NCBI RefSeq assembly: GCF_037975245.1
Contig: NC_092576.1
Coordinates: forward strand, 40,180,111 to 40,244,110
Reading direction: 5' to 3'
DNA length: 64,000 nt
Source of the DNA: Apostichopus japonicus
Lineage: Eukaryota > Echinodermata > Holothuroidea > Aspidochirotida > Stichopodidae
Position numbers and translations under genes: made by a program
Notes under the pieces: model-generated
What the model was told of the DNA's origin: nothing
Database searches by the model: none
What the model saw: the letters and a program-made list of their open reading frames with translations, nothing else
Shown here: piece after piece, positions 1 through 64,000 of the stretch
Layout of the letters: each line of letters begins with the position of its first letter
Numbering within the stretch: the stretch's first letter is position 1

Positions 1-3000
1 TTATTTGTTTTAAGATTTTTCAGCAGCTCAGAGTACCATACCCATGTTTGAACTTCAAAATGGTCCTATTTTTAAAAATGAATTCGGTTTGAAAAGATAA
101 AAAGCTCAAAAAATCTGCCTAGACTGTTCCCCAATCACGCATCAACAAAGTTTCCTAACATCACCATGCATGTAAAACAACATGACACACTGCTTTAGTT
201 GTTGTTAGAAGTTACGGATAACAAGGATAGATAATGTTCATCACATCAACAATATTATTGTTTGTAAAACAGTATAACATGTTAAGTAACACCGATACGG
301 TATTGATGATATTAAGTTCCTATAGTTCCTTCTAACTTCTGAAGATTTGTTTTCCTTAAAACGGATATCTCGTATACGAGCAACGACCATATTTGAAAGG
401 TAATAATTAATCATGGACGATGTGTGAAAATGAGTAGTGACATGTTTCAATTAAAATCGCAACCTACTTGATCGTCAATCGTTACAAAAATAAATCAGCA
501 CGGTGGTTCAGGGAGCGCCGTATAGTTAGAGAAATGTAGTCTTTATCTGTGTAGTCATGATTGTAATGGCTCACGCTCCACTAGTAAAATAATGCACATC
601 ATTAACAGTAGAAAAGTCACTACAACACTGAGGAAGACTTGGCTGCGGAAAATAAATATTTAGAGAGGTATAACCAAACCAGTTTCATTATCTTTTGTCA
701 CTTATACATCTCCCATATTAGTTATAGCAGAAGCTACTACATGGAAGTTCAGAGAGCAAACATGTTCTATTAAGTGCATATGGTGAACACAATATACAAT
801 ACACAGGGCCATACCAACTGGCAGCAAAAGGGCACATGTATAATACATTCAAGCCCAGCAGCAAGTTTTTATTTAATGGCTTATAACATATAACACAATA
901 TCAGATTGTTTCTATACTTGTTTACTGTATCGCAATTTGAGCTGACAATAACCCTACAATCTAATGTATATTGACATATAATCGACTCTTGCGAATATGT
1001 CCCTTGTCGTGTGGGAAGGTCTGGAAATTTACGGAACATAATATAATTACATCCTAACGATACATTGCACCTCCAATGAACTTAACATCTGATACGTACT
1101 ATATAAGTATGAACGCATTTTATTTCATTCATACGAAGACAACTGTAGAAGTAGGAAACAAATACACGTTAAAGGAATACTGTTCGTTTTTGTACGACTG
1201 AGTTTACTTAAAATAATATGTCAAGATGCGGTAGGTCTCCAGCGCTGACTGCATCATCGTTCACAAACCAACTGATATGTATGAACGAAAACTGGCAAAT
1301 TAAGGCACGGATTATGGACTCGGTTATCCATGGTCTAAACATATGTTATCATATATTACTTTAAGTGTACCAGTGGGTGATAACAATGAAAAATATTGCT
1401 TCTTACGTCTATAAATATGGCTTGTAAAGAGACAATTTTTTGTTTTTAGTTATTGCAAATGGTTTAATGTTTTCAATGTTCGCTTCGTTACGAATTGTAA
1501 CAGTTTTAGGAAATTTATCTCTATTAGTGATGTTCAATCAATTCATGAGTTAAACATCACTTAATAGGAATTGTCACAAAACAAAAATTATGTTAGTTTT
1601 AATATTCGGGTTTGTTCAAAGGTGTTAGGTGCGTGTCTGTGCACTGTGCAAAACTGGCATGTATCGGTGTGCCTTGAATTACCACCCGAACGTCACTCGA
1701 GAAAAGAGAGTGAGGTAACACTTTAACAATTTAATTTGTCGATTGACTTTATGTTTATTGTGTTCATCGTATTTTGTAAGAAGAAGCATTTATATAGAAC
1801 TGATCAAATTTCCATTTATGTGCTGATATCAGTCTGGTTCTCCAGCTTTCTTAAAAGGATTGTCTGGTGGCCCAAAGAAGTTACCTTAAAAAACGATAAA
1901 TAATTTTCCAAACATGTTGTCAAAGTATGAGAATGCTAATGTTGCGTTTGACAGAGAAACGATCTTTTAACCGTTAAGGATAGACATTTCAAATACGATT
2001 TAAACAGTACAGAACGTGACGTCAGCTATGCTAATGCAGATTGCGACATACCCGACCCTTCGCACAGTACCTATACGGTCATCACAACAAAAACCGCGTT
2101 TGTATACAGATAAATGTCTTCATTAATATGCGGTGAAATTTCTTAAAATTAGATATGTTTTCAAAAACTCCTTAAGCCGTACTCCATCTATGAAGTAGAT
2201 CGGTGGTTTCGTGGTTTTTGTGTAACGCAAGATAAATTTTAAGAGCAGACTCTTCGTTGTTTATACATCGCGCTATCCAGCTCCAACGCGAAAAATTATC
2301 GCATGTAGGCTACTCTAGAGTTTGCAATCGGACAGTTCTGCGAAGCCTAAGCTTCTCGGTGCTACATTCTGCTCTGACATCGATTCCGCCAAGTTTCATC
2401 TTTCGGTGTTACGAATATTTTTCAAGTTTCCTTTTACTGTTAATTTGATCCGTGAATTTCATGTCAGCGATTTCGAAGAACAGTTTATGAACTGTGGTTT
2501 GTGTGAGAGTATATCATGTGCAACGCTACATGTATACCAACTGAACATGGTAGGCTGTAACGTTTGCGATAGGTACGTAATATGTAAAAGGCGGTCACCT
2601 GTGCGAGTACAAATGTGAGAGTGTATTTGTTGCGGAAATGGGAGGGCTATCTTCAAGTCGCCTGTTTTGCCTATTTGCAAGCACTACGTCAATCACCATA
2701 TTGATGCGTTCGAACAAACGGTACTTTTGGTGAGAAACTGGTGAATTTGAAAACCAGATTTCTACAAGACAAAAACGTCGAATGGATACAATTTTTACAT
2801 GGTTAGAAAGAAAAAAAAAATAACTACAAGGACAATGTATAAAAATCTTCCACCAGACAATTCCTTTAACATCAATCCAGTGCTCTTACTACAGAAGAAA
2901 ATGCTATAATTATTTTCAATTGTATTCTTTAATATTCCATGATATTGCGTCATGTTGTTGTGAATAAAAACCTTTCCTACATCGGCAGTAGAAATTTCTG

Positions 3001-4530
3001 TGTCACATTCCTCTGCATCAAACATGCATTTGCCATCTGTTATGTGCTTAATTGTGTAGCGACGTCTATTTTATAAGTTGTATGCAAAGTAGTTGTTAGG
3101 TTTTAACTGTGTCAAACTGGATCTTGTTTACTTTATTATGAGTGTATTATGGAACCATCGTGGAGTGTCAATCATTGTGAGTCCATCGCCCTAGACAGAC
3201 GTATGACCAACGTTTCTTTTGAAACTTTCATCATCAGCCATTCTTTAGTTAATAAGTAACAGGAAAACAGAAAATAAGCCTTGTTAATCTTATTCACAGT
3301 TCTAAATAAACTTTTTAGAGTAATTCCAGTTAAAGAACATTGAGTTATAGTCATTCTGTCGAGTATCGCATCGAGGACCTGTCCGAGATTTCTTTCCAAA
3401 ACAGTCTTACAATTTTGTGCAAAAAGTATCATATGATTGTCGAAAAAGTTACGTCAAAACCATAGAAACGTTTACTTCAAGTTAACCAAAATATCTGCTT
3501 CCATTCGTTGCAACGACGATGTACCATTTCAACAATTACCAGAAGGTTTTCGTAAGTATATGTAAATGTCTTTGGTATTGTTAGCCCTTATCCTGCAAAG
3601 GACCATGTCATTATCAAGTTATTTACAAATGTTAAATACTCAAAATCAAATCACTTTTTCTATAAGAACATATGTGTTGTTGGAAAGGTTTTGAACTAAA
3701 GAATGCACAGATACAAATAAGGTCATTCTAGATACAGTGTACTTTGCTTTGACATTTGGAATAATTTTGATGAGTTCTACTGGACTTTTGATATCTGAAT
3801 AAATCCATACATGCCTTTGTATAGGAATATATAATATAATGCTTTGAATGTGAGCGATATGACTGATTGTTGACGTTTTGTTAAATTTTCATTTGCGCAT
3901 AATTATAATATTTTGCAGGCTATAACAACGGTTTTATATCAAAGTCATAGTCTTCATACAAGTCAAGTGCTCTTCTGGAGTGATACGTTGTAGCTGTTGT
4001 GCATCTACATCATATTCGACAACTCAGTTGTTGCTGTAACTGGACCAAGGTATAATGAAAGGCTTATTAGTATGCGCATCAATTGAAACTTGTACAAAAG
4101 CAATACACTAAAAATGAGAAACAAATTAGTTTGAATTTCTTATTGAACTTAAACACCAGTCCATTCCTCGCCCTTTCAATCGTATCTTCTATCGGGTGGC
4201 CAACCCCCCTATAATACTCTCACCCTCCCCAAGCTTACGCTAACGCCTCACCCAATCACCTGTACTTTACACCTTACCTTCTTGGTATTGGCAAGCTCTT
4301 TTATATAAACTAATGTTTTGTTTACATTACAACAGCATATGCACAGTAAATATACCTATATTCATTAGTCCCTCCGTCAAGGTTTTTACAGTGAATATAC
4401 AAAATTCCAAACAGTTCTAACGCTCCTTGAAGCTTCTCCCCCCCCCCCAATTCTTCTCAACGGTGGTGGTGTGGGCCTTACTGATACCGAGGCTTTCGGT
4501 GGTCGTTGTTCACCAGCAGTACCAACATGT
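1..4530. other. Noncoding stretch without recognised gene
   Basis: I see no exon, domain or RNA gene here. Reading frames are short and interrupted on both strands, and composition is A+T-rich with a few homopolymer runs, including a run of C at about 4440-4449. Unrecognised exons of a low-homology gene cannot be excluded. Confidence 0.5.
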
Positions 4531-4532
4531 GT

Positions 4533-4950
4533 TACGCCACCCGATACTCATAGCTAGTACAGTAACTACTGTTCATGTTCCACAACCGTGCATCAGTAAC
4601 TACTGCGCTGTGTTCGCAACACGGTAACATGTAATACAGTTGGCACAGTAATTACTGTAAAGCTGTTACACGTTGAACTACGAGTCCGACAGGTGAAAAT
4701 TTGCAGTAATTTAAAAAAAAAATCATAATTTTTTTAAATTTTTAAATATTTTAAAATTTAAAATTGTAAACTTTAAAAATTAAACTTTTAAATTTTTAAA
4801 TTTGCAGTAAGAAAACACTTGCAGAAATTACTGTGCCACCTGGAACACATGTTACCGTGTTACGAACACAGCGCAGTAGTTACTGATGCACGGTTGTGGA
4901 ACATGAACAGTAGCTACTGTACTAGCTATGAGTATTAGCTGGTTACGCGG
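4533..4950. repeat. Fold-back MITE-like element with long imperfect inverted arms
   Basis: The left arm (about 4545-4660) reads GATACTCATAGCTAGTAC, then the AGTAACTACTG and CAACCGTGCATCAGTAACTA segments. The same blocks return in reverse complement at about 4825-4940, in the reverse order. The centre (about 4700-4810) is almost pure A/T. Long inverted arms, an A+T-rich centre and no coding capacity fit a non-autonomous fold-back or MITE element. The TAACTACTG motif recurs within each arm. I could not fix a target-site duplication. Confidence 0.75.
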
Positions 4951-5890
4951 GTTGAGGGGAGGAGAGGAATGGGCAGTTCTTCCTCTTCTTCTACAGTGAT
5001 ATTCTGAAAATATAAATGAAAGTACAAAAAAAATTCAGATACAACACACCTATTTACTTCACAAGGAATATATGAGTTGGTTGAGGTTTGGGCATACATT
5101 TCTTTTACGATTCTCATTTTCAGTTTTATGTTTTTTCCCCCCATAAATTAAATGCTCTGTATCTTAATTAGGAAGAGTCCATATGGCTAACGGTGGCAAA
5201 CAGCCTGTAAGCTAGCACTAGTTTTTTATTGTATGCATTCGGGTGGACTGACAGACCAAATACCAAATTTCCTTCCAGTTGTAACAGGGGACCAACCCAC
5301 TTCAATATCCTAACGTGTTTAAGTTTATTTAGCTTTATCAAACATCCCTAAACTAGTTAACCTACATGTAGTGCATGGTTCAGTCATGCCAACCGTAAGT
5401 CATACATGCCTAAAATACCACGGTACATGTATACACGGGAAAGTATTACTATTATGCGGCTTACCATGTCAAGATTTCTGTACAAGAAAAGGGCCTGGCT
5501 AGACTTTTTGCTTTTGAGAACCCCAACATGTACTGGTTTGGATTTTACGACTGTAATTATATGTCTCCTTAACCATATAAACTTACCTAACTTTGCCTAA
5601 TAACTGGTAACATACATGCAATGTACCCGAAGGACCCTTCACGGCTCACTGTCCTCCTTTTTCCGGAACTACCCATTTTTCAAGCAATTTGCACCCTGGG
5701 AAGGGAGAGATGAGGGTTATGTACGAGTTACAACATAACCGGTCAATCAAAAACGAAATGGAGAGAGAGAGAACTTGAGTGAAGTGAATATCATATTGAT
5801 ATACAGATTTGAATAATGAACAAAACACGAAAAATTGATACTATCACTGACCGAGCAACTATAGATGGAAGGCTTTATTTGGGAACTCTT
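4951..5890. other. Noncoding stretch without recognised gene
   Basis: No exon or RNA was recognised. There is a short GA run near 5760-5770. The stretch lies between the fold-back element and the left edge of the DIRS-like remains. Confidence 0.45.
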
Positions 5891-6742
5891 CGACCTTGAT
5901 TCCTGTTAAGAGTGCCTTAGCTGATGCATGTAGGTCAAAGTTAGTACGTGACGGTAGATTTCGGCTTTTCGCTATCACAGCTGTTACAGGTATATATGCG
6001 GCAACTTTGCCTCGACCGGTCTCTGGCTCGAAATTCCTCTCAATACTTCAAAAAAGGCGATGTTTTAACCCACCGTTGATCAATCCGAAAACCCTAGGGA
6101 ATAGCAACGATTGTGGTGATGTAGTTTTAGATTGTAAAGATTTGTTTCCCTTCCATGAAAACAAAAAAATCGCTGGTGGTGATACAGAAATTGCGCTTGA
6201 ATTTATATGTAGAAGCACCACTTGTAGAACCTTTGTAGTCTGGAATTGTAAGTTTGAAACGTCTCAGGTCTTCAGTTGGCTGCGGCAATATTGGCAGCTC
6301 ATCGAGAAAGGAATCTCGATTTGCAGGCAGTTAGGTTGAGTGCTCGTATGTTGGGAACCACGAATATCTTTTGAACCTGAAGAAGTAGATGCGGAAAAGT
6401 CAAGAAGGATACGAGAGGCGTCAACGAGCAGGTCGAGAGGAAGTGAGAATCACGGTCTCCTATGGTCACCATGGAGCGTTGAGGTTTATCTTCGTTCTTA
6501 TAGTTGACGTTTTTATGAAGACTTTTGGTTGATCGACAAAGCGTCCGTTGCCCAAGCAAGAGAGTGAAATATCCCGGAGCAGAAATTTGAAAGTAGCACG
6601 TAAACCTGTCAAGCGAATAGGTCGATATTCAGTCACTATATATTTTGTAAGAAGGATCACTCGGTCAGTGAGGGTTCGCCTCGAGACAGGGCGACTGCTT
6701 ACTCTTTCAAGCGATTTGTGTTGCTTCCTGGACAATGTTGTT

Positions 6743-6858
6743 TCAACGACCGACACCAGTGGAGGAAGACTCAAGTTGTCTGAGAGAGTTAAGGATCTGG
6801 TGTCCCCTTGAATGTTCAAGTACGCTACGACCGTCTTGTTTTCCGTGAAGACGGTCAT
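6743..6858 (-). pseudogene. RNase H fragment of the DIRS-like element
   Basis: The reading VFTENKTVVAYLNIQGDTRS matches the DIRS RNase H signature DNTTVVAYLNxQGGTRS. The usual Asp before Asn-Lys-Thr appears as Glu. The frame continues for about 80 more codons without a family I recognise. It lies downstream of the RT fragment, as expected. Confidence 0.65.
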
Positions 6859-7381
6859 GTGATGATCCCAATTCTCGTTTGATGTCCTTCAGCGTTGGAG
6901 ACACTGCTTCGAGCTTCAAATGTGTCGCTGCGAGAACTGATAAGATCATGTTTCGACTACTGCTTGGGCTTTCAGAAAGGCGCTCCAGCTCGTCTGAATA
7001 GCATCCTTGGTGATTGATATAAGGGGTATGTCGTCCATGAAGAGGCGTACACGATGTAACATGTTGTTGGCATTCACTAACCATTGAAGATGGGTCAGTT
7101 CAATTGTAGGGAGAGGTACCCGAGGATGTTAGTTCCTGTATCGAGATAAAAGTTTCTCAGAAGTTTTCATGCTTTACCTGTAGTATGGAATGACGTCTAC
7201 TAGGCTGGCTATTAGCCCCATCATTCGTAAACAGAGTCTGGCATGTGATTTAGGATTTCACAGGATTTGACTAACCATAACGTCTCGTTCCTTGGCCATT
7301 TCCGGGTACGTTGGAGGATTGAACCCAGGTACTCGAATGGCTGGGATGGTTGAAGGTGGATTCCTGCTTGTTGAAAACCCA

Positions 7382-7567
7382 TCATAAATGCAAGAGGAAG
7401 CGTTTACTGCATTGATTTTTGTACAAGGTGTCTCCTTCTGATTTTTCAAGGATGAGCCAGTCGTCGAGGTAGACGAAGAGGTGATTCACCGTTGCTTGAT
7501 GAACACCTCTGAACGGCAGATTTATGAACGATTTCCGGGTGCATCGGTACATGAGAGCATGCGGCAT
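7382..7567 (-). pseudogene. Reverse transcriptase fragment, YLDDWL type
   Basis: The translation contains VHQATVNHLFVYLDDWLILE. YLDDWL is the DIRS-type form of the RT palm YxDD motif, carrying the two catalytic Asp residues. The open stretch is only about 60 codons and is shifted relative to its neighbours, so this is a relic and not a working polymerase. Confidence 0.75.
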
Positions 7568-9700
7568 TTTCTTCCACCGTCGGAGTCTACTGGTACTGTC
7601 TGAGAGATGGAATAGTAAATAACAGTATCTCCACCCGGAAACGGTTAAGTCGAGTACAATTCTTTTTCAGAAGTTTTAGAATCAAACCTGAACTCCAGGA
7701 CTTGTTTTGTGTAAACAAAAAAAACCTTACTACTGTGCACTTCGTTACAAGGAATGATGGGTAATGCTTTACTTTCATTACCCCTACCAAATGGGGCCTC
7801 TGTGATAGAGTGGGCAACCCTAGGATATGGGTTCGAATGTAGGACTAGCCAGCTGGCTGCAAGAGTCCTGTCGAGGTCTGTTCTTTTGACGGTAACCCCC
7901 CCCCCCCCCGTAGAAGGCCATGTTTACTGGGGACCTTAAATATGGTTGCTGTCTTCGTAGCAAACGAGCGATGCTGGATCCCGAGAGCGACCTGTAGTTA
8001 ATGGGACCTGACAGTCTGGGCTGGTATATACATCTGGCAACTTGGGAATTGTTATTTACCAGTTTTTTTGAAGCTCGATCTTTGAGAGGTTCTTCCCTTT
8101 GAGTTAACTCCTAATGTGCAAACGAGATCACCTCCCAACATGCGAAGGCCCTGGAGCTAGTCCTAAATCTCTCCCGGTGATAGAGACATCTTCGCAAACT
8201 GGTCGCACAACATTCTGTCCTAAGAACTACAATACATGAGCTGCGTCCCTGCTCGGAATGTAAACTTCGTCTTCTGGGAGCTGTTGATAATGTCTGAGCA
8301 TTACTTCTGGTGCTAGCATGGAAGCCGATGTAAATTTCATGCATGTTCGTGATGCCAGTTCCGGGTACTTTAGAATAATTATTCTTTTGTACCTTCAAAG
8401 CATTGTCTTGTTTGGGTGGGAATGCCGTCCACATTATTTTCTTCTAACAACAGGTCCTTCTTGCATACCCTGTCAAAAGGTTTTAAAGAAGTTAACGGCT
8501 CATGTAACTTGTGTGTTGCCCTCAGTATGCATGTGTACGACTTAGGTTCCCTAATCCTCCAGCTCACATCTTTCTGACTGAATTCATTTCCTTTAAACTC
8601 CTCTTACCGGTCGACAACCTCCGGCAAGGTTTTGGAAGTTCGGATGTCGAGAGAATCCGAGACCAGGTAATTTTCCCGCACGTATCTCAGAACCAAGGGA
8701 GAGGTCGGTCTCGATGCCGGTTTTGGTCTGCTGTAACTTCCCGTAGATGGGATTGTGACTGAAACCTACAGTTCGGAGACGAATTGGGACACGTCTCTTG
8801 CAAGACCGTAGTCTACGTTGCTGGTTGTGTAAGAACCGGTGTTGATGTGGGTCTCGAGTTTGGTGTGGTAGTCGAGTTGGGAGCCAGATACTGTCTGTGT
8901 CTAGGTTTCGGTCCGTCTCACACCAGAGTCATGAATTAAAAAGTCTTGAATTGATATGCCCGAGATCTCGGTTTTTTGAGCCGGTGAAACGTCTACGGGA
9001 AGTCAATGGTCGTCGCTATCTGTCCGTCACACTTTCCAGTTGTGAATTCTGGGTCTGTTTTTGGACTCGAGCAGCTCCGTATGTGAGTTATTTTCTCCTT
9101 GCTTCATGAGATTTCCCTTTGCTCTGTTTGAGGTCTTCTACTTCGACTTCCGGTTTTGTGTCATGTCTTCGGAAGCCAGGGCTCATGGAGCTTGTGTCGG
9201 ATCCAGACTACTGGGCTCCGGAGGTGAGGGAGCCGGTTGGCTGTTTCCCGGAGGGCGTTAGGGATCATGTTGAGCGGCCGGATTTTTAACTTGATATATC
9301 TGATCTATAAATTTCTACCTCCTTAATGCCATCCACGACTCCTATTTACATTTTATTTTTATGTAGCAAACAAAGCACAAGTCCCGCATTGATCTTTCCC
9401 CGAGCAAAAGCGGAACTTAGGACAGAGATCATTTCGTACCAGTGAAGACCCAGTCTGAAAGCCGAACAGGTAGCACAATATATAAAGGTTCTTCTCTCCT
9501 TCAAAGACATCGCTAGATAATCCGACGGTAACATTCAGAAACAGAAATACGTGCAAAGTGCAACGCATACAGACTGTAGGGTTCTACGGAAAAATGTAAA
9601 AGAAGTGCAACGACGCGGGATAAATAAGAGTGTAGAGAGAATCCCTGAGAAGCAGAAAAACCAATACTAAGGCAAAGGACATTACTATGAACACTATCAA

Positions 9701-11430
9701 ATATGAAAATATATGTCTAAAATAAATTCAGCACATTTAATACAACGGGAAGTTATACAACAAAATATAAACGTGAGGTGTGATCTTGAAATGAAAACAC
9801 ATGCAAAACATTAACGAATCAAGCATAATTACACAGTGGTTCGTTGTAGGTGAAACCTAGTTTTAGTAGTTTTGTATTGACTTTAAAGTAGTGCACAAAT
9901 AATATAAGTCAGGTGTGCAACGGAGGCTTGAAGAATTTTAATAGCTAAACGCGTACTAGGCTTTTGAAAGGTAGATTCTGAAGAAGGAGGACGGTGACAT
10001 CGGAATGGGTCATTGATGGCGCAGTACAAGAATGTTATCAGTTACTGCGCTAAGCTGGATGCATCTACGTATGAAAAGAAAACTGTAAGTGAGGAGTGAT
10101 GTAATTGTTTTCATTCTGCTCTCGGAGCTTTTCCTGAGCTTCTACCAGAAGTTGATCCTTTGGACTTAAGGTTAGAAAAAGTAGCTACGTGATTTAAAGG
10201 TTCACGGGTACCGGACTCGATCCTTTTGGTTTAAATGAGGTCTGGGGGCCGGCTAGATATCTCCCGAAGATGGGTTGCAATCATCTGCTCTATGAGCTTT
10301 TGCATCTTTCTTACCAATTAGGATTCGATCTCATTTAAATTAGGATCCCTGCTCAACTTATGTGGAGTAAAGGTAATGCATATTTACGACGGCACCTTTC
10401 TCCAACAAACCAGTGATATTTTTTCGGCCTGGACATTGATTAAACAGCAAACTTTACGGAAATTCTCTTCTTAGAAGACATCATAAACTATCTGAAGAGA
10501 AGAAGTATGTAAACAAACACGAACAAATGCTATGAACTTGCAAATTTTACACCCATTCTAAAACATGCAAAAAGTGTAAAATAACAAACTTGAAGCCCTG
10601 TGGCGCGTCGAAAGTAAAATAGTGAACCAGGTAGGAACGCTCAGATGCCCAGGATCCGAACTTAACGAACCTACGGCACTACTCCTGAAGGCTTAACTAA
10701 CGGTAAACAAGAAACCGTCATCACGCAAAACAGCTCGTAGATCATGAGTCTTAACACTTGGTGAAACCAAAACGAGTACAAAGAACTTTAAATGAAACAC
10801 ACCATAGCAAACGTCGAATACGAAAACAACACTTGTAGAAAACAATAGGCATTACTAATGTACTACGCTTTCGCGAAACCGGTGCACTTGCAATATACTG
10901 CATATGACGGTGCTGAATGTGAAAAACGTACGCATTCGGACACACAGAACATTAACAGATACTTACGCTGTGATTTTTAGTAGACGAACCTAAATGCAGT
11001 AAACTTCTTCCAGACTTCAAAAGAATCAACCAAGAATTTCAAATAAAGTTTGAGACAAAGTTTAAATATGCTGTAATAAACACGGGTATCTGGAAGTTTG
11101 AGTGTTATATTCAGAAAGAAAAAGTAATGACCTAAGAGGATGTCATTAAAGCACAGTTCGAGAATTTAACCAGTTCTTAGTTTAGGGTAGATCAGATTGT
11201 AGAGAAAACAGGTATGGTACATGTTTTTTTTTTTTTTGCATATATAACATTCCAATAGAGATGGTAGATATATAATTCAAAATAATGGCTGGTTTTCTAC
11301 TGAAATACAGCTGAAAAGAAAAAAGTTCCGCTGAAGCCAGAACTGACGAGCGTCATTCCTAATATATATGCATAAACGTGGATTTTTCCTTTGACGCTGC
11401 CACTATATCTGAATCACTCGAAAAAAAGTC
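9701..11430. other. Repeat-derived noncoding stretch between two DIRS-like remains
   Basis: No gene was recognised. A segment at 10001-10050 (GTCATTGATGGCGCAGTACAAG and what follows in shortened form) resembles 13851-13905 in the same orientation. The phrase ACCTACGGCACTA at about 10668 recurs at about 37580 beside the other DIRS-like copy. I read these as terminal or flanking parts of DIRS elements, with low certainty. Confidence 0.4.
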
Positions 11431-13550
11431 CTTGTCTCTAAATAAAGACTAGACAGGTTGAGAATTGAATATTTCGATGTGTAAGAAAATGTCCTGTAGC
11501 AGAAGTAATGGGTGTACAGTGTAATCTGAGAGACAAATTAGAATTGCTGTTCTGGAGCAGGATCTAAGGTAAAATGGAAAACCAGGAGTAATTGGATCAT
11601 TCTTGTTCTGCTTGATGTAACTCCAAACGGCCATTGCGGGTAAAGCGGAGGGAATGCATTATAATCGATCTCTTTTCAATCGATCGCGATTCCATTTGTT
11701 GTTTAGACTAGCTGGTAAAATGACAGAGCACAGTTTGTCAAGTTGGTATTTATCGTAGATACAAAGAAGTTGATGTTTGATCGACAAGATCTCCGTAAGA
11801 GAGACTTACAAGTTTTGTTTGACATTGAATACTCCGTTGTACCGAGATGGCCCTGTGACAGGGCATCTGTAATGTTAGTTCCATTGACCGTTATATGAGT
11901 CACATGGAATATATATTGTTCCGAATAAGGCAGGAGGTCCTAAGTCATTTGACTTCGTTCCACCTAGTCTGTGAGTGTTAGTGTAAACCGTAACTTGCTC
12001 TCAAGTGAACAAGTGTTGTTTCTATCGCTCTTAGTTCCATCTTGCAAATATTTGGACTCATTAAATAACACAGACTGCTGGAAGGCTCCCCAGACAGACA
12101 GCGATACGTACGAGCTAATGGATTTGAAAGGTTTCTTAAAGAGGGTGGAGAGGATTGAGCGGAACCATCTTCTCATACTGGGATGGTTTATAATAGTGCA
12201 GTAGGTAATTTGAATCGGCCGAATTCGAGTTCTACACAAGTAGAGTTAATTTACCAAACTTGTAACGTGGTAAACTTTCTAAGCTAATACTTTGCTGAGA
12301 CTTTCGACAATTTTGGCGGATTCATGCAAGTAGCTGATGGATCCTATCAGTTGAAGGCAGGCCTTACAATTAGTTATCGTCTGTAACTTCCTCCTGCTCT
12401 GAATTATAAAAGACCAACATTTCGCTAAATTACATGAGCTGTGACTTATCTTTGACCACATCTTCTGCCCAGTTTATGGGATACATGGGTCATTGATAAT
12501 GTCTCAATGCGAGATCTCTTCGGTTTCACGAAAATCTTTTTGAGTGGTCTCTAATTAAATCAGAACATGTCTTTTTTTTGATAACATGAATGAAAAGAGA
12601 CCATTTTTTCCAGTTTCCAAACTACTCCGTTCTTGTTGAGTACTGCCTTGGTCACGATTTCCAGTATTTCCGGGTCCGGTTAACTCGTGTGACTTTTTTT
12701 CCGATAATATCTGGGCTGCGAGGTGGATTCTATACGATAACCCTCCGAGACCACGCGTAGATTCCACGGATTTGAACGGAAAACTCTCCCGTTCGTTGAA
12801 ATTTTGCTAGTCTCCATCAACCGTCCGATGAGTCGTTAAGCTTTGTTCCCGAATAAACAGTCGTTAGGCTGGACGCAATTGTCTTGTACTGTTGGATTAA
12901 ATTCCTGGAGATGCTTCGTTTCCATGAACACGTCAGCGCAGAGTTTCACGATGAACGACCACGGTTCTTTATCATTCTTTATGGCTAGCTCTTGAACCTG
13001 TCACCGTATCAGGATGTCTGTAAGAGGATGAAGAGGAAATTAAGGTGATGAATAGGACGATAGAAGTATTAACTGATGTTATTTCTTGTTCTTGTCATCG
13101 AATCTATTTTGGTGAATTCCTCCGGAAGAAACGACGCAAACTGGCCCCGAAAAAGTCGTCCCTACGATGAGTTTCTGTGAAACAAGTTTCTCTTATAGCT
13201 TTGTTTGAACCATGTACGTGGATTCATTTTCAAATAGTAGTCTTCCTAGTGGACCCAATAGGCTCAGTGCATCAGCGGCCTTTCTGTCAGAAATCAGATT
13301 TTCCCCTCTGGTAGTTGCTACTGATGACTAAACAGTATTTCTGTCGACAGCATGGTAGTATAGTAGACACACACTTTATGTTGAATCGTAAAGCTTTATC
13401 GAAGTCGGATATGGCCTCGGCGCATTAGGTGCGCAAAGGATTTTTGAATGTTCTGAAAGAGAAAATTGTGAACGACGGCAATAGTTAACCTAGGAAGATA
13501 AGGTTGGAGTCGAACAAAGCTTTTTACATCAATCCTCATCTAGAGAGTTT
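11430..13550 (-). mobile_element. Second DIRS-like retrotransposon remnant
   Basis: A minus-strand frame at 11703-11930 reads VNGTNITDALSQGHLGTTEY, then a CRSNINFFVS segment. This matches the end of DIRS-type RNase H (ADALSRG, then TEW.LS, then the DLFA segment). Upstream on the same strand (12279-12461) a decayed stretch with LQLIGSISYL resembles the RT-RNase H connection. Many stops separate the pieces. The orientation is the same as the copy at 5.9-9.7 kb, so the two may be tandem or nested insertions of one family. Confidence 0.55.
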
Positions 13551-14140
13551 CCAGTTTTTCATAGCAGACAGTATATACACGCATAGTGGAAGCCGACTCA
13601 TTATGTGAATCGTTGTATATTTTTAAGTTAGACAACTTTGCCGGACCTTCGATTCCTGATTCAGTTGTTCAAACGCAAATGTAACTCAAAAAACTTGTCT
13701 AGTCTTTGACACTTTATCCTGAGGTAAGTTGTACGTTTGGATGCGAATAAAAATGATATTTAAGCAGTATTTGTTGATGGCGAATGTAGACGAAGTTTAG
13801 TGTCTTTAATGTTTTCGAAAGCTTCAGAGTATCAATTCTGGAAAGACTAAGGTCAAGTTATGGGTGGCGCTCTGCAAGAATGTAACAAATTATCTAAGGT
13901 TAGGCAGAATACTGTACTTTCCTTTAAATATTAACCGATATATCATATGTTTAATGATGATCGTTTCTAGATAGGTATTGACTTTTCATCTTCCATTGTT
14001 CCTTTGTTGTTTATTTTCTGTCATTATTCATTGCCTTTTCGTAAAGGGGACTATTTGTAAGTTGCTCTGCTTCTTCAGCCCTCCTATACCACCTATACGG
14101 TGGAAATAATCTCAAACTCAAACTCAATTGAGTAAATATG
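13551..14140. other. Noncoding stretch, partly repeat-derived
   Basis: No gene was recognised. The 13851-13905 segment is similar to 10001-10050 and partly to 38741-38760, so it is probably a terminal part of the DIRS-like family. Confidence 0.35.
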
Positions 14141-14142
14141 CG

Positions 14143-14225
14143 TGGCTGGAATGATGTACATCTCTAGATTACCAGCCCAGAGCTCTACCGACATAGATCA
14201 CTGGTTCGAATCCCGTCCTAGGCAT
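14143..14225 (+). repeat. tRNA-like segment (possible SINE remnant)
   Basis: A good polymerase III B-box-like sequence, GGTTCGAATCCC, lies at about 14202-14213, preceded by a possible A-box region (AGCTCTACCGAC). No complete cloverleaf with paired acceptor ends was found, so a functional tRNA is unlikely. Confidence 0.3.
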
Positions 14226-17160
14226 TGATGTATTTACTCTCTATCCCTGCTTTTGATTCCCGAATCAGTTATCCGTTGTTCATTAACTTGTATCATATGT
14301 GCAGATGAATGAAGAATGAATGTGAAATAACATCAGAATTGCACGATGTTATTACAGGTACGATAGACCTCTAGCAACCAACGCTGTAACGTATGTCTGT
14401 TTGAAATAGACCTTAGACTTAGACTTCCTGTTAAGTACACAGATTAATAACGCATGCGCTCCACCATTAGCAGCAATAATTTATAACACGCATTCCCATG
14501 TGTTTTAGTGGAGATTATTAGCCTAACACAAGTAATCTTCTTGCTACAGTTCAGTTTTGCCCAGCAACATTTTGGTTAATTGCATTCAGGTACATGGTTT
14601 ACTTTATAACATACTGTTAAATTTAGGTCATGATAGCAATAAATGTCAGATCACCCAAAATATCATAATATAGTAATCCAGCTAACAGTCTAGTCATGGT
14701 ATGGACTGAATGACAAATCGCTTATGTATTTATTTTTATTTTATGTATTATGTACATGATCATGGTGCAATGTTGATGAAGGGACGTCATGTTTTAATAT
14801 TTCACCTTCATTTAAAGTCTACAGATGAGCTATTGTTTACGTAGCCTGGCTTTGTGTGCTAAATATATTATTTCATGGTGACAATGAATAATCATGGTCA
14901 CATGTTTTGAGTCATGAGTTGAAGGAAACTAAAAGAAAGGAAAAGTACACAGTTAGCGAAAGTGGAACCATACTGTTCTTGCATATGGCGCTACAAAGTT
15001 TAGAAAGGTAAGATACATTGAACACGATGAGCGTAAACAATGCTAGACACTTCCTTGTTTTAAATCAAAACTGTAAGTGATAAAAGGGTGTAAACAGATT
15101 ATATCCTGATTTAAATTATTAAACTGTTTAGTACTGTATTGTTAGTGTGGAACGTTAAGTCAGTCCCATGCATACGGCACAGTCGTGTATTGTAGATGGA
15201 TGTAGCCTTCATCGTAAACTAGACTTTGTCATCGGCGGGGAGTTCCAGGTGGGGGGGGGGGGTGTTGTTGTTAGCAACGCGTGAGACAAGTTTGGTCATT
15301 CTATGCATCAAACACTTGAAACTATGACAAACGGAATGAATGTTTCATTACCTATATTGAACTGCGTATTCCTGAGTTGCATCCGCTAAGTCCTTGAAGG
15401 AATAGTCCAACTGTGATTATAACATTAACAGGTTGAATAGAAAGTCAATATAGCCTCAGTTGATAACTTGTGATACTCATGTAGTTTACAGTTAATACAC
15501 GTGTCGTTCACAATTTTTCTACAAAGTGTATATATTTTATTTATACGGTAATTGAATGATTCTTTTCGTCATCGAAACTTTTTATTGCCGAAACAAATTT
15601 CTTTTTTATAGCGATAGGATTTTGCCATGTGGGTTCAGTTTCTCGTCCTTTCAATTGTTTTGTCTGAAGTTCTCATGTTGGCCTGGACTATTACATCAGC
15701 ATTACAGTTTAAGCTATCTAATGAAACATGATTTGCTATAACTATGATTTAAGTAAATTTGTATATGAAGCTTCATAGACTTAGGCTTCATTTATTCAAC
15801 CACTACAAAAACTGTGTGTCCAGGTACATCTTCCGTTGTTGCTCCGGTTTAATTTTGTATAGTTGTCGGAAACAATATATCAAATAGGCACATTCAAACG
15901 GCTGATCAATCTGTGGGTTTACACGAACGATGTTGAAATACATAACATATTATGTTGCAGCATCCAAGTAACAATATCGGACTAACTTCGGACGGTCGAT
16001 ATGACAATAAAATAACGTTATAAATATTCATATCACATAAGAAGCATTGTAGCACGTTATCTCGTGGGGAAGCGTGTGTGGCGAGTATAGGGGGCCTCGT
16101 AGTGATGACAAAAAGCGAACTAGTGCTTTTTTGTAACTTTAGTAGCAATTGGCCTGATAGTAATTTGAGAATTTCTGTCAATTAACAGCAACTGTGAACT
16201 GGATAAACTGAACTCTAAATGCATTATTTAATTTCGTCGAATATTTGTTGACCCAATCAATGTCATTTTGGAGAAGAGGGTGGGCAAGTGTGTGTGGTGG
16301 GTGGAAGGCAAGTTGGGTTGACAAAATATTGGACTGTCCACTGTCCTCTTCATAATGTATTAGGTTAACAGATTAAATAAATTGGTCGATGCAAGGTATA
16401 CCTGAACTATATTAGCTACTGACAGTTTATATATGAAAACTCAATAGCAAGCCAAGCGAAATATCATCTTCATTATAAATACATGTTTACAAATACGAAT
16501 ACATGTTTACACTTGAGTTAGATAGTCATTTAACACAACGGCAACATGCCACTGTCCATTGCAAACGAAATTTACAGTTTTACACGTAAAACCTTTTTTT
16601 TTTTTTGGTTATTCAACTTAGCCTATTGCAGTATTTGGATTGATAAAGCAATTTTTAGAATTAATACACATTAAAAAGCCCCAAACAGGCATTAACAATC
16701 CAATGAGGAATAAATAAGAAATGAGAAAAATTGAATATATACTGTGTTTTGTTATCTCGCTCAAAAGTTGAAAGGTATAATACGTTTAATGTAATAATCA
16801 TAACAAATATTGGATTTATTCCTTGGTTGAAATTTAATATTTGAAATAGAGTAAATGGGATAATATGATGGTTTTAATTATACCTTATTTAAGTCTTATC
16901 GTTATAAAGCGTGGAAATTAAAACATGTCTTAGGTATACGGCATAATTGTGGGCTGGCTGGATATTTTATATTTTGTTTTAACCTACATGGTTTTCTCTA
17001 AATGTACTGACAAAAATCAAATTTTATCATCTTCACAATAACATTTTAATATCAGGTCATCTAATATATCTTAGCGTAAGACAATTTCAACGGACTGAAT
17101 GGTTCATCGCTTATTCACTTTACATAACACAATTGTGATGAATTTACGTCAAATTCAACT
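14226..17160. other. Noncoding stretch carrying dispersed copies of a local repeat
   Basis: No exon was recognised. About 14820-15130 and 16440-16800 carry diverged copies of a noncoding unit also seen at 17161-17640, 39460-39620 and 46500-46930. Shared words include the GTCTAC.GATG.GCTATTG block and the AAGTGATAAAAGG/ACAGGATTATATCCTG block. A run of G lies at about 15250-15262. Confidence 0.45.
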
Positions 17161-18119
17161 GAAGTCTACTGATGGGCTATTGCTTACCTAGATAAAATAT
17201 TAATAGCAGAGTGGTAAATGATATATTCCATAAGATGTATAGCAGATGAGCTTCGAGTTAGATAAACATTTTACCGATAGGCAATCTACTACTGTATCAT
17301 TGCGAAACAGAAAGTCTGAATATTTCACGGGAATCTGTTATTGCATTTATCGTCTTTCATTATTGAAGTGTTTTGAATTAAGTGAACAAGTTTCAAGACA
17401 AAACTAGAAGGTTAAAATTAACATGAAAAAGAAAATCCTTTCGGAATTATGAAAGAGTTAGATAAACTGAGTGCATTCTGTGTATTTCGCTATCGACCTA
17501 CAAAACTCAGAAAGGTCGAATTCGTTAAACATAATAACAATTCTCTTATTCTTCCTAGTCAAAAATGTAAGTGATGAGGTGAAAAGGAGAAAACAGGATT
17601 ATATCCTGGTTTTAACTGCTATATCGTTTCTTTTTACATTTGTAAAGCAAGGGAAATCAATTTGGTTTCAGGTTTGCTGCACATCTTTGTGTTCTAGATG
17701 GCTGTAGGTAAGGCTTTATGAATGTGAATTTCAAACTATTCCGTTAGAGATGAACTATCTTTGTCGATATAAGGTATACCACTAAATCTAGGAATACTGC
17801 AAGAGAAATATAGTTGAGAATAGTAGACAAGGAGCATCCTTAATGTAGATCTAAATAGTACTCGATCGGTAATCAGTCGTAGTATTGATTGTATATCTTT
17901 ATATTATAATACTAATCATAACAATAATCAGAAGTAATTGTTACAAAGCTTTCAACGCGACCACAGCTATGGGAGAAACCAGCAATCGCTAATGGGTTAC
18001 AACTAAGACGTCGGGTGGCTTCAAATTCAACATTTTAACTCAAATAATGGAATCTTTGAATTTAGAAGTTCATTTCAAATGGGAAAATCGTACGTTGCTC
18101 TTTGATAAAAAAATCATAC

Positions 18120-18235
18120 CTTACTATAACTCGGCCGAGTATCGACCCCGGAACCTCCCGATTGATAAGCCTCATTGCCTCAATTGCCTGTATCCACTCT
18201 GCCACAACAACGGTTAACGTAGACCTAAATAATAA
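18120..18235 (-). repeat. tRNA-derived SINE-like insertion
   Basis: On the minus strand the sequence reads GTGGCAGAGTGGATACAGG (A-box-like) followed about 40 bases later by GGTTCCGGGGTCGATAC (B-box-like). It resembles a type II (Leu/Ser-like) tRNA with a diverged stem. It sits only in block copy A and is flanked by roughly 60-base similar direct repeats (about 17842-17900 and 18219-18275). A real tRNA gene is less likely because the acceptor ends do not pair convincingly. Confidence 0.45.
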
Positions 18236-19898
18236 TAGATTGGTATCAGTCATATCATTGTTTTATATATTTATACATATACAATGTATGGATATAAAGC
18301 TATGTTGTAATAACGAACAAAATAGTGGGAAACTGATTACGCTTCTGAAAGTCATTTACTTGTGCATTCATTATGCTGTCAATTTAGCACACAACATATG
18401 CACATTATAATATCCAGACTGAAAGAAAAATATGAATAACGCACACATGATCATGTAGTTACATGATTATTGACTACATTATGATAATATCAACTATAGA
18501 CCTATCGTAAAGATAAATACGCAATGGATACTGATTAAACCGAATGTAAAGACGATAGCTGTGAATTGTTACATCATCTAGTAGTTTACATATTAATTAT
18601 ATTATTTTCAAAAAGGATATAATACTAAGGTATTAAACATTTTCTCCATGCAAGTTATATTGAAATACGTTTTTTTTGGAACTTCGTCAATAGCTAAAGC
18701 CCACATTATTTTTGTAACGATGCTTAATGTGAAACATAACTAGTCCATCCGATACATAATAGAGCTGTTAATATATGACCATTTTCTCTAAAGTGAACTT
18801 TTATTCTAACTTTAATTGATATTCCACTCAAAAAGATTGCAACGGAGAAAAAAACAAACTGTATCCAATCGACTATATATGTGTTTTTTTGTTGAAATAA
18901 AACAACAAGCTAGAACCATCAACAACTTCTATAACTAAAATATCACCAAATGAGTGGTCAGCGATATCCATTCTCACCACCATGTTTATCAGTCAAATTA
19001 TACAGTAAGTATTCAACGCAATGTGTCTTTGGCATTAAAAAAGTACATCAAATTAGGAAAAAACAACAATAAAATTAAAACTTAAAACGTCTCAAGATTA
19101 GCATTAAGATCCTCCATTTCGTAATATTGTTGATTTTGTTTGTTTGTAAAATAGATGGATTTCAGTAGAGAATTGTTATATATCATGTATCAACAATATG
19201 GTTAGATGATAAAGGAATAATCCAAAATGGGGTACTCACAATTTAAACGTAATGACAGAATGCAATTCAGAGAAGCTTAACGTCAATATTGAACTTTAAT
19301 GCGTAGTTTACTAGAAAATAAATAATTTAAACGCATGTTTGCGTCCAGAAAGTAAAAAAAAAATCGTTTGAATCCCTCGGAGTGTAATATCTCGATATGA
19401 TTTAAATTCAACACCGTTAATTCTACATCAAAACTCGTTTCAGTCCTCATATTTGAAATAATTCTTTCGCCAAAATACAATTCTTAACATCAATGAGCAA
19501 CCAAACGTCTTTGTGCAACACTTAGAATAATATATTCTAAATAAGCCTAAATAAGTATATAATAATTCAATAAAATGCGCAATCGTCTATTCACAAAAAG
19601 CAAATTTGTTCTTATTTTTCGTTACACGAAATGTCCGAAATAACAACAAGCACGTAGTACTGAATCAGGCTTCCTTAGTTGTAGTTTTGGCGAAATAAAT
19701 CAAAATCAATTATCTTGTTTGCTCTTCTCATCAAGAAGCCATCGATTTTATAGCAATGCGGCGTATAACTGCATAATAGCTCAGACCGTTGATAGGACGT
19801 CCGTAGTTACAAACATTGTTTTTATTTCATCAAATATTGTTCTTAGGTCCATGCTAAGCTTTAACGTATAAACCACGTTATTTGAAATATTGACTTAC

Positions 19899-20228
19899 CA
19901 TATGTTGAGTAGCTCAAATTCAACCGTTGTTCTGGGTAGTAGTTGAAACCGCTACTACGACACGAAATATTTCCAGTTTCTTCAGTTATTCGCAGTGCAA
20001 ACCGTATCCATGTGTCAAAAGTGGTCTTGTTCAAAATTGCAAAGGTTGTATGGATGGTATCTGATGGTGATATTTCTTCATTGTCCACCGTAACAGAAAG
20101 ATTCACTGCAGGTCTGCTTCCAGTAGCGTAACATGATACAGGTATGGTTGTATTATAAGGTATGTCAAGTGTTTCTCCATTATCATGGTAAGAATGCCCG
20201 TCTACAATCATATATAAAGTCGGTGGAA
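19899..20228 (-). CDS. Copy A exon 2: second Ig domain
   Basis: The exon is 330 bases (110 codons), phase 1 at both ends, exactly the length of copy B exon 2. The acceptor is preceded by a long T-rich tract (poly-A on the plus strand at about 20241-20255). Confidence 0.82.
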
Positions 20229-20913
20229 CTGATGATGACAAAAAAAAAAAAAAAATTCAAAGAAAGACAATACGTTAAGGAAATAGAAGTAGAAAATTAT
20301 AATAAGGTATAGTTATTACACGTACAAAGGAACGCTTGAGGATTTCAAAATATGTTGTTTTCCTGGTCGGAGATATATCTGGTTGATCGGATAATAAATT
20401 AACCTAGTTTGTTTAGTGCACAACATTTAACAAGTACAAATCGTAACTTAAACAATTATCCCCAACCGAACCCATCATATCTGCCTCAATAAGAAAATAA
20501 CATTGTGAAAATTTAACTTGGAATGATATATCTGCGGTGGCGTACTGACGACGTGACAACACAAACTACTACAAACCTTCAACGTCTACGAAATACGTTG
20601 ACAAAATCTCCTGGTTCCTGATACATTCGTACTTTCCAATATTCAGCAGCGATATCGGCTGGATGTATACTGACTTATTGTGTAGTAATTGCAAACTCTC
20701 TCTTAAGTCGCTACGCACTAAGAAATCTTCCACAAATAGAATTTGTTCTTGAAAATTCCACTCAATTTTGTTGTCTTTCTCAGTGTTACAACCATTAAGA
20801 AAGACCGACCCATTCACTGTTTTTGTGTAATAATATACACTAGGAGGAATTTCAGCGTATGCCATGTTAAGGATAGGAAAAACTTGCAGACATACGTAGA
20901 TAATAGCTCCCAT
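19899..20913 (-). CDS. Two-exon Ig-domain protein, receptor-like (copy A)
   Basis: Exon 1 (20577-20913) begins at ATG with a signal peptide (MGAIIYVCLQVFPILNMAYA). It encodes a V-like Ig domain with Cys in FLNGC, Trp in KIEWNF and the YEC of GKYEC. It ends at a phase 1 GT site. Exon 2 (19899-20228) follows an ATCAG acceptor and encodes a second Ig domain starting VPPTLYM, with Cys in PVSCYA and NISCR and several N-glycosylation sites. It ends STYG at a phase 1 GTAAGT donor. Both frames and all splice sites are intact. Reading through the exon 2 donor would add about a dozen codons and stop, giving a secreted protein. No membrane, stalk or kinase exon was recognised downstream, so the 3' end is unknown. 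It is related to the 5' part of the pseudokinase receptor at 51951-63548. Confidence 0.8.
20577..20913 (-). CDS. Copy A exon 1: signal peptide and V-like Ig domain
   Basis: The start ATG sits in the context AGAAAAGTAACATGG, conserved in copy B (AGAAAAGTAATATGG), which supports this start. The exon is 337 bases and ends VDVEG at the donor GTTTGT, in phase 1. Confidence 0.8.
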
Positions 20914-21300
20914 GTTACTTTTCTGAAGTATTGCGTTATATAAAGAGCATGTTCCTAATGTGAGTTGAACAATCGGTACAATGCTGACAAAAGCAACGTT
21001 GACTTAGCTTGTAATTGTGTGCACTCATTAAGGTACGGATGCCGGTTAGTTCTCTCACAGAAATAATTTTAAACGAATTAAACTCGTCCAGATACTTCTC
21101 TATTACATCACAGTACATTTGTTTGCTATGTATTGTACATTTAAAAGATGATTCTAATTCGGTTCCGTATAGACAGACCCTTTGGGAGTACGAACAGACG
21201 ACTCTTCTTGATTAGAAGTATAAATTATTCGGCACTTGATATGTAGAAAATCGCAATTCATTAGAATTAGCATGTTGTCATGAAGAAAAAAAAGTCGTCA

Positions 21301-23122
<1,822 letters not shown>

Positions 23123-23179
23123 TCCACTCGTCATCCTTGCTTAACTGTCCTAAACAAAATAGAGAGATTAGATGGGGCA

Positions 23180-23867
23180 TGATCTGTTGAGCGGGGCTTG
23201 ATGATTTTGAGTGGAGTTTGTATAATCTAGAAGTCTTAAACTACTGGCAACTGTAATTCAGTTCAACATGTTTAGCGACAGAAAACTCAATAAAAATAAT
23301 GATTATTACTATGCAAATTGCATACAACGTTGTTATTTTTACTGAGCTTTTAGGGCAGTAAGCTGAAAACATCGAAGTTATAATTTGGCAAACCCCTATT
23401 GAGACTTTAAGTAGGCCTCCTACTAAGTTTATATAAAGTATCCATTTTCTACACATTGCTATTCACAACTTCTTGCTATTACATTGAAATAATAAAAAAT
23501 GGCCTAATGGGAAACTTATGATATGTAGTATGGAATATAGAATATCCTTAAAAACGAGAACATATGAAAATACTAACAAAATAGAGTTGACCAATGCAGT
23601 TCTGACTGATCGGTCAATAAAAACGCAATTTCAAAAGTTTGAGTAGAAGATTAATATTAACATAAGCTTAAGAATGTAATAAAGATATTTGGATGGAAAG
23701 AATGGATTAGCAGAACAAAGTGTCTTCAAATATTTCGTAAGCGTCCCCTAACTTCATCTGAAGTATCCCTTTTCTCCACTTTGCTAAATAATGCTATACA
23801 ATTGAAAAGAAACTAATGGCCTAATGGGAAACTTATGACATGTAATATGGTATTAACATTTTGGGGT
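23180..23867. repeat. Local tandem duplication interrupted by an RTE element
   Basis: GGCCTAATGGGAAACTTATG occurs at about 23502 and again at about 23818, with similar flanks on both sides. The first unit continues to GTTGACCAATGCAGTTCTGA (about 23586). The second unit stops at about 23860, and its continuation (GTTGACAAATGCAGTTCTGA, about 28472) appears on the far side of the RTE element. The right half of the second repeat was therefore displaced by the insertion. Confidence 0.65.
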
Positions 23868-24351
23868 ATAGGGGGCTCTGGATAGAGATAGCATCTTTGG
23901 TTTCTGGTTGCTGCATTCCACTGGTTCAGCGGGATGGACAGACCTCTGGTTCTCACCCATCTCCCGATCCCTCTCACGTGTGGCTCCTAGCGCCATACCC
24001 TGGAACACAGCCTCAGCAGGCGGGCTAAACTACGTGAGGGGGTGTTGTTTTCGCTACATCACAGGGCCGACGAGCTACCCTGTCGGCCAACGACCAGGGC
24101 GGTCGGTTCCAGATCTGACTCAACGACTAAGCGAACGTGACTGAGGGCGATCCACTATTTTCCGTGGACCTCGGCTGTCAATCAACAGCTTTGAGGGGAG
24201 ATAGGCGCCACCATGCTGTATACAAGCCCACTGAAAAGACATGATGAAAAAGCCTAACATTACCATGCCGTATCGGTCAAGGCCCGGATGAACAGCGACT
24301 GCGCGTTCCACTGACTCACTCCAGGATGGACATGGTAAGTGGACTACTGAA

Positions 24352-24774
24352 GTGAAAAACGCTCTTAAACTACCAACGAGGGGTGCCACAATAGGCAAGT
24401 GGAATGTCCGTACCATGTATGCCTGCGGAAATATTCACGAGCTGACCCATGAACTACAGCGCTACCACTGGGACATAATTGGGCCCTCTGAAGTCAGATG
24501 GACAGGGATTGGAGAAACGATAACCGAAGAAGGACACAAGATTTGGTTCTCCGGAAAGGAAAAGAAACATCACTACGGGGTCGCCTTCATTGTTCGGAAG
24601 GAGAGTGCAAACAGTGTCATTAGGTGCACTCTCATCTCTAGCATGACCATATCCATCATAAAACCACACAGCATGACCATCATCCGGGTCTATGCACCAA
24701 CTCTCTCCAACCTCACAAGCTCTCCAGATCTGCAACCTGGCATTCACCCAATGGAAGAGTTCACACCAGATTGA
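24352..24774 (+). pseudogene. RTE endonuclease domain
   Basis: This is 140 codons without a stop. The N-terminal part matches the AP-endonuclease fold start (WNVRTM) and the Glu-containing EVRWTG motif that helps bind the metal. The later catalytic part (GSDHYLV, near 24836-24856) is in a different frame after a stop, so the gene is broken. Confidence 0.8.
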
Positions 24775-25753
24775 CTTTGATTCAAATCCAGCATAAACAA
24801 AGCCAAGACCAGAACCTTCCCTGGCGCTGACATCGGAAGCGACCACTATCTCGTCCCCATGTCATTCAAGATGAAACTGAAGGCCAAACGCACCCTCAAG
24901 AGTCTGCGCATCCGTTTTGATCTAGAAAAGCTGAGGAACCCTGATGTTGCCCAGGTATTCCAGTCCCAAGTCGGAGGGAAGTTTGCAGCATTAAACCTGC
25001 TTGATGTGACGTAGACTCGCTTGCTAACAACATCAAGGACGTTCTACAAACCACTGCCGACTCTGTACTGGGTAAATACCGGAAGAAAATCCAAACATGG
25101 GTTACATATGAAATCCTTGAACTCTGGAATAAGAGGCGAGTGCTGAATGGGGAAAGGAATATGGGCGAGAAGGCACGAATGCAGTACCAACAGATGAACA
25201 ATGCGATAAGGAAAGGAATGAAATCAGCAAAGGAAGGATGGATCTAGAAACGATGCAGTGCTATTGAGCGCGACATGAAGACAGGGAACAGCAAACATGC
25301 CTATAACACCCTCAAAGCCGTCACTAAACCTACACAACCATAGGCAGCCATCATCGAGGACAGAGACAACAAGGATGTTCTGAAGAGATGGACTAAGTAC
25401 TGCAACGACCTCTACAATTACGAGCTAAATCCTGTCATCGGCATACTGCAGAACCACCAACAACCCCCCCCCCCCCCCCAACGGAGGACCAAGGCCAGAC
25501 CGGAACGGATGGTAATAGCTCTGCGGGATGGGAGGACAGTCTGACTGTATTGAAAGCCAAGATTGAAGCAGCTATACACAGCCTAAAACCAGGTAAATCT
25601 CCAAGAGTGGACAAAATACCATCTGAGTTGTTGAGAGGAGTTAACCATGGCCCTAACTGCCCTCTGTCAGACGATCTGGGAGGAGAAGAAATGGCCCAAT
25701 GAGTGGGATGAAATCACTGGTGATACCACTACCGAAGAAGGGAAACTTAGGCG

Positions 25754-26300
25754 TTGTCAAACCTACAGGACCATAAGCCTGATAAGCCACCCAGCAAGAT
25801 AATGCTTCGTGTGATTCTATACCGACTAAACTCCAATGCCAAGGACTTACTATCTGAAGAAAAGGCAGGTTTCAGAGCTAGTCGGAGCACCACCGAGCAA
25901 ATTTTCAACTACAGGGTACTTACTGAGAAACATCTCCAGCATCAGCGCGACCTTTGCTACAACTTCATCGATTTCAAAAAGCCCTTCGCCAGAGTCTGGC
26001 ATGATGGCCTTTGGCATGTCCTCAGAGAATTCAACATCGATTAAAGACTTGTTCAAGTCATCCATTCACAGTACAGTCACTCTAGCAGTGCAGTTCTTCT
26101 GAACAACCAGCTAGGAGAGTTCTTCCAGACAACTTAGGGTGTTCGACAGGGCTATCTACTTTCTCAAGTTCTTTTCAACTTATTCCTCGAAAGAACCATG
26201 CAGGAAACTCTCCAAGACCACCATACCTCTATCCCCATTGGTGGACGGCCAATCTGCAATCTTCGGTGTGCTGCTGATATAGACATGATGGGAGGCAACA
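25754..26300 (+). pseudogene. RTE reverse transcriptase, palm fragments
   Basis: AGFRASRSTTEQIFNYRVL is the conserved RT block before the palm. Downstream shifts carry the YNFIDFKKPFARVWHDGLW block, where an intact element has a catalytic Asp in FxDF+KAFD; here it is FIDFKKPFA, so the second position is altered. A later reading with CAADIDMMGG corresponds to the YADD box (ADD changed to ADI) just before the TTAA insertion. Confidence 0.75.
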
Positions 26301-26304
26301 TTAA

Positions 26305-27762
26305 AGTGGCCATGGCACGAAGATTTCAACTTCCTGTCTTTTGGGGATCCATCTAAGCATGCTCTCTTGAGTATATATCAACCATTCTGCCAGTAAAAAA
26401 AAATGATTTTTTCTTTCGAAAATTGAAATTTAATTTATCCTCTTCGGGCTTGAAAAGTTCGTTCTGCTGAAAATTTTCCTAATCTCCTGACGTCATGTGA
26501 CGTTATGTTATAAACAGGATTCGGCTCTCGCTGATTTCCCAACACATATCATACTTACAGTACGACAAGTGTACAGAAATACACAAAACAATCGATAACG
26601 AGTGGGCGCGAAATCAGATCGAAATTTCCCGTGGAATGTCAGATTTAGAACCAAATGCGGCAACCGAAGTTCAAAGTGATAGTGGTTCTTCACAAGGTAG
26701 TGAAATTGAGCTATAATTAGATTCCCCTTTCTCAAATTCGAAGCAGAGAGTGAAGGCAATGATCATGCCAATATTGAACCGAACGTTGAGAGTGGACCTG
26801 AGGTGTTAAAACCGTATCAGTTCGAGCCTGTTAAACGAGCCGAAATTGAAGCTCCACAACATATGGAAGAACAAACCCGTTCGGAACTATTGCAAGGAAC
26901 ATACAACGTGGTAAGAATTTATTAACGAAGCATTTGAAACAAAATCCAGTCCATTGTGTGCATGTGTTGTTGGAATTCTCGGAACTCCCTGAACCGTATT
27001 GTACGTTGTGCTACGGTGATTTACAACCCATATGTACAATGTGTTGGCTATGTATTCATATACATGAACAAGGATCGCCACTTGCCTATTGGAGGTTTTC
27101 TGTTCTCCAACCTGGTCTACGGAGTTTTTGATGTGGAATACTTGATAGAAGAACTACTCGTTTACGTCGACCCGCTAAAGCCCATTTGTTTTATTTCGTA
27201 AAAAAAGGAAGGGTCGTAGTATGCTTCCGTGAAGTCTTCGCTACATACGAAGCCGTATACTGGCTAGGCCCAGTGAATAAGCGCTAGTGTTGTGCACTAA
27301 CTTTATCATAATTACCGTGTTTTTTTCGTCCTTCGGCCGTCGATGAAGGCTTATTGCTATATGCGTTGTTATGATATTTGTGCAGCCCCCAACAAAACAA
27401 CGGACCGGCATTTCTCTCGGATATTTTACATGTTCTAAAACAAACTTGAAATTTCTAGCAATATAGCGTAATACAGTGGTTGTTCTCTCAGTGAAAATGT
27501 GCGTATATGTGTGACGGTAAGATCGTCGCGCATCCGGTACGTGCCTGGGCTTGGCACTTGTGTTCCTAACATGACGTCATCATTGTCTTATTTTGAAGTC
27601 GCATTTTCAGATATCTATTTTCGGATGCGAATATTAAAACGTAAATTTCTAATTAGTCCTTGAGGTTTACAAGGTGATGAGGATAGTTTTGTACATAGAT
27701 TTTCTCATAGATTCAGAGGAAGTTACTCTTGATTAGTTGTATTTTTTGGTTTCACGGCCTCT
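26305..27762. mobile_element. TTAA-flanked DNA transposon inserted in the RTE element
   Basis: The element is bounded by TTAA on both sides (26301-26304 and 27763-27766). Its ends are inverted: AGTGGCCATGG at the left, and AGAGGCCGTGA on the reverse strand at the right. Removing the element and one TTAA restores the RTE reading from MMGGN to LGDLTNK in frame with the expected spacing, which proves an insertion. Inside are short frames, for example one starting MSDLEPNAATEV near 26637, without a transposase I recognise. TTAA targets are known for piggyBac and some Kolobok elements, but these ends are not typical of either, so the family is left open. Confidence 0.75.
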
Positions 27763-27769
27763 TTAACTA

Positions 27770-28440
27770 GCTCGGAGACCTCACCAACAAACGTGCTACA
27801 ACAGCGGACAAATTTAGCATGGAAATCAGCACAGAGAAATCGGAAGTCCTAGTGAACAGCAGGAACAACATCAATGCTCATATCACTATAAACAACGAGG
27901 CTGTAAAGGAAGTATCCAGCTTCAAATACCTGGGAGTGACTCTGACCCAAAATGGCAGATCTGCAAAAGAAATCCGAATTCGGATTGCCTCAGCGACAGT
28001 AGCAATGACCTGGCGAGACATGGACACTTCTGGCTGAAAGCGAAAGGCGAATCCAGGCTTTCGAGACCAAATGCCTGTGAAAAATGCTCCGCATCATATT
28101 CACCGACCTTAAGACCAACGATTATGTTCAAGAAACGGTCGGAGTCCCGGTGGGCCCTCATGAACCACTCCTGTCAACATTCAACGCCGGAAAGTGGCGT
28201 GGTTTGGCCACGTCACCAGACATGACAGCCTCTCCAAGATAATACTCCAGTGTACTGTGGAGGGCTGTCGCAGAAGTGGACGCTAGAGGAGAAACTGGTC
28301 CGACAACGTGAAGGACTGGACCGGCTTGGACATGCCAGACCTGCTCGCCACAGCTGCTTACAGATCTCCATGGAGGACGATGTCAGCTTCGACCGTCATG
28401 TCGCCCCCATGTCGCCCCGAAGACTTCACAGTCATGGGAC
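27770..28440 (+). pseudogene. RTE reverse transcriptase, C-terminal fragment
   Basis: MEISTEKSEVLVNSRNN and VSSFKYLGVTLTQNGRSAKE are the RT thumb-side blocks of RTE elements. The end of the element at about 28430-28450 is GTCATGGGACTGAGTGAGTG, a common 3' end style in this group. The frame breaks at about 28035 and continues shifted. Confidence 0.8.
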
Positions 28441-28450
28441 TGAGTGAGTG

Positions 28451-29500
28451 AGACAGACGAAAAAAACAGGGTTGACAAATGCAGTTCTGACTGACTGTTC
28501 GATAATGAAGCAGGTGTCACAAGTTGATTCGAAGATTCATATCAATATTAAACATATACGAAAAAGCAGATCAAATCAAACAACAAGGAACACATATCTG
28601 CTCCTGATCCAATGACACACTAACACTTCACAGAGAAATAAAAAAGTGCTCATTCAAACAAAAATATAAATCAGGATTTTCCTTGAGAATATTATGTTCA
28701 TACGCCTCCCTAATAAATTCAAGAAATTAATAAATTGTTTTGAACAATTATGCTTTATTTGTCTAGTTGCAACAGTCATTTAGTTATTCTAATTAATAAT
28801 TAACTTCATCCCATCTCTGCGCCTTTTCATCTGCTACTATCGTCTGCCAAAGGTGCACCTGTTCACGTTTTGCAATTTTCAGAAATGCTTCAGTTATATC
28901 TGTGGAAGGGTAAAGAAAGAATACAGATTAATTAACAATATAATGTAGCTTTTAAATCGTTTAAACTGTGCTTAGTATTTGCCAAACTCCTTCTAAGTGA
29001 GAAGTCTCAGAGAAGTATCTAGTAGATATAAATCAGTATGTATCATTTTTTATTACATTATAATACTCATTTACATGATGGCAGCTTTTGTGTTTTGTTT
29101 CAGGCATTTATTCAAATCATGCCAAGTATCAAATAACATAGAATATTCCATGAGAGTAAGAGAATTTTTCGAACAGTGATGAAGATAATATAGGCCTATA
29201 TTGTATATGAAGGACAAAAATAAAGCAAATTCAACTATGTATGACATTTAATTAAACTTTACAGTTCTTTTTAACACATCACCCAACACTTACTGTAACA
29301 CTTTCCTGCAATCCTCTTTGTTGTAAGGTCAGTTATCTTACGGACAAATTGTTTTTCCACTAAGCAATTCATCATGTGTTGTCCACTTGGTATAGGTTCA
29401 CACTGCCCACAAAAAGAAGGGAAAAAAGACAACATATAAAAACTTATCCAGCCTTTTTAATCAGTACTGAAAGCATTTGATAGGAAACAGTGATTAACTG
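28451..29500. other. Noncoding stretch without recognised gene
   Basis: The first 100 bases are the displaced right half of the local repeat (compare 23580-23660). I recognise nothing further. Confidence 0.45.
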
Positions 29501-29545
29501 AGAGAAGAAAATTAACTCTGGAAGCAGTTTGGCCAAGTAAAACTT

Positions 29546-30028
29546 GTGAAGAGCCGTGCTACCAGCCGAGAGAGACACCGGTCATCTCAGTACCTGTCGA
29601 GGTCCGGCTCTTCGTCCACTTCCTCAAGAGGACGTTTGTCGGGCAATCGCAGATCGGCGAAGTGCAGGAGAAGAAATTCTTCAGATTCGGGTCAGGTTCT
29701 CCTTTCACAGGTCAATGACCTTCTGGTCAGTTTCTACAGAAGCCGGGACAAGCTGCACCCTCCACATTGCAATTCCCACCGGATCCGTGAGCGGGTGACC
29801 CGAAACCAGATTATACAAGGGTCAGAGGACACGTGTGAATACACTTCGTCCAGAGCTGACGACACTTTGTCGGTCGCAGCGAGTGTTCACCTTCTAAGTG
29901 GCGATTCGGAGGAGGACGAGGGGGACCCCTTACCAGACACGCCGGGTCCTTGTTTCCGGATACAAATTAACGCAGGTGCCCAGGGAGAGCCAATATCCAA
30001 GCTGATATCGAACAGGGCGGCCCACTAA
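29546..30028 (+). pseudogene. DIRS gag-like open frame, 160 codons
   Basis: The first 50 residues are Arg/Ser-rich (SRSGSSSTSSRGRLSGNRRS) and the C-terminal part is acidic (SGDSEEDEGDPLPD). It precedes the RT remains on the same strand, the usual place for gag in DIRS elements. There is no recognised domain. It is open throughout but probably not expressed from a dead element. Confidence 0.55.
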
Positions 30029-31019
30029 CACCTAGTGTCCTTGTCAGTGGACCTCGAATGTCGGAAACATTTGGAGGCGGTGGCGCAAACAAAACGACGG
30101 ACCGCCTTCCAATGAAAACCACACCGCACCTTCCACATCGAGGATGCCGACTGGGAAAGCCAGTTTGCGTCAAGTCCGGGAGAGACTAATTTCGGTGAGC
30201 GTTCTCGACTAAAAGGACATGATCAAAGGCAAAGACACGAGAACGTTTGATTCTCCCTTTCTGACGTCGATTGGGCCTCCAGAGCAAACATGAAGTATTC
30301 GTCACCCCTGCTGCTTCTTTTCTACTGAGTAGATTTTCCAGAAGGCACACCCCTCAGGGATCTTGCGGAAGGATGCCGCGTCCGTACTAGCCTTCATTGC
30401 CCTGTCTCTAGAATTGTTCTCGACCAGTTCTCGCGGGTGTCGGTTAAGGAGACATTAACACGCATGACCTTGGTGTTGGACTCCAGAAACTGGTATTTCC
30501 AGTCCTTAGCAGATGAGTTCCGCAACCTTCCGATTGTGGGGAGCGACTTCTTCGGAAGCAATTTTCACGAGAAGAGGGGAATGGGATTAGGTCACTTAGG
30601 GAGGCCGACAAATACATGTCCCGCTTGTCCTCGTCTTAATGCTCGCGCTACACCCCGAGGCAAAACAGCCGCAACAGACAACCGAGACCCTTCTACTCAC
30701 AGAGCCAGGGCTACTTGATATCGGATCAGTACGCCACCCCCGCGCAAACGGAACGCATACTTCACCGCCAACAATACCGGGGAAATCGCGGAAGGGGCTG
30801 CGGTAAATGGCCCTAGAGATGCCTACCCGACCGAAACACCCAGAGCGAAGGTGGGTTGGCGAACAAACTCAATTGTAGTTTGCTGTAAGAGATTAGTCCA
30901 GACGCAAGGGTTCTTGACGTAGACAAGCGTGGCTACGTGAGATAGTTTCTCCGCTACCCCACCCTGATTGGCATCTTGAGAGCTAAGGCAGTACCCTAAG
31001 TACTCGAAGTAAAAGCTGG

Positions 31020-32130
31020 CCGCTCAAGAGAGGAAATAAGTGGACTCCTCGACAAAAGCGTCATCACTCAGTCGACGGCCGCAGACGTCCACCCCTTCCA
31101 TCCGGTTTATAATTTCCTAACACCAAAGATGTAACGTTGCGACCCATTTTTACCTCAAGTAGCTCAACCAGAGGTTCGTCAATCACAAGAGGTTCAGAAT
31201 GGAGACTCTCGTATCTTTTCCCCCTTGCTGCATCCGGGAATGTGTGACTCGTCCATCTACTTAAACAGTGCTTACTTACATATTCCTATACATCGAAAAA
31301 CCAGCGCTCCTTCCCGTTCGGCCTTTTCACGTCGCTCAGGATTTTCACCTGGGTAACACGAGACTGTCTGACCTAGCTTCTTGAGGAATGAGCAACGGTC
31401 TTCACCTACCTGGCCGACTGGCCCTTCCACGGCAATTCCCAGCGAGAGACTTTTGCCAATACGAACACCACTGTCACACTACTGAAGGAACTGGGCTGGA
31501 TTGCCAACTACGAAAAGTGCACCCTTGTCCCCAAGCTGTACATCATCTACCTGGGTGCTCGCCTCGACCTAGCCGGAGGCATGGTTTATCCGACGCCTGA
31601 AAGAACGGCGAGCCTGATTGGCAAAGCCCAGCAAACAAAGCGCCTATGCGTCCACCTGACAACGCCTGCTTGGGAATATCGAGCGCTTCGCTCATCTCCT
31701 GGAAGTTTGCAGGCTCAAGAAAAGGTCACTCAAGTAACTATTCCTCTCTCAAGACGGAGCTACGCCCGCTCCTTGCGTGGTAGGCAGACATGTTCTAGTC
31801 GTATCAGACAGCCTTTCCGGAATCCAGTTCCGACGACGTCGGTCACGACGGATGCCACCCTCAGCCGATGGGGCCACTTGGAAAGCTCAAAGCCTGTAAA
31901 CGGACGGAGTCGGCGTCAGAACTACTCTCTAACTTCCAGGTGGTTCTGAGAGCCCTACGTTATTTGGTGGATCGCTTAGCGGTCACATCGTCACAGTACG
32001 GTCGGACAACAACACGACTGCCGCGTAAATAAATCGTCAAGGTCACCCCGGCGCGGACATGCTTCTGGTCGCGACATGCTTGCACAACCAGTCATGATGT
32101 CTACTCCTCATTGCGTTACTGGTGGACCTA
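31020..32130 (+). pseudogene. DIRS RT-RNase H remains
   Basis: At least three frames must be joined to follow the domain. The RT catalytic YLDD is YLAD, losing one Asp. The RNase H Asp of TTDAT and the SDN motif are visible, with a stop inside the following AYINRQG motif. Confidence 0.7.
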
Positions 32131-32150
32131 CTGTTTAAATTCCAGGCAAT

Positions 32151-33300
32151 CCAATGTTATGACTTTCAACTTGAGACTGCAATAGTGCTACTACTGTAGT
32201 GTAATATTGTGACGAAAGATAGAGGGAAACAATGAGTTCACAGAATAACAAGTTGTACAAGATAGGATTTGATTTGGTGATTCGTTATAATTTCTTCTCT
32301 GTCGATTCTCTTCTCTAATTAAATAAAATAACAATGATTTGACTCCGTCAATTACGCAATTCAAAGGGGTGATGAAATGGTGACGAACCCACGAACTTGC
32401 GAGAACATGCCGCCTTTTATACATTACTCCAACGAAATCCCGCTGCGCACAATCAGAAGGCAGCCAATAACATGCTCATCCTGCATTAACTTAACGATAT
32501 AAAAATTAGTCTAGATTTCGATGATCTGCCCTGATTGGTTGGGAGTTTGGAAGTCCAAACCACATGAGAAGAACCTTCTCGGATGTTCCACAGACACAAT
32601 GGAATCTATTTTTTGGAAAAGGCCCTGTAACAAGATTCAATAAGATAGTTAAAACTTCTTGTGGGAAAAATAAATCCTCGACCTAGATCAATATGTAAGG
32701 GGCCTTTCAGGTGTCTCGATGGAGTGTTTCGGTAACATCAAAGAGGCAGTATTACTATTTCATAACAGTAGTACTACTACTGAATATTGGGTAACGCTTC
32801 CGATCCCGTGGGGGCCCAGTAGACCGGGTGGCAACCTTCCTCTTGGAGGTATTGCAAGAAGGGAAGCAAATGTACTCTTATAATTGTTATTATCAACAGG
32901 AATATGTATGTTAGGCATCTTTATTTTCTTTTAATTTCAGTCTATTTTATTGTCAGCTGCCCTCAATTATTTCAATCCGAACATCTTTATCCGCTTTGAA
33001 ATCTCGAGGTGTTAAAAGTGTGGTATAGCTTACATATTGATCACTCTGCATATATTGGCATTTGTTTAAATGGTGAAAAAAACAAGGAGCACTCGCAACA
33101 GCGTCTTGTTTGATAAAAAACGCTGTCCACTTTCTCCTCACTGCAGAAGTTCAATCCTATCGAGGCACACCGTAACCACCAATATAAAGGTAGCTGACTT
33201 CTATTTAGATTTATTAGTTTTCACTCAATTTGAATGTAGTTAGTCTTCAATGAAAGTTGTAGATCATGAATCCCCATATGTTAGAGGCACTTAAGTCAAT
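32151..33300. other. Noncoding stretch without recognised gene
   Basis: It lies between two DIRS-like elements of opposite orientation. No exon, RNA or clear terminal repeat was recognised. Confidence 0.4.
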
Positions 33301-36300
33301 GGCATCAGGATCCGGAGCTTCCGGAGAAAAGGCGTTGAAACCGAGGGAGGGACTGATCTCGGAAACGATGAAGGCCCTTTATAAGGTCTTAAATGCAGGC
33401 TTGTAACCGGCTTAGCAAATTTCTGCTATAATTTCTCTGAATCGGTCTGGGAATGGGACTGGGATGTGAAGACGAGGACCCAACTGCCGAAACATCGTGA
33501 CCACATAGGAGGGCAAACAATCACTTTCACAGTTGGAAGCCGACGGTACAGAATATGTACATCTGGGTTTCCGTGGGTATCCCGCTTCAAATCCCGCAGA
33601 TGAAAAATGCACTAGGGATATATCCCAAAACTTACTGGTTCGGTTATTAACAAAGCCCTGATACTTGCCTGTCTCTTTTAAATATACATTCTTATCCACC
33701 ATAGTGAACTAACTGGTAACTTTCTTGCAATGCGCCACCAGTGAACCTATCCTATGTCACTAACTACCTTCTTGCGGATCTACCCATGCCTCTAGGCGCA
33801 TTGCGTTCCGGGCAGGGACGATAGATGGTTTACAACGTAAAATCTAAGTTGGTCTAATAAGGTGTGAGGTGCAGGATGGTTCTCTCCTTCTCTCTACCTT
33901 TCTCTCTAATGATCAAATTCCGGGAAACAGACCTCCCCCCCCCCCTTCCGGAAAACTCAGCGATCATCCGGCCCGTCCGTGTCAGTAGAATTTAGTGCGG
34001 CGAAGCTCCCACACGTAGAGTTGAGAGCTTCGGTGAGAGACATCAACTATCATCGTTCTTGAACACCCAAACCAGTACCTTTTGCGGAATTTACTTCACT
34101 CTTAACATACCTGTTTTTTAACTAGGTGCATAATGGCACTGTAACTGTAGTGGGAGGCTCAACGGCCCGGAAATGTTCGAAAAATATATCAATACCGCAC
34201 GCCCAACCGCTGCCTCTGATGCAAAAACGTTGGTTAGATAGGTTGCAACGAAAGTCAACGGTGTCTTCAAGGAGGCCAAATTGAGGATATCTTCTATATA
34301 ATGAAAAATTAGGAGCCTGGACAAGGCCTTATTTCCCTTTTCTGCACTAGATACCACATGAGTGCCCACTCTGGACACCTTAATTTGTTCTCTCTAACTT
34401 AGGAGAAATAAGAGATTTTTTGAATAAAAATAGTTCATCAGACGAATTTGATTGACACTACTGTGAACTGTGGGTGTCAAAAAGACGCTACAGAAACAAG
34501 AGTTTTAAAAATGAGAGCCTCCAAGGGTGTGACTCTGCCATTTGTTTGGAAGTTTTTTTTTTTTTAAAGATCCTGTAATATGTCGCTGATGTTCCATGAA
34601 TGTGGTAAAAACGACTGGATTGGTCTCCGATTTGCCATTCCCCTAAGTAGCGCAATCAGCGAAATCCTGGTAACTTGCGGTGATGACAGATCTGTCGTTT
34701 CTGATGGTGGACCTTTCTTCCTTTTTCCGACATTGACTTGAATAAGTCAGCTATTTAGGATAGGGAGGTTTATCTTGGATTAATCTAAATTTTTCAGTCT
34801 TGAATGATACGTTCGAGACGTCTCAGGTACTCAGGTGGATACAGCCATATTGAAAGCCACTTACAAAAAGTGTTCCCTCTGAGAGCATACTCGACAATCT
34901 ACAAGTTGGGGGTCGCTAATCATGTTAACAATGGGGTATTAGATCTGATGAGTCCTAAAGGTTCGGCGGGACATCGAGGAGCATATTCACCAGAAGTAGA
35001 AACCAGGGCATCCTAGACCACCATGAGGCAATCGGGATCCTCCTGGTTCTCGTCGTCATATTTAAGGACTTTCTGTATAAGTAGGAAATAGGGAAGACAT
35101 AACGGTTCTTCCCTCCCAGCTGATCGAATCGCGTCTATTTCACAGACAAGAGAGCGATCAACGTTCGTTCTCTAAACGTTGGTAGCGTCGTATTACTCGG
35201 TGGGCGAATGTATCAAGTTTCGGTAGCTCGAACCTTCTTAACATATCCTGACATGTTGCTCTGCAACGGGTCATCGAGTTCGTCCTCCGCTTCGTTGACG
35301 TATGCCACACATTTCGTGTTGCCTGTGAATACTTTTACATCGTAACTCATGTTAATTCGATCAGATAAAGCTCGTTAATCACGTACGTTCCTTAGGCTTA
35401 TCACTGTTCTAAATTCTCCTCCTTACTATCGGGAGATCCGTGATAGGATGGGCACCTCTAATATTGGTGCGTCTAGAGTGTGCCATTAGCAGTGGCATCC
35501 TTCCAATTCTCAATATAACCGAAGGGTCCAAGAGTTACAAGATCTGCGCTGCTTTCCTCTTTGAGGAAAGATCCTTCGGAAGCTATCATGTTGAAGAGAA
35601 CTTCATTCTGGCCATTGAAGCTTAGTCCACGAGGAGCTCTTCCGTTTTCGTTCTCTGGGGTCAATGAAGGTACCCAAGGACTTTCCATGTTCGGCCTGGA
35701 GTTGTTCCTTCACCTCTGTCGACACCATGTGGACTTGAACATTTGCTCATGCACACATAAGACCTTGTTTTAACTGAGAAACCGTCAACTTCCATTCTTT
35801 TGAAAGAAATCCACCTGGTCAAACATACCGTGTTTACCGGTATGCCGTGTTTACCGGTATGAAGACGCTGACTGTTCCTCAGATTCTTGTGTAACCCTCA
35901 ATATGACCCTGGACGTCTTGGGCCCCGCAGTGATATGTAATTCAGTTCACCCCAATCGCTTCAAGAATATTTTGATCGATATTGCCATAAGTTTTATAGG
36001 GAAATTGGGACCCTTCTTGAACATTTTCCTGTCAGTCGACAAACTCCGACCGGGTTTCGGAAGCTCGGATTACTACTATCTTGAAATCGGGGAGGGGTTG
36101 CTACTTGGGCTGGGGCCTGTATGTTGTACCGCCTTGAAGAAAGCTCGCAGTCCGATCAGGAGCTGGTATGTGCGGGTAGCTTAAGGCCGAAGCCGGTCTG
36201 GGTGTAACCACTTCATGGATTGGAGCCGATAACGCTGGTAGTGCGGGCATTGGTGTCAAAGCCGGTGAAACTGGTGTCAGCTGCTCCACTGATGTTTAGA

Positions 36301-37640
36301 AAAACCGCAGACAACTGCGATAAAGAAGCAGCCAGGTGCTATTTGCGTTGGAAGCAAGAGGCCACGTTGGCATCGGGGTTCCAATTGGGGTAAGTTTGGG
36401 AGCCGACGTGAACGTCGTAGACACAACAAAGCTGACTTATGTGGGTATTAACTAACGATAGTACTTATCTGTCTCATTTCTCTAAGCCCCAATGGCTCAT
36501 TTCGCGCAACTGGTACAGGATCACCAAACTTACACGGAAGGGCGATCATAAAAGGAAACGTACATGTATAAAAAGCGTAACCATTTCAGGATATTAGGCA
36601 GCATTTTTTTAGGTTCACTAGAATACGAGACTTGCTTTTGAATCCAAAATAGCTCTTCAAGAAAGTAAACCGGGCGTCAAAACGTGGTTTGAAAAAAATG
36701 CAATACAAAACACGCTTTAAACACTTTAGGATGTAGATTGGGGAAAAGGAAGCTAGTGACCTTAGATGGGGTCATCGAGACGTAGGTATAAGAGACAGCT
36801 AGGTGACGACTGAAGTAAATTGTTCCTACCTGGACTCCGTTTCTACCCGGCATCGAGTTCTCAAATGAACGTTCTTGCATTGGGGAGCTCATCCATCTAC
36901 TCCTAGATCTCGGCCTGGGAGCCGATTAAATATCGTTGAGAGCCGATGTCTGGCACTCTCTGTCTCTCATTTGTTGAGGTTGCGTTCGGACTCGAGAGGT
37001 TCCACTCCAGAAAGTCTTTCTCTTTGCTTTTGGGGCCTTTTTTGTTCTTGTTTGAAGCCTCTCCTTTCGACTTCGGGTTCGAGGACGAGGTTTGTGGAGC
37101 AATGTCCCTATACTTGGATCCGGATCCGAGCCTTTTTTTCCCCAGTTGGTTCTTTCTCGGAGAACTTAAAGAGTCATGAGTACCCGCGGGTGCCTGTAAC
37201 TGTTCTATTTGATCCATATCCATTCACTCCTTAGTGCTATCTACGAGTTGATGCCCTTCCAATTCTCCGGAGAGATATTTGTTTTCGCACAGATGGTTCC
37301 TTGAACAAGAAAAGTAATTTGGTAAAACTCATGGTCGTCCCAGAGACGAGCCGGTCTGAATATTGATCAGGTGTCACGTTTTAAGTAGTTTTTCTTGTTT
37401 TGAAGACTTCGTCTATTGATTTGGTAGGAATAATTAAGGAAAAGAACGACATACAACCCAATAACAAAGCAATAACGATATAAGGGAATGATACAGGATG
37501 CAACATTAGCACAACTAGAACACAACTCCGAAAGGCACAGATCAACGAATGTTCCGAAGAATAGGTCCCAGCATAAAATACCTACGGCACTAGGAATTAA
37601 GGCCTTACTAACAACAACCCAAACTGCTCATACGGAGTTT
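33300..37640 (-). mobile_element. Third DIRS-like element on the minus strand, heavily decayed
   Basis: A minus-strand frame at 36903-37223 is gag-like: Ser/Lys/Asn-rich, with SNPKSKGEASNKNKKGPK. It lines up with a broken frame at about 8890-9180 of the first DIRS copy. The noncoding match CAGTCGACAAACTCCGACCGG (shortened) at 36031-36050 against 8608-8630 supports kinship. No clean RT block was readable. A segment at about 33890-34200 resembles 38420-38720 in the same orientation, so these may be terminal direct repeats. Confidence 0.55.
36903..37223 (-). pseudogene. DIRS gag-like fragment, 106 codons
   Basis: Low-complexity, strongly basic and Ser/Asn-rich. It begins near MDMDQIEQLQAPAGTHDS. 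No domain is known to me; the identification rests on similarity to the gag-like part of the copy at 8.9-9.25 kb and on position. Confidence 0.5.
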
Positions 37641-39100
37641 TGAAAAACCCGTTTCTAGAGCGGGATGCTTAAATATGCAGAGAAAAGACTTGTTCGGAGG
37701 CATTTTCCACACTTAAGGAACACCTGGTACATACACACCATACTATACACGTAAACTGCCATCCTGAAAGAGAAAATACATGCAATCAAACATGATAAAG
37801 TGAAGGATAATAAAGCAGATGATTCATTGTAGATGAACAAGATAAAGATATTTCTGTCTGACTTAAAAAAAAAATAATGTTGAAAAGTCCACGCGTGATA
37901 TAGATATATCAGCAGGACATATTCAGAAGGAGGTTACTAATTTTATAAAGGGTCACTGGATGGGCAGTACACACATTTTACAATTTAATAGGCTAGAGTC
38001 AATGGGGGTGCGCAGGTTATGAAGACCTACAATAACCTAACAATAATTAGGATAATACCTGGTAACATTCTTAAACTGCGTTTCAATGACCCTTCCAAGG
38101 TCAGTGTTCTCCTACTTCCAGATCTATCCATTCTACCTAGCTCTGGGCGCTCTGTGTACGGATGGAGGAGGGGTGTGTACGAGAGACAATCGAGTCGGCC
38201 CATCAAGAGTGCAAGAGGTAGAGAGATCCGTGAGTGAGAACTAGCGAGAACAAATGGAGGTGAAAAGCATAATGACATACGTATGACGAATTAACAAAGC
38301 ACAAAATCGATTGTATCACTCATCGATTTACTACGGAATGAAGACATAATGATGACTTCTTGTAATAAAAGAAGCAGAGAACAGGTACTAAGACAAGGTT
38401 AAATATGTAATTAACATGAAAGCTCCACCTCTCTCTACACCTCTCTTTATCTCTCGCTCTCCATCGGACTTCGGCAAAGACTGTCAACTGGAAAAGTCAG
38501 CTGTTAGTCGTCACATTTGCGTCGATAAGAGTTAGTGCCGTGTAGGTCCCGCGTGTAGACGTGAGCGGTGGGTGAGGGACAGGTAGCGTCGTCGTTCGTA
38601 AATACTTAAATCCAGTAAGTTTGAGGGATTATCTTCACTCCTCACTTAATTGTCTCCTTTAACCTACCCACATAGTGACAATGTAACTGTTGTGGGAGGC
38701 CCAACGAGCCCGCACAGACGCCAGGTCTGATGAGAGAACGACGGTCAAGTTATGGGAAGAATGTTGATGGATTATTTTTCCAGGAGGCGCAACGAGGATC
38801 TCTTTGTTATTGATTCCTGTGAGAGTGCCTAAGAAAGTAAATTGCCCATAACTATGTGGGCCCTAACCCCCTCCCCAGGATAGGCGTGAGGATGGAAGAT
38901 AATTTCGAGCTTCCTAGAAGCATTGTCCGTGAGTGCTCCGTGTGGACTGAGGGCGTATTACCCAAGTGTTATGATTGTAAAGAGTGCATCCCTGGTGCTT
39001 TGAATCTGACAATCTACAAAGACTAACCACTCTTTATAGGCAAGCGAAGCCGTAAATAAGATATGCATATTTATACGCATTCACACACCAGTTCAATCAC
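37641..39100. repeat. Flank with probable terminal repeat of the DIRS-like element
   Basis: About 38640-38720 reads GTAACTGTTGTGGGAGGC, then CAACGAGCCC; 34135-34175 reads GTAACTGTAGTGGGAGGC, then TCAACGGCCC. Upstream of both is a pyrimidine-rich CTCTCTCTAC-type tract. The phrase TTGATTCCTGTGAGAGTGCCT at about 38812 matches the start of the first DIRS copy (about 5897). No gene was seen. Confidence 0.45.
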
Positions 39101-39251
39101 TGTGGTCTGTGACACAACACTCGGTGGTTCGATTCCTATCTTCGCCGGATGAGTCCCAAAGGACGAAACCGGTCGTGAAGTGGATTTTGTTTATAGTGTG
39201 CTATTCTTTATTTATTTACTATATATCTGTCATACCACTTGCTACACATTC

Positions 39252-39449
<198 letters not shown>

Positions 39450-41535
39450 AATGTAGACTTTGTATTTATCTATCGCCGTACAAAATTCAGAAAAGTAGTA
39501 TGCGTTGAACACAATAGGCAATGCACTTCCTGTATTTCAAGTCAAAAGTGTAAGTGAAGAAATAGAGACAACAGGATAATAACCTGGTTTTAATTGTTAC
39601 ATCGTTTAGTCTTACAGTTGTAAGCTTGGGAAATAAAAGCGGCTTCGGGCATTAGTCACATAGAGGGCTTGGGAAATGCTATATGAACGTGATCTCTCTA
39701 TTCTCGCACAGTAATGGTTGGTTTACTTGCAATCCGCGAGCTACTGACAATAAGGGTTATACATGGTGAACTGCAAATACAAGTAAATAAACATCAACTA
39801 ATATACGTACTATTTGAGATATGTATTGTCCGTAAAAATGCAAAGCAAGCCGGCGTAAGTTTCATCATAACGGCATATAGGCCTTGTCACAAAGCAGGGC
39901 TAGGTCCACTGATTCCAGGAATACTACGAGTAAGAGAAAAACAGTTGAGAATATGAGACAATGAGCATAGTTGACATAAACCTAAATACACGAGATCTTT
40001 TACCAGTCGTATCAATGGTATATTTATACTCACTAAATGTATAAAGCCATTTGTATTAAGAACTTAATAATGGAAAACTGATAACGATCTTCTGAAAGTC
40101 ATTTACTTGTTCAGTCATTGCTCAATCAAACTAGCACACAACACACGCGCATTGAAATATCCGTGCTGACCGAGAGATGAATAACATAACAAAGCAGTGT
40201 ATGATATCACCATATATGTCAACTATATACCTACCACATAGGTCAATGACCAATGCATATTGATTAACCGGCGTCCATGACGATAGCTTTGAATTGTAAC
40301 ATAATCTATTAGTAGACATAATAACTTATTTTCGAAGAGGGATACCATTTAACATAGTGACCATTTTCTCGTGTAAGTTGTTGTGGAATACGCTGTATTT
40401 GTACTCCGTCAAAATAAAACACCTGCAATATTTTTACAATGATGCTTAATAGGAAAACATAACATTTCTATCCTATACACCCATTGAGCTGTTCAAATAT
40501 GGCAATGTTTTCTCAAATGAACTCCTATGCTTACCGTAATCGGTATTTCACTTAGAAAAGATCGAACCGCTGAAAAAAAAACTTTTTGTTGGAAAAACAA
40601 CTTAAAACCATCAACAACTTCTATGACTGCAGACTAATGCAAAGTACTATGTTAAAATATCACCACATGAGTTACAAGCGATACCCGTTCTCATTCCCAT
40701 GCATATCAAACAATCTAGAAAGTTCATGTTGAACACAATGTGTCTTCACATTAAAATGTATGTCCGATGATAAAAAGAAACAAAAACACTTTATTTGGAT
40801 GGACTAAATATCATCCGTGTTGTCATTAAGTCGATTTTCCATGCGGATAGAATATTTGGATTCGGTGGGGAATTGGAACACGTTGATGAATCGACTGTAA
40901 ACAGGAATAGTAAAAAACAGTGTACTTAAAATTAAACGTAACGCCATTATGCACTTATTGTAGCCAAGACAAACAATAATTGCGCCTTTTAATGTAACGC
41001 GGAACGATTAACGTATAATTAACTGGAAAATAATGCATGTAAGCCTCCAAAATTTAGAAGTGTTATTTTTATCATTTATTTACCAAATCTCTTTTGGAAT
41101 TTCACACTGTAATTCCTACATCTAAACTCATTAAGTTCTGATAATTGAAATATGTGTTTAGTCAAAGTACGATTTTTAGCATTCATGAGCATCCAAACGT
41201 CGTTGTGCAACATTTATCATAATTAAGTACATACGAAAACGATAAAATCCACCATCGTAGATTCAAGAAAAGTAAATTTGCTCTTAGTTCATTGTTTACG
41301 AAATGTCTGAAATATCATATAGCACGAACTCTCGAGTTAGACTTCCTTATTTGCAATTTGGATGAAAAACCCATTATTTTAATTCCCTACTTTTCTCTCC
41401 CTATAAACAAGCCACTGAGTTTCTAATAATATGGCTTATGGCTAGAAAGTGGCATTTCATTTGCTAAGTATTTCATCAAAAAAGTACATTTAAATTCCTT
41501 CCGTATGAAATATGGTTACCTTAATATCTTCTTAC

Positions 41536-41865
41536 CATAAATTGAGTAGCTCACATCCAACCGTTGTCCTGGGTAGTAGCTTAAACCGCTACTATGACAC
41601 GAAAGAGTTCCTGTTTCTTCGGCTGTTCGTAGTGCAAACTGTATCGTTGTGTCAAAAGTGGTGCCGTCCAAAAATGTATTGGTTGAAGTGTTGATATCTG
41701 TTCGTGATATTTCTTCATTGTCCACCGTAATAAATAGATTAACTGAAGGTCTGCTACCAATAGCGTAACATGACACAGGTATGGTTTTATTGTAAGGTAT
41801 GTAAATCGTATCTCCATTATCATGGTATGAATGCCCGTCTACAATCATAGATAAAGTCGGTGGAA
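41536..41865 (-). CDS. Copy B exon 2: second Ig domain
   Basis: 330 bases, symmetrical phase 1 exon. The acceptor ACCATCAG precedes TTCCACCG, as in copy A (ATCATCAG, then TTCCACCG). Confidence 0.82.
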
Positions 41866-42558
41866 CTGATGGTAACAAGAAACGATTTTCAAAGAAAGAC
41901 ATTGTTTAAAAGGAAACAGAAGAAGACCTTTTCAATGTTAGTTATTGTATGAGACAAAGGAATTCTGGAGGCTATAAAATAATGCTTACCCATTTGGCGA
42001 TATTGCACACCAGGTTGAGCGGAAAATTAATTAACCTGTTATATATAGTACATACTATTTAACGAGTACAAATCGCCCTTTAAACCAACATCCCCAACCG
42101 AACCTATCCTCCCTGGCTCAATGAGAAAAAAGAAAAAGAAAAAACCTGAACAATTAATTTATAATGATATGTATGTGATGGCTTACTGACATACGTGACA
42201 AGACAAACTACTACACACCTTCAATGTCTACGAAATACGTTGACAAAGTCTTTTGGTTCTTGATGCATTCGTACTTTCCAATATTCAGCAAAGAGATTGG
42301 CTTGATGTACACTGAATTATTTGTCAGCATGTGCAAACTGTTCGTCAAGTTCGTCTGCAATAAATTACCTGCAAAAAAGAAAAGTCGTCCTTGAAATTTC
42401 CAATTAATTGTGTCATCTTTATCGGTTTGGCAACCATTTAGAACAAGAGATCCATTCACCACTGTTTGGTATGTATAAACACTAGCAGGTATTGCAGTAT
42501 AGGTCATGTAAAAGATAAGAACAAGTTGAAAAGTGACGTAGATTGTAGCTGTTTCCAT
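41536..42558 (-). CDS. Two-exon Ig-domain protein, receptor-like (copy B)
   Basis: Exon 1 (42219-42558) starts METATIYVTFQLVLIFYM, a signal peptide, then a V-like Ig domain with LNGCQ, the IGKYEC motif and the Trp of INWKF. An in-frame ATG ten codons upstream exists, but the downstream one aligns with the copy A start and has the same context. Exon 2 (41536-41865) encodes a second Ig domain (VPPTLSM to YSIYG) with Cys in PVSCYA and LSCHS, phase 1 at both ends. Reading through the GTAAGA donor gives only a few codons before a stop. No later exon was recognised. Frames and splice sites are intact despite strong divergence from copy A, which suggests that both are under selection. Confidence 0.8.
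42219..42558 (-). CDS. Copy B exon 1: signal peptide and V-like Ig domain
   Basis: 340 bases, ending VDIEG at a GTGTGT donor in phase 1. The last residues (STYFVDIEG) match copy A (STYFVDVEG). Confidence 0.8.
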
Positions 42559-42900
42559 ATTACTTTTCTGAAAATGTTTGTGATCCAAGCGTCATTGTCT
42601 TAGCATGAGCTATAACAATCGGTATAACTCTGACAAAGCGATGTTCTTTTCATTTGTACTGTCACGTGTACACACTAAGTTACGGATGCCGTTTAAATCA
42701 CTCAGTTTATACTTTTTCATTTGTTTTCATTTCGAATATGATGTGATTTGGTATCGTCTAGAAACATACTTTTGAAGCACAAACCGTTGACTTTGCTTGA
42801 TTAGAGATAGAACTTAAAAGATAATTCACTAATCGGTACTTGATGTGTAGAATTTGGAATATATTGGAACCCAACTTTGCCATTAAGAAAAACAAAACTT

Positions 42901-45900
42901 TGCGTAATACCATATAACTTCTCTACTTTTTTTTTCAAAATAGCAAATGTGCCTCACTGGCACATTAAGTTTGCCCCTTTGATGAAGAACTGACTTCTGG
43001 ATATTGAGACTTTTTTAATGTTAATATTGTGTTTTAATTCTTTAATTGTAGTCTGTACATGCTATTTTTAAAATGGCATCCCATATCTTTTGTAGCATGG
43101 TAAACGATAAACAATCTCAATAAATAGTATTGATAGCATACTAACACATCATTATATTTAAGTGATATGGCCAGTGTTTATCGATTCATAGCATAACGAG
43201 TGATGGTTGTGGAATGAGAAAGTGCCCCTCTGATGCTGTGCCCCTACCCCACTTTTTGGAAGATTCCTACCCCCTGGGTACATTCATATCATTGTAGCAT
43301 GTTTACAGGTATTTTTATTTTATTTTATGCAGAATACATTATTTAACAAGGGCGTTAATCTTAAACGCGGCGATTGTTTTTCATATTAATTTTTATTTAT
43401 AAAACTCAAATTTCAATATTGTGCTATAATGGTATATGAGCTAATTGTGACTATCGGTAAAACGTATTGGTATATATTTTCTGCAAGTATTCGTCTCGAT
43501 CTCTTTAATGTTATTGACTCAATTCATGATAACACAAGTATCTGATCATTTCATTTAAATTTGTTTTTTCCGAACATGTCTATAACCGCTCAGATAATTT
43601 TATTATGCATTCTCATATTTGATTTATATATTCCTGTTCTATTTTTATTTTCCTCGCATAATAGATCTTTAACTAATCAATAGCTGTTAATACTTCAGAG
43701 ATTCCACGTATGCACTTGTACACTTCTATAAAAAGGAGTACACTAGATAATAAAGATGGGTGTACAATGATAATTATACTGCATTATCATAAGGAATCAT
43801 TCCTGCACTTCTTTGAACACTGCTTACACAGTGTGATAACAGCAGAGATAAAGTGTTCATCGAAATTTGTAATGCAATATTATAAGGATTGATTTTGCAC
43901 TATATTTTTTTAATATTGGGACAATGAACACTGGAGATAAAGTTTACATTGATAACTACGAAAAACTATCACGGTTGTTGCACAGTATAGTTTGACACAC
44001 AATTGATGTGAACACTAGGCATTCTCTTTGATGATTTACTAGCATCATCATATGTACTTTCTTAACATATTATGCATGCTTTTGTGTACATATTATACAG
44101 TTCAGTAAAAGCTACGCAGTTGTGCACCCCATATAGTAGTTGTACAGTTTTAATGCACTATTCGTGTGTACACTGAACCAAAACGATGTACGTTGTTAAA
44201 TGCACATGCGTCATAGTCACTCCCACTGTCCCTGCGTAGACACGAACACTAACACTTGTATATAAGTTGTTTTCTTAATCAGCACGCAGATGAGCTCATG
44301 TTTTAAGTCCTACTGTTTGAGACATAGAGCTGTAAAATTGATTTATCTAAGGTTATTACTTCACACATAGTATTACATACGAATTACTCCATGATCAAGT
44401 GACAATTTCTTTCTTTTCTCGAATATACATATACTTATGGAATGCACTTCCGGTACTTGTTTTTGTTTTCAATTTAAATGGAATCATTCAAAGTTATATT
44501 AGTTTGCTTCAAGTTTTAAGTTCTATTGTTTGATACAGATATGTAAATTAGATATATCTGATTGTATTTTACTTCACAAATAGTAAAAGAAGTTCTTTAC
44601 GATCAGGAGACAAATCTGTTTTACCAATATGCTTGTTGTTATGGAATGCACCACGGTATTTGTTTTTGTTTTCATTTTAAATGGAATCAGTCAAGTTATA
44701 TTAGATTACAGTTATTGCCTTCTTAATAGATAAACATTGTTTAAATTTAAACTAAATTTCTCATATATTCTTTAGGGTAATTCTCTATTCTAAAATATCC
44801 TACTCATTTCCTGTTTTGATGTACAACAGGTAAAATCCGTATTTACAGTGACAAGCAGTAAAGGAAATTCACAAAGGAAATAATGATTTAATAGTGTCAA
44901 CTTGTAGTCTACTGCACGATACTGCACGATAACCGTATCACAGTATATATAACGTTGAATAGTAGTGAAACACAGTAACTAACACGTCAAAATGACTGAC
45001 AGTCAATACACTATTATTCGAAAGTCACACAGGAAACATTTGTAACGCGCATTGACTTTTGTTTTCTGTGAAGCCAGTTAATAAGCGTGTTGTGCGGAAG
45101 TGTTTATGATGTTACCATTAATTTCACATTCATTGGTTAAAGTGAGAGACACACGATTTTTTTTTTGCAATTTGCCCATCAGTCGATGGTGTATTGGACT
45201 ACATGTAAATTTGATATTACTCTCATCAAATGAGACCCTTTAAGTAAACGTGTATCTCCCCTGCAACATAATAGTTATTCTGATGTATTGTAATAGTCTG
45301 GAGTGTGAATTCAAGCTCGCTGCTTTAAAGGGATCCACTTTGTAAAATGATCACAAGTGATCACACTTAACCGTATCATATTGCAATAAGTTTGAGTTAA
45401 TATAATAGTTACATGTTTTGCATATTGACCGGCATTTTCTTTTAAGGTTCATTTTGGTTTCATCCCATTAAAAGTTATTATTCTGTTGGAACATGTAACA
45501 TGAGTGATAAGTTATTTGTTTCGACTCATAAATAATGTTATCAAAAAGTTAATTATGTAGTCCACCGCCATTTCACTCACTACGGATACTGATGAGCCAG
45601 AGATTACCTCCTGTTCCCCATTGTTTGGTACATGCCGTGTCACAGTATCTTACTCCATCTCTAACCAGTTGTCCTACATAGCTCATCAGGCACATATTCT
45701 ATGTTATCAACAACAGTATCTTCACAGATCGCTTCACTCGGTAACCAACGTTATTACTTTTACCTTGACATATCCTAAACATGTCACTACAGAGTCAACA
45801 CTTCTTTGTAAACAAGTCTTGTTATGATTGATTCAAAATAAATAGGAAATGCAATCTTAAGAAGACTGAAGCTGCTTCGTGATGGTACAATAAAGGACGT

Positions 45901-46500
45901 TTAACTAAATTGGGATGCTTTATGATGAATATAAAACTGCATCGTTTGTTTATTATTTTCATTTTTGTTTGTAGCCTCTAATTATTGATACATTCTTCAC
46001 TAATTGGGTGAAAATAATATCTTTCTGTGTATTATCTCTTTGAAATTTTCAGGTTACTGATTTACATTGAGTGCCATACTCGCCAGTATTAGACAGACCC
46101 ATATAATGCCCACCACACATATTTGAGGTAAATTTAAAATCGTTAGAAGCATATACTAACATCTAAATAAGTTAATGCGAGAAAATGAAAATGAAAATTA
46201 ACCTTGGCATTCCACGAAAAGCTTTTACAGGTAGCCTTAATAATTATGAAGAAGATACGATTACTGAGTCTTTGCAGCACACATAGGACAAGGAATGGTA
46301 GTGAACCACAAAAGCTCAACTATGAGTAAACATTTTAGGTACAATTGGTGAAAGAGAATGATGCTTTTAAACCTATAACCACAAGGTCAGTATTTGTATT
46401 CTTATTGTACTTTCCAGAATAGTCATGTCTGACTTGCTAATGCAGTATTGGAAGATGGTGATGAACATTGAATAAACAAAACTACGTTATGTCAGATTGG
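42901..46500. other. Noncoding stretch without recognised gene
   Basis: It lies upstream of the copy B start codon, so it should hold its promoter. No exon was recognised. Two related 70-base segments (ATGGAATGCACTTCCGGTAC near 44440 and ATGGAATGCACCACGGTATT near 44640) form a small local duplication. Confidence 0.45.
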
Positions 46501-46930
46501 ACTGACCAAAGTACTATAACAGCGGTGAATTATACATTCCATAAGATTTACAGCAGATGATACTGATGTTCAATTATAACAAAAATACCGAAACGCAACA
46601 TGCTATTGTATTATTGCGACACGAACATTTTAATGTATGTCACCGAAATCCGTTATGGTGATATTCAGGTTTTAATATTTCAGTGCTTGGGTAAAGAAAC
46701 AGTACACCTTTAATTATCTTAAGTATAATTAACAGTCAAGGAAGGGGTTTTGCAATGTATTTTTGGCTATCGCGCTAGGAGTTGAAAGGTAGAAAAGGCC
46801 TACTTTGAACACAATAAGCGAAACAAATGTTGGGAACTTCCTTGTTCTAAGTCGAAAGTGTAAGTGTTGAAAAGGAAAAAAACAGGATAATATCGGGGCT
46901 TTAATTGTTCCTTCTTTCATTATCACATTT
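46500..46930. repeat. Further copy of the dispersed noncoding unit
   Basis: TTCCATAAGATTTACAGCAG (about 46533) matches TTCCATAAGATGTATAGCAG (about 17224). The later AACAGGATAATATC (about 46881) matches 17594 and 39573. No Ig exon follows to the right. Confidence 0.55.
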
Positions 46931-46995
46931 AAGTTGTTGAAGGCAATACGATATAGTTGTAAGTTGTTGACTAAATCTATCACGCGTGGACTGTT

Positions 46996-47335
<340 letters not shown>

Positions 47336-48441
47336 TAACTTACGGTGACACTATCAGTTAACATACTGTAAAGCAATTGCCATTTTCCAGTATGGACTGA
47401 TTAGGCAAACAACGGTATCACCTGGTAATTATGTAGCAGACTTCAATCCCAATAAACGAGAATGTACAATTGTTGTTTTTGCTTCCATCAAAAGGCAAGG
47501 AACTAGATATGAAATGTCCATCAGATAGGCAACTCCTTGGATTGCCCTATTGTTTCTATTGGTGGTCCTGTGGTCTAACCTTAACTGACATAATACATAT
47601 TAAGCTCTCAGCGATCGTATGGGTTGCATTATCCCGTATACCAACCAATGTACATAGTTTGCCTTGAACACCAACGTATCTTTATATAAAAAGTATGTGC
47701 TATTAAGAAGAAAGAGGATACAAGAAAATAGGAAAAATGAAGCTTGGAGTGGCATGCATTATCCTTCCCCTTTTCATCTACATCATCTTTTTGCAAACAG
47801 AAATAAGTGCATTCAGTAGTCTGTGCCGATGCAACAACTATATGGTAACATGATTTAGGAATACTTTAAGATGAAGTAGGGTGATTCCAGTGGTCTTCAT
47901 CACTTTGTTGTAATCGACATAGGTAAAACAAATTGTGATAATTATCTCATTGTTCTCATTTGCCTTGTTCACACGTAAGAACGCACTCGTACTTCAAGTC
48001 CGCAAGGCTAATAATTCCCTTAGTGTGCAAGCTTGCGTAATGGTACTTGAAGTCCGCGTGCGTTCTTAAGAATAACCCTCCTTTCCGGGTTTCTTCAGTC
48101 CCTCTTGCGTTCGTAATGAGTGTACTGTGAAAAGTCGCGGACTTATGGTGACCCGATATTTCCAGTTAAGTTATAATATCCGCTCTATCCAGTTGACATT
48201 TGGCGGGTATCTTCTGTTCAGTGTAGTCATCTTTACTCCAAAACTGGTATTTTCAGATTGAGTAACTTATACTAAATGTGTTCAATTGAAAGCAGTGTTT
48301 GCTGGCGATGATAGAAATGTATTGCCCTCTTGTTTTTCATATTTAGATACATATATTGAACTTTATCTTTCTCTGTCAAATTATGGAAGACTAGTTGAAC
48401 TTTTTATGTAAACCTAAATTTAAAGGTTGAACATTTTATAT
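47336..48441. other. Noncoding stretch with a small inverted repeat
   Basis: No gene was recognised. GTAAGAACGCACTCGTACTTCAAG (shortened in part) at about 47976-48000 is mirrored by GTACTTGAAGTCCGCGTGCG with TTCTTAAG after it at about 48041-48070, with about 40 bases between. This small fold-back could be a MITE. Confidence 0.5.
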
Positions 48442-49735
<1,294 letters not shown>

Positions 49736-49739
49736 TAAT

Positions 49740-50082
49740 GCCTCCTCACACGACTTTACAACTTAACCCCTGGTCATTGGTAACTTGTCACACCTACACA
49801 CCAAAGTGTGCACAATTCAATCAATCTCTCCTGGGGCACCACAGTGCACCACAACCACGTGTCCCCCGGGGGACTTCCCATAGGGTGCAGCCACAAACCG
49901 GCGCACGCAACTATATTTACAAGTTACCTCGCAGGTCCCCATTTATACACCTGGGTGAAGAGAGGCAATGGAGATAAAGCGCCTTGCACAAGGACACAAC
50001 GCAATGATCTGGCCAGGGCTCGAACCTGTAATCCTTAGATCACAAGTCCACTGCCTTAACCACTTGACCACAACGCCCTCCT
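49740..50082 (-). mobile_element. tRNA-derived SINE
   Basis: On the minus strand the head begins near 50082 with GGAGGGCGTTGTGG, then the A box TGGTCAAGTGGTTAAGG and the B box GGTTCGAGCCC, spaced as in a tRNA gene. A non-tRNA body follows (CTTGTGCAAGGCGCTTTATC, then a CACCCAGGTGTATAAATGGGG-type segment cut short here). Split polymerase III boxes with a body of about 270 bases are typical of a SINE. The tRNA part lacks a matching 3' acceptor arm, so it is not a working tRNA. Confidence 0.8.
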
Positions 50083-51950
50083 AATACACGGAAAGCAATG
50101 AAATATATATTCAAATTGAAAAATTTAGTTTTTGGAAGGATGTATACCAAGCACTGGTGGGGATCATGGGCACCTCAGCTGAGACATTTTCCTTTTTCAG
50201 GAATATATTTTTTTGTGATACTAATTTTCAAGCACAAAAACCCATATTCAATTTCAAGTGCGTACAGTAGAGGAAATAAAACATCAGATGATATTCCAAC
50301 TCATCTTTTATTTGTTTTCATTATAATTATCATATATATATTTTCATCATATTATATATGTTTTCATATATAAAATGTCATTTATTGACCGCAAATGACA
50401 TTGATTGTTGTTAATACTAGCAGAAACGGCGTAAAAACGGTAAAATGTCGCAAACGGTTCACATAATAATGGATTGACTACGCCTACATGTGAGATTAGC
50501 AATAAACATTCTAAACTACACAGTGCCAGTGTCACTGGTGTAACGAATACTTCTGCAATTTTAGTTTAATATTCTTTAAATTTGTTACACTGTTGAATTG
50601 GAAGCCACCCGCCGTGAAATTGTAACCCACAAGCCCTTGCGGTTGTCACCCACATATGTGGTCGCTGAGCGTCTCATGGTCTGTATTTATGTATTTACCT
50701 AGTTCCATGGTTGTAACATCATATTTATGCAAACGTTGGTATGGTATGCATACTGTACATATGCAAGATCTTGTTAGTAGTAGTAGTAGTACTGTACTTA
50801 TACATAGTGACACCGCTTTTTTTCTTCTCGACGTATAGCTTCTCCAAACTATGTTTTATTACCGGACAACTATTTTCATAACATTGGACTATGGTGGGGA
50901 GAATGCTGAATTGAATATACAATAAAGATAGTGAGTTAGTATTCCTTCGATCAGTTTGATCGAACGATTGGAACTTGAGCTAGCTGTTAGTAGCCTAGTT
51001 CTTAATATAATATTAGTACCATAGTCAGAGGCCTAGTCCAATAAAGTTATGCTATTAGGCCTAGTCAGAGAGGTCTTGTGAAGATGATCGGAGGTATGTG
51101 ATATCAAGTGTAATATTAATAAGTAACCATAGGCTAGATTTTGCAAATTTATTACTGTTGTCACTAGACTGCTAGTCACATCGACGATCAGCGGTTATTC
51201 GTAATAATATGGCTTTTTTTCGTAATGCATTGCCATGTATTCTCTCATTGGTTTGTTTAAATCATGAGTCAACGTTTTAGCTCAACTTGGCTAGGTGAAT
51301 CCTCATTTTTTGCATGGTTAGTCAGGTAAGCAGATTAAAGTAAGTTATTTTTTTTTCTAAAAATAAACAGTTTTTTTTAATATTTCCCTCTTCAGAACGC
51401 ACGGAATCAATTTAAATGGGAATATTTGAAACCACTGGTCTGGGTCAGTGGGTAAAGCCGCCGGAAACGGTAGCGTGTTGAGATATATTGTGTTATTGCT
51501 TACTTCCTCATATTTATAGAAGGGATAGTTTAGCAGGTTTATCCATTGAGACACAAATTCAAAAAAAATGTAATCACAGTCATAGACAAAACATAAAATA
51601 ACACAATTTACGTTGACTAGTGCATTGTAGTAATAGCTAAGACGGGTTGTCAGCACTATCAATTGAAAATAACTAGCCAATATAAGTATAACAGTTAACA
51701 AGTATATCAATTCGCACTGTTCAAACGAGACTGACGTAATTATCATTCTGTTTGATTTTCGCCTCCAGTTGCAAATAAATTTCTCTATCAATTGCAAGGA
51801 GCTCCACATTGTGCTTTCTGTTTTTAACTAGAATTGAAGTTATGAATATCCTCTATGTGCATATATGGGTTATCGGTAGTTGTCCGAATTGTTCTGCTAC
51901 CATCTGATACTGTTCATCTATCTTCGTTCGGTGATTCCTTCAATTTAATT
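50083..51950. other. Region downstream of the pseudokinase receptor
   Basis: No coding exon was recognised. It should contain the 3' UTR of the minus-strand receptor. The nearest canonical AATAAA on the minus strand that I noticed is at about 51148-51153, about 0.8 kb past the stop, so its use is uncertain. A 150-codon open frame at 51357-51809 has no domain and probably lies in the 3' UTR. Confidence 0.4.
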
Positions 51951-52034
51951 TTAATTAGCAGTTCCACCCATTGGCATGTATGATTCGGAAAGTGGTATCT
52001 CATAGAAACTGTTTTCTATTAGAGTTTCAAAAAT
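51951..52034 (-). CDS. Receptor last exon: tail with YEIP and YMPM
   Basis: 27 codons plus TAA, phase 0. IFETLIENSFYEIPLSES, then YMPMGGTAN. YMPM fits the YxxM consensus for the SH2 domains of PI3-kinase p85, and YEIP fits the YxxP form preferred by Crk/Nck-type SH2 domains. Acceptor TTCACAG. Confidence 0.82.
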   Translation of the reverse strand: MFETLIENSFYEIPLSESYMPMGGTAN

Positions 52035-55000
52035 CTGTGAACACAAAAAAAATTACATGTGGATACTTATGATTAGATAAAAAAAAAGTTGTTTCTTAGT
52101 TATGAGAGTCTCTAATGACTTACAAATAATTGGCACGTTGTAAGTTTCATTTTCGAATTCCCAAGAAACAAGTTAAACACATAGTTTGGTGTTCGAGACA
52201 AGAATTAACATATTAACTTAAGCTGGTTGGCATTAGATTGGCTTTAACGGTAACGTAGCAAAATTCACATTCTTTTTTTCATGTGTAACATTATAAAATA
52301 AAATGTACATTGTTTGTTTTTCTGTTCATCTGAAATAAATGCATAACTTAGGAAACGATTTCACTTACTGCTTTGAATGATTCTTTAAGATGATGAATTG
52401 AAGGTCTAAGAGAACATGTTTGACTCCAACAATCAAATAATACCAAGTTCCTGTCAAACGAAAATACAGAATGATATATTCATTGGTTCATCTTGGTACA
52501 CACTATTTCTCTAAGGCAACAGTGAAATTGTTATCAACCTTATATATAACATATTTTGCGAAACGATCTAAGGTTATCGTATATAACTTTCAGAATGTGT
52601 AATACTAAAGAAAGGTATTCAATGTAATGGGTTAAATGTTTACACCCACTATTACGGTGTGAGATGAGAATTAAGTTCTCTCATTTATATATCTAGTCCT
52701 AATTTTCCTAATTATTAATATACCATATCATCACGTAGAGTTCTGACAAGATTTTGGCAGAACCGGATCATGCGTTTTTTTTTTGTGTGTTTTTTTTGTG
52801 AGGTTGTTTATCTCTCACCAGTGCTCATGTGAACACATTAACATTTGTTAAAATACGACCTTAGTGCAGGATTTTTGTATCGTTATTTTTTTTCATTACT
52901 AGTCTCGATGAAAAATATAATGATCTTTTTTCCATGATATATTTATGTGAATTACTGCGATGGTTCACATAATGTATATTAAATGAATAAATGATTAACG
53001 ATTGCCATGGTATTTAGTCAATTTAGTAGATAAAGGATACCTCAGTTGAAAGTATCTCTGAGGCCAATTTAACGTCGGTGCTTTAACATCTTGACCGGGT
53101 TTTATATCTTCATCAACTGGAAACGGAGAGTCTCCTTTGGGAAATATTCGAGAAAAAAAAATAATCATAAATGCTATTTTTCAGAGAATATCCCTTACAA
53201 TGAACTAGTGTGTTGTATCTAACAACATTTTTCTATCAAAAAGGGAAAACAAAACTTTGGTTCAATACATTTGTGTACTTTAAAACGCATGGAACTAAAA
53301 CGATACACCTTTCATGAAAGTATGGCTATTTTAGTTTAAGCCACATTATTTTGCGTATTAAGAAACTAGAAACATAAACGTTGCTTTCTAGATTAAGTGA
53401 CAGGTTATAGGTCGATTTCTCAACGATTTTAATATCGATAGCCTTAAAATCAGCCATGACACTTTAAAAATACAAGCAAAGCAACTTTCCAAAATTGCTA
53501 CTTTCATACGTCATGCTACCTTAATCGAATCTGGTTTTTCAATATTCGTCTTCCTAACATACACAAATGTTAGCAACACTATACTATGATAACGACCATA
53601 TATATGGATTAGGCTCATACACATAATACATGTGTATACTTTATTTACCCATTGATAATATCTCCCATATTACTACAGCTGTGGACCATACATCACTCTC
53701 TGCAGAATATTCATTACGGAAGAAAGATTCTGGTGGAAACTGATTGAAAGAGACAGTATTCATCTGGCAAAAAAAAGAATTGTAAACACCAACTATGGAA
53801 ACACAATTTTTGGGGAATTTTCCATTAATTTGGGAGTTAACATATCCATAATCAACATGTGTAAAACAAAATCTCCGAAAACCTTCTATACACCATCAAA
53901 AAACGACCACGAAAGATGACATTTTGGGTAGTCACGTGACATGTACCTCTGGAATGTCTGAAAACAGAGAATTACCCAAAAGGAGCCTCTGGTCACCGTG
54001 TGACGTCATATTAGGTATACCGCGATAATCAAACGCTGATATATGTACTGTATATACACAGATAGGAAACAATGGTACTGTATTTGGCTTACAATTTCGA
54101 GCGTTTGGAAAGCTGCTAGCTCAAAACAAGAATACATGAATGTTAACAACTAGTTTTAAGACAATTTTAAGCAGACAGAGTGAAATTGATTATGTTATAT
54201 GCAAAATTTCTACTCAAATGGAGGCATTTTTTACATAGCGGAGCGTCAATAGGTACGTAAGATACAATATACTGTAGAGCATGCAAGCAGCTTGCCGATT
54301 CCTTAATACAAGTTGATCGCAAGATACCGCAAACTGAACAGAAGAATGCGCGATTACCCCAAAAAAACACTAAACATAATCGAACAATTACGAGGAGACG
54401 CTTGCCCGAATCTGCCAGGGTAGCATATGCATGACTAAGCTTCAGTTGAACATAGCCCTTTAGTTACTCGTTTTAATATCCAAAACTACAAACACAGAAA
54501 CAAGTATCCCGTCCATCAACCAACTTTAGCAGTGAATATCCAAATCCACGTTTCACGTTCAATCCTGGGCGAAATACTACCGGGACTTTATGCAATTCCA
54601 TAGAGTTAATTCTAGTTAAAACAGGCCTTGATCACTAACATCCTACAATCACAACACAGTTACTTACGAAATAAAACGTCCGATTGCTAGATAGTACCGT
54701 TTTATCCACTCCTTGGACCATACAGATGCCACAACAAACAAAACGGACAATATTACATATGTATCCAGGGGCGTATCCAGGGGGGGCGCAACAGGCGCGC
54801 GCCCCCCCTATTGGCCGTCACCAAAAAAGAAAAAAGTTTAGCAAAAAAAAAAAAAAAAAAAAAATTGATGACGACCTTTATGTGAGATGTCGGTGATCGC
54901 TCAACCCCCCCCCCTCCCGTATGCTTTATTTTTTGTTTGCCAAAAAAAGGTTCTGGCGAAGTTCGGCGGCATAATAGTTTTAGAAACATAGATGGTAATT

Positions 55001-58000
55001 GTGTTTGTATTATCACTATAAACACTAAATGACATGCCAGCCATACTAAATTGTGCATTTTGTGTCCATATTTACTGGAAATGTTGCTTATTATTAAGGT
55101 CGAAAAATGGATCACATATGGCCATGGGCGGCGATCCTGGGTGGAGGGGGGATATATCCCCCCATGGAAATGGGTGGAGGGGATGTAATGCACCATACCC
55201 CCCCCCCCCCACCAAATGCCAGGGATAAGAATATTTTCATGCCTACATTTATGCATCTTCGTTAATGTACGGCTCTTTTTTAGCTTCATTTCTCGCCTAC
55301 CATAAACGCAGTGCGATCTTTTCAAATAAAGCGTCTTTATAAAGCAAAAATAGTTGACTGTAGGCTTCATTGGCCCTATAACAACAAAATGTATTATTGC
55401 GCCCACGGTATTGATATAGTACATATATGCACCCTCATAGTATTCATATAGGCCCTATAGTAGGCCTACACACGTACATGTTCCCTCGAACAGCTGAGAA
55501 TCTCATGTAACCAGGGTAATGCTTAATACACGTTTCACCTGGATGCCCTAGCAATCGGTACCTAGGAATGTAACTATGTGTAATTGTGTATTGCATGTGT
55601 ATAGGCCTATAATAGCCTGCATGAGGCCATTTTCTTCATCGAATAATATAACAGAGCTCTCGAACATTCTAACGTTGCGCCTGAAGCAAGATTGACAGGG
55701 GCAATTTTCCCAAAATAACACCCGAAATTAAAAAAAAAATTATTTTGGATCCTGATTATGAGATATTTCGGACATGACATCCCTATTTTAAAGTTGGGTA
55801 TATGCCGCTTGGAAACCTCGGGAAGTGCCGTTTCCGGCCATCTAGAGGGATTGTTAATCCCAAAATCTTCTTGTACGCTTCGCGCCAACTCATGGTGGCG
55901 CTACGCTTAGATAGTCAACAAGGTCATATCCCCCGCCCCCACTCGGAAGTACGGATCGCCGCCCATGCATATGACACCATTTGGCATTTCAGCCCTTCTT
56001 TGAAAGCAAAAATTGTACACCCCCTCCCCTTAGACCCATCCCCCAGGACGGCGATCATTCATGCCTGGCGCCCCCCCTATTGGAAAATCCTGGATACGCC
56101 CCTGTGTATCTATCTAGATACACGGTCTATACACGTTCTACATACGGTCATCTCAAAAAGTAAATAGTATACTGTCAATTGCGTGATATAATGTTACATT
56201 TAAAGACGTCCAGGGCGTGTTTACGAGGAGACTTGAAAGGGTCAATTTCCAATTAGCTATGTCCGCCACAGCTGTCGAAAGTATGTTTCGCAGAATGAGA
56301 TATTTGCGGCACACACATAAACAAGGTCATGCAATTGGACTGATGGGCATGATTTATTCCGGGTGCTGAAAAATCTTTCCGAGAGGATCTCACAAACTTG
56401 ATCCAAAGTCTACGGCGTTTTAGGTCGGTTCTTCTACTCTGATGCTTTTGTTGGCTGATGTATAACTGCCATCTCCAACAATACAGAATTGTGGCATATT
56501 GGGGAAAAGGTAGTAATATCGTTGCAGTTTTTGGCAGCATAAGTATACAACTTAACAGACTAAAAGTGTTGTTCTGAGTGCTGTATACCAAATATAGCGT
56601 CATATGGTCACCTAATGTTGTAGGAATGTTTCAGGAATGTCTGAAATGGGTTGCCGAAAAAGCTGTATTTTCTTTCCATGTTTACGTGTTAAACGTTCGA
56701 AATTGGTAAAGTTAAATACAGCAATGTTAAGTATTACATACACTTACATACATGCACAGTGGTGGTATTTTATGTTCATCGAAAATTCTACATAGTTGAC
56801 CTTTAAAAACTACAACTATGACTGACTTTTTCGTACATATTGGCAACATGGTTTATTTACAAAAAACAACTGAGAATGAAACATTTATTTTTTATCTTCT
56901 TTACTTTTATTTTGTTCTTATTTTTAGAACATATGGAAACCACAGTGAATAATCAGAGACAACCAAGAAAGAAATTGTGCCCTTTTCATCATTAATAAAC
57001 ATGTGACTTGCAGTTATATATATTTTTCATCATTGGACAGAAATATTAAGTAAGCAAACGTTTTGTTTGGTGATATTTTATGTAATAACATGCAAGCTTG
57101 TTTAATGAATGAGGTGAATTAGTTTCATCAAAATAATGTTAAATAAAATCTATTGCTATGCATACATTAGACGTTCAAAATTGGTTCTGGATGAATAATC
57201 ACCTGTGTTTTCTTTATAGTTACTATCTTTGACGCATCTTCAGCAAGGCAGAAATCATATAATTTACAGATGCCTTCCTTTGTGTATAGAATCTTCTTAG
57301 TCGATAACCCTGGATGCAAAAACTGTTGAAAATAATAGAATCAACTATGTAAGGAAAACTCTGATATCGAATCTTTCAAAGCTAACATAAAACACAAGTA
57401 ATAACTTCAAACAAATAAACTATTACAAATTGAACAAGGCCGGCTTGATGTGATCAGGGAGCAATTTATTAAATTTCTATTAACTATTATGAAAAGCGGT
57501 TCGATTGTTGCCGTCAACAATAATTATCAAGAGATTATATGATTCGGTTCACAATGATAACTTATGCATTTTTTGTATTCAAATTTCATGTGGCAAGTTG
57601 TTATTGATTCTGTTTGTTGAATTTTTGGTTACCCGGTTGTCACACTAACACAGGTGTAGCGTAATCTATAAATACTTTCAATAGTAATGATCATAATTAT
57701 TCATTTTTTGTTGTTGGAAAAACAACAACTAATAAGCAACATTAGTATTGATACATGCTTGTACCACCGACTCACCCCAAACGACTGCAAACATTCTATT
57801 CCTTCCACAATGGCAGTGATATGTTTCATTACATCCAGTACTAAAAATGGACTGCTATGTGAACTCGGGTCAAATGTAAGGCGGCTTTCCAAAGTCTCAC
57901 ATACACTATGTTCAGTAACGAGGTAAAGATTGGCTGTAAGAATAAAAATCCTACTAGTATGATATAGGATTGATGATAATACTTCTTGCAGCTCGATGAT

Positions 58001-61000
58001 ACGTTTATATGTTTCCATTGAATATTTATGTATACGCCAGGAAAAGAGGCATTCCTATTCGTAACTGCAATGAGTACGATGAATACCATCAATTATCCGA
58101 TTATGCCCTTCACTGATTGTTGAAGATTGCTTTTAAGTTTATGTTGCTTTAATTATGGCATGATGATTACACAATTGGTGAATTAACAAGTATAGAATAG
58201 TCCTAGACAATGCCTCTTAAAACATTACTAAATTCCAGACTTAGTAAATGATTAGTTTATGGGGTTCTGCGTTTGGCTGGCATTGTAATTGACTACATCG
58301 AAATAATCCTTGCGTTATATCAACAAAAAACATGATGTTAGTTTTGTACCAGTATGGATGTGTAATGTATGAATGTACGTGATGAAAGAATAGCTCACTT
58401 TTGTCGACTGCTATTCCCTCAATTCTCGTAAGACGATCGGTCGTAGGTAGATCAAGTGTTCGTTTCACAAATGAATTCCAATGGATAATTTTTTTCTTCG
58501 TTATTCCCTCTAATGCAGAAAAATGGGGTAATAAACACAACAGTGTACCGGTCATATATGCTTTTAGCAAGGAAGGCACATTTCTCTGTAAGGTAATTGA
58601 CTTACAATTAAAAAAAATGAATGAGACATTTCAAGTCGCTGTTTCCTTTCCTAAGCGCTATTTTTTAACACAAGCGGAAGGTTTTCGTTAAAATTTTTAC
58701 CCTTGAAGCACATGGGTGAACATAAAGGGTACCAACAATCATGCTGCGACCTACCTGTGATTGTCGTCAGAACCGCGCATTTGTTGACGTCACTGGACAT
58801 TCTTATAGTACCCATCCATCTATTGTATATTGTTCCGACCTTTATAGCTAATAAGATGCAGAACTCACTCTCAGTAAATATTCTGTCCTTTGTCCCTCTG
58901 TCCTCTGCCGCAGAGTAATAATCTGTAAAGCAGAAGCAGACGTAAGAAAACACAAGTTAAGGTTTTACATGATTATTAAGAAAACTCCATACATGTTTTA
59001 TAGGTAACACGGTGACAGTATATATTATAAGGAATATACGTTTTCATAATATACAGGTCATACAGTACACATCTTTATAATGTGACCTTATACTATCTAC
59101 AGGCAGAGTCAGCTGTTGGACGATCTCAATATTGCGCATAAAGGAAATATAATATAAGTATATGTACACAATAGACGTATGTCACCTTAAATGATGTTGT
59201 TTTTCATGCTATTTATAATATCATGTATTCAAATACATTTAACGATAACAATACAATAATATGTTAGCATTTATCATTAAGTTATGCACTGTGCCTCAAT
59301 TGACATATTAAGATAAAACCAACTTACTGCTTTCACTGCCGCTAGAGTGGATGGAATTGCTTTCGTCGATCGGAATACTTGGAAGATCTGATCTGAAGTG
59401 AAATCAAACAACAAAAGTGAAACTGTCGATCACCTACCTTTTCCGCATCAAAGAAGACAGTAACAAAGCTAGTTATAATTATCTGAGATGCCCTCGACTA
59501 CTCGAAAGATAATTAAAGAAACTCATTTACATGATAAAAAAGTATTGAGCACGATTAAACGTTTACGTTATACACAATTAGAGTTATCCCTTGGTAATTC
59601 AAACAATATCGTTGACATATTATATCATAACAAATAAAGGTTAACATTTTATGCATGCAGTCAAATGAATAACTAAACACCTTTCATGAAAATATTTAAA
59701 CCATAAACGCAGCTTTGGGCTTTCTGAGTTCAGCCAAGGAGATCTACAATGTATATTCTTAACATCATTGATTGTGTTTGGCCTTTAGTTTATTAGTCCT
59801 TACTTCTGTTTGTTTTTTAGACTCCCTTGTAACGGATTCTGTAAAACTAAAGTAAAGACAGAAATGTAGTAGTTAAAAAGATTCCAACTACAAACGATAT
59901 GTATATGATTTATAATAGTGATTTAAGACGTTTTTTTTAACTTACGTGATTGTTCAGCCGGCAAAGTGTTGAGTTGCAGTTGAGTTGAACCACCGAGGGT
60001 CGTATCTGCATCTCTAAATTAATAACATTCAGTTAAACTTTTGTTATCTTTAAACGTTTCTTATCTGCAGTTTTAATTTCCAAACCAAAAGCCTTTGTTT
60101 AGAAAAGCTTGCAGGTTTGAACATTTAAAAAATGAGTCTAATACCTAAATAAATATGTATTACAAAGTACACACCAAGTTAACCCTGCATCCATGCGACC
60201 TTATTTTAGGGCAATATTCATTTTACAGAGACATAGACTGGATGGACATGTAGTCGTCATAACATATACCATAACTTACGTGACCACTCTAAGTAATAAT
60301 AATACTAATAATAATAATAAATACTACTTATATAGCGCCTCCCAAAAATCTCGAAGCGCTGTACAGTAAAAAGAAAGTCATCAACAGAAAAACCAGGCTA
60401 AGAAACCAAAAGATGCAAACTCAAAAATATACGACATACAATATACAGATAAAACAGCTAAGAGGATAAGACTATAGTAACCTACAAAAATAAATCAGGC
60501 TAAAGAGCAAACTAGAAAGTCATTGTATAACCAACCAATGACGACCATTATTCTAAAGTCTGATTCTTTGTTGCTGAGTATGTCATTTTGAAGTCAATAC
60601 CAAGCAAATGTTAATGTAAAAAAGTCGAGAGTTTACAAGTATATAAACAACAATACAAAAAAAGCGAAAATGAAAGTCTTACGTTGACAAATTAAAAGAC
60701 ATCGAAGCTGCAGAAAATATGGAAATATCGTGTTAATTCCAAAATTATTCTACCATATATTGGAGACTGAAGGGATCTGAAAACCAGCATTAAAACATTT
60801 TATATTGAACATGCCTACAAACCAGTTATCATTATTTACAATCACCCTGGATACTTCGTAAGTCTACTTCAAATTGGTTCTCTTGATAGTAAAGTTCGCA
60901 CAACCATAATGTTTGTGTTCATGATTATCTCATAGCATAGCATACCAGACCAATTGTAAGCCACTTAACTTACCTCTGATCTTCATTGTTATCTTATAGA

Positions 61001-63548
61001 TGCAGACAAACAAGAAACAAGTTAACAGAATAGCAATACTCAGTATGATCCATTGAAGATAGCCAAATCCTGAAAGAAAGTTGAGACTTTACCAATTATC
61101 TTAACAATTTATTGAAACATGTTATATATGGATACTTTACAGGTGAAATACCAATTAACATCATTAAATACAATCATGGACATGTTTTGTAAATGGACAT
61201 TCAACTAGTTTCACATGTTAGTGCCTACTCAAGTCTAAGTAAAGTAACTTTGAATGACGTCAGAGGTTCGTTTAACTCCTATTTCCGTATATTCCAAGAA
61301 TAACTATGGATCTAAGAAAAGTGTGATAATATAAATTAGAAAAAAATAGTATCAATACTAGAGAGTTCAATAATAAATTCCCCTCTGCATCATTGTTGCT
61401 ACAGATCTACCATCGTGAATTAATCTATTAGCATTAAATAAATAGCTTGATGGAAGAAAACCTGAAGATTGCGGTCCTGAGGTGTGGGGTTCTGTCGTTG
61501 ACCTATCTGAAGGAAAATTGAGACCGGTTGGAGAAAAAAAAAATGATGATACTCTGTAGCTGGTTATTTTCAAGCAAGAATTAGAAGAAACGAAACTCTG
61601 TAATAGTTAATTTTCACTGTAAGTTGATCTCACTTTATACTTTGTAGTAAGCATTCTATTAAAATTACATGATTACTCAATGATCATTTCATAACGAAAC
61701 AACATTGCGAAATATTGTAACAAAGAAACAAACCAAACTATATTAATATATGAGATTAGAATAAATAAATTCAAAGCATTAAAGTTATTGATCATCACTA
61801 GATATTTTGAGAGCTCTTTAGCCTTAGCATAAATTACTCATGATATCCAATCCTGAAAGTGTTGGTTGAGTTGTCGACTCGTCTGTAAGAGAAGAAAATA
61901 TGTTTAACTATTTTCGTCACTCAAAATCTTATTGAAGGATACGGAACAATATTAACTTTGATATGCTGTAGAGAGTTAAAAAAATACTGTTATAATTCTA
62001 AGGGTGTAATTCTTACCACATCATAAGATAAGTTAATCACTTGAGGTTCATCAACTGAAGTGACTGACTTAAGGACATATGATATTCAGTGTCACCCAAT
62101 TTGACACATATTTTTTATTTCTTGAAAAAGGGATACATAGGGAAATGTTATAAACACTGTTAGGTTTTTGTTTTTGTTTTCTGGAATAAAACATATGAAG
62201 ATGAAAGCTAACATTCTACATAAATGCATGCTTAAAAAACCAAAGCTTAAATAGACACCTTACGAAATGCAGAACTGGGAAACAGAAAGCCGAACTTTTA
62301 ACATTCTTTGATATCCCACATTAAATTATGTTTATAATGTTGAAACGTTCCGTAAGTTTAATTTTTTAGGATTTTGTTTTTCCCAAGTTCCCAGAAGATT
62401 TACATTCAATCCATAGGCTCGTCATCTAGCGTCTTACTAGAAGCGCAGACTGTCTACTTTAAGACTCAGTTGTAACAACGTTTAAGAATGACATATATGT
62501 CTACATAACGTAGTGGAAGGCTTTGTTTGCTTACCAGACAGAGTAACGGTCACCGTGACACTTGTTTTGAGATCACGTTCACTGTCTCGTCGTTGTGTAC
62601 TCGTACATGTAACATTCTCTTCTTTCAGCGGATTTATCAAAACAAACGTTATTCTTCTGGACGCATTTGTGGTCGGGGTCATTTCAGTCACAACTTCATT
62701 GCGGTCATTAAATGATAACACTGCTGTAGGTCTTGCTCCATCCGCATGACAAATGACAGTCAAATTCTCTCCAGCAGAAACATACTTCTTATCGGTTCTT
62801 TCTCCATTCAAAGTAATGTAAAGCTGTGGGAAAACTTATATCAACAGAAGAAATACACATGCAGTTGTGACATATATTAGGTATCGATTAGCTTTATCAG
62901 ACATACCTTAAGATGCTATTTAAGAAATCTAAGCTTGTTTAATGTTGAATGAATACTAGAATTGTATATTGTATTTGATTATTGTGCACTTTAAACTGGA
63001 AGAGCGATATTTTTACAGTCAAGGAGGATAACATTGAACAGGGAAATCTTACTAACTATAATCAAATGCACCATTTTTTACGCTATAAAAAGAAATAAAA
63101 TACCTGTAAAACATTTTTGTAATACCGACTTATATATGCGCTAAAATGTACACGTTGCGGGAATTACATTTAACAATATTTGGTTTCTATCAGTTTGCTT
63201 CCTAGTGTGCTGTGATACACGATGCTGTTAACTTACCGTAGGTATAGAGTGACACTCCCACATGATACTCTGATGATGTCACACTATTGCCATAGCAGGA
63301 AATCTTTTCATTTTCTTGTGTTGGTCTATAATGCAGCAGAGATTTTGAATTATATATTTGAGTATCACCTTCTGTAACATTAGTTTTTGTATAAATCCTA
63401 TCGCGATTATTTATAACCCAGGAAAGGTTCATCTTTGGCCTTGCTTCCCAAGCAAAGCATGTTATCACCATTAGTTCATACTGGGGAACCCAGACGTAAG
63501 ATTGATTAAGTGGAAATTCGTTGATCTTCAGTGACATCCTTGGAGGTA
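51951..63548 (-). CDS. Ig-domain receptor with tyrosine-pseudokinase domain, 5' end beyond window
   Basis: Sixteen exons read by eye join in a single frame of 625 codons plus stop. Approximate residues are: Ig 1-104, Ig 105-204, stalk 205-234, membrane segment about 240-262 (WIILSIAILLTCFLFVCIY), juxtamembrane 263-340, kinase-like domain about 345-595, tail to 625. Kinase landmarks are visible in order. The glycine loop keeps only its third Gly (KVGTIY). The beta-3 AVK is AVL. The hinge is NLYLVTEH. The catalytic loop HRDL....N is HPGLSTKK, DFG is DFC and APE is PPE. SDVW and DCW...LRPS are intact. Loss of Lys, Asp and Asn predicts no phosphotransfer, while an intact frame over 16 exons argues against a dead gene. 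YEIP and YMPM end the tail. A signal peptide and first V-like Ig exon are expected to the right of the window, as in copies A and B. Confidence 0.85.
52369..52450 (-). CDS. Receptor exon: last kinase-fold segment with CW...RP
   Basis: 82 bases, phase 2 to phase 0. NLVLFDCWSQTCSLRPSIHH carries the conserved Cys-Trp and the Arg that buttresses the APE Glu, showing that the fold is maintained. Acceptor TTGACAG, donor GTAAGT. Confidence 0.87.
53041..53134 (-). CDS. Receptor exon: C-lobe, alpha-G region
   Basis: 94 bases, phase 1 to phase 2. GDSPFPVDEDIKPGQDVKAP is the G.xPFP....E...+....P segment of tyrosine kinases. It ends QRYFQLR. Acceptor CCCAAAG, donor GTATCC. Confidence 0.8.
53649..53763 (-). 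CDS. Receptor exon: shortened activation segment to alpha-F
   Basis: 115 bases, phase 0 to phase 1. VSFNQFPPESFFRNEYSAES, then DVWSTAVVIWEILSMG. PPE stands for APE and SDVW is conserved; the usual Phe-Gly after SDVWS is Thr-Ala. Only 17 residues separate DFC and PPE, with no tyrosine pair, so the activation loop is short. Acceptor TTGCCAG, donor GTAAAT. Confidence 0.88.
54766..56104. mobile_element. Non-autonomous inverted-repeat DNA transposon in a receptor intron
   Basis: The ends are CAGGGGCGTATCCAGG on the left and CCTGGATACGCCCCTG on the right, a perfect 16-base inverted repeat except at inner positions. They are followed inward by the related GCGCCCCCCCTATTGG. The element is flanked by the exact 6-base repeat TGTATC (54760-54765 and 56105-56110). 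No transposase was recognised. It lies in the 3.5-kb intron between the catalytic-loop and activation-segment exons. The ends look hAT-like, but a 6-base duplication is not typical of hAT, so the family is uncertain. Confidence 0.8.
55123..55967. mobile_element. Second inverted-repeat transposon nested in the first
   Basis: It begins CATGGGCGGCGATCC and ends GGATCGCCGCCCATG, a perfect 15-base inverted repeat. It is flanked by 8-base direct repeats, CATATGGC (55115-55122) and CATATGAC (55968-55975), that match at 7 of 8. Eight-base duplications and short inverted ends suggest a hAT-type non-autonomous element. No transposase frame was recognised. It must be younger than the element that contains it. 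Confidence 0.78.
57224..57322 (-). CDS. Receptor exon: degenerate catalytic loop and DFC
   Basis: 99 bases, phase 0 both ends. FLHPGLSTKKILYTKEG aligns with FIHRDLAARNVLVTEDG, so R, D and N are P, G and K. KLYDFCLAED replaces K.SDFGLA.D: the metal-binding Asp is kept and the Gly becomes Cys. Acceptor TCAACAG, donor GTAACT. Confidence 0.88.
57776..57933 (-). CDS. Receptor exon: hinge and alpha-E
   Basis: 158 bases, phase 1 to phase 0. TNLYLVTEHSVCETLESRL is the hinge region of a tyrosine-kinase fold. It continues to the alpha-E block AIVEGIECLQSFG, which leads directly into the catalytic loop of the next exon. Acceptor TCTTACAG, donor GTGAGT. Confidence 0.85.
58399..58509 (-). CDS. Receptor exon: alpha-C helix and beta-4
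   Basis: 111 bases, phase 1 both ends. It starts (E)GITKKKIIHWNSFVKRTL and ends TRIEGIAVDK, equivalent to the alpha-C to LLGVC region of kinases. The conserved alpha-C Glu appears to be Arg in FVKR. An open frame extends upstream of it, but the acceptor CTGCATTAG restores the correct phase. Confidence 0.75.
58755..58922 (-). CDS. Receptor exon: start of pseudokinase N-lobe
   Basis: 168 bases, phase 1 both ends. It starts with NYYSAAED and runs through the degenerate glycine loop (LLAIKVGTIYNRWMG) to beta-3 (NKCAVLTTIT). Two of three loop glycines are replaced by Leu and Ile, and the ATP-binding Lys of AVK is Leu. Acceptor TTTACAG, donor GTAGGT. Confidence 0.75.
59328..59392 (-). CDS. Receptor juxtamembrane exon 3
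   Basis: 65 bases, phase 2 to phase 1: SDLPSIPIDESNSIHSSGSE. Acidic and Ser-rich, without kinase similarity. Acceptor CACTTCAG, donor GTAAGT. Confidence 0.65.
59804..59846 (-). CDS. Receptor juxtamembrane exon 2
   Basis: The 43-base version, using acceptor ACTTTAG, joins phase 1 to phase 2 and gives LLQNPLQGSLKNKQK. The nearer acceptor TTTACAG gives a 35-base exon that does not fit the frame. The donor GTAAGG is strong. Confidence 0.5.
59946..60005 (-). CDS. Receptor juxtamembrane exon 1
   Basis: 60 bases, phase 1 to phase 1, encoding TTLGGSTQLQLNTLPAEQS. Acceptor GATGCAG, donor GTAAGT. The frame was chosen because the other two contain a stop or break phase with neighbours. Confidence 0.6.
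60285..60420. repeat. (AAT)n with a short conserved repeat end
   Basis: AAT triplets at about 60296-60330 are followed by TTATATAGCGCCTCCCAAAA and TCGAAGCGCTGTACAG. This pairing of a TNN microsatellite with a GCGCC...GCGCTGTAC end looks like the tail of a common dispersed repeat. It lies in the intron between the membrane exon and the first juxtamembrane exon. Confidence 0.5.
60974..61069 (-). CDS. Receptor transmembrane exon
   Basis: 96 bases, phase 1 both ends. It encodes GFGYLQ, then the hydrophobic run WIILSIAILLTCFLFVCIY, then the basic stop-transfer KITMKIR. Acceptor CTTTCAG, donor GTAAGT. One membrane pass places the kinase-like part in the cytoplasm. Confidence 0.85.
61462..61506 (-). 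CDS. Receptor stalk exon 2 (45 bases)
   Basis: A phase 1 exon with RSTTEPHTSGPQSS. The acceptor CCTTCAG is good, but the donor GTTTTC is weak, so the exon may be optional. Skipping it keeps the frame. Confidence 0.55.
61838..61882 (-). CDS. Receptor stalk exon 1 (45 bases)
   Basis: A 15-codon phase 1 exon with ESTTQPTLSGLDIM, Ser/Thr-rich as in an O-glycosylated stalk. Acceptor TCTTACAG, donor GTAATT. It has the same length and a similar STT start as the next exon, so the two probably arose by exon duplication. Confidence 0.6.
   Translation of the reverse strand, partial: TSRQLNQHFQDWIS
62535..62834 (-). CDS. Receptor exon: membrane-proximal Ig domain
   Basis: 300 bases, phase 1 both ends. 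To keep phase the acceptor must be ATATAAG before TTTTCCCACAG, giving VFPQLYITLNGER; the nearer CACAG acceptor would break phase. Cys residues are in LTVICHADGARP and ENVTCTST. Donor GTAAGC. Confidence 0.8.
63237..63548 (-). CDS. Receptor exon: Ig domain homologous to exon 2 of copies A and B
   Basis: 312 bases, phase 1 both ends. It begins VPPRMSLKINEF (first base of the Val codon from the previous exon) and has Cys in MVITCFAWEARPKMNLSW and EKISCYGN. It ends SLYTYG at GTAAGT. The VPP start, the RPxxNLS motif and the YG end match the second Ig exon of copies A and B. Confidence 0.85.
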
Positions 63549-64000
63549 CTGCGTAAATAACAAAAAAGTTAAATACAATTACCTAGTGACTATGTAATTT
63601 CTGTGAGGGATTTGACGAAGATGACCATTTCTTTCAAGTTTGACAACTTTGCTCTTGTCAAAATGGTACACGATGACTCTCACCCCCCCCCCCCACCCGA
63701 TTAACGCCCCTCCTACTAACACATGTTAAGTAGCTTAGCTACGTTGAATATATAACTTAGATTCCTCTTGGGATAACTCAGATAAGGCTTGTTATTGTGT
63801 TCATATTTTGTTTAAAAATTTTGATGAATTTTCTGTAATATATGGTGGAAATCATATTAAATAAAGCACACCTACGTGAGTTTAATTCATCTATTCACAA
63901 CAATAACAATACTGATATACACACGTACTCAGCATAACCACCCTTAATCTAGCCAGTAGTTTTGCTGCTTATACTTGCAAATTTCAAGATGTATTTTTTT
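63549..64000. other. Intron upstream of the first visible receptor exon
   Basis: No further exon was recognised to the window edge. By analogy with copies A and B, the signal peptide and V-like Ig exon should lie to the right. A C run is present at about 63685-63695. Confidence 0.5.

Follow-up and report, generated by a model that had tools for sequence, protein, structure and literature searches.

An immunoglobulin-ectodomain receptor gene of the sea cucumber Apostichopus japonicus encodes a predicted tyrosine-kinase-fold pseudokinase and appears to belong to a large gene family

The analysed window is a 64-kb stretch of A. japonicus DNA, and its main gene lies on the minus strand at 51951-63548. 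A chain of 16 exons was rebuilt there, in which each intron is bounded by GT and AG and the phases are compatible; once joined, the exons can be read through without interruption for 634 codons, up to a TAA stop. The product is identical at 634/634 positions to residues 333-966 of P0001, an Apostichopus japonicus protein at NCBI, although P0001 may have been predicted from the same assembly, so that 100% identity is not independent proof of a transcript. Splice borders, phases and the match to P0001 bear out the exon chain of the original prediction, both end points of which were correct to a single base. That prediction had also proposed an ectodomain of two immunoglobulin (Ig) domains; two Ig exons are indeed present in the window, but the ectodomain is longer, as P0001 extends 332 residues upstream of the window end with additional Ig matches.

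The first exon within the window (63237-63548; VPPRMSLKINEF..SLYTY) encodes an Ig domain matching PF08205 (C2-set_2). It is followed by a membrane-proximal Ig exon (62535-62834), whose matches to PF13895 and PF13927 fall under the cut-offs for the window part of the protein and over them for the whole of P0001. Two Thr/Ser-rich stalk exons (61838-61882 and 61462-61506) lead to the transmembrane exon (60974-61069), with the hydrophobic run LQWIILSIAILLTCFLFVCIY, and to three juxtamembrane exons (59946-60011, 59804-59846 and 59328-59392), the last of which carries an LPSIP motif. The exon at 58755-58922 encodes a juxtamembrane YY and the N-lobe, with an RWMG motif and the β3 sequence KCAVLTT. 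The αC region is encoded at 58399-58509, the frame and start of which had been modelled correctly from the outset. A frameshift or broken gene at 58399-58585 was considered and rejected, as the N-lobe exon is longer and the next exon starts at 58509 and joins it in frame. The hinge and the start of the C-lobe (LYLVTEH) lie at 57776-57933, HPGLSTKK (in place of HRDxxxxN) and YDFC (in place of DFG) at 57203-57322, PPE and SDVW at 53649-53763, and a further part of the C-lobe at 53041-53134. The domain ends with CW..RP at 52369-52450, and the last exon (51951-52034) encodes a C-terminal tail with YEIP, YMPM and the stop codon; the segment bearing the two Tyr residues is SFYEIPLSESYMPMGGTAN. The gene product is a type I receptor: several Ig domains and a stalk rich in Ser and Thr precede a single transmembrane segment, and behind it come a pseudokinase of tyrosine-kinase fold and a tail that is short and flexible.

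Two sister units lie elsewhere in the window, also on the minus strand. One has an N-terminal Ig exon with a Met at 42220-42573 and a second Ig exon at 41537-41866; the other has its N-terminal Ig exon at 20578-20928 and its second Ig exon at 19900-20226. No kinase exons for either unit, and no transmembrane exon for the unit at 42 kb, were found within the 64-kb window, and an Rfam scan of the window gave no match.

In a Pfam search PF07714 matches P0001 at 2.3e-26, but the match begins only at profile position 37, leaving the Gly loop and the β3 region unmatched. A structure model gives a full kinase fold, near that of FGFR. The HPG, loop Lys, DFC and AVL sequences are present as first described, with β3 Lys replaced by Leu, αC Glu by Arg, HRD Asp by Gly and the loop Asn by Lys. 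The claim that every key catalytic residue is gone was slightly too strong, because YDFC aligns with ADFG of FGFR1 and its Asp is retained. A tyrosine-kinase-fold pseudokinase combines the kinase fold with loss of at least one of β3 Lys, HRD Asp and DFG Asp, and in the window gene these positions hold Leu, Gly and Asp. From its residues the domain is thus a pseudokinase, with predicted loss of phosphotransfer, although it may still bind a nucleotide or a metal ion through the kept DFG Asp. The reading as a pseudokinase receptor is strengthened by conservation in paralogs and orthologs, by selection and by the fold model.

The picture of a lone orphan receptor, a single odd gene, did not survive motif scans and protein searches, both of which found many relatives. 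In the A. japonicus genome the HPG motif occurs at 91 places (control 0) and KL[YF]DFC at 112 (control 14). Intact HRDLAARN occurs at 30, a count that active kinases with other spellings (for example, Src-type HRDLRAAN) escape, so that HPG-type loci are about three times as numerous as loci with exactly HRDLAARN. The window gene seems, from these sequence counts, to be one member of a family that numbers about a hundred loci or more. Among 95 complete family proteins, drawn from Apostichopus, Holothuria and further contigs, not one retains as many as three of the six catalytic residues, and β3 Lys is missing from all of them; DFG Asp is the sole catalytic residue kept in 91. Orthologs with intact HRD and DFG, which would have pointed to decay of the window gene, are thus lacking from this set, and its codons are constrained. 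In the family alignment β3 Lys is found in 0/103 members, HRD Asp in 1/103 and DFG Asp in 101/103, and the replacements are themselves nearly fixed (loop Lys 102/103, a basic αC position 93/105, DFC Cys 97/103). A juxtamembrane LPx[IVL]P motif is present in 73 of 86 members examined. The least-changed loci carry HPGLAARKVL (C16:9833763 and C21:15062990). By a crude hydropathy rule no membrane helix was predicted in 25 of 90 family models, which could reflect a cytosolic location or faulty gene models for part of the family.

Protein searches recovered the family only from sea cucumbers and four further contigs. No relatives outside sea cucumbers scored above ordinary kinases in these searches, which needed shared five-residue words and one of which scored 7999 candidates. 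As the replacement residues are common to Apostichopus and Holothuria, and the split between these genera seems to be younger than several of the gene lines, the replacements probably predate it.

The tail motif of the window gene, YMPM, is of the PI3K-type YxxM form. Such a motif occurs in 75 of 82 usable family tails, as against at most 17 of the shuffled tails, although the tails are related to one another and so do not count as independent observations; 25 tails were dropped because their ends were truncated or unplaced. Four of the seven tails without YxxM are among the 21 from Holothuria. Conservation of the motif makes signalling via a partner kinase more likely. We think it probable that these genes form a family of pseudo-receptor kinases that are phosphorylated by a partner and recruit PI3K-type SH2 proteins. 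The Ig part would bind a ligand or a neighbouring cell, and the pseudokinase, transferring no phosphate itself, would dock on or receive an active tyrosine kinase. This partner could phosphorylate the Tyr residues of YEIP and YMPM, and the phosphorylated tail may then draw SH2 proteins: YxxM would bind PI3K p85, and YxxP might bind a Crk-type adaptor. A variety of ectodomains would in this way act through a common, fixed output, much as partners of ErbB3 signal through it. Points that weigh against this reading are the kept DFG Asp, the tails without YxxM, the stop and the incomplete models among the loci, the family models with no predicted membrane helix, and the fact that the one published family phosphosite is a Ser.

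Were these genes instead decaying or mis-built, relaxed duplicates read through without function, codon constraint should be weak. The pseudokinase domain is, to judge from codon substitution, under purifying selection, with a family ω of 0.187 (lnL -8250, against -8673 with ω fixed at 1), and comparison of the window gene with five close paralogs gave ω of 0.26-0.41. Codon changes specific to the window gene number 12 nonsynonymous to 11 synonymous, far below the ratio of about 3:1 expected without constraint. An in-frame stop within the pseudokinase was seen at 1/20 loci (L038), and a few models are truncated, as decay would predict; four loci (L041, L045, L046 and L049) were modelled in part, with 202-242 of 329 codons filled. 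P0080 and P0083 have frames of 810 and 974 amino acids; their contigs, 3.8 and 4.2 kb long, are too small for introns of the kind in the window gene, which counts against decay. One family phosphopeptide has also been published; the site is a Ser in another subfamily, and its fall (0.581) parallels the fall in protein amount (0.641) (PMC6037860). With ω this low and only one stop among 20 loci, decay is extremely improbable.

A decoy or dominant-negative role, in which the proteins bind ligand, dimerise with active FGFR/VEGFR-like receptors and damp them, would leave the pseudokinase as a mere dimer surface. The FGFR-like fold of the model is consistent with this, as are NCBI family models that are Ig-only or shortened: P0015 ends past the last Ig domain with no membrane helix visible by eye, and P0011/P0036 terminate inside the pseudokinase, like locus L038. 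However, a pure decoy has no need of the YxxM carried by most tails, nor of the constraint on tail and juxtamembrane region, which equals that on the domain itself, and we regard such a role as unlikely. Even less probable is an unusual enzyme performing phosphotransfer by a rebuilt site, or some other transfer, via the kept DFG Asp together with the newly acquired Lys, Arg and Cys. The near-fixation of these residues would suit it, but β3 Lys, αC Glu, HRD Asp and loop Asn have been lost jointly, and no active tyrosine kinase is known to lack all four.

Among known receptors, the active split-type receptors FGFR and VEGFR share the Ig ectodomain found in P0001 (PF08205, Ig_2/Ig_3). The sea cucumber family differs in having lost the catalytic Lys, Glu, Asp and Asn almost throughout and in its short tail with YEIP/YxPM, and identity over the fold is about 18%. 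The FGFR family is defined by an intact kinase (HRD, DFG and β3 Lys), which neither the window gene nor its relatives possess. Pseudo-receptor kinases with a predicted PI3K-type docking site would resemble ErbB3/HER3, which has a poor or dead kinase, YxxM docking and need of a partner. ErbB3 is one gene, with several tail YxxM motifs and β3 Lys kept, whereas the window gene belongs to a large family and has an Ig ectodomain and a single tail YxxM. A Pfam scan of P0001 found only Ig families besides the kinase: the L and furin-like domains of ErbB receptors and the Frizzled and kringle domains that mark ROR are absent. PTK7/CCK4 likewise joins an Ig ectodomain to a dead tyrosine-kinase domain, but its Ig domains number seven, its kinase motifs are degraded in a way of their own, and a tail YxxM is no hallmark of it; the absence of PTK7 from the 60 PDB matches listed carries no weight. 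In animals only a few pseudokinase receptors are known, each of them a single gene. In the sea cucumber family, members whose proteins are known are disabled nearly identically and kept that way by selection. The family thereby offers, ready-made, many ectodomains joined to a single pseudokinase-plus-YxxM module, with which dead-kinase signalling could be tested.

Several family members are annotated under the names of ordinary working receptors. An 'Fgfr' expansion of 38 genes, linked to regeneration (PMC6018497), and a 'tyrosine-protein kinase receptor' expansion (PMC5638244) have been described in A. japonicus. In the accessible parts of these reports both expansions are lineage-specific, come from the same species and carry the same sort of labels as the family, and the genes are treated as kinase receptors with no mention of catalytic loss. 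The 'Fgfr' expansion is probably in large part the HPG/DFC pseudokinase family, in which case the explanation of regeneration needs rewriting, and the second expansion probably overlaps the family. The available text of a report on AjFGFR2 (PMC9890533) gave no receptor sequence or accession. A 'Cad96Ca' gene appears in lists of PMC9854957 and PMC12784826, and the portions consulted of these papers and of PMC10874539 held nothing decisive for the family.

A wider and rather doubtful suggestion is that sea cucumbers have assembled a repertoire for recognition, in which about a hundred or more germline-encoded Ig receptors all share an inherited dead-kinase module. Ectodomains would diverge while pseudokinase and PI3K-type tail stayed constant, activity would come from a few shared active kinases, and the regeneration-linked 'FGFR expansion' would instead be an immune, self-recognition or cell-contact pseudoreceptor system. 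Protein identity between the window gene and its paralogs is 31-86% in the membrane-proximal Ig domain (eight paralogs) and 59-89% in the intracellular part (six of those eight).

The receptor gene occupies the minus strand of the window (G000:C16:40180111-40244110, in a genome of 671.6 Mb), where 16 exons run from 63548 down to 51951 with AG/GT borders throughout and phases that agree. Spliced, they give 634 codons plus TAA and are identical to residues 333-966 of P0001, the matching NCBI protein from A. japonicus (634/634), so the exon assembly of the original prediction was correct. P0001 has 332 more residues upstream, with additional Ig matches; the window therefore truncates the 5' part of the gene. 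The anatomy is that of a receptor, with Ig domains, a tyrosine-kinase-like pseudokinase and a short tail.

Four catalytic residues have been lost across the family, and their replacements are nearly fixed. The set of members collected by protein searches numbers 111 (P0001-P0107 plus P0113-P0116), drawn from A. japonicus (two assemblies, with isoforms), Holothuria leucospilota and four further contigs; 110 could be aligned, 95 of them with all six catalytic columns. The β3 Lys was never found (0/103), nor was the αC Glu (0/105), for which 93 proteins have Arg or Lys. The HRD Asp was retained in 1/103 (Gly in 97), the loop Asn in 1/103 (Lys in 102) and the DFG Gly in none of 103 (Cys in 97), while the DFG Asp was present in 101/103. 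Among the 95 complete proteins it was the sole residue retained in 91 and two retained none; P0082 keeps the HRD Asp and P0088 the loop Asn, each together with the DFG Asp. The replaced codons differ synonymously among 20 genomic loci, with both Cys codons and three Pro codons in use. Gly at the HRD Asp position is spelled by four codons over 17 of these loci, Cys being found in two and Ala in one. The least-changed version of HRDLAARN seen was HPGLAARKVL (G000:C16:9833763 and G000:C21:15062990), and judged by this motif these loci may possibly lie near the ancestral inactivation step. A Trp in the N-lobe near the Gly-loop region (RWMG[TS][IV]) is a family-wide hallmark, present in 98/98 family proteins having the column (8/106 were without it).

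The domain and tail are under selection. Codon models covered 281 domain codons of the window gene together with 19 paralogs, making 20 loci, of which four were poorly filled. They gave an omega of 0.187, and forcing omega to 1 with tree and kappa fixed was worse by 423 log-likelihood units. Pairwise omega between the window gene and five close paralogs was 0.26 to 0.41, and its private codon changes comprise 12 nonsynonymous and 11 synonymous. In 13 well-filled loci, omega was 0.173 for one juxtamembrane exon plus the tail (48 codons) and 0.204 for the domain. An in-frame stop was found in one of the 20 loci (L038), and P0011 and P0036, NCBI models from a 46 Mb contig that end inside the pseudokinase, stop at the corresponding place. 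P0015, from that 46 Mb contig too, is an Ig-only NCBI model, by eye without a membrane helix. It is possible that these three are soluble or short natural forms.

The C-terminal end of the window gene is SFYEIPLSESYMPMGGTAN. A tail YxxM is conserved in the family, being present in 75 of 82 usable tails (shuffles: mean 7.8, maximum 17), with 25 of 107 proteins left out as truncated or unplaced. Y.PM was found in 53 of the 82 and YE[IVTA]P in 42. Beyond L362 of family protein P0008, the only columns conserved at ≥ 90% in an alignment of 50 members were the two specified positions of YxxM, Y387 and M390. Juxtamembrane motifs were LPx[IVL]P (73/86) and YY or YS[AT] type (79/86); of 90 models judged by a crude hydropathy rule, 65 had an upstream membrane helix and 25 had none. 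Phosphorylated YxxM binds the SH2 domains of PI3K p85, and pYxxP suits Crk-type SH2 domains. Ligand would drive pairing of such a receptor with an active tyrosine kinase, whereupon the tail would be phosphorylated and would recruit PI3K-type proteins. In outline this resembles the working of ErbB3, although the family does not belong with ErbB3, as its ectodomain is Ig-type, or with FGFR, as catalysis is lost.

The family is large, counted as loci rather than proven genes, some near-identical copies of which may be assembly duplicates. Searching the genome with the HPG..SDVW piece of the window gene gave at least 150 exon matches among 533 candidates. KL[YF]DFC occurred at 112 places (reversed control, 14); a script called 27 of 30 retrieved loci family and reading supported 26, its flag on L007 proving false once the sequence was read. 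The looser HPG..K occurred at 91 places (control, 0). The two scans overlap in part, since on contigs C1-C16 29 of 83 HPG..K places had no KL[YF]DFC match within 200 bases and only 54 of the 99 KL[YF]DFC places listed had an HPG match. The exact intact motif HRDLAARN occurred at 30 places (control, 0), a scan that misses active kinases spelled otherwise. Family arrays were located on C12, C4, C15 and C16.

Several gene lines, already dead, are probably older than the Apostichopus/Holothuria split, because the genera are mixed in the trees. FastTree analysis of 96 kinase regions gave 27 single-source clades of Apostichopus, Holothuria and further-contig rows, and a quick IQ-TREE tree of 63 rows required ten genus changes and rejected a single Apostichopus clade (p-AU 0.023, a moderate result from a quick method). 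One FastTree clade holds 44 Apostichopus members, and much of the Apostichopus set is probably younger than the split. Protein searches, which detect only relatives sharing exact 5-residue words, found no members in named organisms beyond these sea cucumbers; the first unrelated matches, in separate searches, were thrips MAP3K12 (2.6e-7) and a sawfish SRK3-like protein (5.6e-20).

Published A. japonicus expansions probably share genes with this family, as their labels, lineage-specific clade and species suggest. In the accessible text of PMC5638244, 'tyrosine-protein kinase receptor' is one of five expanded families, and such expansions are tied to signal recognition and the nervous system. 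The available part of PMC6018497 reports 38 Fgfr genes against 4 to 13 elsewhere, mostly in one separate clade, suppressed for the most part in aestivation and activated in regeneration, for which it proposes a role; PMC13228809, in the portion available, restates both reports. No title or abstract opening found calls these genes pseudokinases. PMC8662651 deals with the holozoan tyrosine kinome, and its accessible text gave no match for sea cucumber, Apostichopus or echinoderm. One paper listed, on RIPK and MLKL in H. leucospilota, concerns another kinase family.

Expression is reported in A. japonicus intestine, where the phosphopeptide IEAISIQS(ph)SK is labelled 'Tyrosine kinase receptor Cad96Ca-like' (PMC6037860, accessible part). 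It matches 12 of 107 family proteins exactly and is not in the window gene. Three days into regeneration its ratio was 0.581 and the protein amount 0.641 (same source), so it mainly reports less protein. The ratio goes down at this stage, a caveat on the Fgfr link, as the Fgfr genes of PMC6018497, in the part available, were mostly activated in regeneration. The contigs of family proteins P0080 (810 aa on 3.8 kb) and P0083 (974 aa on 4.2 kb) are too short for introns like those of the window gene, as spliced transcripts would be.

Elsewhere in the window, Ig-Ig N-terminal units lie on the minus strand at 41537-42573 (61.9 and 77.3% identity to family ectodomains) and 19900-20928 (66.7 and 77.1%). 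No membrane or kinase exons were found for either within the 64 kb, and they may be partial duplicates or secreted forms. A stray tail-like fragment (43689-43760, plus strand, opposite to the family genes) resembles P0050, from a different family branch (75% over 24 residues). A reverse transcriptase fragment (PF00078, 3.3e-9) lies at 25751-26041 on the plus strand, and long AT dinucleotide arrays lie between the array genes at 22979-23120, 39254-39444, 47036-47295 and 48460-48763.
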